Assembly: GCA_029232285.1 (NCBI GenBank) | Contig: JAOXFI010000047.1 | Span: 28,932-92,931, forward strand | DNA length: 64,000 nt | Direction of reading: 5' to 3' | Origin: Agmasoma carcini (nom. nud.) | Lineage: Eukaryota; Microsporidia; Thelohaniidae | In this document: positions 1-64,000 of the stretch, piece after piece | Position numbering within the stretch: position 1 is the first letter of the stretch | How the letters are laid out: the number at the start of each line of letters is the position of its first letter | Position numbers and translations under genes: made by a program | Notes under the pieces: generated by a model | Database searches by the model: none | The model's input: the letters and a program-made list of their open reading frames with translations, nothing else | What the model was told of the DNA's origin: nothing

Positions 1-347
1 TTGAAGTACTCTCATTCAATGTTAAACCATAGCTTAAACTTCATCAATAAAATTCATACCCAAAAGATCAAATATTTGTGCAACAAACATGAATAAAGAT
101 TTAAAAATACAATGTGTGTTATTAGAATCATATTTATTTGAGTGGATGTAACAAAAAGAGTTTAAGATGAGTTTTGTGATTTAATAGTTTTATTTTGTAT
201 ATTATATATAAATATAGTGTTTTTTTATAAAATATATTAAGAAGCTGAACATAAACTTGAAAATTGGGGTGTTTATGCTATTTTCTACAATACTCTTATT
301 TTTATAATAAGTGAGTATTAAAACGATAATTCTTATAATTAATTCAA

Positions 348-538
348 TTATAAAATGTAATATGGTTTCACTATCTACTTTCTAGTTATTGCAACCATTA
401 TTCCAATAGATTTTTAAATATTTTTTTAATTGGTTTTTTAATTTATAAAATGTAATATGGTTTCACGATCTACTTTCTAATTGTTGCAACCAATATTCCA
501 ATAGATTTTTAAATATTTTTTTAATTGGTTTTTTAATT
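348..538. repeat. Tandem duplication, 95-bp unit, two copies
   Basis: Two adjacent copies (348-442 and 443-538) are nearly identical, differing at a handful of bases. Each contains a block reading ATATGGTTTCAC, then a TTGCAACCA-type block, and ends in a T-rich run. A shortened version of the first block recurs at about 6652, and reverse-complement versions of the TTGCAACC block occur at 1448 and 1507, so this is a dispersed element that was locally duplicated. Confidence 0.8.
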
Positions 539-1439
539 AATAAAATAAAAAACAGTAAATTCTTAAAATCATTAATCTTTGAAAAAATGATTTCTTGTCT
601 TTCCATTTTGAAGATATATCTCAACATCTTCCTTAATATCTATCACAATCGTAAGCATTTATCTCTAAAACTGGGTTCAATTAAGTTTTTTATTCTGATT
701 CGTTTCTTTTAATAACAAAATCTTTCATTTATAGAAGCAATTCTCAATTAAATTCAAGAAGAAGGAAGATATTCGATCATTAAACAATACACCTAATGGT
801 CTCAGACAAACCCTTATAATGGTGTATACGCATTATCTATTGTAAAAACTAGATATAAATGCATTATTATATGCATGAAACCTATGGTATATCATAACAT
901 TAGCAGCAAGAAAAAAAATATTAATATTCTTACCACAGACATATCTACAAAAGCTTATATTTTAATTAAAGATATGCTTTTCTTTGGTCTAGAAGATACG
1001 ACAAGCCCAACCTCGTCTAAAAACAAGAGTTGATCAGAATTATTGTTATTTAATATTCATGAAACGTTTTGCATATGACAATCGTTTTCTGATCGTGTTT
1101 CTCTGTTCCAAAGCGCATGGACTATGAAACAGTGCTACAAGATACTTGAAGATTAAAATTAAACCAAATTATTAAAAAAGTCTTATAGTGAAATAAAATA
1201 AATTTGATCAACCCAACTCTTCAAGTTTAGACTTACGGTTACCACCTTGTTGTTATAAAGTTATTTGGCTCGTCTTTTGATAGTTTTTGACCACCTTCAC
1301 GACAGATCAATAATTTAATTATAAGATTCTGAAATATATTTAGTTAACCATATCTGCCTGATTTGTTCCTCTTTGTTTATTTGACAAACGAATATAGTTA
1401 CTCTTGGCTATATGGAATTAAAATAAAAAAATATTTTTT

Positions 1440-1560
1440 ATTGAGTGATGGTTGCAACAATTGGATTCTTGTTTGAAACGATTGAAATAAGAATTTATTA
1501 GAAAGATGGTTGCAACAACTTGAAAGTAGATTATAAAATCGTAAATTTTTGGATCTATGT
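1440..1560. repeat. Inverted relatives of the 348-538 repeat
   Basis: Two GGTTGCAACAA blocks about 59 bp apart correspond to the reverse complement of the TTGCAACC-containing part of the 348-538 tandem repeat. The second is followed by sequence complementary to its ATCTACTTTC part. Confidence 0.5.
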
Positions 1561-3019
1561 ATTTACTAAAAATCAATGAGGTAGCGATTCTCTTAACCAT
1601 AAAGAAAATAGATAATTTGATAAATTTTGTTCTAAATGCTGTAATGATAGAATCTATCGAATGAAATACTAAAATCTCGGTACACAATCATGAACAAAAT
1701 GATAATAAAACAAGGCTAAACTTGCAAAACTATTGAAGCGCATCTAACAACAGTTACTAAAGGTATCTAAGACGATATATTAAAATCAATGAAAAATATT
1801 ATTTGGCGTTTAATAAATAAAAAATCTTTTCATATTTCATCTAAGATGAAAAAGATATTTTTATTAATGATAGAGAGTGCTTTTTAATTTGTATAATTGA
1901 GATTCAGAAGATAAAACAGACATAAACCCAAATATATTTATTCAATTAGTATTAATACACGGGTGTATATTTGTCAATCATATCCTTTTATTCAAAAAAA
2001 AACTGCCTATCGGGCTGCATTTGAACGACCTGTTAAAAATATAATTGTTGATTTTAAAAATGCTTGCAAAACAATGTTTATATATTCATAGATTAATGGG
2101 TACATTTTTAACAAAATATTTAATGAAGGATTCAATGTATTAAAAATTTAAGTTTTTATAATATATATTTTGTAAAAATTGAGAATTTTATTTATCATTC
2201 CAACAATGTCATATTTTTTATTAAAGAAATGACTGACAAGGTGGATTTACTATCAGTACTGTGTCAGATATAATAGAAAGTATCAAGATAAGGACACAGC
2301 AAATTGAAAATGGGTTTGGGTTTAAATGTATAATCAATTCACAATTATCTTAATATAGAAAGATTAAAGAGTGTGTTGTCGTTCGTAAATCGTATTGAAT
2401 ATGAAAACATTTAAACGAATAGAGGTAGAAATATTATAATAATAATATATCATCATTTGAATGTTTGTAAACAATAAACGACAATTCTGCTGGCGAAGAG
2501 CATCTACATCGCTAAAACATAGCCATCTTGAACTAACAGCTAAACACATTGGTGGTTAAGTTTGGTTTTAGTATTGTTTTGGATCAAATAGTATTTAAAA
2601 CTAGTAAAAGGTTAATATATCAATATCAATATGTTAATATGTGGTTATAAAAATATTTTTTAACAAGACTAAGCACACTTCTAAATTGAGAAGCTCAAAT
2701 GACTAGCACAATCACTTCATTTAACTCAATTGATGATCTTTGTTCATTTGTGGTCAAAAAACACAAGGTTTTAGAGCTAAAAAAGATATTGTTAACAATG
2801 GCAAGAAGCATGAAATCAAGGTGTATTGATTGTATCAGACAATAGATGGATATACTAAACATTATATTAATTTTCAAACTAAGTATATATCATAAAAACC
2901 CAAATATAATTATACACATCATTCAAAATATTTAAAAATAAAATTTATCTTGTTTTTCTGGTTTTCCCAATACTGTATATGAACAAAAATATTTTATACT
3001 TTGTATACCCATCTTTTGC

Positions 3020-3800
3020 TTTATGATGATCAAGTATCTTGTTTTTAATATTAATATTAGTTTTTAGCTAATTTTGCTTGATTATGACCAAAAATTTCAA
3101 TTGGATTTAAATCCGGTGATTATGGAAATTATTTAGATGTTTATGAGGCAAAATAAGAAATTGAATATTATGCTGAGAAAATGGGGTTTCTAAATTATAT
3201 TTTTATAGATTCAACCAAATATTCTGTTAAAACACCCAAATATTAATATGATCTTTTTCTTATTAGTTTTAATATTATTCTTCTTACACCTCTCTAACTA
3301 AAAAACCCATACCAAATTTAACTGTTGAAATAAAATTTTGTGATTTCTCTAAACTTACTCCAAATATCGTTCATTAAATAAATTAACTTGACAGAACGAG
3401 GTTTCATATTAAATATCACGTTTTTCAGTAATTTTTCTTGTAATAAATCCATCTTTCATATATCAAACTAATTTTTACGTAAAAGATTTATTATTGTGAT
3501 TTTTTAAATACCACAAATGCTAATAATGATATTTTTAAAATTTAATATTATGTTATTTATGACTTTTTGTGCTCACCGATAAACTTTGAAATGTTACATT
3601 GCCTTGTTTTCTATGTATACTATTGTTTATTCCCGTTTTTGAAATATTCCTTATCGTAGACTTTGGTTTGTCTATTTTTGTTGTAATTGAACTAAAGGTG
3701 TAGCCTTGATTCAGATAAGAAATAATACAATCCTTATCAAATTCATAAATATGATTAAAATTACAATTTTAATATTTCTTTGTGCTATTTTCCTTTGACA
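3020..3800 (-). pseudogene. Decayed Tc1/mariner-type transposase
   Basis: No long frame survives, but reading the minus strand piecewise gives a helix-turn-helix-like N-terminal part (about 3790-3590), a run of middle fragments, and the family hallmark SPDLNPIE at about 3119-3096. The Tc1/mariner/IS630 superfamily uses a DDE/D catalytic domain that ends with this LNPIE motif. Several stops and frameshifts separate the pieces, so it cannot be active. The 5' and 3' ends of the original element are not recognisable. Confidence 0.7.
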
Positions 3801-4350
3801 CTTCATGTAATTTTTTAAAAATTGTTATAAACTGCTATTTGTATTAAATAATTAAATTATTTATTTACACCCCTGTTCATCCAAATACTGGTTTGGGCTC
3901 GTTAGATAGACACACCTTCTTTCTTCAGGATCACTAATATATAATCTGGTAGGTATGATTCTAGAACTAGACCAACTGCAACCAAACCCTATATTATAGT
4001 CTTTTAATTCTTAACTTAATCATATGAGATAGCAATGAGTCTTGGTTTATTCATTTTTTATTTTTGAATTTTATTGTTGATGTGATCAAAATCTTAGAAT
4101 TTTTATATGCTGATTGGCTTTCCTCTATTTTGTAGGTCAATATTAATAGTTTTGAATTTCTTGTACGAAAATTTTAAAATTTCCAATTATTATTAAGCTT
4201 TAATTGTTATTTTCGAAGTGTAAGTACTTATATATGTAAATTTTATATTTATTGGTTGGTATTAAATCACAATTATATTAAAGCAGATATTAACTATTGG
4301 TTCAAATCATAAAATATCTTTTATATAATTCTATATTGTATAATATGTAT
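3801..4350. other. Intergenic, nothing recognised
   Basis: AT-rich sequence between the mariner relic and the 3' end of the transporter gene; I see no gene or clear repeat. Confidence 0.5.
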
Positions 4351-5466
4351 TTATTTGTAAAATAACTGACTTCCAACACACGAAATAGCCATTATTAAGC
4401 AGATAATTGACATTAAATAGAATTTCTTCTTTTTCTTATCCTCTCCTAAAATATAATACAATGATGGAAACACCAAAGAAATAAGAGGAGAAAAGAATGA
4501 TCCTATCAATTCAATAACCTTAGTAAAGTCTACCAGTGTAACTAAAGAGAGCGCATACATAGAAATATGCAATAAAGCAACCAATCTATTTCTCTTCCCT
4601 TCAGCAATATGAAATATTTTTGATATCATGTTGATTATAGGAAGCATCTGGAGAGGGAACCCTGTAAAAATAACAATACCATAAAAATATAATGCTACAT
4701 TACGTGCTAATGTATTTGGCCATCTAATTATTATTGCTTCTTTATCAATATCAATAAATTTTACAAAATTGATGTATCCAAATGATAAGTATAAGCATGT
4801 AATCACAAAGAATGAAAATAAAACCTGCTTGCAGAAGTAAGAATAACTGCTAGGGCTCTCATTATGTATAAAAATGATCGAATGTTGGCAGGAAAACCCA
4901 TAAACGAATATTCCAATATTCTTTATAGGATTAAAACTTTGAATCTTTGATTCTTTAATACCACTCGATTCAAGCGTTACTGAAAAGATCAAAAGCACAA
5001 GAACACCCAATATCCCTAAGCAGGAAAATAATTTAAAAGAAGATATTTTCTTTATACAAGAGATTGGATATAGAATTGAAAGCATTAGACCGATAGAGAA
5101 TTTAGGAATATTTTGAAATTTAGTAAGAAGGTCTAATTCTATAAAAAGGTCACTAAGAAGTAATAGGAAGGTCCATGCAACGAAATAACACTTCAAGATA
5201 ACTACTATATCGACTATTACCTTTAGACGGGTGCATACATGATTTGTGATGCCACTTAAGCTCAGTCCTTTGCCATATTTCGAATTGAAGTGACAATATA
5301 GACAGCATCCAAAAAATGAAGATATGCTAGCAGAAGATGCGAGTAGAATTGTCAATATTGGGCCATGAATTTGAAAAAGATAAGGATAAAGCAAAATAGT
5401 ACAGCCTACACAAGATTTGAGGGTGTTGAATATTGTAGCAAATTCATTTTCTCTTGAATTTATCAT
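4351..5466 (-). CDS. Amino acid transporter (AAAP/AVT family)
   Basis: A 371-residue polytopic membrane protein with about ten hydrophobic segments. The N-terminus has the opening pattern of the amino acid/auxin permease family: a short polar leader, then FATIFNTLKSCVGCTILLYP, equivalent to the broken first helix (N.(K/R)..(V)G.G.L..P) that forms the substrate site. It should move neutral or similar amino acids across a membrane (plasma membrane or vacuole-like), plausibly serving a parasite that lacks amino acid synthesis; the substrate cannot be read from sequence. The second glycine region is CVGCT rather than the more usual GxG. The start ATG is the only sensible one and precedes the conserved helix by few residues. 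It lies alone, transcribed away from the left flank, about 400 bp from its neighbour. Confidence 0.8.
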   Translation of the reverse strand: MINSRENEFATIFNTLKSCVGCTILLYPYLFQIHGPILTILLASSASISSFFGCCLYCHFNSKYGKGLSLSGITNHVCTRLKVIVDIVVILKCYFVAWTFLLLLSDLFIELDLLTKFQNIPKFSIGLMLSILYPISCIKKISSFKLFSCLGILGVLVLLIFSVTLESSGIKESKIQSFNPIKNIGIFVYGFSCQHSIIFIHNESPSSYSYFCKQVLFSFFVITCLYLSFGYINFVKFIDIDKEAIIIRWPNTLARNVALYFYGIVIFTGFPLQMLPIINMISKIFHIAEGKRNRLVALLHISMYALSLVTLVDFTKVIELIGSFFSPLISLVFPSLYYILGEDKKKKKFYLMSIICLIMAISCVGSQLFYK

Positions 5467-5870
5467 GATAAATAAACAAATTATATATTAAATGTGATGA
5501 ATATTTTGACAGTTTCAGATTTTATTTGTATGAAATATGTTTAATTTTTAAAGAGTATAAGAAAATACTAAAATTTTGAAGATTTATGGGAAATGATCAG
5601 AAATAATAAAATTTAATTATAATGAGTAAATACTCTATTATAAATGAATATATTTATCAAAGACTATCTGAAGATGATTATTATGCACTTTTGATGTGTT
5701 ACTGCCAGATATAGACCAAAAACAAACCAATATCAGCAATAACAGATTTCACCCAGATATGTTGAAATAATTTATTATATTAATTAAAAAATATATTTTA
5801 CAGTAAATTAGCCTTCTTTAATACTTATCACAATATTTTAATATTCAAAAATTGCTATAAATCATAAAAT
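5467..5870. other. Intergenic, nothing recognised
   Basis: About 400 bp of AT-rich DNA holding the 5' region of the transporter and the 3' region of the next gene, both on the minus strand. No repeat or RNA signal seen. Confidence 0.5.
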
Positions 5871-6530
5871 TTATTCTGTTTCTTCAATCATTTCCAACCA
5901 TTTTTCTATTTCACTTGAGGTAAGAATGAAAACGAAATATTTCTGATCATCTACCACAGTTTCTAGTGTTTTCTTAAAATTGAATAAGGAAAATTCTTCC
6001 ATGTCGTTTGGTATGAACCTAAGAAGATCAGAAGATATTTTAGGGAACATATCCTTAAGTTCTTTGTGTTGCCCCTTGTTTGTCTCAGTGACTCTAACCA
6101 TAATAAAGTACTTATGATTAGGTTCTATAATCTTAATCACTGATCTTGATATATAACTGTAGGGAATGTTGTTATATCTTTCAATAAATAAGAATTTATA
6201 TTTATTTTCCTCATCAACATGCTTTATTATGTTTTTCTTAAAGTTTTTTGATAGGCAGCTTTTAAATTTTGACCTGTCAAATACAGAGACCATGCCAAGA
6301 AGAATATTGTTTGACACAATAGAAAAACATTTCTCTAGATTTGAAAGAAAACACGATTTATCTGAAATATATTTCGTTTCACGTAGAAGAACGTTCGTAT
6401 CATCAATATTTGGCACTTTTTCTAATATTTCGAACTCAAAACCATCATCAGATGACATGCTTTCATTATCTGATTGATTATGTTCACTAATCCCATCTTT
6501 TATGACCATATGTTCATTTTCATTTGACAT
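5871..6530 (-). CDS. Hypothetical protein, acidic N-terminus
   Basis: A 219-residue protein that I do not recognise. Residues 1-45 are acidic and Ser/Asp-rich (SDNESMSSDDGFEFEILEK), probably disordered. The remainder mixes hydrophobic beta-like and helical stretches with no signal peptide, membrane segment or metal motif. The C-terminal section (about 140-219) looks like a folded alpha/beta domain. The start is credible: the ATG follows an AATTTTTTTTCATCCAC context like other genes of this window. The codon mix and even charge distribution resemble neighbouring real genes rather than random AT-rich frames. Function unknown. Confidence 0.7.
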   Translation of the reverse strand: MSNENEHMVIKDGISEHNQSDNESMSSDDGFEFEILEKVPNIDDTNVLLRETKYISDKSCFLSNLEKCFSIVSNNILLGMVSVFDRSKFKSCLSKNFKKNIIKHVDEENKYKFLFIERYNNIPYSYISRSVIKIIEPNHKYFIMVRVTETNKGQHKELKDMFPKISSDLLRFIPNDMEEFSLFNFKKTLETVVDDQKYFVFILTSSEIEKWLEMIEETE

Positions 6531-7228
6531 GTGGATGAAAAAAAATTATTGAAAAAATATATTCATTAAAATATAAAAACTTTATATTGTTCATTTATTT
6601 ATAGATTGTACTTTATTTCTAACAATATATCTCGAAATTATACTTGATTAATATATGGTTTCACCATCTAATTGTAATTTTTTAATTTATTATTTAGTAT
6701 AAAAGTAAGCAAATAGATACGAAATAATGAAAAATATATTAAATTAAAATATATATTTACCAATTGATGTGAAAAGTTTGTAATTGGATGGAGAATATCC
6801 ATAATATATCATTTATAATAGTAAAAAATCATCTATAATTTCTTTATACAATTACATGTAGCCTTCCTCGTCTGATTAACAATGTTCCATCTATAATTTC
6901 TTTATATAATTACATGTAGCCCTTCTTTAGTTAAAATATGTATTAATACTCTTAAGTGATATAAATTAAAATATTTTATTTTACTAAATTGATTCTTCAA
7001 AATAAAAAAAATACTTTTTTAATATAAATCCTATTGAACCATCACTGAAAGATCTAAATATGTTTTAATAGTCACATATCACAGTTTATTTATACATAAA
7101 AGCACATATATTCATGATTAATATAATTTAGACCATTTTCACCATCCTTAGCCTTAAAATAAATAACAATCTTTATTTAACACATATAAATATCCCATCA
7201 AATCTTTGAAAAGTATTAATAAATAAAT
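6531..7228. other. Intergenic with repeat arm and short tandem repeat
   Basis: Contains the left arm (6698-6788) of a long inverted repeat and two copies of a 35-bp block (ATCTATAATTTCTTTATA followed by AATTACATGTAGCC) at about 6829-6863 and 6891-6926. No gene seen. Confidence 0.6.
6698..6788 (+). repeat. Left arm of 91-bp inverted repeat
   Basis: This segment is nearly identical (about three mismatches) to the reverse complement of 7711-7801. A diverged copy in the same orientation as this arm lies at 56360-56428. Long inverted repeats with a dispersed relative suggest a non-autonomous mobile element or the ends of one. Confidence 0.8.
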
Positions 7229-7405
7229 TTATTTCATCCTTTCGTTCTCTTTATTCCCATGTTCTAATTCTTTAAGGAGATTTGTTGTTTCGTCTATACA
7301 ATCATTGATATTCTTCTTTAGACCACTTACATCATCGTCTTTAATAGCATTTGGCATATTTAAAATCATCTTTTGATACGCATTTTCTAATTCTTTCATT
7401 CCCAT
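7229..7405 (-). CDS. Small hypothetical helical protein
   Basis: A 58-residue, Lys/Glu/Asn-rich protein predicted to be largely alpha-helical, with heptad-like hydrophobic spacing (MKELENAYQKMI and GLKKNINDCIDETTNLL). It has no signal peptide or membrane segment. An upstream in-frame TTG two codons earlier is not used here; the ATG at 7405 follows AAAATTTCAAATTTGTCC, matching the start-proximal signal of neighbouring genes, which argues this is a real gene. Size and helicity would suit a small subunit of a larger complex (for example kinetochore or Mediator type), but I cannot place it. It sits inside the pair of inverted repeat arms at 6698-6788 and 7711-7801. Confidence 0.55.
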   Translation of the reverse strand: MGMKELENAYQKMILNMPNAIKDDDVSGLKKNINDCIDETTNLLKELEHGNKENERMK

Positions 7406-8007
7406 GGACAAATTTGAAATTTTATAAAAAAAAACAATAAAACTAATAAATCATGATATCAAATATAAACAAAAAATATTATTAAAGAATAAAAATTTGT
7501 GTGTAAATTATATATAATAGTTGTATAGTATAAAAATATATTAGAAAGTTTATTTTAGGAATTCATGATCAAAGACGATAATAAATAATATAATACAAGA
7601 TATAATACATCATAAAATAAACCTTTTAAATATTATTGATCAGTTAATCAAAAAAATATAACTATTTATACAATATAATATATAAACTTTTCTAATATAG
7701 AAGGTTTAAATCCAATTTCAAACGTTTCACATCAATTGGTAAATATATATTTTAATTTAATATATTTTTCATTATTTCGTATCTATTTGCTTACTTTTAT
7801 ATTTTAAATATTTTATATTACAATGACTTGACAAGGAAAATTTTCTTATAAAGTTTATACAAAAAATCAATAGTGAAGGTCCTTAAGCGAATATCAAAAT
7901 TTTAAAGAAAAAAGCTATAATAACAATCAATACTCTCTTGGAAGAATAATTTAAGTAGTGAAACATTTGATAAGACATATTTGAAACAAATATAACATAA
8001 TTTATAA
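7406..8007. other. Intergenic with repeat arm
   Basis: AT-rich spacer containing the right inverted repeat arm (7711-7801); otherwise no feature seen. Confidence 0.5.
7711..7801 (-). repeat. Right arm of 91-bp inverted repeat
   Basis: Reverse complement of 6698-6788 with about three differences. The two arms enclose about 920 bp that includes the 58-residue gene. Confidence 0.8.
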
Positions 8008-9612
8008 TTACGACTTTATTTTATCAAGTTTTGCAAACAATTCTCGTCTTTCTTTGCTTTGGGGGTGAATATTTCTTACAACAGCCCTCATCTCTTCTGG
8101 TGAAATAATATTAAGATTAGTCTTAAATAACCTCTCAAGCTCATCAAATGATGATTTAAGAGCATTAGTAAGCAATACCAACTTTTCATAATTACCTATA
8201 CCCTCAGAGTCATACCCATATGATAAATCTAACAAATAATTAGATATATCATACAATTTATCAACCTTATCACCATCAAACTTAGAAGGTACAACAATAA
8301 AATCAATATATCTAGAGAATAAGGACTCAAAAAACTTACCAAGAAATAAATCAAGGGATGTTACATCAATAAAAAGGTCAATATTTTCAAGAAATTCATA
8401 GTGAAGCTGTTTGATATGTGCCTTTATAAACATAACATCATCATTTAAATTAATATTTAAGTTTGTAGAAGCCTTTATAAGTTTGGTAAAAAGAGCATTT
8501 CTACTATCAGATAAGCTATCATAGTCAGAACAATCTTTATTCGTCCTTATATAGGTTGATAGATCTGCATATTTAACAAATAAATCATAAGGAATTGATA
8601 ATTGATCGTAGCTAAAGAATTTGATCAAGCTGCTTCTAAATATTTTTAATGCTTCAGCCTTTTTTTCAGATTTTATTGGGTGCAAAAGTTTTTTAGCCTT
8701 AATTAAAAGATCAAAATTCTTACTTATATGCTTTTTTTCAACTCTTATGACCTCACCAGACTCTTTTACCTTAGAAATATCAACAACACTGTTCATTATA
8801 ATATTGAGAGCCCATCGATCAACGTTATTTATATAAAAATCAGTTTTAGTGAAAAAATGATTATTTTCTCTTAAAGTTTCCATAGAATATTCATTTTTGA
8901 TAAACAAAGTCCCCATATTTATTTTTAGACCATGTAAGATTGAATTTGTGGTTATAGGGGTGGCTTTTAAAATATCACTCAGGGTAGAAACATTTAACTT
9001 TTCAGTGATGATATTGCTGGTATCTGTACTTGTGGAAGGTTGAACCAAATAAAAGTGATTTTCACCAGTGAAAACTTCAGTCTCTGTAGCAATATCAAGC
9101 AGACGCTTACCAACTATGTATTTAAATTCATTGATTAAACCTGTATATGTAGATTTTTCTTTTATAAAACTAAGAAATTTTTCAATGTCGTTGTGAATCC
9201 TTAGAATGTTAAAATATTCTCCTTTTAGTTCTAAATTAGCTACTTTTAATACTTCTGAGCTTTTCTGGACGAAAAACAAAACGAGAGACCTTAAAAATAC
9301 CTTTGATTTCTCAATCAGAACATTATCATCATCTACAGTCTCATACAATCTATATAAATCATCCAAACATAAGCAAGAACCAGAAACAACTTCTTTATAT
9401 TCAATTTCTCTACATATTTGACTATACTCTGCTTCTAATTCATCAATTCGCTTTTTTAGGGTAAGCCTATCTAAGCTGTTTTTTTCTCTCTTTAAGTCAG
9501 ATATTTCAGTAGACAAGCTATTTATTAAGCTCTTGTTGTTATAATATTTCAAAGATAGCTCAGTTAAGTCCTTTAACTTACCACATAGTTCATTTATACG
9601 CTCTGCTGACAT
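8008..9612 (-). CDS. Probable vesicle-tethering protein, ZW10/Dsl1-like
   Basis: A 534-residue, mostly alpha-helical protein. Residues 1-75 form a charged coiled coil (KLKDLTELSLKYYNNKS, EISDLKREKNSLDRL), followed by helical bundles without membrane segments. The last 40 residues (LNIISPEEMRAVVRNIHP followed by a charged R/E/L helix) resemble the C-terminal end of ZW10/Dsl1/RINT1-type subunits, where a final S/T-P-E-E helix and an R-x-L pattern close the tethering rod. Such proteins belong to the CATCHR group that captures Golgi-derived vesicles at the endoplasmic reticulum. The match is weak; an exocyst or COG subunit is possible. The start ATG follows AAAATTTTTAACCAAA, a typical context for this genome. 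Confidence 0.4.
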   Translation of the reverse strand: MSAERINELCGKLKDLTELSLKYYNNKSLINSLSTEISDLKREKNSLDRLTLKKRIDELEAEYSQICREIEYKEVVSGSCLCLDDLYRLYETVDDDNVLIEKSKVFLRSLVLFFVQKSSEVLKVANLELKGEYFNILRIHNDIEKFLSFIKEKSTYTGLINEFKYIVGKRLLDIATETEVFTGENHFYLVQPSTSTDTSNIITEKLNVSTLSDILKATPITTNSILHGLKINMGTLFIKNEYSMETLRENNHFFTKTDFYINNVDRWALNIIMNSVVDISKVKESGEVIRVEKKHISKNFDLLIKAKKLLHPIKSEKKAEALKIFRSSLIKFFSYDQLSIPYDLFVKYADLSTYIRTNKDCSDYDSLSDSRNALFTKLIKASTNLNINLNDDVMFIKAHIKQLHYEFLENIDLFIDVTSLDLFLGKFFESLFSRYIDFIVVPSKFDGDKVDKLYDISNYLLDLSYGYDSEGIGNYEKLVLLTNALKSSFDELERLFKTNLNIISPEEMRAVVRNIHPQSKERRELFAKLDKIKS

Positions 9613-9877
9613 TTTGGTTAAAAATTTTTAGGTCAAAACATTTGAATAAAAATACACAAAGTTTATCAAAATAATATTCTATAACTGCTATATATAACTA
9701 ATGGTTAAGTCTAATGATGAATTGTAAATACAACTATTGCATATATTCAGCATCTAAGACATAGATTAAGCAGTAATATAAAAGATCAATAAAATAATAA
9801 CGGTAAAACCAAGAACTCCTGAAATAAATTAATTCAGCTTCTTAAACAAATATAAATTAAAAAAATTAATATAAAAG

Positions 9878-10031
9878 TTGGGTGCAGAGAGTAAGCCTCA
9901 TCATGTTGGGTAGATCGATACCTAACAGCATTGAACTATTTTTAGGAGAAACATTCCAATTATGGGTGCCTTTCAGCTATTTCCGAGGACTTTCCTTAGA
10001 GCGTGCTCCAATGCTGTTCTTCTGCCCAAGC
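9878..10031 (-). ncRNA. RNase P or RNase MRP RNA candidate (compact)
   Basis: A GC-richer island between two minus-strand genes. Read on the minus strand it has the RNase P/MRP core in the right order. P1: TTGGGCAGA (10029-10021) with TCTGCACCCAA (9888-9878), with a two-base bulge. P2: AACAGCATTG (10018-10009) with CAATGCTGTT (9933-9924), ten perfect pairs. A small GAGC..CTC hairpin sits at the P3 position. CR-I is GGAAAGTCCTC (9995-9985); its AAG-U-CCTC pairs with GAGGCTT (9899-9893) of CR-V, leaving the universally conserved bulged U of P4. P2 and P4 form the expected pseudoknot. A GGTA/TACC hairpin (9922-9909) between the P2 and P4 3' strands resembles P19. A T-rich stretch follows the 3' end, suiting Pol III. 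At about 154 nt it is unusually short. P versus MRP cannot be settled by eye. Confidence 0.72.
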
Positions 10032-10073
10032 AAATTTTTTTTAAAAAAATTAAAATATTTTATTATTTTTTAT

Positions 10074-10844
10074 TTACAATACTAAGTACATAGACAGCAG
10101 CGATTCCATTGCACTGGATAATACCTTTGGACTGCTATTCAGTTTAGAGTTCCTTCCTGATGTAAGACCACTTGAACTTTGTTGAACGATCTCACCTGGT
10201 TTATATCCGTCTAGGCAATCTGATAATGTTACGAATTCATAATTTTTATCTTTAATCACATTTATAATCTCCTCTAAGTTATCATCTTCAACTAATCGTT
10301 GTTCATATAAAGAAATTATAAACGAATCTTGATGGTAATATGAAGGAGACAAGAATTCTTCAATACTCTCAACTGGGTCTACATCTGGCTGGTCGTGAGG
10401 ACAGAAACTATAGGCTGTTTGTACTATTCCATTCTCTTTAAAGAAGTCATATACTACCTCCACAGGCATGCTTTCATCAAGAGGCGAACGAGCGAATCTT
10501 ATAGGCATACCTATTTTATCTTCTAAATACTTAATTTGATTATCCAAATCGTCTGCCACCATTGAACCATCATCCTCCTCATTGTAATTTCTTTTAGGGC
10601 TTGTCCTGAATCCAATATCATGATTGTATTGACTTGAAGCAGCAAACGTTCTGCTAACTGTAGGGCCTCTTACATTGGTGTTAAAGTGAAATGTTGCTGG
10701 TATATCTTTTTCTTCTAGAAGTTGCATTAGTGATTCTGTATCTGAGGTTGGTCCTTCATCGATGGTTAAAGCTACCACCCCAGACCTTAGACATGTTTCT
10801 GGAAGATTATAAGATTGCGCTAAAACGAATTGGAATAATAACAT
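10074..10844 (-). CDS. Polysaccharide (chitin) deacetylase-like protein
   Basis: A 256-residue protein with a short hydrophobic leader (MLLFQFVLAQ) that looks like a signal peptide, then a NodB-homology/carbohydrate esterase 4 domain (about 20-215). Motif 1 is present as TIDEGP (about 27-32) in place of the usual TFDDGP; the metal-site HxxxH of motif 2 is reduced to NHDIGFRTS, keeping the first His but with Arg where the second would be. The RSP-type motif 3 is visible as FARSPLDES. The Ser-rich tail ends in a weak hydrophobic stretch, possibly for a GPI anchor. Microsporidian homologues are spore-wall/plasma-membrane proteins; the altered metal ligands suggest weak or no catalysis. The TTG two codons upstream is not used; the ATG follows CAAATTTGCCC. 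Confidence 0.82.
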   Translation of the reverse strand: MLLFQFVLAQSYNLPETCLRSGVVALTIDEGPTSDTESLMQLLEEKDIPATFHFNTNVRGPTVSRTFAASSQYNHDIGFRTSPKRNYNEEDDGSMVADDLDNQIKYLEDKIGMPIRFARSPLDESMPVEVVYDFFKENGIVQTAYSFCPHDQPDVDPVESIEEFLSPSYYHQDSFIISLYEQRLVEDDNLEEIINVIKDKNYEFVTLSDCLDGYKPGEIVQQSSSGLTSGRNSKLNSSPKVLSSAMESLLSMYLVL

Positions 10845-10949
10845 GGGCAAATTTGTATTTCTACTTTAATAATACAAAATTTATATTAAAAAAACAATAA
10901 AATATTTTTTTTTGATGGTTTTTTTAATTTCTAATTTATTAAAATAGCT

Positions 10950-11576
10950 CTAATTCTTTAAATTTTCATAAATATCAGTTTCGTATATTTTGTTAATGCT
11001 TTTGACAAGATAAAAAAGGTCTGTATCAGATTTTTCACCGTAGAATGGTTGTATTTTTATCAAATATTCAGCCCAATCATCAGTATAACAATCACAATCA
11101 TCAATTATTATTACTTTTTCTCTATTACATGATAATGATTCTAAACACTTAAGATATCCATTTGCAGTTCTAAAGCAATGATCCCTATGAAATATATTTT
11201 TGATAACTTTATTTTTATCAATGACCTTTAAAATATCATAAGCATATTTCCTTGTGGCAGCTGTATAGACTATTATGTCAAATTTTTTACTTAACTCTTG
11301 TAAAAAATATTCTAAAAATGGTCTTACCACAACACGCCTTGGATAAGTTTTATCTCCGATCTTAAAATCAAATATTTTACAGTCTCTGGCAGAATATATC
11401 AATGTATTATCTAAGTCTAATACTAGTAATGGTTTTATGGGTGATATTATCTCTATATTAGGCTTATCAGTTCTTTCTATATGGGTAGTACCCCTAATAC
11501 GAAAATTTAATCCAAACATACTTAAAAACAATATGAATGACATAGTATTATGTAATTTCTTAAGTAGCCAGAACAT
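10950..11576 (-). CDS. Membrane-anchored FCP1/SCP-like phosphatase, copy 1
   Basis: A 208-residue HAD-superfamily phosphatase of the FCP1/SCP/NIF group. After a hydrophobic N-terminal segment (about 12-24, anchor or signal peptide) comes the catalytic motif DLDNTLI (Asp54/Asp56), motif II in VYTAATRK, and the lysine-containing KVIIIDDCDC motif III. Family members dephosphorylate Ser/Thr of proteins; membrane-anchored ones (Nem1/Dullard type) act at the nuclear envelope/ER on lipin, soluble ones on the RNA polymerase II tail. The anchor here favours the former, with low certainty. The start could be the ATG at 11543, which aligns with the start of the second copy at 16125. The central 412 bp are identical to that copy while flanks are only about 80% alike. 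Confidence 0.85.
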   Translation of the reverse strand: MFWLLKKLHNTMSFILFLSMFGLNFRIRGTTHIERTDKPNIEIISPIKPLLVLDLDNTLIYSARDCKIFDFKIGDKTYPRRVVVRPFLEYFLQELSKKFDIIVYTAATRKYAYDILKVIDKNKVIKNIFHRDHCFRTANGYLKCLESLSCNREKVIIIDDCDCYTDDWAEYLIKIQPFYGEKSDTDLFYLVKSINKIYETDIYENLKN

Positions 11577-11949
11577 GGGGAATTTCTACGATTATAAAAG
11601 ATTTATTAAAAAATTTTGTGATCTATAAAAATTTGACTTATTCCAAACATAATCTTTGTAGATGGTAAAAAATAACAAAATTAACGGTATAAGAGATATA
11701 TTGTGTTTTTTATAAATAAACATATTTTAATATATAAATTTATTTCGTAGTCTCCTTAATATATTATTCATTGTTATTTTTATATGTTTATTATATTATA
11801 AAATAAAAATATATTTAAAAATTAATATTTTTTAAAAAACTATAATATATTTGTTTTATGATCTCTCTGCAGGAAATGAAAAGATTTGGCAATATATATC
11901 TTGCAATCAAGAGAATATATACATAATAAGCAATAAACTAAATATAAAC
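11577..11949. other. Intergenic, nothing recognised
   Basis: Very AT-rich spacer upstream of phosphatase copy 1; no gene seen. Confidence 0.5.
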
Positions 11950-12890
11950 TTTTTTTCAAAATTTCCCCAGAGAAAAAACAAAACAATTTTTTTTAATTTT
12001 CATATATCGAACTTTTATTCAAAGTCACCTCAAAGAACACTATTTTTTAACATCATTTCTGCCAAGAAGACGTTTAATTTAGTAGATTGCGATAATTTCT
12101 TCTCTTTTATTCGTGCTTTGACTTTGGCCCAATAAGATTCAATATTTTGAGTATGAACTAAAGTTTCGGGATTAACGAAATTTAAACTATGATTGACTGT
12201 TCCCTGGACTAAACCAAGGTTAGGATATATCTTTGAATAATATTTCTATTTATCAGAATAGATTGTTGAACCTCGGCGACATAATCGTGTATGATTGGTA
12301 AAAGGGTAATACACTTCTGTCATGCACATACTCCATATATACTTTTGAAGGTTTTGATAAAATACCAGCAATACCAAAAATCGGTATTGCTGGTATCTTC
12401 TTTTATTCGTCTTCTGTTTGTGGCTGAATTTTGCTTAATCAACATGATATATAATATTTTGATTTCTCAATTCTTGAGGGTTAATTTCAAAAGAATTAAA
12501 AGTGAAATTATTCAATTTCAAACATATTTTTAAAATTGCACCTTTTGAAGAATTCATGATTTTTACGGTTTTAAATATTGTTATATCATTTAGCCATAAA
12601 TTTATGATTTTCAAAACGTTAATCAAATTAAGGTGGAGACCACAGAGGAAATTACTTTTTCGAACTGAAAAATGTTTTTTTATAAGAAGTGTATGTACTA
12701 TTCATACATCTAAATGCCTTCTTGTCGAAGTTTCTTGTGTATTTAACAATTGAACAAATTGAAAAACGCTTAGAACAACTGTAATGTCTTTTTAGAACAC
12801 CAAGCTCACGTAATACTTGTAGTAGATGATCTATATAATCTAAAATACTTTAATATTATTGTTAAAATAATTGCTCATTTTTAATTAAAA
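11950..12890 (-). pseudogene. Merlin/ISXO2-like transposase relic A
   Basis: Piecewise minus-strand translation shows the order of an ISXO2/Merlin DDE transposase: a Cys-containing N-terminal part (about 12840-12650), middle fragments, and the C-terminal hallmark TVNHSLNFVNP then HTQNIESYWAKVK (about 12215-12110). Stops and frameshifts interrupt it. It is close (by eye about 80%) to relic B at 42.83-43.86 kb. A perfect 14-bp inverted repeat (12362-12375 and 12383-12396) lies within it. Confidence 0.75.
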
Positions 12891-15504
12891 CATTATTTAA
12901 ATATTATATTGTTCCAAAAATTCAAAAAACCGAACATAATTTTTCTAAGAGATGATTTTTGCCCGGATCCTAATATTTTAATTATATTTTTTGTATTTTC
13001 AAATAAAAATAAATTATAAAGACAATGAATTCATAGAACTATACAAAAGTCCAAATAAATATAAAAGAGTATATCATCAATTATAAATACTTAGCTTGTT
13101 TTATCAACAGTAGAAAAATAAATTTTAAAATATTTAAAATTGTCAAACCACATCCAAAATTAAAAATTCGTTTTTTGATTTATTCCACAATGACACAATG
13201 CTTTTATTTGACAAACATTTTTAGGATTTTTAAAATTAAGTTTATGATCAAAATAATTTTATATATTTTATAGTTGTGCCATGAATATGACCAAATTTAT
13301 ATGTTTTATCGACATTTTCTACGTATGATGTTTAATAGTGTTGATTTGGTTCTAATTTGAATAATTTCAACGTAATACTGTTCAGGATAAAAGAACTATT
13401 GCAAATACCTATTTATTGGCTTGATTAACTCTACTTGTGTGGTATTTTGCTTATAATGGAACATCGACTCATTAATTTGGCGATCAATCTATTAACGTAT
13501 AGACTTCTGGAACTACATTTGGCTCACATCTAAAAACATAAAAAAATTCCAGGGGTTAATTTTATTAACCACTTTTATACACGACATTTAAAATAATATT
13601 TTGTGTTTCTGACTCGGCAATAAACACTTTTACCACCTAACCTGATATTAGATAAATAATCTATTAAATCACAATTTTTTATTTTAATTAAAATTGGTTA
13701 AAAGCCAAAATATTTGATCAAATCGCCTTGTTTCTTCTGAGTAAAAATGAATGTTTTCTAATTTAAATTCTCTTATTTTATATAAGGCTCACTTTCTTAT
13801 AACATATAAATGTTTCATTATCTTTCCTTCATAAGTTTTCTACCTTATGTAAAAGTATATTGCAACCTCCACAAACTATGCTATTTTTTATAACATTTAT
13901 GTTTTTTAATGTTATAATCAATTATGATCTCTGTACAGGTTGTATATACTTTGTAAGTTTGGCTAGGTTCTATTCCATGGTTAATTTTATAGGATTTTTG
14001 TTACTTTTTAATGATAACAATTTGTCAAGTGGAAGAGTTGTTGAGCAAGATGCAAGGGTTTGAACTCATATATCTCTTTCAAATTACAGTTTGATCGTTG
14101 AAGAACAGTTTGTGAAGGATGTGGGCACTACATGAGTATGATAAAATACAGTAGAAGCAAGGAGGGCATAGCATCGAATTGTCAAATATATAAATAATTT
14201 TAATACTGATTAAATAATAATTAAAAAGCTTTTTAGATTTTAGTAGACGCACCATACTGAAGGTTGTTAACTCGATTTTAGTGGTAATAATATAGGTGGA
14301 TGGGGTGAGATTTACAAATTGATGAGTCAATACTTTACTATAAATCAAGTCTCGTCGTGAAAAGTTCCAAAAATAAAAATGGGTGTTTTGAATTATTGAT
14401 TTAGAGGATAAAATAACAAGGGTATACGTAACTATCATTCCAGAAAAGAAAGTATCGACAATTATGCCTATTATACAATTTAAAATAATCAGTGGTGTTA
14501 CATATACAAACATGAAGCTGCAATTTATAAAAGATTGGTCAAATATGATTTTAATCAGGTACTGTATGTCATAAATATAATTTATTGATAAATCTACAAA
14601 TATAAATACAAGGACTGTTAACACGTAGAAGGCCAGATTTTTAGAAATTTTGCTTTATTTCGAATCACAAATCAAATCTTTATTGGCTTTTATTGTTTTA
14701 TAGCATATAATTTGATTGATTAAGTGTAAAAACCTAATTTGTGCAAAATTAAACAATACTAGCCACGTTATTAAAAACCCAATAAATGAATCACATTCGA
14801 TTATTCAGATTTTCAAACTTATTGACAACCCTTGGTAACATTTTTTTGAAATAAATCTCCTCTCAAAGAGATAAATGATTTTATAAAACTAATTTTGGCC
14901 CACCATCTTTAACTAAAACATCATTGTATTTTTTGTAATCTCATATAGAAATACTTGTACCCTCATCATTCTGCTGGTACAATAACATGAGACATACTAA
15001 TTTGTGTTGCCAGATTGTTTGAAAACCATTTATTCAAATTTATATATTAAATTTTTAAAATCTTTCAAATATTTTAATCTAATACCGACATGTATTAATA
15101 AATCTGAGCCTTTTAAGATAAAATATATTTTGCGATCGATATACCCTTCTTCTTATTTGTAAAGAATGATACTTCGTGATATAAGTTGAGAGGGTTATAT
15201 CACTTAATCCAACTATAATCACAACCTATGATATATTGCTTTAAAGTTATCCTAATATTTTTTATAAAAACACAATATTTTTACTATTCTTTTAAATCTT
15301 CCCGTTTTTGTTTCAATTTTGATAATAAAATTAAAAATCCTTAATAAGCTTCTACCTGCTTCACAGGCGAGTCCCGTCCGCGAATTACTTCAATATGAAT
15401 ATTTTCTCAATCACTATTAATCTATACTTTTTCAATAGTAATTATATTATATAAAATATACTTTTTGATCATAATAAAAAAATTAAAAAATGATATTTTT
15501 TATT
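12891..15504. other. Long gene-poor region
   Basis: About 2.6 kb without a supported gene. A hydrophobic open frame on the minus strand (14079-14624) lacks a convincing start (GTG) and has the Phe/Ile/Tyr bias of noncoding AT-rich DNA. A short GC-richer patch (15351-15385) is described separately. Confidence 0.5.
15351..15385. other. Small GC-rich patch with hairpin potential
   Basis: About 35 bp far richer in G+C than its surroundings, containing CCTG-CTTCA-CAGG (potential stem-loop) followed by CGAGTCCCGTCCGCG. It does not fold into a tRNA and matches no RNA I recognise; it may be part of a small RNA or an old insertion. Confidence 0.3.
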
Positions 15505-16125
15505 TTAAATTCGTATATCATTAAAATGGCTGTAATTTTTAAAATTTTCATAATCATCGGTTTCGTATATTTCGTTAATGGTTTTGATAAGGTGAAAGAG
15601 GTCTGTGTCGGACTGTTTACCATAGAATGGTCGTATTTTTATCAAACATTCAGCATAGCCACCAATATAGCACTCACAATCATCAATTATTATTACTTTT
15701 TCTCTATTACATGATAATGATTCTAAACACTTAAGATATCCATTTGCAGTTCTAAAGCAATGATCCCTATGAAATATATTTTTGATAACTTTATTTTTAT
15801 CAATGACCTTTAAAATATCATAAGCATATTTCCTTGTGGCAGCTGTATAGACTATTATGTCAAATTTTTTACTTAACTCTTGTAAAAAATATTCTAAAAA
15901 TGGTCTTACCACAACACGCCTTGGATAAGTTTTATCTCCGATCTTAAAATCAAATATTTTACAGTCTCTGGCAGAATATATCAATGTATTATCTAAGTCT
16001 AATACTAGTAATGGTTTTATGGGTGATATTATCTCTATATTAGGCTTATCAGTTCTTTCTATATGGGTAGTACCCCTAATACGAACATATGATCCAAACA
16101 TACTTAAAAAGAAGATAAATAACAT
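15505..16125 (-). CDS. Membrane-anchored FCP1/SCP-like phosphatase, copy 2
   Basis: A 206-residue paralogue of the phosphatase at 10950-11576 with the same HAD motifs (DLDNTLI with Asp43/Asp45, VYTAATRK, KVIIIDDCEC) and a hydrophobic N-terminus (MLFIFFLSMFG). The nucleotide sequence 15674-16085 equals 11092-11503 without a difference, whereas the C-terminal third and N-terminal leader are diverged. This implies gene conversion between the two, or a very recent partial duplication. Both copies keep open frames and all catalytic residues, so both are probably functional. No AAAATTT block is seen immediately ahead of this ATG. Confidence 0.83.
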   Translation of the reverse strand: MLFIFFLSMFGSYVRIRGTTHIERTDKPNIEIISPIKPLLVLDLDNTLIYSARDCKIFDFKIGDKTYPRRVVVRPFLEYFLQELSKKFDIIVYTAATRKYAYDILKVIDKNKVIKNIFHRDHCFRTANGYLKCLESLSCNREKVIIIDDCECYIGGYAECLIKIRPFYGKQSDTDLFHLIKTINEIYETDDYENFKNYSHFNDIRI

Positions 16126-17241
16126 AATTAATAAACATTAATAATTTAAATACAAATGTTTCAGAAATTTATAAATATGTAAAAATTTTATGAAATTTAT
16201 AAATTTTTTATTTTTATTAAAAACAAAGAACCGAGCATGTGCTGTAGTTACTAATTAATTAATAAATACCAATTAATAATAATTATGTCATCCTGTCTCT
16301 TATAATATATATTTAACGGTTATAAAATAGACTTAACCACACTCTATCTACTGTATTTAGTCAAAATCTTTTATAATATTAAATTTTATTTGAAATATTT
16401 ATCTTTATTTATACATAAATGTGTTATAATACAATATTTATTTACATGCAATACACTGAGCATATATACAATTTCACTACGAATAAAAAATTTATTATAT
16501 GAACACACACAATATAAAATATAAACAATTTAAAAAACATATAGAAATATTAAACCAGTAACAACAGGAGCAGCTAATATTGGTGTTAAACATTCATTTG
16601 ATACTAGAATTCTCTATGAGTGAAGCTTTGCAATAGAGATTGCTCGGCTCTTGAATATTTGTGAAATTAGGGAACAAAGTCTATTAAAATTTTAGAAATA
16701 CTTCCATTCGGAACTGTCCATACCCTCTAGGGTGTTTGTTTTATAGATAGATTATTATTTCTTTCTAGTTCTTAATAATTGACCATCCTATGCTCTTCAC
16801 TGTGGTGTCACAACAGCTGGGCAGTCACTACCATCAATGTTTGTATTAAGTTGCCCTAATTTGTACACCCATCCTTTTTTAAGTATATTAACTATCTTAT
16901 GTGCTAGATTTGGTTACGTTGACTTCTTCTCAAAAACGATGATTTATTGATTTTACTTGAAATCAGGGGCTTAAAAAAGCGTTCATGTACAAAACCTATA
17001 ATCTTAGGGGCAGTAAATTCTGGTGCTTCACACCAACCATACAATCACTGCGCTTTTATTACTGGAAGAGTCTAAGACTAAAGCTTAGCAAATAAAAACT
17101 TCTCGCTTCATTTATGGTCACAATCCTTTATAATGAAGTTGATAAATCCCATCCTTACTGACTAATACTTATATTAAAAATCTGAATATCTCCAAAAACT
17201 AAAAACAACTACCAAAAGCAAACAAAAAATTAAGCTGATTT
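16126..17241. other. Intergenic with possible gene remnants
   Basis: The first 400 bp are extremely AT-rich. From about 16600 to 17120 the base composition is more gene-like but no frame stays open; it may hold an unrecognisable dead gene or transposon. Confidence 0.4.
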
Positions 17242-18843
17242 TTATTTTTTTATCATTGCCTCAACAAAGCAACAAATAATCTTATCCACATCACCAGGCC
17301 TACTGTGTAGCTCTGGATGGTACTGTGTTCCAACATAGAATGGGTGATCTTCTAATTTGAAGATAACTATTCTACTCTTGTCGGTTCTTCCATAAAACTT
17401 AAGACCATGTTCTTCAAGTTGATCTCTATATTTTGTATTTAGTGCATATCTGTGTCTAAACTTCTGTGTAGTCACCTCATCCCCATATATCTCCTTTCTT
17501 GGAACCCCAATATAATTAACAGGATAGCTTCCAAGATAAATATCACGGTTCGTGTTCTCACATTTTATACCATCAATCATATTAATAACAGGATACTTAG
17601 TCTCTCCAAATTCCGTTGAAGTTGCTCCTTTCATATTCAAAACATTTCTAGCAAACTCAATAACACTAATTTGGAAGCCTAAACATATTCCCATGAATGG
17701 AATGTTGTTCTTACGGGCATATTCAGCCACAGCGACCTTTCCATCCACACCAGCATTCCCAAATCCACCAGGTATTAAAATACCATTTAAGTTTTTAAGA
17801 TTATCAAAATTGCCCTTTTCTACTTCATAGTAATTAATATATTCTATTTCAATCTCGTGATTTTGAGATTTTGATGCCATTAGAAGTGCCTCTTCTACGG
17901 CTAAATATGGTTCATTTCTTTTATCATACCTACTAACGATACCAACCTTTATCTTTGAATTAAACTTTTTTGTAAGGCCTTCAAACTTTTGAACCAAGTG
18001 ATATTGTTTAGATCTATCTTGAAGCTTTAATTGTTCTAAGATATGTTGTTCAATACCTGATTGTTCATAGTAGCAAGGAATATCATAAACATTATCACTA
18101 GTATATGATTGGACGAGATATTTTGCATCACAGAGCAGCGTCATGTCCTTTTTATCTTCTTCTGACATTGTTTCTTTATGTTTGAACACAACAATGTCAG
18201 CCTTTAAAGAGTTAACTTTAAGTTTCTTAATTGAATCATCCTTCACTTGTAACTTCCAATTAGCATCCAAATTTGTAAAGTCTTCACACATAACGACAGA
18301 GTAATCATTTCTGTCAAGTGTGTTTACGAAATATGAAAGAGAGTTAATGATATACTTACTCTCATCATCACTAATAGAGCCACCCAGTTCGACAATCATG
18401 GTTTCTGGACTCTCTTCAACCGTCTTACCATCAATAAATCGATTAACACTGCTATTGGAAGCATCCAAAATCTTGTCGATTAAAATTTTCTTATAAGTAT
18501 CATCAAATCTGATACTCTGACCGTTATATCCAGTTTTATCTTCGGAATAGATGGTATCTAGCATAAGATTTCCTCCTGTAATTGTGTTTTTCTTGGATAG
18601 TACAAGATCACAGAATCTTTCAAATGATCCCAAATCAAGATCAGTTTCTGTACCATCATCTAATACATAAGTTTCGCCATGCTCTTCTGGAGACATCTTG
18701 CCGGCATTTCTATTTAAGTATGAATCAATCTTTAAGAATGATACATTGATGCCGTGTGATTGTAGCAAAGCTCCTACGCTTGCTGAGAGTTTTCCTTTAC
18801 CAGAGTTCGAAGCATCACCTCCAAATACAAAAACGTATTTCAT
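17242..18843 (-). CDS. CTP synthase
   Basis: A 533-residue CTP synthase, making CTP from UTP, ATP and glutamine in the cytosol. The synthetase domain (about 1-275) shows KIDSYLN, MSPEEHGE and DDGTETDLDLG, the Mg/UTP-binding region. The glutamine amidotransferase domain (about 298-533) has PGGFG, nucleophile Cys387 in GICLGFQ and the HPE pair His509/Glu511, so the catalytic triad is complete. Oddity: the first loop, normally GGVVSGLGKG, reads GGDASNSGKG, keeping only the GKG end. Length is near the family norm (about 530-590). The start ATG follows AAAAAATTTACCCTTA, the start-proximal signal. The gene is isolated by more than 1 kb each side. Confidence 0.97.
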   Translation of the reverse strand: MKYVFVFGGDASNSGKGKLSASVGALLQSHGINVSFLKIDSYLNRNAGKMSPEEHGETYVLDDGTETDLDLGSFERFCDLVLSKKNTITGGNLMLDTIYSEDKTGYNGQSIRFDDTYKKILIDKILDASNSSVNRFIDGKTVEESPETMIVELGGSISDDESKYIINSLSYFVNTLDRNDYSVVMCEDFTNLDANWKLQVKDDSIKKLKVNSLKADIVVFKHKETMSEEDKKDMTLLCDAKYLVQSYTSDNVYDIPCYYEQSGIEQHILEQLKLQDRSKQYHLVQKFEGLTKKFNSKIKVGIVSRYDKRNEPYLAVEEALLMASKSQNHEIEIEYINYYEVEKGNFDNLKNLNGILIPGGFGNAGVDGKVAVAEYARKNNIPFMGICLGFQISVIEFARNVLNMKGATSTEFGETKYPVINMIDGIKCENTNRDIYLGSYPVNYIGVPRKEIYGDEVTTQKFRHRYALNTKYRDQLEEHGLKFYGRTDKSRIVIFKLEDHPFYVGTQYHPELHSRPGDVDKIICCFVEAMIKK

Positions 18844-20498
18844 TAAGGGTAAATTTTTTTCTCCTTTTATACTTTTAATTCACCCTTTTTTAAGTAGGAA
18901 AAAAGGTGAAAATTAATTAAAAATTGATCTAATTGTTCAAATATATTCAATGTATTTATTTATTTTGGTTTTAATAAATTATTTTGGTTTAATTAGTGAT
19001 ATATGAATATTTGATAAATGATTTGATTGTTTCTGTATGTTTTTAAGGATTATATTTTGAAAATAGATTTGATAAGTAATAAAAGTTGAAATTAGTTGTG
19101 AAATAATTATTATATATTTGTTTACTTAAAATTTTTAATTTATTAAAAAAAAATTGATTTGTTTAACATCAATTGAATAAAAGATATAACAGCTGGGGTC
19201 GAACTCAATAGCCTATATAAATACAAAAACCAATAGAAAATAAAATGTTGTTCACAATTAAACTTAAAGGGGTATTTTTTAAAAATAAACAATATTAAAA
19301 ACTAATAAAAGTTTATCAGTTTGATTAGAGAATGATATCAAAACAATTATAATATAAGCCTTAGAATACTTTTATATATGACCAGGATATACAAAATCAA
19401 TAGAGGAATGCTATAAGATTCTGAATTGAAGCAGTGCTTGCTTCATAATCAATTTTTAGTAATCAAATTTATAAATAATATGTTTAATACTTGTCTCTAT
19501 TGATGTATTGGTTATGATACACTGATACAACTTTTGCAGCCCTTTATGATACGAATGTTAAATAAGTCATATTTATCTTATAAGTATAAAATAATATTCA
19601 TTGCACTAACCAATAAAATTATATTGATAGACTTAGTTTGTATAAAAAAAATATTATTTTATTTACAAAGAGAACTTGTCATTTATCTTAGCTTTAATTT
19701 TTTTAATTTAATAATAATTTATCGAGATAAATGCCGTGTTCAAAATGTCAGAAAAATCTTTTTTTTCTTGAAGATAACATTAATAAACGTTCAATGGGTT
19801 GATTTGGTGAAATATTTGCTTAATATGTGCATATTTTATGTTAATATAAGCCATCTCAAGTAAATCATGATTGATTTAAATATTTTTCTATTCTTTCAAA
19901 TTATAATAATTTTTTATAAGTCAAAAGTCTTTATAAATGATTAAAACCTTTCTGTAAGCCTTTAAAAGTTGAATATAAGTTATTATAATAACATTAATAC
20001 ACTTTTATCACTGTTCTAATTCAATTTTTCAAATATTTTAAATGTGTATTAACTAACATATATTGAATCGAAGTCAAATATTTGATAAAAGCTATTTAAG
20101 TTATGTTAAATATATAAATAAGGGGTTTGAATGTTATTTACAAGCTTATCATTACTATTATTAACACCATATAAGTTATAAATAAAATCTATCAGCTTTT
20201 AACTGTTTTTGACCATTTATTACAAATAAACACCCATATTAAGTATAATAATCAATTATTAATGCTAATTATTCATTAATTTGATACAAAACGTCTACAT
20301 CAACACTAAATAACTACCTATTATGATATAAATGAATGAATTAGTCGAACATATACATAAAACAACACGTACACCTTCATTTATAATATAAATGATTATT
20401 TTAGACGAACATATACATAAAACAACACGTACACCCTCATTTTTAGCTCTTCATAAGTTAAAATTTAAATCAAATAAATTTTTTAAAAAAATTCCCAA
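18844..20498. other. Long spacer upstream of Pescadillo
   Basis: About 1.65 kb of AT-rich DNA. A 109-codon hydrophobic frame (19534-19863) begins with TTG and has no recognisable features; I do not call it. The last 180 bp contain a 60-bp tandem repeat. Confidence 0.5.
20321..20442. repeat. 60-bp tandem repeat, two copies
   Basis: 20341-20380 and 20401-20440 are nearly identical (CGAACATATACATAAAACAA with the following ACACGTACACC), with the intervening 20 bp also similar to 20321-20340. It ends about 57 bp before the Pescadillo start and so lies in its likely promoter. Confidence 0.85.
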
Positions 20499-21662
20499 AT
20501 GACTTACAGAAATAACCAAAAATTGATAAAACATATTTCTATGGGCTTAGCAGCCGAGAAGCTAAAAATATCGTTAAAAGACTTTACAAAGCTTACAGTA
20601 CTACTCTCTGTATATCCTATAATAGCTGAAGATAAAAAAACATGCTATGGTAGAAAATTAGCCAAAGATTTCCACTACAAAGTTACCGACATTCAAAATA
20701 TTTACGATTCTGAAGAATATGATAAGCTAAGAATAAACAAAGCCCTACAAAAGAAGAGAGAAGCCCTAAAATTCTATAAACAAGAAGTCAAAGCTTCCAA
20801 TATTAAAGATAAGAAATATAAATATATTTCTCTTATAAAAAATAAGTACAAATCATTCGGTGATTGCTTAAATGATTTAGGTAACTCTATAAAGGATATA
20901 TACTTGGTTAGCGCACTTAAAATTGATGAGGTGGACGAATGTATTGAAAATTTTGAAAAATTTGTTTATGAAAACAAATTATTGGAGTATGCTTTTCTTT
21001 CAAAGAAAGGAATTTATTTTTCAATGAAATTTGAAAAGATACGCGTGTTCTGGCTAAAGCCATATCCTGGTTACAACCTAGAAGATTTTGTTGTAGAGAA
21101 GAAAGAAGTAATTAAGAAGGTTAAATATAAGTTAGACTTCTTAGAATGGTTGGATGATGATGAATCAGATGAAGAAGTTGTGAATGAAGATAGCAAGCTT
21201 GACATATCAATATTGAAATATAGTTCTCCTATACTACAGGCTCATTTATCAACATCCCTACATAAGCTAAATCAACTTTATCCGAATGGGTTTGATATGA
21301 AAGGCACAATATTTGATGGACTTAAATGTTTTGTAGATATTAAGACTATAAAAAAGGAAATTGAATTTGTATTGAAAAACGAGAATGCGAATATTGTTAC
21401 ATGCGAAGAAGCTAGTGTTGTCTTTACTGAGACAGTTATTGATAAGAGGGAGGGTGTAGAGTATGTACATCCTCAATATGTATTTGATTCTCTTAATAAA
21501 GGTGAGTTATTAGATAAGGCGCTTTATTATGTTGGTAAAACGATTCCTGAACATCTATCACCTTTCCCAGATGTAATGGATGTAGCTAAATGTCCTGAAT
21601 TTGGTATGTTATCAAGTACGAAGAAATATAGAATTTTGGATAAAGTTCAGAAGTTAAATTAA
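20499..21662 (+). CDS. PES1: Pescadillo homologue, 60S ribosome biogenesis
   Basis: A 387-residue protein of the Pescadillo/Nop7 family, which with Erb1 and Ytm1 processes pre-rRNA of the large ribosomal subunit in the nucleolus. The N-terminal Pescadillo domain (about 1-200) includes the RNNQALKKL-like opening (RNNQKLIKHI) and the ISLKDFTKLTVLLSVYP segment. A single BRCT domain (about 280-350) follows an acidic linker (DDDESDEEVVNEDS) and contains VEYVHPQYVFDSLN; HLSPF lies near the C-terminus, as in the family. It is shorter than yeast Nop7 (about 600) because the C-terminal acidic/basic tail is missing. The ATG follows AAATTTTTTAAAAAAATTCCCA. Confidence 0.92.
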   Translation: MTYRNNQKLIKHISMGLAAEKLKISLKDFTKLTVLLSVYPIIAEDKKTCYGRKLAKDFHYKVTDIQNIYDSEEYDKLRINKALQKKREALKFYKQEVKASNIKDKKYKYISLIKNKYKSFGDCLNDLGNSIKDIYLVSALKIDEVDECIENFEKFVYENKLLEYAFLSKKGIYFSMKFEKIRVFWLKPYPGYNLEDFVVEKKEVIKKVKYKLDFLEWLDDDESDEEVVNEDSKLDISILKYSSPILQAHLSTSLHKLNQLYPNGFDMKGTIFDGLKCFVDIKTIKKEIEFVLKNENANIVTCEEASVVFTETVIDKREGVEYVHPQYVFDSLNKGELLDKALYYVGKTIPEHLSPFPDVMDVAKCPEFGMLSSTKKYRILDKVQKLN

Positions 21663-21836
21663 AATTTTAAATATAGAAATGTACAATTTATAAAATAAAG
21701 ATTATTTTTTAAATAAATATAGCTTATTCAGACTGTAGATAAATATATGTTTTGTATTATGACAAATTAAAAATAAATGAAATATTAAAGATAGTTGTAA
21801 TTTATGTTAACTTAAATATATTATGATGTTATAATC

Positions 21837-21909
21837 GCTCTGATAGCTCAGTCGGTAGAGCGTTGTGCTAATAACGCAAAGGTCTCGGGTTCGAACCCCG
21901 GTCAGAGCA
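21837..21909 (+). tRNA. tRNA-Ile, anticodon AAU
   Basis: A 73-nt cloverleaf: acceptor GCTCTGA/TCAGAGC with discriminator A, D-stem GCTC/GAGC, anticodon stem TTGTG/CGCAA with loop CTAATAA (anticodon AAT at 21870-21872), T-stem around GGTTCGAACCCC. The A-box and B-box are intact and there is no intron. A TTTTTTT run about 8 bases downstream serves as the Pol III terminator. The first anticodon A would be read as inosine. Confidence 0.97.
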
Positions 21910-21911
21910 TT

Positions 21912-21921
21912 TACTTTTTTT
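21912..21921 (+). terminator. Pol III oligo-T terminator of tRNA-Ile
   Basis: A run of seven T residues just beyond the discriminator base of the tRNA. Confidence 0.8.
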
Positions 21922-23661
21922 AAAAAAAATTAGAAAAATTTCTAAATTTTATTTTTCAATTTATATTTTTATTTATTCAATAAAAGTGTTCCACAATATT
22001 AAATTTTGATAAAAATGTTTATTTTGTATATATTTTATTGGTAATAGTATAGCAATGTCAATATTATGAAAATTTATATATTTTATTGATTATTTACAGA
22101 CACTAACCTTTTACAATACAAATTATAGTTTATCAAAACATATAGTTGCATTTATATATTTAATATTTGAAATGATACTCATAAATTTGGCACACGTATT
22201 TATTTATTTTAAATAGATCAAATTTTGTATCTTTAAGTGATAAAAGACAATTTTTCATAAATAATCTACAATTGTATTAGAATTTTCTTAGTTAGTTTAT
22301 AAAGTCAAATTTATAGAAATAATAGAGTTACTATTGTTTGATTATATGACAGCAGATGAACAACAAAATAAAAACAATTTTTATCAAATTTACTTTTGAT
22401 AAAATATTTCAAAACCCAGAAATATAGAATTTTGATTAGAATTCAAAAAAAAATAATTATAATTACATGATTATATTATTTTGTATTAAGCCAGGTCGAA
22501 TTATTATTATTTTACTTAAAAAAGAATATAAATTTATTTATAAAATTTCATATTGTTCAATAGAGAACCAGCAACTTCATAAGCAGAAGAACATACCACG
22601 TGGTACATAAATACTAATAAATCAATTGATATCAAATATATTTACCTTCAAACCCTTCTAAGACAACCCATAAGAGCGATTCACAACAATTTAATACAAA
22701 AGATGGTGCCTTTTCCAGTATAAATTCTTTAATTCCATCACATATAGAATCTACCAGTGTTCTACAGCATCAAACTTAAATCATATTTCACCAATTTTTA
22801 TTATTAAATATGCTTCATTTTCAGAAGCAACATATATTGTTTTGTTTCATAATAAAGTTAAAATATTTATTATGAAGCCTATTATAATATATTTAAAGAT
22901 GGATGACATCATATTACTTTGTATCATTATTTTTAGTGTGGGTTCAATATTTGAGTATAAAATAAATAATTTAAAGTTACAACAAAATTCCAGTACAATT
23001 TATGCTGATACAAACAAATATTTTACTCTACCAAATTTAACAGTTTCATTTATTGTTGTTTTTCCTTCTTCAACCCACCTTTGACTCTCAGGGTCATCAT
23101 AGATGTGTATTAAAAACGATAATTATTATCTATTTGATAAATTTAAAGTAAAATAAAACATACAAAATTGGTATTTCTTTAAAAATGTACACATTTTTAT
23201 CACAGGTTTTACCGTTTGATTCATCTTGTTCTTAACACGTGAATTTAGGCTTTATTTCACTGTTTCTTATTTATCATTATTGCATTTTTGATATAATTTT
23301 AAGTTTTTATAATTGAAAACCCCATATAACTAGCTTAAATTTATCTTTGTCAATTTAAAACATATTTACAATTGGATGATCGTGTTATGGTCTTATTCTA
23401 GTATGAAATTATATAACAATAATCAAGTTTCTGGTTATATTTGATTAAAGAGGTCACAACAAATTATATATTTAAAAATTAAAAATTCTTAGGAATTACT
23501 GGGTCTTTAGAGTATTGAATTGTCGTGATTCATGCGTAAATAGACTTTATATAATAATCTATTTCTTCATAAACAGTCAAATCACATCCATTATATCAAA
23601 AAGTGAAAAATTCTTATCCTTGAATTAAAATTCATTTTTTTTCAAAAATTAAAAATTTTAC
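21922..23661. other. Gene-poor spacer with dispersed repeat
   Basis: No supported gene in about 1.7 kb. It carries one copy of a dispersed repeat (22541-22690). An 80-codon frame at 22842-23084 starts at TTG and has no features that support it. Confidence 0.5.
22541..22690 (+). repeat. Dispersed repeat, copy 1
   Basis: About 150 bp resembling 47205-47356 (roughly 80% by eye, same orientation), with shared blocks such as AGCAGAAGAACA, ATACTAATAAATCA and TTGATATCAAAT. It probably represents remnants of one transposon family. Confidence 0.75.
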
Positions 23662-24720
23662 ATGTCTCAAATTCCTAGAGAAGAAACAAGCTATAAAGAA
23701 ATATATAAAAACATTGATATAGATTTAAATAAACAAATTAACACATCAAATTCTACTCCATTTGTAAGAGAAACAATAGTTATAGAGGATTACTCAGATG
23801 ATGGTCTAATCCAAGATACTAACATTATTGATCAATGTGATGATACATTCTGTAAAAATAACAATATAAACCATGAAACTTTCATAAATTGGTTTTATAT
23901 ATTTGATAATAGCTTTAATAAATATATTAAATCTCAAATAAAAAACTTAAAACCCCACATTTCAATTGATCCTTGTGATATATGTGGGAGGGCCAACAAT
24001 TCTGATGATAACAAACTTATCACATGTCAAGGTTGCTTAATCAATGTTCATGAAACTTGTTATGGCATTCCTTACCACAGAAATGGTTTTTGGATGTGTG
24101 CAAGGTGTATGTTCTACTTCGAGGATGCAACATGCATGTTTTGCTCTTCAGAGAATGGTATTATGAAACAAACACACAATGGTCTTTACTCTCACGTATT
24201 TTGTGCTTCTATAATCCCTAATCTTTCTTTTGGCAATAGAACCTTTAAAGAACCGGTGTATGTTGACGAGTATAAAGGATTAGAAGGTCTTTGTACAGTT
24301 TGTAGTACTGAAGATAAAGCTTTAGTCAGATGTTCTTATATGGGATGTCCTAAGATGTATCATACTGACTGTTGTGCTGATAAAATTTACTGTGATATTG
24401 GGAATAGAGTCATTTACTGTGATGATCATCGTCCTGATAGAAGAAAAAGAGTTAAAAGCACAAGAAATAAAATTCTAAACAGAACATCATATCCCGAAAT
24501 ACATAAACCAATCCTACTAAGAGATCAAATCCCTTTAAAAAAACCAAAGATAGGTGAAGTATTAAAAATACTAAAAACGACACCATTTATAGTAAATTAT
24601 ATTGATAATGCTGATATAAAATATAAATTAATAGCAGAATATTGGATAGAAAAGAAAAAGACTTATGGCTTTTATTATACAGACATTTTGATTGCCCTAT
24701 CAGAATTTAGAAATGAATAA
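23662..24720 (+). CDS. PHD / zinc knuckle / extended PHD (Nto1-Jade type) chromatin reader
   Basis: A 352-residue protein with the PZP module of Nto1/BRPF/Jade scaffold subunits of histone acetyltransferase complexes. First PHD: C105, C108, C122, C125, H130, C133, C146, C149. Zinc knuckle: C158, C161, H178, C181. Extended PHD: C211, C214, C224, C229, H234, C237, C253, H256. In homologues the first PHD reads the unmodified histone H3 tail and the extended PHD binds nucleosomal DNA/H3. The acidic N-terminus (EDYSDDGLI) precedes a short helical region; a basic linker (RRKRVKSTRNK) and a helical C-terminus follow. There is no bromodomain or PWWP domain, so it is a minimal version. The start follows AAAAATTTTAC. 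Confidence 0.88.
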   Translation: MSQIPREETSYKEIYKNIDIDLNKQINTSNSTPFVRETIVIEDYSDDGLIQDTNIIDQCDDTFCKNNNINHETFINWFYIFDNSFNKYIKSQIKNLKPHISIDPCDICGRANNSDDNKLITCQGCLINVHETCYGIPYHRNGFWMCARCMFYFEDATCMFCSSENGIMKQTHNGLYSHVFCASIIPNLSFGNRTFKEPVYVDEYKGLEGLCTVCSTEDKALVRCSYMGCPKMYHTDCCADKIYCDIGNRVIYCDDHRPDRRKRVKSTRNKILNRTSYPEIHKPILLRDQIPLKKPKIGEVLKILKTTPFIVNYIDNADIKYKLIAEYWIEKKKTYGFYYTDILIALSEFRNE

Positions 24721-25022
24721 ATATTGATGAAACTGCTTTTTTTAGTATTTTTCCCACTATTTTTAATTTTTCAAATTTTCCCTTTTTTCTCACTATTTTT
24801 CAATTTTTTCCATTTTTTATCAAATTTTTTTGGAACTCATAAATATTGATGAAACTAATATAAATAAATTTGTGACATGTTTCATTTTATTATTTATAAA
24901 CTACATTCAAATTTAATATTAAAAATTATAAACAAAAATCAATTTCAATTATACAAAATTTGTTTATCTCTTGAAACGTATGTTTCTAAGTAACTATATA
25001 ATCTGCTAAAGCAAAATAAACA
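24721..25022. other. Intergenic, pyrimidine-rich
   Basis: The first 110 bp are almost pure T with scattered C, flanked by two copies of ATATTGATGAAACT (24721 and 24842). The next gene lacks the usual AAAATTT block directly before its ATG. Confidence 0.6.
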
Positions 25023-26378
25023 ATGAAATCTAAATACGCAGGAATAGGAGTCATCGTATTAGGTACTATCTTGCTAGGTCTAGCTGATCTAAAATTATAT
25101 GAATTCACTGGTAAAAGTGGTCTTGTAGCCACTAAACAAAAAATCATAGGTTTATTCTTCAGACCTGCCCCAACATCTAATGACACAGAAATGAAGACAA
25201 TATCAAAAAGAATTGATGGCTTGGAATCAAAACTTGATCAAATGTCGGATAATCTAGAAAAATTAGCCGTTCAAAAAACAAACACTGTTTCATACCCTTC
25301 AGAAAGCAATAACAACAAACTTCAGGAAAAATTAGAAATGCTCTACAAACAAAATCCACTGATGAGTCAAGCTGCAACCATCTCTAAGAATGTCCAAAAA
25401 AATCTTTCCGAGGGTGGTGGTAACCTTCCAGAAGAGATAAAGAATGGAATTGTTAGGTTTGAAAGGTATGATGATTCAGAGAAGTTTAAGGAAATGAACT
25501 ACAGAAGATCACACCACCTACCACTTACAAATTCTAGCAAACCAGATTTCGCAACCAATATCAATTTGAATAACCCGGAAAAACTTTTGGCTGGGATAGA
25601 TGGTGAAGAAATGGAGAAGGAATTAAAAGAGCAGGTTGGAGACAAAGTAAGTGTTAAAGAAGAAGAAACTGGTGATAAAAAGATGAATAATGCGTATGAT
25701 GTTATGAAATCCACCCCAGTAAGCAAGAATTCAGTTCAAAAAATTGTCTTAAAATTGAATGATGATGAGTCTAAGCCAGAAAAGGAAAATTCTTCACAAA
25801 ATGAAAATCCTGAGAAATCGGAAGAAGACGAAAAGAAGAAAAAAGAGGAAGAAAAGATGAAAGAAGACGAAAAGAAGAAGAAAGAAGATGAAAAGAAGAA
25901 GAAAGAGGACGAAAAGAAGAAGAAAGAAGATGAAAAGAAGAAGAAAGAAGATGAAAAGAAGGTTAACGAAGGTTTTACATTTCCTTTTTTTCCATTTGAT
26001 CAAACATCCATGGAGGGTGAAACACCTACTCCGAATGTTCCCCAAAAAGATGTTCTTAAGGTAAATGAAGAACCAAAAATTGATGATATGGGTAAGAATA
26101 TAGCACAAATTCAAGCAGAAGAACTTGATGAAATCATTGAAAAACTTGATCAATCAACTAAGATAAAAGATAAAGAGTCAAAAATGCAATCTTTCAAATC
26201 AGAAGGGAAAAGAACACCATTTGAGGCTGATGATGAAAGCAAAGAGGAGAAGATGCAAGCTGAAGATCTTGATTTGAGCATTGCTAAAGATAACTTAAGC
26301 ATGAATTCAATTGATAAAGACCAATCTGGTTCGTTAGCATCACAACATGAAAATGAATTCAGAGAGATAATGCAATAA
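25023..26378 (+). CDS. Membrane-anchored Lys/Glu repeat protein, unknown
   Basis: A 451-residue protein I do not recognise. It begins with one hydrophobic segment (about 5-24, YAGIGVIVLGTILLGLADL), likely an uncleaved anchor, then a short coiled coil (about 58-82, TISKRIDGLESKLDQMSDNL). The rest is hydrophilic and probably disordered. About residues 265-314 are a highly charged array with a 7-residue repeat KKKEDEK, encoded by a 21-bp DNA repeat. Downstream there is an acidic/Ser-rich tail. The overall plan, an anchor with a long charged tail, suits a scaffold on an organelle or on the parasite surface membrane. Repeat number likely varies between isolates. The start has no AAAATTT block close by, but no better ATG exists. 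Confidence 0.75.
   Translation: MKSKYAGIGVIVLGTILLGLADLKLYEFTGKSGLVATKQKIIGLFFRPAPTSNDTEMKTISKRIDGLESKLDQMSDNLEKLAVQKTNTVSYPSESNNNKLQEKLEMLYKQNPLMSQAATISKNVQKNLSEGGGNLPEEIKNGIVRFERYDDSEKFKEMNYRRSHHLPLTNSSKPDFATNINLNNPEKLLAGIDGEEMEKELKEQVGDKVSVKEEETGDKKMNNAYDVMKSTPVSKNSVQKIVLKLNDDESKPEKENSSQNENPEKSEEDEKKKKEEEKMKEDEKKKKEDEKKKKEDEKKKKEDEKKKKEDEKKVNEGFTFPFFPFDQTSMEGETPTPNVPQKDVLKVNEEPKIDDMGKNIAQIQAEELDEIIEKLDQSTKIKDKESKMQSFKSEGKRTPFEADDESKEEKMQAEDLDLSIAKDNLSMNSIDKDQSGSLASQHENEFREIMQ
25834..25962 (+). repeat. 21-bp in-frame coding repeat (KKKEDEK)
   Basis: About six tandem copies of a purine-only 21-bp unit (GAAGA/AAGAAG rich), with a slightly diverged first copy; encodes repeats of KKKEDEK within the anchored protein. 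Confidence 0.9.
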
Positions 26379-26550
26379 ACATTTAAGTTATAAAATTATA
26401 TTATAAAAAAATATTTTTAATTGATGAAATATTATATTATAAAGAAATATTATTATAAAATAATTTTCTATTTTATATTTTCTATTCTTTATCATCAATC
26501 CTTTACAAATAAAATTTAATTTATTTTTTTATATAAAAAAATTCCATCCA

Positions 26551-27426
26551 ATGCAGCCAATAGAATATGAACCAATAATGAAAAAACTCATTAAAACAGT
26601 CGTAAGAGCATTCTATGAACCACATCACATCGTAATAATGGACATACTCTTAGAAAACACACTCCTTTCCGATGACGAATTCTGTGACAAAATGAAAATG
26701 TTAAGCAGAGAGTTCAATAAACTGATAATGAGGCTAAAGGACGATAGACTATTAAAACACGACGTCAAAATAGAGGTAAAGGACGACAATAAGCAAATGC
26801 TCAAGACCGTTTATTTTATAAACTATGCTGAGGTGAGAGATATAATAAAATATAAAATATACAAAATGAGAACAATGGTTGATCAGAAGGTTCAAATATC
26901 AGATAAAAATTTTTATTGTCCATTGTGTGGTGAAACATTGTCAACTTTGGATGCTCAAGTTATTATAAGAAACTTTGCTTTTATGTGTTTAAAGTGTGAT
27001 TGCAAGCTTGAAGAGAACAAGGCTGAAAAGGTTGAGGGTGGAATTGATACAAAGGGGCTGATCAATAGTTTAGAACCTATAATTATCCTTCTTAGACAGG
27101 CAGAAACACACAAAATACCAAATATGGATTATTTTCAGGTGCTTGAACTCAAAAGGGAAAAAGAATCTATTGTTACTGAAGCTAAATCAGAAGAACAGGT
27201 CTATCAAAAGCAAGAGGAAGAAAAACAGATTGATGACAATGATGAAGAGTTTGATGATGTTGATTTTACTAAGGAAAGCATGACTGAGCCTTCCAAGGCA
27301 GTCACTGATTTTGTTTTTGTTAACGGTAAGCAAAAGGCATATAATGAGATTACAGAAGATGATAAAGATAATATGACAGAGGATGAATACATCAAATATT
27401 TTGAAATATATTCAAAATACAACTAA
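26551..27426 (+). CDS. Transcription initiation factor IIE, alpha subunit
   Basis: A 291-residue TFIIE-alpha (Tfa1) homologue, which recruits and regulates TFIIH at RNA polymerase II promoters. Residues about 8-110 form the extended winged helix (MDILLENTLLSDDEFCDKM, then VYFINYAEVRDIIKYKIYKM), followed by the zinc ribbon C123-x2-C126 ... C146-x2-C149 (FYCPLCGETLSTLDA ... FMCLKCD). The C-terminal third is acidic (DDNDEEFDDVDF), matching the acidic region that contacts TFIIH. It is about 190 residues shorter than the yeast protein. The start follows AAAAAAATTCCATCCA. Confidence 0.92.
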   Translation: MQPIEYEPIMKKLIKTVVRAFYEPHHIVIMDILLENTLLSDDEFCDKMKMLSREFNKLIMRLKDDRLLKHDVKIEVKDDNKQMLKTVYFINYAEVRDIIKYKIYKMRTMVDQKVQISDKNFYCPLCGETLSTLDAQVIIRNFAFMCLKCDCKLEENKAEKVEGGIDTKGLINSLEPIIILLRQAETHKIPNMDYFQVLELKREKESIVTEAKSEEQVYQKQEEEKQIDDNDEEFDDVDFTKESMTEPSKAVTDFVFVNGKQKAYNEITEDDKDNMTEDEYIKYFEIYSKYN

Positions 27427-27445
27427 AAATTATTTTTTGAAAAAT

Positions 27446-27516
27446 AAATTTGTTGATTATTTTATAATTTTTTAAAAAACAAGTTTGTTGATTATTTTAT
27501 AATTTTGTAAAAAAAT
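27446..27516. repeat. 35-bp tandem duplication
   Basis: Two copies of a block beginning AA(A/G)TTTGTTGATTATTTTA, spaced 35 bp, in the gap between the TFIIE-alpha stop and the Tim-like start. Confidence 0.8.
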
Positions 27517-27524
27517 TTTAAGTC

Positions 27525-27881
27525 ATGATAAAAAAATTTTTAGAAACAAAAATAAAAGAAATAAAGCCATGTGTGGTAAAAATAGGTGGTGATGCTGCTA
27601 GGGGGTACCTTTTTGGATGTGCATTTGGTATTTTTATACCTACAAAGAAACCCCTTTTGAAGTCAATCCATGAAAGTGGGAAAAACTTTGCTAAAATTAG
27701 TGCAGTATATTCAACAGCAGAGCTTGTGATGAAGAAAATCAATAAAACTGACGATTATGTCAATGCAACTGTAGCTGGTGCTATTTCTGGTGGTGTTGGC
27801 TCATATAAAAGTAAATTAGCAGGTTCTTTCATATTAGGTGGATACAGTGGATTGTCTGAGTACTTCAATGAAAATAAATAA
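27525..27881 (+). CDS. Tim17/Tim22/Tim23-family protein (mitosomal import)
   Basis: A 118-residue protein with glycine-rich hydrophobic segments in the pattern of the Tim17/22/23 family: GGDAARGYLFGCAFGIF, a middle region, then NATVAGAISGGVGSYKS and a final GSFILGGYSGLSEYF. Family members form the inner-membrane protein translocation channel; in microsporidia the target would be the mitosome. The small size and single domain fit the reduced import machinery known in this group. It lies 98 bp after the TFIIE-alpha stop, same strand, with its own AAAAATTTTAAGTC start context. Confidence 0.75.
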   Translation: MIKKFLETKIKEIKPCVVKIGGDAARGYLFGCAFGIFIPTKKPLLKSIHESGKNFAKISAVYSTAELVMKKINKTDDYVNATVAGAISGGVGSYKSKLAGSFILGGYSGLSEYFNENK

Positions 27882-28073
27882 TTTTGTTAATCAATTATAT
27901 ATAAATATGGTTAAATAAAATTTGATCATTTAATAATTACAAATATATAATAAACATAATTATATTTTTAATATTTAAATTATATACTTTACAGTAGTTT
28001 AATTTATCTTTTTTAAATAATTTTACTTAATATATTTTCAAATATTAAAAATTTTTATAAAAAATTATTCTCA

Positions 28074-29012
28074 ATGATTCAACAAATAAGTCATTTTCAT
28101 GAATATAGAACTTTTGTAAAGGAACGTTGGACTCATAAACCACTCATTGACGTGTTGGTATCAGAATTTAGAACAAGATCAAAAGATTACTATCTAGAAG
28201 CTATAGAAGCCGGTGTAATCACCGTTAATGATAAAAATACAAAACCAAACTACATCCTTAAACAATTAGACTACATAAAACACCTCGTTCATCTACACGA
28301 ACCTATCACACAAGATATTAAAATAATTAAATGGGAAGAACAATACGTAGCCGTTTCTAAACCACCAGGAGTACCTTGTCATCCTACAGGCGCTCATTTC
28401 TACCATTCTCTAACAAAAAAACTATTCCCAGGCACCAAATGCGGTTGTGTCAATAGAATTGATGTACCAGTCTCGGGCGTCGTAATAATAGCCTTTGAAA
28501 ACCTACCAAAGTGGTTACAACTCATAAAAAACACCCAAAAATATTATATCGCAAAGGTAAAAGGTAGCTTTCCATCAGAAATAGACGTAGATCAACCAAT
28601 CAAATGCTATGCTGGCATTAGAAGATGGGTCGATGACGAGGGAAAACCTTGCTTAACTAAATTTAAAAAAGTAAAAGAAAACAAAGAATATTCTATCGTA
28701 CAATGCCAACCAATAACAGGCAGAACACATCAAATAAGAATACATTTGGCATATCTAGGCTTTCCTATCATTAATGATGTAATATATGGAGATTATAGTC
28801 CACCAGATATGAACTATTACGAAGAATGTAACGTTGATCTATCCGAATATGATGATCAAGCTAAGTATGAATGTATAAAGAAACACTGTCATGGTACCAA
28901 CAACAAAGCCTTTAGATTCGGATCAGCGCACATATGTCTACACGCTTGGAAATACAAATTTAACGATATAGAATATGAGGATAGCATACCAGAATGGGCT
29001 AACATTGATTAA
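28074..29012 (+). CDS. RNA pseudouridine synthase (RluA/Pus9-Rib2 type)
   Basis: A 312-residue RluA-family pseudouridine synthase. An N-terminal S4-like part (about 20-62) precedes the catalytic domain. KPPGVPCHPTG (about 96-106) and catalytic Asp130 in CVNRIDVPVSG (usual HRLDxxTSG) are visible, then PITGRTHQIRIHLAYLGFPI (about 225-244), the RTHQIR motif. The N-terminus (YRTFVKERW, then an H-EP-like segment VHLHEPI) resembles Pus8/Pus9-type eukaryotic enzymes that modify U32 of tRNAs. The leading His of the HRLD motif is replaced by Asn. Its stop lies only 5 bp from the stop of the convergent Ask1-like gene. The start follows AAAAATTTTTATAAAAAATT. Confidence 0.9.
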   Translation: MIQQISHFHEYRTFVKERWTHKPLIDVLVSEFRTRSKDYYLEAIEAGVITVNDKNTKPNYILKQLDYIKHLVHLHEPITQDIKIIKWEEQYVAVSKPPGVPCHPTGAHFYHSLTKKLFPGTKCGCVNRIDVPVSGVVIIAFENLPKWLQLIKNTQKYYIAKVKGSFPSEIDVDQPIKCYAGIRRWVDDEGKPCLTKFKKVKENKEYSIVQCQPITGRTHQIRIHLAYLGFPIINDVIYGDYSPPDMNYYEECNVDLSEYDDQAKYECIKKHCHGTNNKAFRFGSAHICLHAWKYKFNDIEYEDSIPEWANID

Positions 29013-29017
29013 ACTAT

Positions 29018-29653
29018 TTATTCAATTATTAATTTACCTTTTTTAGATTTTATAAAATTTTTTATCACTAAAAAATTAACCAAAATGTCAAATTTTTCAG
29101 GAGTCAAATTTGTAAACATTTCATACACAACCGATTTTTCTATACATCTTTTTTCTTTTATGATTTCGAAAATTGACTTCAAATCTTTTTCTTTTTTGAA
29201 AATATCAGGAACTTCCGAAATATCAAATTCTCTAAGCTCATCTTCATAGGATTCCATAGTTGTTGATTCATAAACTTGAAATCTGCTTCTGTTAAGGCTT
29301 ATTGAATTGGAAGATTCAGCATGAAAGCTTTTCTTGATTGATTCAGCCTTACTAGCTGATTCAGGGGTGTTAAATTCGTTAAATGGGTTATTAGGGGATG
29401 TGACGTTCATAGAAACGTTTGATTCTGAGTTCGAAACAAAAACCTCTTCGTTTTGTATATTTAAAAGAGCATCACATTCAAAAAATTTTATCCAACTCTC
29501 AGAATCACTTATAAGCTTAGCATTGGTCAAAGCTAGTCTGCCAAATTTTTCTTTTATTTCTCTTAACGTATTTCTTATGGAGGTGAACGTAGAGTCTAAT
29601 TCTTCCATCTCATTGATAATCTCTTCATCCTCTTCCAATCTACATTCAATCAT
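29018..29653 (-). CDS. Possible DASH complex subunit Ask1-like protein
   Basis: A 211-residue protein. Residues about 14-68 resemble the Ask1 domain of the DASH kinetochore complex: EMEELDSTFTSIRNTLREIK, then an LISDSESWIKFFE segment corresponding to the family's S-x-x-W-K-x-F-F-E motif. The middle (about 70-135) is Ser/Asn-rich and probably disordered. The last 70 residues (DIFKKEKDLKSIFEIIKEK, then LTPEKFDILVNFLVIKNFI) look like a winged-helix or C-terminal helical region, also seen in fungal Ask1 proteins. DASH rings couple microtubules to kinetochores. The assignment rests on one short motif. It shares a 63-bp divergent promoter region with the SPRY gene. Confidence 0.5.
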   Translation of the reverse strand: MIECRLEEDEEIINEMEELDSTFTSIRNTLREIKEKFGRLALTNAKLISDSESWIKFFECDALLNIQNEEVFVSNSESNVSMNVTSPNNPFNEFNTPESASKAESIKKSFHAESSNSISLNRSRFQVYESTTMESYEDELREFDISEVPDIFKKEKDLKSIFEIIKEKRCIEKSVVYEMFTNLTPEKFDILVNFLVIKNFIKSKKGKLIIE

Positions 29654-29716
29654 GTTGATGGTGAGTTTTTTTACTATAAAAAATATGGAAATATTTACTT
29701 ACCACCATATCACCAC
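29654..29716. promoter_or_regulatory. 63-bp bidirectional promoter region
   Basis: The two ATGs at 29653 (minus) and 29717 (plus) are 63 bp apart, so both core promoters must overlap. C-rich CACCA blocks sit next to the plus-strand start and the minus start is preceded by CACCATCAAC; no AAAATTT block is present. Confidence 0.6.
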
Positions 29717-30268
29717 ATGAGGCCCCATCTAAAGTTTACAGCAAAGCACTCACATAAAAGTATCTACATATCAGATAATGGCTTAAAACTGACAGGAACA
29801 AAAAATTACAGAACTGCCGTAGCTGTAAGCAATGAAATACCACAGAAATTATACTTTGAAGTAACTATACTAAACAATATTGGTTCTGCAAGAATTGGTG
29901 TTACGTATGATAGCTCTGATTCAAATTTAGAAGGACCAGTCGGTTTTAATGAGACGGGTTACTCTTTTAACACAAAAAATGGATATGGAATTCATAATTC
30001 AATAAGAAGACGCTTTGGTGAGCGACTAAGGAAAAATGATGTTTTGAGTGTATCAGTAACAAAGGATAGTGATGGCAGGCTTCTATGCTTTTATATAAAC
30101 GGAGAGCAAATACGTTATGATTTCAACATTCTAGACACTAATAAAAGGTTGTACCCAGCCGTATCATTATATAAAGAATGTAGTGTAATGTTCAACTTTG
30201 GTCCTAAGTTTGCAAAATATGATAAAATACTAAACGATAACAAAGAAAGAGACTTAGCAGCAAAATAA
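29717..30268 (+). CDS. SPRY-domain protein, Ash2/Bre2-like COMPASS subunit
   Basis: A 183-residue protein consisting almost entirely of one SPRY domain. Sequence order matches Ash2/Bre2: LKLTGTKNYRTAV, YFEVTILNN, SARIGVTYDSS, then LEGPVGFNETGYSFNTKNG (compare the family's L.(A/G)P(V/L)G(Y/F)....YS(W/F)R.K.G), HNS, and DVLSVSVT...LCFYINGE. Ash2 proteins bind RbBP5 and activate SET1/MLL histone H3K4 methyltransferases. The PHD/winged-helix part of larger Ash2 proteins is absent. The start ATG gives an almost immediate entry into the domain. Confidence 0.75.
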   Translation: MRPHLKFTAKHSHKSIYISDNGLKLTGTKNYRTAVAVSNEIPQKLYFEVTILNNIGSARIGVTYDSSDSNLEGPVGFNETGYSFNTKNGYGIHNSIRRRFGERLRKNDVLSVSVTKDSDGRLLCFYINGEQIRYDFNILDTNKRLYPAVSLYKECSVMFNFGPKFAKYDKILNDNKERDLAAK

Positions 30269-30398
30269 ATTTATTTAAGCAATACCACATTTAGAAACTG
30301 TGTTAATTTGTATGATAAAGATACTTTCAAAAGTTTTTTCCATTCTATTAATCAATATTCGTCCGCCTAATATGTGTTAATGATTAAAATACCAGATT

Positions 30399-31253
30399 TC
30401 ATATTTTTTTCAACACTATCTCGGAAAGTTCATCAAATTTATCAATACCACCAACAAATTCACCACAATCAGATAATTTGGCTAGATCCTTAATCATTGG
30501 TATATGTCCAAGATATTTGATATCGTTCTCAGTGCAATATTCTTGTATTCCTGAAGTATTAAACACATCATTCAATGTACCACAACTTGTACACATCAGC
30601 CCTTTCATGTTTTCTACAATCCCTAATATTTCCATATTCGCTTTTTTACAAAATGTTATTTGTCTAATAACATCATTAAAACTTAATTTTTGTGGAGTTG
30701 AAACTACCATCGAAAACTTTGGCTTAATATAATTAACCAAGGATAAATGCTCTTCTGTAACATTAGGTGGTGTGTCAATAACTATAATATCAATACCTTC
30801 AAGATCTATTCCCTTTAATATATTTTTTATTATAGAATGCTTTAAGCTAGACGTAAAATTTTGCTGATGATAATAGACGAAATGACCGACAGATACTACA
30901 TATAAACTATCAGACACAGCTATTGGCTTAATTTCAGAGTCAAGGTCAATAAAGTGATCAAGAGTACCCGTTAAACGAGGTATACTAGGGCCAGATATGT
31001 CAAGATCTAATAAAAGTACATTTTTGTGTTTTGATAAAGCTTTAGACAAATTGGTGCTGATTGTACTCTTACCGACACCACCCTTTCCACTTATAACTGC
31101 CATAATTAGATCAACTTTGGCCAATTTTTGTTGTATTGTTTTGATATCAGGATCTACAACAGCTGCCGCACATTCTTTTGCATTTGGACACCCTTTACAA
31201 GCATCAGCACGTCCCGCTTCACCACTTGATATGCTTGGACATTCGTTCCCCAT
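30399..31253 (-). CDS. NBP35: Cytosolic Fe-S cluster assembly ATPase Nbp35
   Basis: A 284-residue Mrp/Nbp35 P-loop ATPase that scaffolds 4Fe-4S clusters for cytosolic and nuclear proteins. The N-terminal cluster motif is complete: C5, C19, C22, C28 (the four-Cys signature separating Nbp35 from Cfd1). The Walker A GKGGVGKST is at about 56-64, DLDISGPS at about 83-90, and VIDTPP at about 158-163. The C-terminal C221-x2-C224 pair bridges a cluster between subunits. Length and motif order are normal. In microsporidia this pathway receives sulphur exported from the mitosome. The start follows AAAAATTTTATA. Confidence 0.95.
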   Translation of the reverse strand: MGNECPSISSGEAGRADACKGCPNAKECAAAVVDPDIKTIQQKLAKVDLIMAVISGKGGVGKSTISTNLSKALSKHKNVLLLDLDISGPSIPRLTGTLDHFIDLDSEIKPIAVSDSLYVVSVGHFVYYHQQNFTSSLKHSIIKNILKGIDLEGIDIIVIDTPPNVTEEHLSLVNYIKPKFSMVVSTPQKLSFNDVIRQITFCKKANMEILGIVENMKGLMCTSCGTLNDVFNTSGIQEYCTENDIKYLGHIPMIKDLAKLSDCGEFVGGIDKFDELSEIVLKKI

Positions 31254-31633
31254 TATAAAATTTTTATTCTACTTTTTTTATATAAATTTTAGTTTCAACA
31301 TTTGAAAAACTGTTTTAATAAAAAATAAAATATTAAAAGGTTACATAAACATCACAACCCATATTTCTGTTTTAAATATATAAAATAGACTAAAAGACGT
31401 ATAATTGTGTTAAACTAAGGTAATGACCGCAACAAAAGCATTTTGATGCTAAAACATGGCTTTAATAAGTACAAAGTATTAATAACACATCTTAACTAGA
31501 TAAAATAACCCTGCTTAATTGTCTTATATTATATTTTCACATTTAAATTCATGAAAAACGTAAAATTCCTAATCACATCATTTAATAAATAAATAAAAAA
31601 AAATACAAAATACAATTTAAATATCTACCCTTC
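31254..31633. other. Intergenic, nothing recognised
   Basis: 380 bp between the Nbp35 start and the Cdc27/APC3 stop, both on the minus strand; no repeat or RNA signal seen. Confidence 0.5.
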
Positions 31634-33037
31634 TCATATAGATTTTTCAAAACTATGAGACTTCTCAAGCATATTAACCTTTTTATAATATGAAGATGTT
31701 CGAATCGTAATAAAATCAAGAATGGTCTGCGCCTCATCAAACGACTGGCTCTGCTTAACAAATATTTCAACCAATTCACATAGCATTAACTCTTCCATAT
31801 CAGAAAATGTACCAGCTTTGCTCTTTATATCATCAACAATCTCAACAACACTACCATTAGGAAGATCAAGACACTTAATTATCATACTTAAGGCCTTATT
31901 GTACTCTCTATTTACTGTATAGTGCCTCACTAGATATGTATTCATTTTAAGATCACTTTCGTTCATTGATATGGCCTTAAGGAACTTAGACTCAGCTTGT
32001 GCAGTCTTATGAACACCTGCATATGCAACACCAAGTCCAAAAATAGAATAACTATTATTTTCTAACATGTTTAGGGATGATTTAAAGTATTTTTGAGCAT
32101 CATTAAACTGATGTTTGGCATTGCACTCAAGGCCTAACAAGGAATAGGCGTGATAATTTTCTTTAATAGAAAGTGATTTAAGGAAAGAAGTTGTACTTTT
32201 TTCAAACTTACCCAAAAGGCTATAATAATTACCAATCACGACCCATGTGATGTAATGATTAGGATACGATTCCATAAGACTCTTTGCCAAGAAGCCTAAC
32301 GTCTCCTCATCCTTTTTATTCCAAAGAATGGTTGAGTATATCGACATCTCTGATATAATGTTCGGATGTGATAATCTTAGTAATTTGAATAGGTATGCAG
32401 CCTTGTCAACATCACCCTTTCGAAAGTAGTACGCGCATGCTTTTGATGTAAAATAGGCATTGTAATACTCGTCTAACTTTGAATAGTTAGATGGAAGTTT
32501 TTCATCTAGCCCTATTAAATCAACATAGAAAGTTGAAATAGGATCATTTGAGGGTGGTATGAACTTATGTCCTTCATTAAACAAAGCTTCTACGGTCTTT
32601 AAGAGTGGTGATTTAGTGAATGATTTTCTAAAATAATCAACGGCAACATGACATTTACCTCTGAGGGTGTACATCTCTCCAAGCAGTTGATCAATAAATT
32701 CTGTTTCATTATGATCAATTAAGAAGGATTTAATTACTTTAAAAGTGGTATTGTCAGTAATAAGTTTTTTTTCCAATATTTTTTTCAGTGATTGAGCAGC
32801 GTTTTTGTATTTTTTCATTTCCTTGTAACACAAAGCCAAATAAAATTCAGAAGTGTAGGTTGACAAATTTTCAAGGGCCCAAATTGCCAAAGAATATTCT
32901 CTGTTCTCATAATGCAAAATACCCGTCAACAACTTGAATTCTGGGTTGTCTTTTTCCATATAACTAGAAATGAGAAGTGCAGAAGAATAATCCTTAAATT
33001 TTATACACGATTGTAGTTTTATGAGCGAATTTGTCAT
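31634..33037 (-). CDS. Anaphase-promoting complex subunit 3 (Cdc27)-like TPR protein
   Basis: A 467-residue protein built of tetratricopeptide repeats. N-terminal repeats (about 8-130) are followed by a linker and a C-terminal array (about 200-400). The stretch with EMSIYSTILWNKKDEETLGF and ITWVVIGNYYSLLGKFEKST matches Cdc27/APC3, where the family has M.(I/V)YST.LWH(L) and W...GN..SL...(H/F)E.A. Cdc27 is a scaffold and activator-binding subunit of the ubiquitin ligase that triggers anaphase and mitotic exit. It is much shorter than yeast Cdc27 (about 760) because the long disordered insert is missing. Cdc16 and Cdc23 are related TPR proteins and are the main alternatives. The start follows AAAAATTTATCCAA. 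Confidence 0.82.
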   Translation of the reverse strand: MTNSLIKLQSCIKFKDYSSALLISSYMEKDNPEFKLLTGILHYENREYSLAIWALENLSTYTSEFYLALCYKEMKKYKNAAQSLKKILEKKLITDNTTFKVIKSFLIDHNETEFIDQLLGEMYTLRGKCHVAVDYFRKSFTKSPLLKTVEALFNEGHKFIPPSNDPISTFYVDLIGLDEKLPSNYSKLDEYYNAYFTSKACAYYFRKGDVDKAAYLFKLLRLSHPNIISEMSIYSTILWNKKDEETLGFLAKSLMESYPNHYITWVVIGNYYSLLGKFEKSTTSFLKSLSIKENYHAYSLLGLECNAKHQFNDAQKYFKSSLNMLENNSYSIFGLGVAYAGVHKTAQAESKFLKAISMNESDLKMNTYLVRHYTVNREYNKALSMIIKCLDLPNGSVVEIVDDIKSKAGTFSDMEELMLCELVEIFVKQSQSFDEAQTILDFITIRTSSYYKKVNMLEKSHSFEKSI

Positions 33038-33527
33038 TTGGATAAATTTTTATTTATTTATTTAAATATAAACTAAATAGATATAAAAGTATGATATCGA
33101 TCTAATAAGCGATTTTATCTGTATTTATTAGATTTACCAAATAAAGACCATTGGGTTGTGATTCTATAACAAATTATTGTTATTTTTATATATATATAAA
33201 GTTTTATTATCAATTTTTAAGATCATAATGAAAAAGATTAAAATTCACCATTATTACTCGATTTTAGTTATAAAACGTGTAGATTTGTATTAAATCAGTG
33301 CCTTAAGTACAATATCTCTAATTTCATCTTAAATTAAAATATAAATATTATATTTACTATAACAAGGTATATTCCCCTTATTTGGTATTTATAAGTTCTA
33401 TATTGGGCTATAAATCTACTGATACATGTATTTGAAAATATATTTGTAATTTATTGAATTTTTAAAGAAATTTATCTTAAGAAATATTAAATTTGGAACA
33501 AAAAAAAATTTGAAAAATTTTTTCAAG
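33038..33527. other. Divergent intergenic region
   Basis: 490 bp separating the divergently transcribed Cdc27 and Utp15 genes. Extremely AT-rich, with the AAAATTT blocks of both starts at its ends; nothing else seen. Confidence 0.5.
33511..33527 (+). promoter_or_regulatory. Start-proximal AAAATTT signal of Utp15
   Basis: AAAAATTTTTTCAAG lies directly before the ATG at 33528. It decides the start: the longer in-frame reading from a TTG at 33510 would place this signal inside the coding region. Confidence 0.6.
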
Positions 33528-34856
33528 ATGAACATTCAAAGTAATTGTTATAAACTTGATACTTTGAATGAAATCCCTTATACACAAATACACGACTGTG
33601 AAATACCAATTTCAAATGTAAATTCACAGGAGAAGATTGTATTCACGTCTTCAACCAATGCCTACGTCATTAGAAACAATGGAGAGTCAAAGAAAATAGG
33701 CTTTCTTAGACATAACATAACATCGTTGGACTATTTTGATAATTTGGTGGCTATAGGATCACAGAATGGTGAAATAAAGATATTTACTGATGAAGGAATC
33801 CCTCTTTGTACATATTTTGAACACACTGCGACTGTTACCAATATAAAGTTTATAGATTCTCTAAATGTGGTATCTTGTAGTGATGATATGACATTGAAAT
33901 TCTTTAAATTATCTGAAGATGAGTCATATCATACTTTAGAGGTTGATAGCTTGGTTAAGTGCCTTGCATCTCGGGAAAATCGGCTATTGCTGGGAGGTGA
34001 AAAGCTACTTGTATATTCAATTGAAACATTTGAAAAGGAGTTTGAATATTTACCTGAGAAGTGTATTAAGCATAGCGTCTGGCTCGATGACAACAGGGTA
34101 GTCTATACATATGACAATGTCATTAATTTATTGGATATAACCAACCCAATTTCACATCTATCACGTTTGGTTCATTTTAAAGTTATCAACGGTATTTTTA
34201 TTGATCCTAAGTTTATCTATACCTACTCGAATGATTGCCATTTAAAAGCACATTCACATTCTCTGTTGTCCGTTTTGGACTATAAATTGGAAGCTCCAAT
34301 CGTTGGATTCATAAATAATAATGATAAACCTGTTGTTGGCCTATTAAATGGAAAGATTTTGGGGTATAAACGCGTTAGCACTAGAAAAGCGTCAAAGAAG
34401 GTAAAATTACCGAATAGAAATGAATATGAAGAGATCATAGACTATCAGAATATTTCACAGAGTATCTATAAACTATCGACGATAGAGAAGATGCTTCAAA
34501 GCTATAAATATAGGAAATGTTTCTTATATGTGCTTGAAAGGGAGAATGTTCATGAAATTTATGGTGTTTTAAAGTATATTGAAGATAATCAAAGTATTAA
34601 AAATATTTTAAAATCACATGATTTGGATGTGGTTAACAATATATTGGACATATGCATTGAATATTTTGGTATATTTGAGTTTAATCCCATAATTGTTAGT
34701 ATTCTTGATCAAATGATATTCCTTTATATGGACATGTTTGACGAGAATGAGCCTCTGATTGATAAGTTAGTGTGTCTAAGTCATAAAATAGATGAAGAAA
34801 TTGAATATCAGAGCATTCTTATACGAACGATTTCATTTCTTGAGTGTTTTTATTAA
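33528..34856 (+). CDS. UTP15: U3 snoRNP protein Utp15 homologue
   Basis: A 442-residue WD40 protein with a Utp15-type C-terminal domain. The N-terminal part (about 25-300) forms the beta-propeller, with readable repeats such as HNITSLDYFDNLVAIGSQNG and HTATVTNIKFIDSLNVVSCS. The C-terminal helical region has the family pattern: YKYRKCFLYVLERENVHEIY, then KNILKSHDLDVVNNILDI and a final EEIEYQSILIRTISFLE. Utp15 is a component of the t-UTP/UtpA subcomplex of the small-subunit processome, linking rDNA transcription to 18S processing. The chosen start is the first ATG; an upstream TTG is rejected because the start signal lies between them. Confidence 0.85.
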   Translation: MNIQSNCYKLDTLNEIPYTQIHDCEIPISNVNSQEKIVFTSSTNAYVIRNNGESKKIGFLRHNITSLDYFDNLVAIGSQNGEIKIFTDEGIPLCTYFEHTATVTNIKFIDSLNVVSCSDDMTLKFFKLSEDESYHTLEVDSLVKCLASRENRLLLGGEKLLVYSIETFEKEFEYLPEKCIKHSVWLDDNRVVYTYDNVINLLDITNPISHLSRLVHFKVINGIFIDPKFIYTYSNDCHLKAHSHSLLSVLDYKLEAPIVGFINNNDKPVVGLLNGKILGYKRVSTRKASKKVKLPNRNEYEEIIDYQNISQSIYKLSTIEKMLQSYKYRKCFLYVLERENVHEIYGVLKYIEDNQSIKNILKSHDLDVVNNILDICIEYFGIFEFNPIIVSILDQMIFLYMDMFDENEPLIDKLVCLSHKIDEEIEYQSILIRTISFLECFY

Positions 34857-35001
34857 AATTTAGATAGATTTTTGTTTTTTATATGCTAATTTTACATCAA
34901 ATTTTAAATAGTGAAATCAATCCAATACATAAAATATTTTTTTTCGTACTTAACTTTTCAAAAAAAATAATTAAAAGGCTTTCATTGTGACTATTTATTC
35001 T

Positions 35002-35490
35002 TCAATCCAAAATCTCACCGTGTTTAATCTTTGAGACAAGCTTGGCAACATCTATCATACCATCACAATCACACCCTCTAACAACATAATCATAATCCTC
35101 TGCTGTAATAGTATCATCACATTTTTCAGTTAACCACATTTTAAGTTCATCGTAAGCGACCAAACCATTAGCATTCTCATCAAATACAGTCAAAGCTTCT
35201 ACCAAACCCCTTTCTGAATCAGTCTGAGACATTCGCTCACCAAGGGCTGTAATTAAGCTCATGAAACACCCAGAATTTCCTAAGTCTTTGATCATTTGTG
35301 ATATTTGTTCTTCAGAGAATGGAGATCCAATAGTATCTAAAAAACTCGTAAGAGATTCTTCTGTTATTACACCGTTACCAGATACATCGATGAAGTTGAA
35401 TGCTTCCCTAAGTTGTGTCATTTGATCCTTAGTAAGCATTTGAAAAATGTTAGAACTTTGTCTGGACACTTTTCTTCTTCCACCAGCCAT
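35002..35490 (-). CDS. Myosin regulatory light chain-like EF-hand protein
   Basis: A 162-residue calmodulin-superfamily protein. The N-terminal extension (MAGGRRKVSRQSSNIFQMLT) carries the basic, Ser-containing leader and the SNIFQML segment of myosin regulatory light chains, followed by QLREAFNFIDVSGNGVIT (first EF-hand). FMSLITALGERMSQTDSE matches the linker FL.MFGE(K/R)(L/M).GTD. The third loop (DENANGLVAYDE) still resembles a Ca-binding loop; the first loop ends in Ser rather than Glu, and the others are degenerate. It probably binds a class II myosin heavy-chain neck. The Ser in RQSS may be phosphorylated, as in the family. The start follows AATTTTTTCAAAATATTTCC. Confidence 0.82.
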   Translation of the reverse strand: MAGGRRKVSRQSSNIFQMLTKDQMTQLREAFNFIDVSGNGVITEESLTSFLDTIGSPFSEEQISQMIKDLGNSGCFMSLITALGERMSQTDSERGLVEALTVFDENANGLVAYDELKMWLTEKCDDTITAEDYDYVVRGCDCDGMIDVAKLVSKIKHGEILD

Positions 35491-35593
35491 GGAAATATTT
35501 TGAAAAAATTGTTAAAATTAGCTGTACAGATTATTTGTTTATATTGTGATTGATACGTAATATCAATATAAAATATGTGAAATAAGTCGATTT

Positions 35594-36748
35594 TTAGTTT
35601 ATTTTATTCATTATAGCTTCAAACTGCTCTTTTGGAGCTTCAACGTAATTATCACAGCCCTGACTAACACCAGTCCTTTCAAAATCTACAAAATCAGAAA
35701 TTATCTTAAATTGATCAGATTCTTCAACTACTAAGTACTTATGTGTGTTATACTTGGCTAGCGAATAGAATTTACATATTTTATTCATAACAAACAAGTT
35801 TATATTGCTACTCTTGAATTTATAAACGATAAAATCCTTAAATCTATAAGGCTTTATCCTTTTGAAAATTTCTATTGTATAAAAATAAAATTTATAAGAT
35901 TTTTGGATACAAATGCTTTTGGACAAACAAGAAAGACTTTCATTGAATAGTCCCTTCTGAATATAATAAAGAACCAAAAATGCCTGTTCAATTGCCAAAA
36001 CATGCGTTTTTGAGTTCAAAACTCTAATGAATTTATCATTTTCTCCAAATGAATTCTTTATGATTTTCTTTGTATCAAATGGTATTTTGGCGAAGGATTC
36101 GTTCGCATCTTTAATTGAAATTCCTTTCCTAGCAAAAAATTCATATATTTTAGAGTCTGTATTTTTATATGAGAGAGCTAAGGAATTGATATTGTACTTA
36201 AGTGCCTTAAAAAGACTAGAATATGACAAAAAAGGTAGTTTGAATACTTTCCTATAAAAAATACCAGTCATAGAACTTCTAAGAGCCTTGACTTTTATCT
36301 TTAGCTCTTCAAGTATATCACAGCAGAATTCGCAAGACTCTGATACTGAATTTTGACTGTTAAATGATAAATTATAGGCATCATTCGACGTTGTCGTAAA
36401 GAAATTATTAAAGCTTACTAAGACTGATAATGCCCATATTATATTTTCATTGACAATCCCCATAGTCTTAGCGTATGTGTATAAAAGATATGCACCTTCG
36501 ATCTCTGTGTTGCAAGAGCAGCACATAGTACAACCATTTGATAAAGTGTGATCTGAAATCCTAAGTATTACTGAGCTATTCATTTTTTTGAATGTCACTT
36601 CGTAGTTGACTAGCTGCTTTTTAACTATCTCATCAAGTATAGCTAAGGAGCATATAGACGAAAGTGTGGTATTACATTCTATTTTAAGATGAGATATTGA
36701 CTTAAGAGACTCAAAGAATGAATTAACATTGGTTTTTGAAATCTCCAT
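35594..36748 (-). CDS. Probable replication factor Cdc45
   Basis: A 384-residue protein with Cdc45-like order. Near residues 17-50 is a degenerate RecJ/DHH-like start (HLKIECNTTLSSICSLAILD). In the middle, YKNTDSKIYEFFARKGISIK followed by DANESFAKIPFDTKK matches the Cdc45 hallmark (LxEFLAKMGxxLxxxxxxxxxMDxxxK). The C-terminus has a FKDFIVYKFKSSNINLFV segment and THKYLVVEE, comparable to Cdc45 FR..(I/V)(L/C)K..(PD)..LF and YLVVG. Cdc45 with MCM2-7 and GINS forms the replicative helicase. It is shorter than usual (yeast 650). CCSC and CEFCC are clustered cysteines of unknown meaning. The start follows AAAATTTTCGG. Confidence 0.65.
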   Translation of the reverse strand: MEISKTNVNSFFESLKSISHLKIECNTTLSSICSLAILDEIVKKQLVNYEVTFKKMNSSVILRISDHTLSNGCTMCCSCNTEIEGAYLLYTYAKTMGIVNENIIWALSVLVSFNNFFTTTSNDAYNLSFNSQNSVSESCEFCCDILEELKIKVKALRSSMTGIFYRKVFKLPFLSYSSLFKALKYNINSLALSYKNTDSKIYEFFARKGISIKDANESFAKIPFDTKKIIKNSFGENDKFIRVLNSKTHVLAIEQAFLVLYYIQKGLFNESLSCLSKSICIQKSYKFYFYTIEIFKRIKPYRFKDFIVYKFKSSNINLFVMNKICKFYSLAKYNTHKYLVVEESDQFKIISDFVDFERTGVSQGCDNYVEAPKEQFEAIMNKIN

Positions 36749-37162
36749 CCGAAAATTTTGGATATTTTTGTTTTAAAAATTTGGCGGCAAAAAAATCACA
36801 TTTATTAGTTTAATTGTTTTCGGCTCATGTAAAATATTAAGAATATTAAATGTTTGAATATCATCTTAGAGCATTATATATGCATCAAGTTAGTGATAAT
36901 TGCATGCGATGTTTCAATTAATAGAGATAAAGTTGTTTTAACTGGTCAGAAGTGTTTGTAAGTTACAAAAGAGGTGTTTTATAGATAATTAATCAAAGTT
37001 TAACAACTATTGTTTATCTTGAATTTTTTATTGGTGATACGAGAGCATATAAAAGACTGTAATGTATGCCTTAAGCATCAATAATTTTATATTTTATCAC
37101 CACTTTAACTCTTTTGAGGTAAAAATATGAAAAACAAACATTATAATAATCAAATTAAATAT
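36749..37162. other. Intergenic, nothing recognised
   Basis: 414 bp between the Cdc45-like start and the Rpb10 stop. AT-rich, no repeat or RNA signal noticed. Confidence 0.5.
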
Positions 37163-37369
37163 TTATCTAAATTCTGTTTTTTCAAATAATAATTGCTGTT
37201 CAGCAATATCAACTTGGGACAAGTACATGGACCTACAACATATTCTTTTTAGTTTAAAGTTATCAAGAGCTTCAGCAACTGGTATTCCAGCTCTTAGTTG
37301 ATCTAAATATGCTTCATAGTCACTACTAATCTCCTTTCCACATGTAAAACATCTAATCGCCATAATCAT
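37163..37369 (-). CDS. RPB10: RNA polymerase subunit RPABC5 (Rpb10)
   Basis: A 68-residue zinc protein shared by RNA polymerases I, II and III. It has the family opening (MIMAIRCFTCGKEIS, compare MI.P(V/I)RCF(T/S)CGK), with the first zinc pair CFTCG, and the second pair KRICCRSMYLSQVD (family: (K)RYCCRRM.L(T/S)HVD). Length matches the usual 65-70. The central LDNFKLKR corresponds to LD.LGLKR. The upstream signal is AAAATTTTCCA immediately before the ATG. Of the two nearby ATGs the first is favoured because it aligns with the conserved MI start. Confidence 0.95.
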   Translation of the reverse strand: MIMAIRCFTCGKEISSDYEAYLDQLRAGIPVAEALDNFKLKRICCRSMYLSQVDIAEQQLLFEKTEFR

Positions 37370-37721
37370 TGGAAAATTTTTATAAAATTTACTAAATAAA
37401 AAATATATCTTAACAAAAATGATCCTAAAATTTTATATTTATTTTAAATCTTTTTCTAAACTTAAGACTAGTGAATTTTTTTGTTTCTAATCGCTGATTG
37501 TCATATTAAACATTTACACCTCACTTTATTTATAAAACTAAGACAAGGGTGATGAGATTGCGTATGAGAAGTCTATCTTGTGAACCTTCCGTTCTATATA
37601 CATTTAGGCTATAAATATCACTATGTTTTATATTATATGTTCAGATTTGTTTGTAATATATTCATATATCATATTTATAACTATTTTGTATTGATAAAGA
37701 AAAAAAATCATATGATTTTGT
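37370..37721. other. Intergenic, nothing recognised
   Basis: About 350 bp of AT-rich DNA between Rpb10 and the adaptin stop; no repeat or RNA signal noticed. Confidence 0.5.
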
Positions 37722-39461
37722 TTATTTCGTTATTTTTTTGTAAAATCTCCTTCCATCAAAAGTTAATGTGATTTTGGCGAAATTTCCCTTCTTGCTTTCA
37801 AATGCTGTAAATAGTCTTTCATCTTCGGTTCCACTGTTTGTTGGATCAACCCTTCTATCATTAATTATTAGATAGTCACATGTAATACGACTCTCATGAT
37901 ATACAATGATCTTATCATCTGTAAACTCATAGTTTATGTAATATTCTTTAAAAATATGGCACACCTTCTCCTTCAATACCATATTAAACAATAAAATTCC
38001 ACTCAATAGCTTCACTTTTATCTCTTGCGCTAAACTTTCTTCTTTAATCTTCTTCATCAACAAATCTCTATTCCTTACCAAATTCCCTTTAGTGAGCATC
38101 TGATCAAATAGCTCATCTAAAATTGAAAATTTATCCATAGCTGAACTTTTGATGATAATATTTAGATGCTTATGAAACATAGAGCTGTAAGCCTCGTTAC
38201 CTTTTAGCTTATTTGGTAATACATCATATATTAATATGAAATATTGAATATCATTGCTATCTTTAATCATTTCATATAATTTAGTTGTATATTCTTTTAA
38301 AAGAAGATCTTCCTGCCTTATTCTGTTATAAAGACCAGGTGTTTCACTTAGAATTTCACATAATGTATCATGATCAGCAATTCTACATATTTCTGCCTGT
38401 AGTTCTAAGTGTCGCTCTTTGCAAAATTTATAATTGATGTTTTTCTTCAGCATATGGTGCAATATTTCTTCTTTCCTTTTATAAATATCTTTATGATTAT
38501 CTTTATTCATAAATCTGATCAAAGCTGGATAACAAAATGGGGTTGTTAGCCCTGACCTTATAACATTATCCACCACAGAATCTTTAATAATATTATATTT
38601 ATTGGCCAATTTTAACGCTTGTGATTTAATATTGAGATTTTTAGTGCTAAGAATTTGGACTAGGAAGGTTTCTAGCTTGTTTGATATCGAATTTGATAGT
38701 AGCAGAATATTTGCACATTCTATAACAGTTCCTATCTCGATACATGTTCTTGTTTTGATTCTAGTATCAATTAGCATTCCTTCTAGGAATGAATGTAGTT
38801 TATCAGTTAAATTTAGTTGGTCTTGTTCAATGCATCTACCCAAGGCTTGAATCAGTTTTAATTTAAACAAGGGGCATTTTGTGTGGAATATTTGGTCTTT
38901 TATGTACATAATATCATTTTCTGTAAATATAGCATTCTTATCCATCAATATTTGTAGTTTTATAAAGGAACTTCTTTGATCCGGGGCTGCTATAGAGACT
39001 GTCATGTTTTCAATTTTGTTCCTAGCTAATAAGATTTTGGGATTTGAGCTAGAGTTTAATTTTATCATTTTTAGTGTTTCTTTAATATTTTTAGAAAGAG
39101 AATTTGATAAAAATTTTAGCACATCGTCCCTATTTTCTGACTCTAGATCCTTTATGATTGTATTGATCAGCATTGGGATGCCTTTTAATTCTCTGTTTTG
39201 AAGTCCTAGATAAGCCACCTGCTTGCAATTTATATCACATATACCAGTACCTTTGATAAAATCAAATTCATCAATATTAACATTTTTTAACTGAAGATAC
39301 ATTTTCTTTAATAGACTCATACATATAGCATCATTGTTGGTGGTGTTTTCTGCAGCTATGAACCTTTTCTCATCTTCTAGTCTTATTTTTTGTTGGTCTT
39401 GGTCAAGTTTTCTAACGTCAGTTATAAATAGTGATATACTTGGGTTAGATTGTGCATTCAT
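37722..39461 (-). CDS. Clathrin adaptor large subunit (alpha/gamma adaptin-like)
   Basis: A 579-residue, helical-repeat protein. The N-terminus SISLFITDVRKL, then DQDQQKIRLEDEKRFI, is the adaptin opening (L..FI.(D/R)IR...(T/S)...E...(I/V)...E...(I/R)). It is followed by CKQVAYLGLQNRELKGI, equivalent to K..GYL...(L).., then armadillo-like helices. The C-terminal 80 residues are beta-rich and may be a short appendage. It best resembles the alpha (AP-2) or gamma (AP-1) large chains, but is shorter than either (over 800), as expected for a reduced genome. It would form part of the coat for vesicle cargo selection. A TTG 13 codons upstream is not the start: ATTTTTAAAAAACAAATT precedes the ATG at 39461. 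Confidence 0.75.
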   Translation of the reverse strand: MNAQSNPSISLFITDVRKLDQDQQKIRLEDEKRFIAAENTTNNDAICMSLLKKMYLQLKNVNIDEFDFIKGTGICDINCKQVAYLGLQNRELKGIPMLINTIIKDLESENRDDVLKFLSNSLSKNIKETLKMIKLNSSSNPKILLARNKIENMTVSIAAPDQRSSFIKLQILMDKNAIFTENDIMYIKDQIFHTKCPLFKLKLIQALGRCIEQDQLNLTDKLHSFLEGMLIDTRIKTRTCIEIGTVIECANILLLSNSISNKLETFLVQILSTKNLNIKSQALKLANKYNIIKDSVVDNVIRSGLTTPFCYPALIRFMNKDNHKDIYKRKEEILHHMLKKNINYKFCKERHLELQAEICRIADHDTLCEILSETPGLYNRIRQEDLLLKEYTTKLYEMIKDSNDIQYFILIYDVLPNKLKGNEAYSSMFHKHLNIIIKSSAMDKFSILDELFDQMLTKGNLVRNRDLLMKKIKEESLAQEIKVKLLSGILLFNMVLKEKVCHIFKEYYINYEFTDDKIIVYHESRITCDYLIINDRRVDPTNSGTEDERLFTAFESKKGNFAKITLTFDGRRFYKKITK

Positions 39462-39750
39462 AATTTGTTTTTTAAAAATATATTTATAAGGTTGTTTCAA
39501 ATTTGTTTACAAAAGAAATTTATTTATGAATGAATCAATGAGTATAAGATGATCGGATAAGACTGGGCATGTGTTTATATTTGAACAATTGATTTTATTG
39601 AGAATAAACCTAAATATAATAACAAAAGAGATAACGGGTATGATGGTATGACTTTATAAAGATATAATGGGTATGAATTACGAAATAAATAATTAGAAAA
39701 ATATTAAAGTATTAATATTTGATAAAATTTGGTATTTAGTAAAAGATATT
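39462..39750. other. Intergenic, nothing recognised
   Basis: About 290 bp of AT-rich DNA separating the adaptin start and the ORMDL stop. Confidence 0.5.
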
Positions 39751-40194
39751 TTAATCAAACCTTCTTATTCCGAATAATCGTCTCATGTGCATGAACCCTA
39801 ATTTAGGAATAATGACCATTATCAAGCTGATCATAGAAATCCATAACAGCCAAGTATTCCAATCAACTATCTTATTTACAAAGATAAATAGAAGTATGGG
39901 ATAGATTGACATGAATATCAATGATGATGAACCACTCAGATGTTCTGTCATTTGTTCCCAGAATGTATAGTCTCTGTTGTTCGTATCGAATGGATCACCA
40001 ACTATCCAATGAAAGAAGATGAAGGTAGAAATATTATAAGAAATCACAGTAAGTTGCCACCCTAAAGAGTATCCAAACAATCTTACAAAGAATATTCTGA
40101 TTAAAAAAGTCAATATAAAATGAATCAACCAACTTCCTCGGTTGTTTGTCCATGAAATGTTATTCGAAACGTTTATATTTGTTTTCTTTGCCAT
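39751..40194 (-). CDS. ORMDL family sphingolipid regulator
   Basis: A 147-residue membrane protein of the Orm1/Orm2/ORMDL family, an ER inhibitor of serine palmitoyltransferase, the first enzyme of sphingolipid synthesis. The family pattern is clear: (N)ISWTNNRGSWLIHFILTFLI, LTVISYNISTFIFFHWIVGD followed by PFDT, YTFWEQMTEHL (family TxWEQ(L/I)D), and IPKLGFMHMRRLFGI near the C-terminus (family IPK.P..H.(V/R)R(I/L)FGI). Four hydrophobic segments fit the family topology. The longer reading from an upstream TTG adds 52 improbable residues; the ATG at 40194 gives the family length of about 150. The N-terminal Ser phosphorylation cluster of yeast Orm proteins is missing. Confidence 0.92.
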   Translation of the reverse strand: MAKKTNINVSNNISWTNNRGSWLIHFILTFLIRIFFVRLFGYSLGWQLTVISYNISTFIFFHWIVGDPFDTNNRDYTFWEQMTEHLSGSSSLIFMSIYPILLFIFVNKIVDWNTWLLWISMISLIMVIIPKLGFMHMRRLFGIRRFD

Positions 40195-41319
40195 ATAAAG
40201 ATGTTTTTTTAATATTATAAGTGAACGTGAAACAGAAATGTGTAACATTAATTGTTGTAGAATAAATTTTAATTTGTTAAGTTTCAAAATATTAAAATTT
40301 AAATTAATCTCGTATAGTTTAAATATATGACAGGAGAGACGAATTTTCAATTAATTATATTTTTACATCAGCATAAGTACAGCTGAAATCATTAATATTT
40401 AAATATGGTCAATTCTCACTTATATTAAACATTATGATATGCATAATAATACACTGTTGTGAAAAACCGATATTGCAATGTTTATTTTTGATGAACTAAA
40501 AATAATTTTAATAAATTCAAGTGTTATAAATATTATTATATCATCTTTCGTTAGAATTTATAATATTATCGTAGTCAAAGGTAGTGATGAACTTTTGAGA
40601 GGGGCGGCTGATCACAATGAAATACTATTTTCTTCCTAAAAAAATATTATTATATTTTTCTGTTCACGCTCATCCAAGCATAACCATTTATTGTAGCAAA
40701 AAATATGGCACAAGAAAAGGTGTCCCTTTTTTATTATATAAATAAACAAAAATTAGTGAATTTATAGTGTTAATGTTCTTATATTAAAAAATCGTAGAAA
40801 CAGAAACTGTCCCTTTCCTTTTAAACATATTTTAAATTATATTTTTTACAATAAAATCCGGTTTACTGGTAAAAAATAAAAATTATATTTACTAATTTAT
40901 TCTCTGAATTGATTTTATATATACTCTTTTTTATTTGATTTCAAATAACGGATAATCGGTAATTATTTAATAATGAGATCGACTCATATCTGTATGACAC
41001 TGATAGTTTAATCTCCATTTTACAAGAATTAAGTCTGTTATATAACCTTTTTAGCTTTCCAAATTTGTCACATTTCTTGTAATGTTGATGCCAAAGCATT
41101 TATATGCCCGAATATTATATGTTGTAAGTATAAAAAATAATTTACATTTCGTACATATAGTATTTTGAGACTTTAAGTGTCTGTATTTCGATGATTTTAA
41201 AATTATTAATTTTTTAAAAAATGATATTAAAAGCTAAATTCTTATGGTTTTATCTTATAAAACTATCAATAAGATATATGAATAGCAGATTTTAAATATT
41301 TAGATCATTTTGATATAAA
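40195..41319. other. Gene-poor boundary between core and transposon-rich region
   Basis: No gene visible. From here to the right end nearly all recognisable coding sequence is either transposon debris or the three secreted-protein copies. Confidence 0.5.
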
Positions 41320-41410
41320 ACCAATGTGATTAGGAGGCAGAAACGTGGTATGTCAAATTGACGAGAGTCAACTCAAGAATAAAAGAAAAATGTGTCATCT
41401 GTAAAAATTA
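41320..41410 (+). pseudogene. Merlin/ISXO2 fragment
   Basis: A short plus-strand piece reading NVVCQIDESQLKNKRK, equivalent to the first catalytic Asp region of ISXO2/Merlin transposases (V.(Q/E)(I/V)DES). The rest of this copy is not preserved. Confidence 0.5.
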
Positions 41411-41449
41411 CCACCTGTTAAAAAATATTTTAAACATTTCCATAGTTTT

Positions 41450-41840
41450 ATTGATAAAATCACCTTTTCATAATCATTTCGCAGAGCACCGTCTTTAAAT
41501 ATGGTTTCAGATAAAAAACATCTATTTTATTATTATATAAACCCCTTTCTCTTTGAGTCTTAATTTGACCCTAGCCCAATAAGATTCTATATTTAGGGTG
41601 TGTGTTGCACTAATTAGATTAACTAAATTTTAAGCATGATTTACCATATTATGCCCGAAACCAGTTTTTGACTTAATTGATTGTATGACAGCACATTGAT
41701 CTGAAAATATTATTGTCCCATCTTGACACAATTTTTGTACTATTGGAAGTAATGCATCTATCTTTCTATCATATACTCGTTTTAGAAACACCCTTTCTGG
41801 TTTGAAAAAATATCCGCGATGCCAAAACCCCATAATTCTT
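41450..41840 (-). pseudogene. Merlin/ISXO2-like transposase relic
   Basis: The minus strand keeps a 67-codon fragment with RKIDALLPIVQKLCQDGTII, FSDQC and GFGHNMVNHA (family: L.PI(I/V)...(V/L)..G(S/T)I(Y/I)(S/T)D, and G..H..VNH). After the stop at 41630 it continues as ISATHTLNIESYWARVKLRL, the TNxIE(S)xW motif near the C-terminus. An in-frame stop separates the parts, so it is inactive. Confidence 0.75.
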
Positions 41841-42359
41841 CATTTACGACCCTGCGCACGTTGTATTTAGATTTATAATAAAAATTATTCTTATCAATTT
41901 TACAAATTTTATCGTTTTCACTTAAACGTAATGGGTTTTAATCAAAATAAAAAACACATTTTTCATTTTTTTATAAATTTTGAAAATTATTAAGTATGAC
42001 TAATTTATAAGATTTGTCAACTTTTGTATCATTAAATCAACAGACCAAAAGTTATAAACCTAAATATTTAATAATAAATTAGAATTTTTGTTAAAAATGA
42101 TTTTTCGCACAAAATAGCATTTTTAAAACCACTATGACGTATTAATACATTTAACTACTTTAAGATCAATTGATTTTGTATATTTTAAAAAGCAACACAA
42201 GGATTTGTACATGAAAGGCAATTAAAATTTTAAAGAAAGACTATTATAGTAATTAAAATGTAATTAAAGCATCATTATCGTCTAATAAAGACTTTTTTAT
42301 ATCTTTTAAATAGAATTTTCTCATTTATCTATAAAAACAAAAAAGATTAAATATATATA

Positions 42360-42790
42360 TGTTTGCAGATGATCTGAAAAAGAACAAAAAATGCCCTAAT
42401 AACAATATTTGGATTTTGGTATAGCAGATACATCTTCTAGACTTTCTAAAGTGTATTTAGAGTATGTTCAAGACAGAAGTATAGTGTTTTTATTACCTAT
42501 AATCTAAAAGTATGTAATGAAAACACTATCATTCATTTTGATGAATTCTGTCCATATTCAAGAAAAAGCAATATTAGTTTTTAACATGATATTATTAATC
42601 ATATTATCAATTTGTTAATCTTATCACACTGGCTCATACTCAAAATATTGAGTCGTATTGGGCAAAGGTTAAGGTACAAATCAAAGAGTGCAAAGGGTTG
42701 TTATCTAAGAAGGTAAATGTGCTTTTATTTAGAAATTATGCCCAAAGACAACATTATGCGCAACGATTAACAAATTTTGTAATAAATATT
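42360..42790 (+). pseudogene. Merlin/ISXO2-like transposase relic (plus strand)
   Basis: Plus-strand fragments include KKNKKCPN and, near 42638-42700, THTQNIESYWAKVK-like sequence (AHTQNIESYWAKVKVQIKEC). Many stops and frame changes interrupt it. Confidence 0.7.
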
Positions 42791-42829
42791 TGAATTAAAA
42801 TCTAATTAATTTTAAAACATTGAAGATTG

Positions 42830-43860
42830 TTCAAAATCACCTTGAAGAACACAGTCTTTTAACATCATTTCTACCGAGAAATCATATACTTTAGTAAATT
42901 TAAACCCTTTCCTTTCTTTTATGCGTGCCTTGATTTTGGCCCAAAAAGACTCAATATTTTGAGTATGAACTAAAGTCTCAGGGATTAATAAAATTCAAAC
43001 TATGATTGACTGTTCCGTGACTAAACTAAGGTTAAGATATCTTTGAAATTTATTTCTATTCATCAGAATAAATTATTGAACTTCGGCGACATACTCTGTA
43101 TATAATTAGTAAAAGAATAGATGCGCTTCTGTCATGCAATGCTCTAAAAATACTTTTGAAGGTCTTGATAAAATATCAACAATACCAAAAACCCAAATAT
43201 CGGTAATTTGGTATCTTCCTCATGTTGACTTCCGTTTGTGGCTAAATTTTGTTGCATCAATCTGACATAAAAATTGTGACCACCCAATTCTAAAGGGTTA
43301 AATTCAAAATAATTAAAAATGAAAATATTTAATTTAAAAATTTTTTGAAATAGTACCTTTTGAAAAAAAATATGATTTTTACGGCTTTGTTATACCAAAG
43401 CATTGCGAAAATGTATGGTGGCGTCTAGCCGGTGTTGTTGACCTAATGTAGTGTTAGGATGGTTGAATTTTTGTATACTTGTATGCTTTTTGTCAGACAT
43501 TTTGCCTAACATCTTATCTCAACCTAGAATAAATACCATTTTTACGGCTTTGGATATTGTTATATCATTTAGCCAAAAATTCATGATTTTTAAAGTGTTA
43601 CTCAAAGTAAGGTTGAGACCACAGAAGAAACTGCCTTTTCAAACTGATTTTTTTTGTAAGGTAGGCATAGATTATTCATGAATCTAAATGCCTTTTTGTC
43701 GATGTTTCTTGTTGTATTTAACAATTGAACAGATTGAAAAAAATCTCAGAACATCTGTGATGATTTTTTAAAACATCAAGCGCACGTAATACTTGTAGTA
43801 GATGATCCATATCAACTAATAACAGTTCAGTATTATTGTTAAAACAATTGCTCATATTAA
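42830..43860 (-). pseudogene. Merlin/ISXO2-like transposase relic B
   Basis: Closely related to relic A (11.95-12.89 kb): same order of fragments, including the WAKIK-type C-terminal motif at about 42985-42925 and the Cys-containing N-terminal part at about 43790-43660. Several frameshifts and a roughly 140-bp insertion-like stretch at 43.38-43.54 kb relative to A. Not functional. Confidence 0.72.
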
Positions 43861-43999
43861 TTAAAATTGTTGAAATTTTATTTTTATAACTAATTTTTTT
43901 CTAAAGACCAGACGAAATTTTCCCCGGGGAAAATTTTACCGATGATCTGAAATAATATTTGTAATCTCTACTTGAAATAGAGAATATTAAATAGTTTTA

Positions 44000-45170
44000 A
44001 ATCGAATAATGTAAATCAAATAATCGAAATCTTCTCGTATTTTTTATATTGTATGGTTTTGCTAGAATCACATTATCTTTTTCATAGAATTGCGAACTAC
44101 ACTTTATACTAAATTTTCTTCTTATGATAAAACCCTGCATATCTGTTACTAAATTCTCCACATATCCATTAAACAATAAAAAAGTTTCAACCCCGTGGCT
44201 ATGTGTATAAAATCGTTATATCTGAATACAACTCTATCATAGGATTAATCTGATTAAATATTCCAATCGGCACACTTTTCTTAGCCCTGATTTCAAAATT
44301 TCATTAAATCTTTCAACCTGAGCCTTGAATGATATGACCCTTCTCTTATTCTATTAATATGTAAACAGCTTAATATTGTTTCATTTCATTCTTTATAAAC
44401 TTTGCGCCATTATCACTAGTTAGATTATAAAAAAACACCTTCAGAATAAATAATTTTCAGTAAAACATTCAAAAACAATTTTGCATTCTTCTTTTATTTG
44501 CAAAATCCTAAACAAATTTAGCAAAAGAGTCTATATATGTAAATATATATCTATACCTGTTCTTGAGCTCGTGATACGCACTTAAATCAATAGTATCAAC
44601 AAAAAAGTCTTTCTCTTGAAAAATATGATATTATGGGTGTGTTTTTAAGGTATCGTTATGTGCAAGAACTTCTCTCAAAAATTTAAGCATCTTAATATAA
44701 AATTTTTAACTTGATTGACTGATATTCTGTCAAAGGTCAATCTAATTTCAATGTGATCCTGGTTGTGAATTTTATTGAGTATTTCTTCAATAATTTCAGT
44801 TTTAAATTTACATGCATGGTTTTATTACATTTCGTCTAAGATAGCTAACTTATCATTGTGGTAAATAAATTTTTTCTTTTTCATATTTTGTTTTCTTTCC
44901 GACAAAACTTTTCGTAATAATATATCTTTCTATTCATTCTGCTATTCAACAGTTTTATTTATAAGTTCATTTTTTAATTTATATTAATATTGCCATAGTG
45001 GTATGGCGGGTCAAGTCTCAGTAAATATCTGACGTAAATAGACTTTATCTCAAACTTTTTTTAATTCTTTTGGGTAGCTCTGCTTGTTACGCTTCTCTTC
45101 TTGGACTATCATTAAAGTAGTGAACAAATTTTACTTTTTATATTCAGAATTCTGATCTCGTGCCCTCCCA
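44000..45170 (-). pseudogene. Decayed retroviral-type integrase (KRBA2-like transposon)
   Basis: The minus strand carries broken pieces of an rve integrase core: DTIDLSAYHELKNRYRYIF then IDSFAKF (first Asp region, about 44605-44510), LTSDNGAKFIKNEMK (second Asp, about 44425-44385) and AQVERFNE (Glu region, about 44325-44305), with following residues. The order DxD...DNG.(E)F...QVER is diagnostic. Integrases of this kind, annotated as KRBA2-like, are common transposon genes in microsporidia. Stops occur between and inside the pieces. Confidence 0.72.
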
Positions 45171-46704
45171 TGATATTAGGCGGTTTAGTTACAACAATAT
45201 AAGGGGGTATTTTTGCAAATATTAAAAATTGGTTTTTATTATAAAAATATATTTAAAATAAAATGGGAACACCCTTTGTTTTACGATTTTTAATATAAAA
45301 ACACTAACACTATAAATTCACTTAATTCTTGTTTATCTATATAATAATTTTTTAAAAAAAAGTGTAAGGATGCAGATGTCCTAGAGCAACTGATTGGAAG
45401 TTTAAATAATTGAAATTTACTTAATTAAATGGTAATGTCATTATATCACGAGAACAAGTATGCAGAACCTACAATACTCTATTGTGTTTAAAACCTTATT
45501 AACAAAACGTTGATGATTTTGCTTAGAGGTTTAAATTGCGTTGACTATAAAAAAAAGCATTCTGCGAGGAAGAATCTTTCTTTGAACACTTCAACTATGA
45601 CCTTAGTTATTTAATGACAATACTAATTCGTTATTTGGTTAACAAAAAATAAAGTTCAATTAAAAAGACTTAAAAAACATTAATCATTAAACGATTGTGT
45701 CATTTATGTCATGCCTCTCTGTGATTTTTTTAAACGAAAAATTAGGAGGACCTGATTTTATTGTACAAATTAATAAAACTATATTACACTTTAAAGCTTA
45801 AGAGTCATATAGGGATAGCATCTGATAATAAAATCGACGTCTTATATATAGTTGGATTCTCAAAATGAGACCACAAAAGCCTTTGCACAAATATTTCTAG
45901 ACAAGAAAGGATCAACATTAATAAGAATAACATGTCGCTAGGTTTGCTCTAACAGTACAATTTGGACTGATTTATTAAACAAATTATTAAATTTTACACA
46001 TGATAGTGTGTGCCATAAACATATAAGCTATAGAATCATTCAATAACTGTTAGAAGTAAAAATGAATATATGTATTAAAAACAATCACAGAGCCAAATAT
46101 AGGGGTTTTCTGCCTTTGACAACAAGGTTTAAATTTGATTGTTTTTTATATTTTTATAACCATAAAGTGTAAAAAATTTTATAGAAGAAATGTTCTATCC
46201 ACACTTTTTGTTGTGTCATGGTTTTTGTTGCAACACCATTCACATTTTCAAACTTACTAATGTTCATAGTTTGATTTAAAAATGCTCCAAATTTGAAAAT
46301 TCTTATAGATGGTTTATTAGCTCCATGTCTCTAATATATTTAAATAATTACTCAAATTCTCACAATTCAAATCTTTCTGTCATATATAGGGTATTTTTGG
46401 TGTAAATTCTTTTCTTGATGGGGTTGAGGTTTGAATTTCTATCTTAGGCAAATTATTCAAATATTGAACCCAATGAATCATAAGATAAAAGAGAAAAAGT
46501 CTAAGTGACCACCATTAAACAGATTTAGTTAGAAAACACAACAATTATGTTTATTTGTTAATCCTCCAGGATCACTCTCGGCGTACTATCTACAGCTTAT
46601 TCATGTTTTAAGGGATTTTTGAAATATCCTAGATTTTACCATAGCAAAAAACGATTATAATAATATAAAAATGAATTGGTGAGATTAATTATTGATCATA
46701 TACA
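45171..46704. other. Gene-poor region, nothing recognised
   Basis: About 1.5 kb without a gene or clear repeat; may contain further unrecognisable transposon debris. Confidence 0.4.
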
Positions 46705-46917
46705 TTAGAGCTCATTATGACAATAAACACACAAAATCATTTTTGGTATTTTTAAATTAAAATTTATTATATGATAAACTAAATTACTTTCTTTAATACA
46801 TTTTCTTCTTAAATCAGGTTTTGTGTGTAACCAAAGACCGTTAATTGATTGATTATGCACACGTAAATAAAAAATGTCTTCTGTAAAGTGTTTATGAGGA
46901 GGATTTAATAACCCCAA
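46705..46917 (-). pseudogene. Probable ISXO2-like transposase C-terminal fragment
   Basis: About 70 codons from a TTG, with NPPHKHFTEDIF and VHNQSINGLWLHTKPDLRRK, resembling the HTQ(T/N)IE.LW...K.DLRRK ending of ISXO2-type transposases. No matching N-terminal part is found, so it is a remnant rather than a gene. Confidence 0.5.
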
Positions 46918-48859
46918 AGCAACATCATAATTTTAATTTAATCATTCATAATAATTTAATTCTATGTATGTTTTCAAAAATTATTTTTTCTATTTTTGAT
47001 TTATTCTGTTCTCAAATAGTCCCATAAATAATCATCAACCCCTCTTTCAATACCACCTACAACCCAAGAACCAATTTTACAATTCTTCTATTATATTTTT
47101 TCTTTTTTTAACCCTGTAATAGCATCTATTTTTTATTTGTTAAACAAAAATGTAAAGATAATGGTGTCTTTAGCTGACAAATATGAGATATTACGAAGTT
47201 AATTATAAAATTTTCTACATCATTCAATAGAGATCCCGCAACTTCAGAAGCAGAAGAACACGTCACGCAGCGACACAAATACTAATAAATCAGTTGATAT
47301 CAAATCTATTTACATCAAACGCCTTTTGGGACAAACCATAAGAACGAGCACGACAATAGGTTTATTTGTCCAATATGCTTGCTCAGACAAAACACAAATT
47401 AGTATCATTATGAAATCTCTTCGCTCTTATTTACTTTTTCTACCATAAGTCTTAATTATCAACAAATTTACAAGAGGAGAAAAATCGAAACAGCAAGTAA
47501 AAAACCTTTAATTAAATAATAAAAGAATGTGAAAGGCGGTATAAAAACTTAATTGTCATGATATATTAAACCATTTTAGATGATGACAATAAGACTTTGA
47601 AGACACTATATTATAGGATACAATCACAACCAGGTTTAGTACTATTACGCATACCCACAAGTTTATATCTTCAAAATCTCGAAGTGGCTCATCCTTGCAA
47701 ATAAAAAAGTATTTCCTTGTCTTTTGACCTCAAACCCATATTCCAGAATGAAATGTTGTTTGTATCCCCACGCCCGTGTTTTAGCCCTTGGCAGACCCTG
47801 ACCTCTAAAAATTCAATTGTTTGTTGTCTCCAGCGTTATAATCTGCACTGCATAAAGGTATGAACTCATTTCAGATCAACTATAACGTTCTATTCACACA
47901 TTTTTTCAAGCTTGAGTTTGTTTTATAAATTTTTCTCCTTTTAAAGAGAAATCGGTTTTTATTGTAATACAATCGATACATTTCTAAAAAAAATAATATG
48001 CGATTTATAATTTATTGATATCATGAACTCATTATAAATTATAAATTTTATAATATTTTCTAAACAGTCTAATTTGAGCTATAATTTGTTTTTATTGTGA
48101 TCATCATATCCCATAAATATAAAAAACTCGAAAAAAACAATGAATTTTTTTCATAAAAACCCTTTATAACAAAATTGAAAAAAAAATTCCGAATTAAAAC
48201 ATTTGTTTGTTAATCAACAAAAGGTAATTATGATTAATTGTTATATTTAAACAAACCTTTATAGAATGCTATGTATCACTTCGTATGATGGTGTCTTACA
48301 ATTTTATAAAAACCCTAAAAATACTTGTTTCTGTTTAATTTGATATACTTAAAAATTAAATTAAGAAAGCGATAAGTGAATTTAAATAATCTAAAAAACA
48401 TATTTTAAGAATGTCTTCCTTAATGGTATTTTATTCATACTTAAATACATTTAAAAGATATTCGGATTTAATATAATTAAGTTTAGGAACTGGAATTCTT
48501 CTTATATATATAAAAATATGTTTGTTAAAGTTGACCAAATAAATATATCGATTAAAATTATTTTTTTAGATCAAAGAAACTAACAAATGACTTTTCGCGA
48601 TATTGTCTTGTTACATCAACTCGAGTAAATACGATTCTAACAAATAAAGATAAGAACCCATCGTATTTTAATTTTTTCAGTTTATTACATAAATACTTAA
48701 AATTTGGATTAGGAATACTATCAATTGATCAACAAAATTAAAACCAGGATTAACTGTTGAATAACAATTTGAAGATTAATCATATTCATATGACTAAACC
48801 ATTCATCACTTCGGATTATAATATTCTCTCTGTATAATTTTGTAAAATGTGTAATAGAG
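46918..48859. other. Gene-poor region with a dispersed repeat
   Basis: No gene supported. Contains repeat copy 2 (47205-47356). The segment 47640-47900 is somewhat richer in G+C but keeps no open frame. Confidence 0.45.
47205..47356 (+). repeat. Dispersed repeat, copy 2
   Basis: Partner of 22541-22690, same orientation; roughly 80% identical by eye over 150 bp. Confidence 0.75.
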
Positions 48860-49350
48860 TTGCTACACTCTTATCTTCAGCCAGCTTACAGAATACTTTA
48901 AAGGTGAAGTAGACGTGTCTTCCATACCAAACACCACCTTGGCCTTATCACCAATTCTTTATTTATGTTAATTGGTTTTAGTTGAATATAGATTCATTAA
49001 TTTGACAAATCACGCCCCAACCATCTAGCATCATTATAGAGTAATCAAATTTAGATTTATCCTCTCGCATTTCTTTTAGACAGATTAGGCTTTCGAAGTT
49101 AGGTAATTTGTGGTATATTATCGAACCACCTAAAACATAAAAAATATATGTTCATATAGTCATTCTTTACAAAATTGATACAACTACTTTAAAAATAAGG
49201 AAATGCTATATTATCAATTGAACGCACATAATTCCTTTCCCTTAAGAGGGGTGTCACTCCAACATAATTAATGATGGAATTAAATTCCTTCTCCCCTTAG
49301 CAAATTTATTACACCAGTGATATTATTTTTAGTTTTACGAATTTATTTTA
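48860..49350 (-). pseudogene. Possible Merlin/ISXO2 remnant
   Basis: Minus-strand fragments read DGWGVICQINES and, further on, GGVWYGRHV, resembling the catalytic Asp region of the Merlin relics in this window (VVCQIDES). The segment 49190-49350 has a diverged counterpart at 59500-59660. Heavily decayed, so the call is weak. Confidence 0.4.
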
Positions 49351-49879
49351 AAAATAAAACAAATTAATTTTTTGGTAATTTTAGATAAATGAAAAATTAG
49401 ATCCGATGTTATTTTAGAAAAAAAATAAAATTATTAATGAAAAATATGTGCAAAAATGGTTATTAAGGCATATTCTTGACGGATAAATTATTAAGATTTT
49501 AGGATTTTTTACCAGTGTTCTATAAGGAAAGCACATGTTTTGCCCATGGAGCTAGAAGATGAGATGTTGACATTAAAAAATGAATTAATTGATTGTGAAA
49601 GAACACTTTTTTATTTTTAAATAACTGATAAAAGTCAATATGTCTGTCGATAAATGTATTGTTTAAGAGTGTGTAAAAATTAAAGTAGTAAAACACTTAA
49701 ATAGCATGTTATTAAGATGTAATATATGTCTTAAATAATATAAGATAAATGAATGTTTTAACATCAATTTCCCAAGAATAAAAATTAACAAAATTGTATT
49801 GTCCGCATATTTATATAATATAAAACACTAAATTGGTGAGCTGTTGCGCAATCAAACATAAACGAAAAAACGGCATGCT

Positions 49880-50330
49880 GTCATAGAAAGATTATTTTTA
49901 AACCCACAACTATGAAGACTGCAATACGGGGTAAAAAATAAATTATTGGTTCAATATGTGAAATCACAAAAGAAATAAGACTTGGAGTTTTACTAGGCAG
50001 ATCATTTGAAACTTTTGAAATGTTTATTAAAAGTAACATAATGAATGGTACCTTAATCAAAACAGATGATTTCCATCTTATCCTGCAGCTGTTGAAAACT
50101 ATGGATATTGACATATTATAATTAACCACAATAAAGGTTTTAGGAATGAGAGAAGAGAACACACGAATACTATAGAAAGTGTATGGTCAGGTCTTAATAT
50201 TGAACTGAAATCAAGAAAAGGTGTGTCGTATGATAATCTGAGTAATTTTGTAAAGGAATATGAATTGTTGAATATAGCCAGGAAACAAAAATCAATCTTA
50301 TTGAGACAAGTTATTTAAAAAAATTCTATC
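49880..50330 (+). pseudogene. ISXO2-like transposase relic, second subfamily
   Basis: Plus-strand fragments give IIGSICEITKEIRLGVLLGR, GTLIKTDDF, INHNKGF and HTNTIESVWSGLNIELKSRK (about 50135-50205). The HTNTIES.W motif differs from the HTQNIESYWAKVK type in the other relics, so this belongs to a separate ISXO2-like subfamily. A frameshift near 50060 and others break it. It lies next to the 3' end of secreted protein copy 1. Confidence 0.7.
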
Positions 50331-50515
50331 AGAGTTTTATACAGGAGTCTCAGATTTTTTACCAGAAAATATATAACTGCATGAATGATAGTAAAAATTG
50401 ATTTTGTATGTTTTTAGATGTGTAATTTTTGTGTTTTAGTTATATTTATATTCTTAGTCATATAATAATTTAGACAAATTAAAAAATATAAGTTTAATCA
50501 TAAATAAAAATTAAT

Positions 50516-51706
50516 TTAATTTCTATAAAGAAACATTCTTTCTGGAATTAAAAACAATTGATAAGAACCCATTTTAAAAAAATTGATTGGATTAATCGTG
50601 CACAGCACCTTATTGTTTTCATAGTAGCACACACCTATCTTAACCACACTTTTGATTTTCATTTGTATTGATCTAGTGCTATGATATAGCGAATAGTATT
50701 TGCCATCTTTTTCCATTATTACTATAAATAGTTCTTGTACATCCTTATCATCAAAATTTAAATATACTAAAAGTTTTAGATTTACCAAATTTTCATAAGT
50801 CTTTCTACTTTTGATTTCAAAAGTTCCCACATAGCCTTGACCAAATATAAATGGATCTAGATAATATTTTTGCTGAAAATAAGCACTATACTCTTGAAAA
50901 CTTTGCCACATTGGTGTGTCTTTAATATGATAAGTAAACATAGATATAAACAAATTGATATATTCATCATTAAGATCAATTTGACATTTTACTATGTCTA
51001 CTATGAATTGTAATTCTGATCTTAACCAATTTAAAATCTTTAATTTTATAAAATTATTAAACCCATTGCTTATAATACAAAAATCACTAATTTTATCCCA
51101 ACAAACCATATAATTGATGTATATCGTAGGACCACCCATAGTAGCTAAATCATATTCCATTTTATAGACAAAAAGAAGCAATATATAATTATCTCTAAGC
51201 TCATGTCTTTCATGAGAATTCAAAATGTTCTGCATGTGATTATCAACCTCATCATTATTTATTTTAAAACTCAGTCCATGCAACCTTTTGATCATTTTAA
51301 TTTTCAAATTCATAAAAAGGGGATTTATTTGATAGTCACTATGAAATTTATTTTTACTTTCTACAGACTTCATAGCTATATAATTTGAATGCTTAGAATA
51401 CTTAAATAATTCGAGTATAAGGTGTTCTTTGCATATATATCCATTAATTTTAGACTTATTATGCTTTATAACGCCTTTATTAAAGGCTGCACCTGTTTTT
51501 ATTCCCTGAAAGAAGCTTGGATGTATAAAAAAACGAGTTGATGGATCGAAGAAACGACCAGAACATAAAAGGCACATCTCGAATCCTTGTATTACATGTG
51601 GTCTAATATTGTTATCATCTTTTATAACGTTCTCTACTGCAGTTGAAACACTTAAAAGGAAGATGTTAATAAATTTACATAAAAGACTCATAGCCATGAA
51701 CTTCAT
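50516..51706 (-). CDS. Secreted multigene-family protein, copy 1
   Basis: A 396-residue protein I do not recognise, one of three paralogues in this window. The N-terminus (MKFMAMSLLCKFINIFLLSV, about 1-21) is a likely signal peptide, with cleavage near VSTAVE. A strongly conserved segment follows, MCLLCSGRFFDPSTRFFIHP (C45, C48), then ICKEH (C92, H95); this CxxC...CxxH pair could hold a zinc ion. A helical middle with SHERHELRDNYILLLFVYKM and a C-terminal beta-rich region (KYYSLYHS, KIGVCYYENNKVL, FFKMGSYQLFLIPERMFLYRN) are shared by all copies. No membrane span besides the leader. The start follows CAAAAATTTACT. Probably exported to the spore or host interface; function unknown. Confidence 0.85.
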   Translation of the reverse strand: MKFMAMSLLCKFINIFLLSVSTAVENVIKDDNNIRPHVIQGFEMCLLCSGRFFDPSTRFFIHPSFFQGIKTGAAFNKGVIKHNKSKINGYICKEHLILELFKYSKHSNYIAMKSVESKNKFHSDYQINPLFMNLKIKMIKRLHGLSFKINNDEVDNHMQNILNSHERHELRDNYILLLFVYKMEYDLATMGGPTIYINYMVCWDKISDFCIISNGFNNFIKLKILNWLRSELQFIVDIVKCQIDLNDEYINLFISMFTYHIKDTPMWQSFQEYSAYFQQKYYLDPFIFGQGYVGTFEIKSRKTYENLVNLKLLVYLNFDDKDVQELFIVIMEKDGKYYSLYHSTRSIQMKIKSVVKIGVCYYENNKVLCTINPINFFKMGSYQLFLIPERMFLYRN

Positions 51707-52731
51707 AGTAAATTTTTGAAAAGGTTTTAAATAAATAAATCTGTATAAATCATAATATAAAATAATTTAAATAAATATTAGTTATGATATGATTCCAGGG
51801 ATGTTGACAAAAGAAGACGGAATATCTCAGAATATCAAAGATAATTAAAAATGAAGTAAGATTTATAGATTAATAGAAACTACAACACAAAGAAGAATAA
51901 ATCTGAATATGACAAAATCTCTTTTATTCTTGTAAATACATCAATATACGTATGTAATGATAAATTGATATATCATATTTTTGAGATATTTAAGAAGTAT
52001 ATAAGCTCAGGCATAATGAATATCTATGTTTGATCAAAGATTGGTAAAGACCTTTACTTACACATTGTATTCATTTAATTATAATCAAAATTTTGTTTTG
52101 CTTTTGTTAACTGTCGATAAGAATTAAAAAATTGTATAAAATAATTTCTTAACTTAGTATTTTTTTAATATTTGAAAAAAACAATATTTACAGTAAATAT
52201 TGTTATATAGTGTCTAATGACATCCTTTAATTCATATTCTTTCACAAAATTTATTATATTTTCTAGTATTAGACTTTTTCTATTTATTAACCCAGTTTTC
52301 AAACATCCCCAATTATATTAATATAATATAACCCGCTTTCTTAAAATATACTATTGGTTGGTTATTGGTTGTATGTAGTTTGAATAAGCAACATCAGATG
52401 GATGAGAAGATTAGACGTCTGCCTTTATGAATAGTTTTCCTTAATAAAATTCGTAAAAGACACCACTTTTCTACCAAAATAACCTATCGGTGAGGTAAAA
52501 ATTCTCCATAATATAAAAATGTTATTTCTATGATGCCGATTATCAATGATTTTTTAAAAAAAAGTGTTGAGAAAACCAAAAAGTTTCGAGAGTTTTTTAA
52601 AAAGTTAAGAGATGAAAAACTTTGTCCTCAAGAAAATGATTTATAAATAAAATAGAGTACGAAAAACCTTTTAATAAAAATTATTAAAATAAAAGTTAAT
52701 ATAAAAAACAAACATAATAAAATTAAAACGT
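51707..52731. other. Upstream region of copy 1, partly shared with copy 3
   Basis: 51720-52090 resembles 62045-62410 upstream of copy 3, including an AGAAGTATATAAG block at about 51993-52005 (62316 in copy 3). The duplication that made these genes therefore included at least 370 bp of upstream DNA. The remainder has no visible gene. Confidence 0.65.
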
Positions 52732-52734
52732 TTA

Positions 52735-53770
52735 ATCGATTATCGTTTCACCATGTTCAAATCGTTCCAAATATGTTAGCATGTGTCTCCAATATCCGAT
52801 ACAGTCGCTCCTACTCATTAAATTAAATCCCTCTTTAATTTTTAAAAGTAGATTTGTTTCGGTTCTTGAATTTGATCTTATCACATAGTTTTCACTTAGA
52901 AAAACAATTCTCAATTGGGTTTAAAAACGGGGAATAAGGAGGCAAAAATATACACTCGTGCCGGCTGGTGTTGATTTTTTGAAGGAATCCAGAGGTTTTA
53001 TGGATTCAAGCATTATCCAAAATTAAAAGATATGGTTCTGAACTGATTGAATTAAGCTTTTCAAACAAACACCCAATAAAATCACAAAATTTTAAACTAT
53101 CATATGCGTCTATATTGTGCTCAAAATAAATCAAGCCATTTCGACTGTAAGCTGCACATATACTGATATTTCGTGAACTTATCGTTGGAACTCTGGTAAC
53201 TGGTGTGTACTTCGTAAAGACATATCCCATTTTAATATTCAGGGATAGGCTGAAACTAACTTCATCTAGAAAAACGACATTGTTATCCGAATATTCAAAA
53301 ATTTTATCCTTAAATTCTCTAGTATAAAAAAATTCTTTTTGGATGGTTTCTTATGAATTCTACTTATAGCAACTTCTAGTATATTCTTCAGTTTATAGTG
53401 TAATCTTTCTAAAGTCCGGTGAATAGTGGCATTCGATACTAAAACACCAAATTGGCTATTTAATCCAACCTTAACCACTCTCAGCGTGATTTCTGTTTTA
53501 TTATCAACACAACACCTGATAAATTCAATTTGCTGCTCAAACAAAAAATTTCTCCGACCACAGTTTTTATAACCTGATTTTCCTTATCTGTATCCTTGTT
53601 TTTTTATTATATTATATACTGTATTGTAACGGATTGAGAAAGAATGTGTGATGTCAGCTATTACAGTATCAGCCTTGTTTTTTTGAATAATAAAGCACCT
53701 GGTCTCAGGTGAAATTACTTTCCTGGTTATGGCTTAAAATTTTAGGCGAGAAAATAACAAGGATCTCAAT
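52735..53770 (-). pseudogene. Broken IS630/Tc1-type transposase
   Basis: Nearly full-length but disrupted. Minus strand: helix-turn-helix start (ISPETRCFIIQKNK, about 53718), second DNA-binding part (FEQQIEFIRCCVDNKTEITL, NATIHRTLERLHYKL, 53541-53390), catalytic VVFLDEVSFS (about 53275-53250), GYVFTKYTPVTRVPT and LLILDNA (53230-53010), then PPYSPFLNPIE (about 52950-52920) with the last Glu, and a C-terminal helix (52914-52732). Lesions: a TAA at about 53583, a frameshift in an A-run near 53335, a TGA replacing an expected Arg codon at about 53007, and a frameshift near 52915. Otherwise well preserved, so a fairly recent death. Confidence 0.85.
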
Positions 53771-53898
53771 AAATTTATAGATTTAAAAATAAAACGTTAT
53801 AAATCTTGATTATTTTATTGAAAAAATATTTTTCCCGAATATTTATAAAATGAAAATATAAATATTAAAAATACACCAAAAAACATAGAAAATAAAAG

Positions 53899-54127
53899 TT
53901 AAAAATAATTAAATTGGGTATATTTTTAACAAATTGAATTATTTTTGTTACTCACATTTTCATGAATTTATATTAAATAAAATGGGACTTTTAAAAAACA
54001 TATCAAAAAGATATTTTAGATAAAAATACAATTTCTAAAAACTTTTTTATTTAATAATAATTCATGAAAATGTGAGTGACAAAAATGATTCAATTGTTGA
54101 TAATATAACCTATTTAATTATTTTTAA
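53899..54127. repeat. 229-bp palindromic (MITE-like) element
   Basis: Left arm 53899 to about 53995 is complementary to the right arm (about 54034 to 54127) at some 85% of positions. Both arms contain AATTGAAT.ATTTTTGT.ACTCAC (right arm read in reverse) and the perfect block CTCACATTTTCATGAATT. A 40-bp AT-rich spacer lies between. It lies about 130 bp beyond the 5' end of the IS630-type transposase relic, so it may derive from that element's terminal repeats or be a separate miniature element. Confidence 0.8.
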
Positions 54128-54423
54128 TATTTAATTTTTTATTTTATAAATAGTTTCCTTGTATTATCATATAAAAGTTATTTAGTAAAATTTATTTATA
54201 AATTATTATTTTATTTTAATTTGTTGTAATTATATTGAGTTATACATAATCTCTTAACTTTTTGAAAGCCTCTATATTTAACTATATAAATAAACATTTT
54301 AAGTGTTCGGTTGGTCCTATTCGTGTAATTGTGTTTTAGTGATATAAATTTTATATTTAACCCAAATAAAAAAACATGATCTTAGAAAATTAAAAAAATA
54401 CAAGCTAAATCATAAAAATAAAT
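54128..54423. other. Spacer, downstream of copy 2
   Basis: AT-rich; its last 130 bp resemble the 3' flanks of the other secreted-family copies (GTGTTTTAGT at 54339, cf. 50432). Confidence 0.5.
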
Positions 54424-55614
54424 TTAATTCCTATAAAGAAACATTTTTTCTGGTACTAAAAACAATTGATAAGAACCCATTTTAAAAAAATTGATTGGTT
54501 CAATCGAGTATATCACCTTATTGTTTTCATAGTAGCACACACCTATCTTAACCACACTTTTGATTTTAATTTGTTTTGATCGAATGGTATGATATAGCGA
54601 ATAATATTTGTCTTCTTTCTCCATTATTACTATAAATGGTTCTGGTATACTCTTATCATCAAAATTTAAATATACTAAAAGTTTTGGACTTACTAAATGA
54701 TCATAAGTCCTTCTACCTTTTATTTTAAAGGTTTCTGCATAGCCCTGACCAAATATTAAAGGATCTAGATAATATTTTTGCTGAGAATAAGCACTATACT
54801 CTTGAAAATTTTGCCACATTGGTGTGTCTTTAATATGATTAGTAAACATAGATATAAACAACTTAATATATTCATCATTAAGATCAACCTTGTATTTCAT
54901 TATGTCTACTATGAATTGTAATTCAGATCTTAACCAATTTAAAATCCTTAATTTTACAAACTCGGTAAAATCACAGCTTGCTTTACAAAAATCATTAATT
55001 CTATCCCAAAAAATTATATAATTGATATATACGGTAGGTCCACTCACAGTATCTAAATCATATTCCATTTTATATACAAAAAGAAGTAATATATAATTAT
55101 CTCTAAGCTCTTGTCTTTCATGAGAACTCAAAATGTTCTGTATATGATGATCAATTTCATTATTGTTTATTATAAAACACTGACCATAGAAATTTTTGAT
55201 CATATTAATTTTCAAATTCATAAAAATGGGTTTTGTTAGATAATCATTGTAAAATTTACTTTTACTTTCTATAGAATTCACATCTATACAATTTGACTTT
55301 TTAAAATATTTGAATAATTTGAGTATTAGGTGTTCTTTGCATATATATACTTTTATTTCAGGTTCATTATGCTTTAAAACGCCATCATCGAAGTTAGAAC
55401 CCATTTTTACTTTCTTAAAGAAACTTGGATGTATAAAAAAACGAATTGATGGATCGAAGAAACGACCAGAACATAAAAGGCACATATCGAATCCCTGCAT
55501 TGCACATGGTTCAGCCTTGTTATCATCTTTTACAACGTTCTCTACTGCAGTTGAAACACTTAAAAGGAAGATGTTAATAAATTTACACAAAAGATTCACA
55601 GCCATGAACTTCAT
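54424..55614 (-). CDS. Secreted multigene-family protein, copy 2
   Basis: A 396-residue paralogue of 50516-51706, identical in length. It has the signal-peptide leader (MKFMAVNLLCKFINIFLLSV), MCLLCSGRFFDPSIRFFIHP (C45, C48), ICKEHLILKLFKYF (C92, H95), SHERQELRDNYILLLFVYKM, and the C-terminal KIGVCYYENNKVIYSIEP and MGSYQLFLVPEKMFLYRN. Differences cluster in residues 64-90 and 110-150 and around 205-240, whereas the Cys segments and the C-terminus are nearly invariant. This suggests purifying selection on the core and faster change in exposed segments. Frame intact and the start signal CAAAAATTTACT conserved, so probably functional. Confidence 0.85.
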   Translation of the reverse strand: MKFMAVNLLCKFINIFLLSVSTAVENVVKDDNKAEPCAMQGFDMCLLCSGRFFDPSIRFFIHPSFFKKVKMGSNFDDGVLKHNEPEIKVYICKEHLILKLFKYFKKSNCIDVNSIESKSKFYNDYLTKPIFMNLKINMIKNFYGQCFIINNNEIDHHIQNILSSHERQELRDNYILLLFVYKMEYDLDTVSGPTVYINYIIFWDRINDFCKASCDFTEFVKLRILNWLRSELQFIVDIMKYKVDLNDEYIKLFISMFTNHIKDTPMWQNFQEYSAYSQQKYYLDPLIFGQGYAETFKIKGRRTYDHLVSPKLLVYLNFDDKSIPEPFIVIMEKEDKYYSLYHTIRSKQIKIKSVVKIGVCYYENNKVIYSIEPINFFKMGSYQLFLVPEKMFLYRN

Positions 55615-56600
55615 AGTAAATTTTTGAAAAGGTTTTAAATAAATAAATTTCTATAAATCAAAATATAAAATAATTTAATAAAATCAGGATCAGAGGATTT
55701 AAAGATATTTATGAATTAACCAATATTAATAATTACAAATTAATAATAAATGTAAAATATGACATAATCACATTTATTTTTTTCGATGCAACAATATATA
55801 ATTGTTTAACCAAAATATCACAAATTTAGTATAAAACAATTGAAATTGGAATCTTTGAATGTTCTTCTTCAACAGTAGAACAAAAATTAATAAAATATAT
55901 TTCTTAATAACATATTAAAGGAAATTATATTCATGTTTAAAACTTACCTATAAAATTTCTTAAAATTAATATGACATTATTTTACCATATGATGATTTAT
56001 AAATATATTTGTAAAATCTGATGTATTTATTTAATATTTGCTCTGGAATGAAGTTTTAGTAGACCTGCAAACATTTCTCGAATCTTTTAATAGTTTCATC
56101 TTAAGACTGTGAAATTTTGATTTAATACAACAATATTTCATAATTGAGTAATAAAGAGTAAGTAGGAAATATGAAATGATTAAATTAACACAAAATGCTT
56201 TATATTTTTATCTAATTATATAGCACAAGTCCGTTATAAGAAATTTTTAAAAATATATAATATTATTGTGGTTCTCAACCCAATTATAAACAATTCATAC
56301 CTACATGTAAATTTAAATTCATTATTTTCTATAAAGCACGCAAATAGAGATCAAATATTGAAATATATATTAAATTAAAACATGTATTTACCGGTTGATG
56401 TGTAAGATTTGCAATTGGATTGAGAAACTCTATATAATAAATAAAATTTTAATAATTTTTGAACCATGTTTGTTGGAATAGGTAACGAAAGATTTATTGT
56501 TATACCAAAGTTTGTTTTTACTTCCAGTGAAATCTTAAATTATCCAATGAATAAAGATTTTATACATACAGATTAATGATAAGCCTAATAGAATTAGAAT
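55615..56600. other. Gene-poor spacer with repeat copy
   Basis: The first 60 bp are shared with the 5' flank of copy 1. A diverged copy of the inverted repeat arm (6698-6788) lies at 56360-56428. No gene seen. Confidence 0.55.
56360..56428 (+). repeat. Dispersed copy of the 6.7/7.7 kb inverted repeat arm
   Basis: Aligns to the right part of 6698-6788 (ATATATTAAATTAAAA, then CATGTATTTACC, TTGATGTG, GCAATTGGAT) with about 80% identity, same orientation. Confidence 0.7.
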
Positions 56601-56609
56601 TTTAGCTCA

Positions 56610-57640
56610 ATTTAGACCGATAGAAAATACCGCGAAATGTCCAAATTGTGAAAAATTTATGGTATTAATAATAATAACTTGCACATAAAAGGCTTTTTTG
56701 GAAATGTAGCAGCAGTACTAAAAAGATGGGTATTAAAAAAATCATTTCTTTTAGAATAGAATAAATCTAGAAAAATTAATTAAAATTTTGGTACGGTTTT
56801 ATTAATTTGAATAATTATTTAAAAAGCCGATATCGAGCCATTTTTGGATGATATAGACCATCTGATATAATTTTTGCGCAAGATTGGTGTTTGAAAAAAA
56901 CAACATCGATGTTCTGATTGCTTTCAATTTGTTGTAAAGTCAAATATGCACGAAATGTTGATAAGAGTATGTAGGTGCATGAATATAGCATGTTCATTCT
57001 ACAAAAATATTTTTCAGTTAAAATAGTAGTTAATTATGTGATTTGAACGTTATTTTGAGTAACGCGCTGAAAATTTTAAATTTATAGTTAAATACCACAA
57101 GAATATCTAAATCCATTTAAATCATAATTAATTTTAATAATATTTTTGAAATTAAATAAATTGGCTATGAACTATTTTAAATTTAACCCTTTAGAATAGG
57201 GAGGTCGAAATGTTATATGCCAAGTTGATGAAACAAAAGGGAGACAAAAGAAGACATCAAAATACCGATATTTAGGTAATTGGTATTGCTGATATTTCAT
57301 CAAGGCTTTTAAAAGCATATATGGAATGTGTGCATGATAAAAACGCATCTAATCTATTACCAATTATACATAGAGTATGTTGGTGAGGTCCAATAATCTA
57401 TTCTGATGAATGCAACTCTTATTCTAACCTTGGTTTGGTTTATGGAACAGTTAAACACATTTTAAATTTTGTTAATTCTGAGACTTTAGTGTATACATAA
57501 AATATTGAGTCTTACTGGGCTAAAGTTAAGACACGGATCAAAGAAGAAAGCTGCAATCTACTTAAGTAGAAGCCTTCTTGGCAGAAATGATACTAAAAGA
57601 TAACATTCTGCGAAATGATTTTGAACAAATATTTCATATT
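56610..57640 (+). pseudogene. Merlin/ISXO2-like transposase relic
   Basis: Plus-strand pieces: KCPNCEKFM near 56634 (zinc-binding N-terminus), a catalytic-region remnant near 57203, and NIESYWAKVKTRIKEE near 57493-57545, the C-terminal motif. A stop precedes NIES (YT*NIES). Multiple lesions; inactive. It may be a composite of two insertions because the spacing between the first and second pieces is longer than normal. Confidence 0.65.
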
Positions 57641-58700
57641 ATAAAATAAATTTTGATACTATGTTACACGACTAAAGGTAAATAAGAAAAAGGTTGTTTT
57701 TGGGGATAACATGATACGTTTTCTTTTTAAAACAAAAATAGGTGATATAAATGAATTAGGTAGGAATAAAATTATCGAAAATTTATTTTTTAAAGGAAGT
57801 GTAAAAATATATTTTTAAGCTGTAAGTGGCATTGAAATAAGGAATCAGGGTTAATTTTTAATTAATTCAAGTACTACACTGAAATCTTAACACATAATGT
57901 TATCTTTAAACATTTACTCTTTAAATAATTTTTTAAACTATTACCACTGTTACTCATAAGGTTTTTTTTAACTTGTTCAAGAGTGATTCAACAGTCTGTG
58001 TATTAGCATGATTATCAGAATTAATAAAATCGCATATGTTTTAACAGTTTAGTGATTAAGATAAGCTGGAATTAAATTATAAGATATCTATTCATTACAC
58101 AAAATAATTGGATTTGATCTAGAACTGAAATATAAACATGTTTTGAAGGTTTTCTAGAAACGTCATATATACCAATTCACCACATATTCTCTTATTAAAT
58201 TCTGACCACTAAATTTTTTATTATGGAACATTGATTTATTCACTTGAAAAACTACACTTTCTTCTGCCTAAGCGTATTGGATGATTTTAAAATATTTCAC
58301 ACACAACAACCTTATTTTATATAAATATTTGAGACAACCATTCTAGAAAATATATGTTTCCTTTATAACTGAATTTTAGGAACATTATTAAACCACCTGT
58401 TGCATACAATAATAATTTTCCTAAGTTCAATATTAAAATGTATTTTTAGAAGATAAACAACTAACTAACAAAGACCACTTTATATAAATTTCTCTTATAA
58501 GCAACGTTTGAGAAGGTTAATACACTTCGAACAATACAGAAAATTTTTAAGAAACTCCATTCTTTTAATCTACTAATTATCCCAGTCATAAAATTTAAAA
58601 AATCAGTATCATACTTGAATGTCATTTTTATATCAAAAAACAAATCATCGGTATAATTTTTACCCCTGGGTTTTTCATCGGCTTAATTTTCTCGGTGGAA
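57641..58700. other. Gene-poor region, nothing recognised
   Basis: About 1 kb of AT-rich DNA without a supported gene. Short frames here begin with TTG/GTG or lack any motif. Confidence 0.45.
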
Positions 58701-59240
58701 AAGTAAATCAATAACTTTTCCAAAATCGTCGCGGATAATGCTGTATTTGTACATCATTTACCTTGATAGATAACAGCACTTTACACTTTTTGATTCGTGC
58801 CTTAACCTTTGCCCAATATGACTCAATATTTTGAGTGTGAGCGAATGTGATAGGATCAACAAAATTTATACCATGATTAAGAGTATCATGCGAAAAATTA
58901 AATCATTGATTTATTCTTGAATATGAATGGTAGTACCTTCATTACACATTCTTTGAATTATAGGCAATAAAGACAGTGCCTTCTGTTTCAACATAATCTA
59001 AATATATTTTAGAAGGTTTTGAAAATGTATATGCTATACCAAATATTCAAACATGGCTATTAGGGTATTTTATTCTTCCCCTTTTCTTTTATTTTTGAGT
59101 TGATTCTTTTTAATTTGGTACACTACGTTTCTGCCTCCGAATCGCATTAAATTTATAGTTTTGAAATTTTAATGTTTTTTTCAGAAAAACCATCTATACA
59201 AAGTGAAAAAATATTTTTATATTCATAATATGTGATTTTA
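58701..59240 (-). pseudogene. Merlin/ISXO2-like transposase relic
   Basis: Minus-strand pieces NHGINFVDPITFAHTQNIES followed by YWAKVKARIKKCK (about 58880-58780), with further upstream fragments to about 59230 (for example LPIIQRMC-type). Frameshifts interrupt it. Confidence 0.72.
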
Positions 59241-60848
59241 GACCATATAAATGGTTTGATATCAACTTTTATCGTATATTCAAAGTATCACAAAAATGTG
59301 GCAAACTGGGCTGAAAAAATGTTATGTTGTAGATCCAAATCTTGCCAACCGAGATTAAATGATCAGTGTCGTGTAAACATGGGACGATTTTATTATTAAA
59401 AAAATACCATGTTTTAAAGATATTAAAAATTTACTGATGATCCCAAAAAACGTTTGTTCGTATGTTATTTCTTTTTAAAATTGATACATCTTCTTTTATA
59501 TCAAATAAATGCTTTATTATCAATTGAACAAGTATACTTTACTCCTCTAAGTTATGTGTTTCAACCACATCAATAAACAATAGAATAAATAATTTTATTC
59601 CTTCCTAGAATATTAATAACATAACTAGTATTATTTCGCGTCATCATGAATTTATTTTAAAATTAAATATGGTATTTTTCACATGTTGGAAAAATACCAA
59701 ATCTTAACCTTTTACTAGAACAAATTTTCCAACATTTTTTGAGCTCAAACAAACCCAATCTATTGTTTTGTTCCACTGTGCTTAATTTTAGGTATAAGAT
59801 GATTATGACTAAGCGATGTAATGATCTTCGCCAGTAGAAAAATAGTTCAAATGATGATTTATTAGACAATAATATTATACCAGATGTTATTGTAAGGTAT
59901 TCACCCCTTCGTAAGCCTTAATCGATTAGAATATTTTCCTGTATAATAAGGGTTCACAACAGCAACACAACCTTTAATTTTTTATTGAGATAATTGCAAA
60001 TTATACAGGTTATTATATTTAACCTAAATTAGATCATTTTTGAAGAATGGTTGAATTTTTTATCAATATTTAAGATTTTTTTAATTGTTGCCATATGAGA
60101 ACAATTCGAATTTTGATTTTTTGTTGACTGTGCCCACATGTTGATATTTTCTGTGTATATCTGACACAATACTGATAAGTAAAACTATCTTTTCGGCTCT
60201 TTCTTTAAGTTTCAAATTCCGGTATCTAAAAGCAATTATTTGACTTTTAATAAAGCCTTAGGTGTGTTCACTCATTAACGGATATTTTTAAAATTATATA
60301 AAAATAACGGGGTTCCCTTATAATTAATGTAATTTGTACCAAAAAACCCAAATTTAAATACACAGTTCATTTTAATATATATTAAATTAATTTTCAATGC
60401 ATTTATATGCATTTTTTATAGTTACGGGGTTTCCCTAACACTGTATATATCAAAAAAGGCAATAAAGCGAATATGTTTTGGTCATATTTACAATATTTTG
60501 ATGTTTTATTATTTTTTGGGCACCTTTAACAGGAAGGGGTCAATTTAACATACGACATTATTAAATTATTTTAATTAAAATTTCAAAATTATAAAATTGA
60601 GAATGTGTTCGGTTTATTTTATATATTCTGTTTTCATGTCCTATCCAGCTCAAGGTTATTATTTTTAGCAAAGCAGTGTATATTGTTATAAGATATATAA
60701 AAAATGTTTATATCATATACCCTTATATATTCTTTGAGATGTTCGATTTTTTTAATTATAGTACTGATTTCTTTTTTATATTCCAAGCCATATAAAAATA
60801 ATACGATCTTAGATAATCAAATAATATAAGCTTAATAAAAATATAATT
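59241..60848. other. Gene-poor region with transposon debris
   Basis: 59500-59660 is a diverged relative of 49190-49350; 60090-60200 resembles the reverse complement of 2228-2330. No gene called. The last 100 bp form the 3' flank of secreted copy 3. Confidence 0.5.
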
Positions 60849-62036
60849 TTATTCAGTTCTATGAAAAAACATTATTTCTGGTACTAAAAACAATTTATAA
60901 GAACCCGATTTAAAAAAATTGAATGGATCAATCGTGTATATCACCTTGTTTTTTTCATAGTAGCACACACCTATCTTAATCACATTTCTGATTTTAATTT
61001 GTTTTGATCGAATGGTATGATATAGCGAATAATATTTGTCATCTCTTTCCATTATTACTATAAATGGTTCTGGTATACCCTTATCATCAGAATTTAAATA
61101 TACTAAAAGTTTTGGGCCTACTAAATGGTTATAAGTCTTTTTGCTTTTGATTTTAAAGGTTTCCACATAGCTTTGATTAAATATAAATGGATCTAGATAA
61201 CAGTTCTGCTGAAAAAAGGCAGTATACTCTTGAAAACTTTGCCACATTGGTGTGTCTTTAATATGATTAGTAAACATAGATATAAACAACTTAATATATT
61301 CATCATTAAGATCAATTTGACATTTCACCATGTTCACTATGAATTGTAATTCTGACCTTAACCAATTTAAAATCTTTGGTTCTACAAAATCAATAAACAC
61401 ACGATTCACAGTAGAAACCTCAATAATTCTATCCCAACATATTATATAATTGATGTAGACTGTTGGAAATTCCATTATAGCTAAATCATATTCCATTTTA
61501 TATACAAAAAGAAGTAATATATAATTATCTCTAAGCTCTTTTCTTTCATGAGAACTCAAAATATTTTCCATGTGATTATCAATCTCATCATTATCTATTC
61601 TAAAACTCTGGCCATATAACTTTTTGATCGTTATAATTTTTAAATTCATAAAAGTGGGATTTATTTGGTAATCACAATGAAATTTACTTTTACTTTCTAT
61701 AGACTTCATAATTTTATATTCTGAATTATTAAAATACTTAAATAATTCGAGTATAAGGTGTTCTTTGCATATATGTCCACTTATTTCGGATTTATTATGC
61801 TTTACAGCCCCTTCATTGAAAGCAGCACCAATTTTTATTTTCTTAAAGAAACCTGGATGTATAAAAAAACGAATTGATGGATCAAAGAAACGACCAGAAC
61901 ATAAAAGGCACATCTGAAAACCCTGTATTATTTGTGGTTCAACTCTGTTATCGTCTTTTACAACGTTCTCGACCGTAGTTGAAACATTTAAAATATAAAT
62001 AAGCTTACATAATAAATTCAAATTCATGAAATTCAT
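60849..62036 (-). CDS. Secreted multigene-family protein, copy 3
   Basis: A 395-residue paralogue of the 396-residue proteins at 50.5 and 54.4 kb. The leader MNFMNLNLLCKLIYILNVST is shorter by two residues but still hydrophobic. Conserved parts: MCLLCSGRFFDPSIRFFIHP, HICKEHLILELFKYF, SHERKELRDNYILLLFVYKM, KDTPMWQSFQEYTAFFQQ and KIGVCYYEKNKVIYTIDP, ending SYKLFLVPEIMFFHRTE. The CxxC/CxxH residues are all kept. Unlike copies 1 and 2, the immediate start context is T-rich (AAAAAAAATAT) without the standard AAAATTT block. The frame is intact. Upstream 370 bp are related to those of copy 1. Confidence 0.85.
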   Translation of the reverse strand: MNFMNLNLLCKLIYILNVSTTVENVVKDDNRVEPQIIQGFQMCLLCSGRFFDPSIRFFIHPGFFKKIKIGAAFNEGAVKHNKSEISGHICKEHLILELFKYFNNSEYKIMKSIESKSKFHCDYQINPTFMNLKIITIKKLYGQSFRIDNDEIDNHMENILSSHERKELRDNYILLLFVYKMEYDLAIMEFPTVYINYIICWDRIIEVSTVNRVFIDFVEPKILNWLRSELQFIVNMVKCQIDLNDEYIKLFISMFTNHIKDTPMWQSFQEYTAFFQQNCYLDPFIFNQSYVETFKIKSKKTYNHLVGPKLLVYLNSDDKGIPEPFIVIMERDDKYYSLYHTIRSKQIKIRNVIKIGVCYYEKNKVIYTIDPFNFFKSGSYKLFLVPEIMFFHRTE

Positions 62037-62640
62037 ATATTTTTTTTGAAAAAGTTATAAAAAGATAAATTATTATAAAACAGAATATAAGATAATTTAA
62101 ATGTGTATTAAAGCTTTTCAAAATATTGATAAAATAAGATGGAACATCAAAATGATTAATAATGATGTAAGATTTATAGATTATAAGAAACTACAGTAAT
62201 AATTAAGAATAAACTTGAATATGTCATGATCACATTTATTCTTAAAATATATCAATATATGTTTATTGTATTATATTAATATATCATAATTTTAAGTTGA
62301 AACAAGGTAAATGTTTGAGAAGTATATAAGTCAAGGCACAATGAACATTTATGTTTGAGAAGGATTAAATAAAGATTTTTATTTACATTCGTATTTTTTA
62401 ATTATATATCAAAAAATCATAAAATGCTGGGAATTATATAAAATGGAAATCATTTTTAATATACATTTGAGAATTTTCAAGTATAATAAAATCAGAATAT
62501 GATATTTTTGGTTTTTCAAGGGCAATAATGCTTTGTATTAACCCGAATGTTTAACGTACTATAACCCGGGCAAAGATTGTTTGTCTTTTAAAACATAACT
62601 TAAGATATAACAAAACAGTATTCAAGAATATTTAACCTTT
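62037..62640. other. Upstream region of copy 3, related to copy 1 upstream
   Basis: 62045-62410 aligns with 51720-52090, including GAGAAGTATATAAG and CATTTATGTTTGA. No gene. Confidence 0.65.
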
Positions 62641-62649
62641 ATTCTATAG

Positions 62650-63340
62650 ATTGTATTTAGAAAAATTAAGAGTGTTAAGTTTGTTTGGATTGGTAGAGAA
62701 TTTTGCAGAGGGATGCTGCATCGTATTTATAAATTGATGGAATATCTGTTCTTAGATATTATAAGACTCTTGATATATGCTTCGCCTCTAAATATGAAGA
62801 GGATGATTCAAATCTTAGCGGGTTGACTATCACGTGAAAATTGATGAGACCCATATTTATACTCATAAGAGTTGTGATATTGGTGATTTTGAAACCAGAG
62901 AAATTCCAGGTAATCTATGGGATATTCAAGAGACTAATAATGCCTTTTAATGTTTTAGTAGGAAAAAGAAATATGAATTCTTATATTATTATATTTTCAA
63001 AGGTTAAAGGGGTATTAAAATTATGAAAATTTAACGGTAAATTTTTATTTAATTTACTCAATCCGGCTAATCACAACTTTCATATACAAAACATTGAATG
63101 CTTCTGTAAATATTAAGTGAAAAGTCCAAAGGGTTTACATTTAAAAATGTTTTAACTGTGTGAAAGACTTAAGGGTGTTATAAATTATTTTTATTAAGAT
63201 ATTTTCAACTTTTTTACTATTTACATATTTTCCGCCCTTTTATATTGTAGTGACTCACATGTATGGGCTGTCCCAATGGGAGTTGAACGTATATAGACTT
63301 TTTAATAAGTGATTTATTACTTTTGCTGCTGCCTCGTGGT
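62650..63340 (+). pseudogene. Merlin/ISXO2-like transposase relic
   Basis: Plus-strand pieces: DYHVKIDETHIYTHKSCDIG (about 62826-62885, first catalytic Asp region), IPGNLWDIQETNNAF (about 62910-62950), then VGKRNMNSYIIIFSKVKGVL (family (V)E.RN...L..I(I)...(V)..G). A frameshift separates them; the C-terminal HTQNIES part is not recognised, so it is partial. Confidence 0.6.
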
Positions 63341-64000
63341 GGTTGGGATTTGCTCTTGATGTTGCGTCTTTACATGATGCGATAGATAAAAATTTGTGAA
63401 ACCTTTTATAGTAGCACTTAAATACTTTAATAGGAGTTACATATGTCTAATTGTCTTATAACAATATTTTTAAAAAATGATGTCCTTTTTAACGCAACCA
63501 TTACTAAAATTTAGTTATATATTAGTTAACTGGGATAAGTTTTTTTATATATAAATATAACCGATTCTTTAACAAACTTTTAAGTTTTGAACCCAGAAGA
63601 TATTGTTTTATATAAAAAATTAAAAATAAATAATTCTCAACGTATTTCACCTAATTATAATATTGATAAAACCCCGTTTTTTTATTAAAACATAGGCTTT
63701 GAATAAATAGAAAAATTTAGCCTATTTTTAGTAGTATTGCCTTAAATAAAATTAAAGTATACCCAAAGGGCTTATTAGTCTAATTCTGATTTATATCTTA
63801 AGATCAAAACATAGAGTACCATATGATTCTATAAAATGCTTTTAGCTACACTTTCAAACCATTATAGAGTATTTGATGATTTTTAACTTTGCAAAGAATC
63901 GAGGCCCTCAAATGGAAACGTAGTTGTTGTAAGTAGGTTCAAAGTGTTTATTTATCCTAATTGTCTGCTTGCTGACCATTGTCTGTAAGGGTTAAACTTC
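63341..64000. other. Gene-poor right end, nothing recognised
   Basis: AT-rich sequence to the end of the window without a supported gene or clear repeat. Confidence 0.4.

Follow-up and report, generated by a model that had tools for sequence, protein, structure and literature searches.

With high confidence, the RNA element described here is a single-copy gene for the RNA subunit of RNase MRP, and most likely a microsporidian one. RNase MRP RNA is a catalytic RNA that helps to cut ribosomal RNA precursors. The gene lies on the minus strand of the window, the stretch of 64,000 nucleotides analysed in this work, and the decisive evidence for it is the covariance model, in which conserved sequence and structure are scored jointly. 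The Rfam model RNase_MRP (RF00030) covered positions 9877-10031 over its whole length (model positions 1-266 of 266) with 44.6 bits and an E value of 1.5e-11 when 501 bases were scanned, and with an E value of 5.8e-12 when 191 bases were scanned. In the genome-wide search (4,263,419 bases, 69 contigs) the E value was 3.1e-11, and the element was the only match at E <= 0.001. An earlier, sequence-only reading had proposed an RNA of the RNase P/MRP family at this place and had left the choice between the two enzymes to the Rfam models; the full-length match bore out the family, and the choice resolved to MRP. The same reading had regarded a second, canonical RNA for each enzyme elsewhere, with no transcription at this place, as evidence against it; no second MRP RNA was found genome-wide at E <= 0.001, and the RNase P RNA is encoded separately.

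Although RNase_MRP was the best family on the minus strand, the score lay below the gathering score of 50 of RF00030, so that the match was seen only with an E-value threshold, and an Rfam scan of the window at the gathering level returned the tRNA only and no MRP element. In the Rfam scan of the element, the tool suppressed a further match from that clan, which had a lower score. The shortfall from the gathering score is most simply attributed to the reduced size of the RNA, in which many model positions are replaced by few nucleotides. The alignment showed 33 model positions of P3 replaced by 2 nucleotides, and beyond P8 16 positions replaced by 7 nucleotides and 72 positions by 5. These 72 positions belong to the CR-II/CR-III region, where the 501-base scan left 5 nucleotides and the 191-base scan left 7. 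Of the pairs in the Rfam alignment, four were non-standard: two lie in P19, and P1 and P8 have one each. The CR-I sequence GGAAAGUCC and the CR-V sequence GGCUUA of the element agreed with the MRP consensus.

At the sequence level the catalytic core of P/MRP RNAs is complete, consisting of P1, P2, P4 (CR-I/CR-V with the bulged U), CR-IV, and P19 (Table 1), and every pair of the drawn structure was standard in the pair check. P1, P2, CR-I, CR-V, and the P19-like hairpin all lie where the sequence-only reading had placed them on the minus strand (9878-10031), and the pairing of CR-I with CR-V that it had described is present as a P4 of seven pairs with U43 bulged. Its view that P3 is almost absent was not upheld, as UUGGAG-CACG-CUCUAA (9996-10011) forms a plain P3 of 6 bp with a loop of 4 nucleotides. 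This P3 has no internal loop and no distal helix (P3b).

Table 1. Features of the RNase MRP RNA gene in the window; nucleotide (nt) numbers are those of the RNA, with nt 1 at window position 10031 on the minus strand
Feature	Position	Strand	Basis and remarks
RNase MRP RNA gene, 155 nt	9877..10031	minus	RF00030 model 1-266
P1 5' strand, UUGGGCAGA	10021..10029	minus	9 pairs, 2-nt bulge on 3' side
P1 3' strand, UCUGCACCCAA	9878..9888	minus	P1 = nt 3-11/144-154
P2 core 5' strand AACAGC	10013..10018	minus	6 pairs, Rfam alignment; nt 14-19/103-108
P2 core 3' strand GCUGUU	9924..9929	minus	pairs with 10013-10018
P3 hairpin, 6 bp, loop CACG	9996..10011	minus	Rfam alignment and pair check; nt 21-26/31-36
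CR-I GGAAAGUCC	9987..9995	minus	sequence and Rfam alignment; nt 37-45
P4 5' side AAG-U-CCUC, bulged U 9989	9985..9992	minus	nt 40-42 and 44-47
P4 3' side GAGGCUU	9893..9899	minus	nt 133-139; all P4 pairs standard
CR-V GAGGCUUA	9892..9899	minus	sequence and Rfam alignment; region about nt 131-142
P5 5' strand GGA adjoining P4	9982..9984	minus	pairs with UCC 9945-9947; nt 48-50/85-87
P8 hairpin GCU-GAAA-GGC	9968..9977	minus	sequence; nt 55-57/62-64
P9-like hairpin CCA-UAAU-UGG	9956..9965	minus	MFE fold and pair check; nt 67-69/74-76
CR-IV block AGUUCAAU	9930..9937	minus	Rfam alignment with 'au' as insertion; nt 95-102
P19-like hairpin, 4 bp, 6-nt loop	9909..9922	minus	fold; Rfam also puts P19 there; nt 110-113/120-123
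TTTT directly 3' of RNA	9873..9876	minus	sequence

The helices outside this core are short. P5, which was recognised with the help of PMC13184271, has 3 bp, and a helix of this length is weak as evidence alone. P8 carries the GARA(R) sequence GAAAG at 9970-9974 on a stem of 2-3 bp, and its loop is either a GAAA tetraloop closed by a U-G pair or a hexaloop, not a clean GARAR pentaloop; GARA variants of the GARAR loop are reported in PMC1796607. In the MFE fold, where a pseudoknot cannot be represented, the P8 bases fell into another helix with nt 79-86. Beyond P8 there is one 3-bp hairpin only, for which the labels P9 and P10 are not separable. P10 is said to be present in every MRP RNA characterised (PMC1796607); it is not clearly present in this one.

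The ten perfect P2 pairs of the sequence-only reading can be drawn between nt 14-23 and nt 99-108, and the last three 5' bases of this 10-bp P2 are the first three bases of P3. Fold energies of the possible boundaries were computed without the pseudoknot for structures that include P1, P5, P8, P9, and P19. They were -26.5 kcal/mol for P2 of 6 bp with P3 of 6 bp, -27.2 kcal/mol for 7 and 6 bp, -27.7 kcal/mol for 8 and 5 bp, and -25.2 kcal/mol for a 10-bp P2 with no P3; the lowest value, -29.4 kcal/mol, belonged to P2 of 10 bp with P3 of 3 bp, which is nearest to the earlier drawing. The four structures that contain P3 fell within 3 kcal/mol, and the energies do not discriminate among them. The shorter P2 was preferred on account of the Rfam alignment and of the parallel in the RNase P RNA of the same genome, in which P2 is followed by one A, a 5-bp P3, and then A and GGAAGG (by eye).

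This nuclear RNase P RNA was found on another contig at G000:C67:5377-5581 (L002:1501-1705, minus strand), with 76.5 bits against a gathering score of 28 (RF00009), and has 205 nucleotides as matched. It contains the sequences AGAAAU and UUGGAAA, which we take to be of the CR-II and CR-III type, and its CR-I (GGAAGGUCU) and CR-V (UCAGACU) are of the RNase P type. By eye, its P1 can be extended on both sides by complementary flanks. The two RNAs are alike in the order of the core and in the short P3 without an internal loop, which is a hairpin of 5 bp in the RNase P RNA, and the neighbourhood of CR-IV is near-identical in both; they differ in length, in the CR-II/CR-III-type sequences, and in the type of CR-I and CR-V.

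Structure-based computation is reported to separate P from MRP RNAs poorly in general (PMC11507696), and the element could in principle be a second RNase P RNA that has lost its specificity domain and processes pre-tRNA. The length and type of its CR-IV (7 of 8 positions against the Rfam RNase P consensus), its resemblance to the RNase P RNA of the genome over one segment (15 of 17), and the GAAA found by eye in P8 of both RNAs would suit such an RNA. Nevertheless, the best Rfam family was MRP, and RF00009, with E up to 10, hit the other locus only and not the element (15 of the 50 first-look candidates were scored). The assignment to MRP and not to P follows from the separate RNase P RNA elsewhere in the genome, which is a full one, and from the MRP-type CR-I and CR-V together with the lack of room for a CR-II/CR-III domain; P5 adjoins P4, and no other MRP RNA was found at E <= 0.001. 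A second RNase P RNA is thus very unlikely. It is slightly less probable still that the element is a decayed, non-functional copy whose working gene lies in unassembled DNA. The score below the gathering threshold, the four non-standard pairs of the Rfam alignment, and the reduced P8 and P9 could be taken as signs of decay, and part of the genome may be absent from the assembly: the microsporidian Rfam SSU model detected no SSU rRNA in it (5 of 64 candidates scored), the universal pattern of the SSU 3' end gave no match in the whole assembly at <= 2 mismatches, and the rDNA may be missing from it. Against decay stand the standard pairs throughout the drawn structure, the intact catalytic motifs, and a G+C island that stands out sharply and is followed by a terminator-like T-run, whereas in a genome of 27% G+C the composition of a pseudogene would be expected to move towards A+T.

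The possibility that an intergenic spacer resembles an MRP RNA by chance was weighed by counting how often the pairing pattern occurs in the window and in random copies made as first-order Markov resamples of it. The descriptor asked for P4 with its bulge, for a P2 of 6 bp that crosses it, and for a P1 of 4 bp around both. With ...AA.T as the anchor, the window contained 1073 matches and 4 random copies averaged 1123; with ...AA.TCC as the anchor, the window contained 3 matches, and 40 copies averaged 3.4 with a maximum of 9. The pairing pattern alone is worthless as evidence against chance. With the CR-I pattern G.AAA.TCC there was 1 match against a mean of 0.275 (maximum 1) in 40 copies, and with GGAAAGTCC there was 1 match against 0 in 40 copies. 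The stability of the plain fold was not above that of shuffled sequences (z -0.95; 30 of 200 shuffles were at least as stable). The G+C content is a signal independent of the covariance model: the element has 45% G+C against 26.9% for the window, a value equalled or exceeded by 1 of 63,845 segments of 155 nucleotides, and the flanks have 0% in the 42 nucleotides upstream and 20% in the 264 nucleotides downstream. Common as the pairing is, the genome-wide E value, the match over the full model length, the coincidence of motifs and pairing, and this G+C island make chance a negligible explanation, and the element is read as the RNase MRP RNA gene. Elsewhere, 25 pattern matches for a short MRP RNA (1 on viral contigs and 3 more there with a second pattern; 21 on genome contigs) were treated as chance, none of the 25 being RNase P/MRP at the Rfam gathering level; this result is weak evidence, because the gathering threshold is silent on the MRP element of the window too.

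The gene sits in an intergenic interval of 461 nucleotides between two minus-strand ORFs. One of them encodes a polysaccharide deacetylase (10074-10850); the other (8008-9612) encodes 534 amino acids, had no Pfam match, and had no relatives at E 0.001 among 7992 scored candidates. The 42 nucleotides directly upstream of the RNA are pure A/T, and the TTTT directly downstream is likely to be an RNA polymerase III terminator. On the plus strand at 9706-9763 there was a SNORD34-like match of 19.3 bits (gathering score 38, E 0.55), which is most likely chance.

Several other features of the window were observed. Two NIF/CTD-phosphatase-like genes on the minus strand (10950-11576 and 15505-16125) share 177 of 197 aligned residues, with complete identity over a long middle stretch and lower identity at the ends, a distribution that suggests recent duplication or conversion. 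A CTP synthase is encoded at 17245-18843. Among the best 120 of 6363 hits to it, the top 11 proteins had 34-44% identity, those of Vairimorpha bombi (36%) and Vittaforma corneae (42% over 76% of the query) stood lower, that of Astathelohania contejeani (35%) came a little further down, and bacterial relatives, for example from Clostridium, scored equally well. The three species named are microsporidia. The size of the genome, its compactness, and the reduction of the RNA are in keeping with a microsporidian. A Pescadillo homologue (20499-21662, plus strand), for which the search gave 6 related proteins, lies 174 nucleotides upstream of a tRNA for Ile with the anticodon AAT (21837-21909, plus strand), which was the sole tRNA detected in the window. 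Three paralogous ORFs of 395-396 amino acids without Pfam match (50516-51706, 54424-55614, and 60849-62036, minus strand) form a local gene family, the second and third having 74% and 71% identity to the first. At another locus, L034:743-1195 and 2052-3044, a homeodomain ORF stands beside separate transposase-like ORFs, in which an HTH match was below the cut-off and a DDE_3 match just above it.

The protein subunits were sought in the same genome. Pop1 was present as a frame of 367 amino acids with POP1_N and POPLD, and Pop4/Rpp29, Rpp1/Rpp30, Pop5/Rpp14, and a single protein with the Rpr2/Rpp21/Snm1 domain were found as well, all over the Pfam cut-offs. Neither PF12328 (Rpp20/Pop7) nor PF01918 (Alba, to which Rpp25 belongs) gave a candidate genome-wide; the control genomes for these models were prokaryotic and say nothing about how the models perform on microsporidia. 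A NEPRO_N match in a frame of 110 amino acids was not accepted as an MRP-specific protein (18.4 bits, below the cut-off of 24.9; E 0.003). In yeast, P3 is the binding site of Pop6 and Pop7, which also help to engage Pop1 (PMC7351766). Pop6 has been traced within fungi only, and microsporidia are reported to keep about half of the ribosome-biogenesis factors (PMC3919561). That both RNAs have lost the P3 internal loop is coherent with the finding of no Pop6/Pop7-type protein, a non-detection that is weak evidence because these proteins are small and divergent.

According to PMC13184271, P4/P5 and CR-IV of MRP form a cradle, the P8 loop packs against P4, and the substrate, a single-stranded RNA, is anchored by CR-IV at the nucleotide two before the cut. 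By analogy, the MRP RNA of this genome would be made by RNA polymerase III with its end at the T-run and would assemble with Pop1, Pop4, Pop5, Rpp1, and the Rpr2/Snm1-type protein, perhaps without a Pop6/Pop7 platform. The enzyme would then act on the pre-rRNA near the SSU-LSU spacer, where metal-ion catalysis at P4 would cut a single-stranded site, and CR-IV would place the nucleotide two before the cut on a minimal scaffold. Some microsporidia are stated to be without ITS2 (PMC1796607), and the same paper cites, by title, a study arguing against full ITS1 excision in E. cuniculi.

The CR-IV part of the active-site region, judged by its sequence, looks more like that of RNase P. From A1-G2 to the P2 core, CR-IV of the MRP RNA is AGUUCAAU, which has eight nucleotides when P2 has 6 or 7 bp, and CR-IV of the RNase P RNA of the same genome is AGUCGAAU, also of eight nucleotides. 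A 2026 study gave CR-IV a strict length, six nucleotides in every MRP RNA and eight in those of RNase P (PMC13184271); the word 'microsporid' is absent from its main text. Compared with the Rfam RNase P consensus AGUGCAAU, AGUUCAAU agreed at 7 of 8 positions, and compared with the MRP consensus AGUUAU at 4 of 6 positions without gaps. When two inner nucleotides were dropped, AGUUAU resulted exactly, so that the block is equally an MRP CR-IV with a two-nucleotide insertion. With a P2 of 8 bp, CR-IV has six nucleotides (AGUUCA) and its conserved A7 is replaced by C; a longer P2 could remove the conflict with the six-nucleotide rule. In PMC1796607 the CR-IV motif is placed 0-3 nucleotides before P2, and in sea urchin it overlaps P2 and extends beyond it, a range which implies that some variation in the spacing had been noticed by earlier authors. 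No eight-nucleotide MRP CR-IV was found in the open-licence literature, searched mostly through titles and abstracts.

The best ungapped similarity between the MRP RNA and the RNase P RNA of this genome was the CR-IV segment, and its 15 of 17 identities were matched by 0 of 300 random copies at a mismatch score of -1 and by 3 of 300 at -2. Gene conversion is regarded as a possibility rather than a conclusion, since the segment includes bases that are conserved in both families anyway. Tentatively, and with rather more doubt than belief, it may be proposed that the MRP RNA has a P-type CR-IV of eight nucleotides (A1 G2 U3 U4 C5 A6 A7 U8), which would be almost identical to the CR-IV of the RNase P RNA in this genome. 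This would be a natural CR-IV swap and, if both RNAs have also lost the P3/Pop6/Pop7 platform, a partial re-convergence of P and MRP.

Whatever the status of CR-IV, the element belongs to a kind of RNA that is already known, since short microsporidian MRP RNAs without P3b have been reported. Those of Nosema locustae and Encephalitozoon cuniculi were called the shortest known (PMC3228867), P3b and P6 are stated to be absent in microsporidia (PMC1796607), and these RNAs, as reported, share the core of the element. Belkorchia et al. (2017; cited in PMC6461891) described a minimal set of microsporidian ncRNAs. It is plausible that the 155-nucleotide element is among the shortest MRP RNAs and yet ordinary for a microsporidian. 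The MRP RNA of Giardia intestinalis, as given in PMC3228867, is likewise short and has a P3 without an internal loop; it comes from a different lineage and has 189 nucleotides by its coordinates (781009-781197). With MRP RNAs in general (RF00030; human RMRP, yeast NME1) the element shares P1, P2, P4 with the bulged U, CR-I, CR-V, the 3-bp P5 adjoining P4, and P19, and its short P8 has the GARA(R) sequence, though not as a clean pentaloop. In contrast to them, P3b is missing, little of the domain beyond P8 is left, and CR-IV up to the P2 core is two nucleotides longer if P2 has 6 or 7 bp.

The MRP and P RNAs of this very reduced genome, both with a short P3 and with no detected Pop7/Rpp20 or Alba/Rpp25, offer a natural test of the minimum of RNA and protein that these enzymes need. 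When the CR-IV swap was built in human cells, unprocessed ITS1 and pre-tRNA accumulated (PMC13184271); a P-type CR-IV in an MRP RNA, if true, would be the natural version of that experiment and would break the rule that CR-IV of MRP always has six nucleotides. The re-convergence of P and MRP, if real, would perhaps be tied to a minimal or changed spacer substrate where ITS2 is missing. Should the eight-nucleotide CR-IV hold in relatives, a difference between P and MRP that has been stated as universal would be challenged, and 'anchor-substrate matching' would become testable by comparison across the microsporidia.
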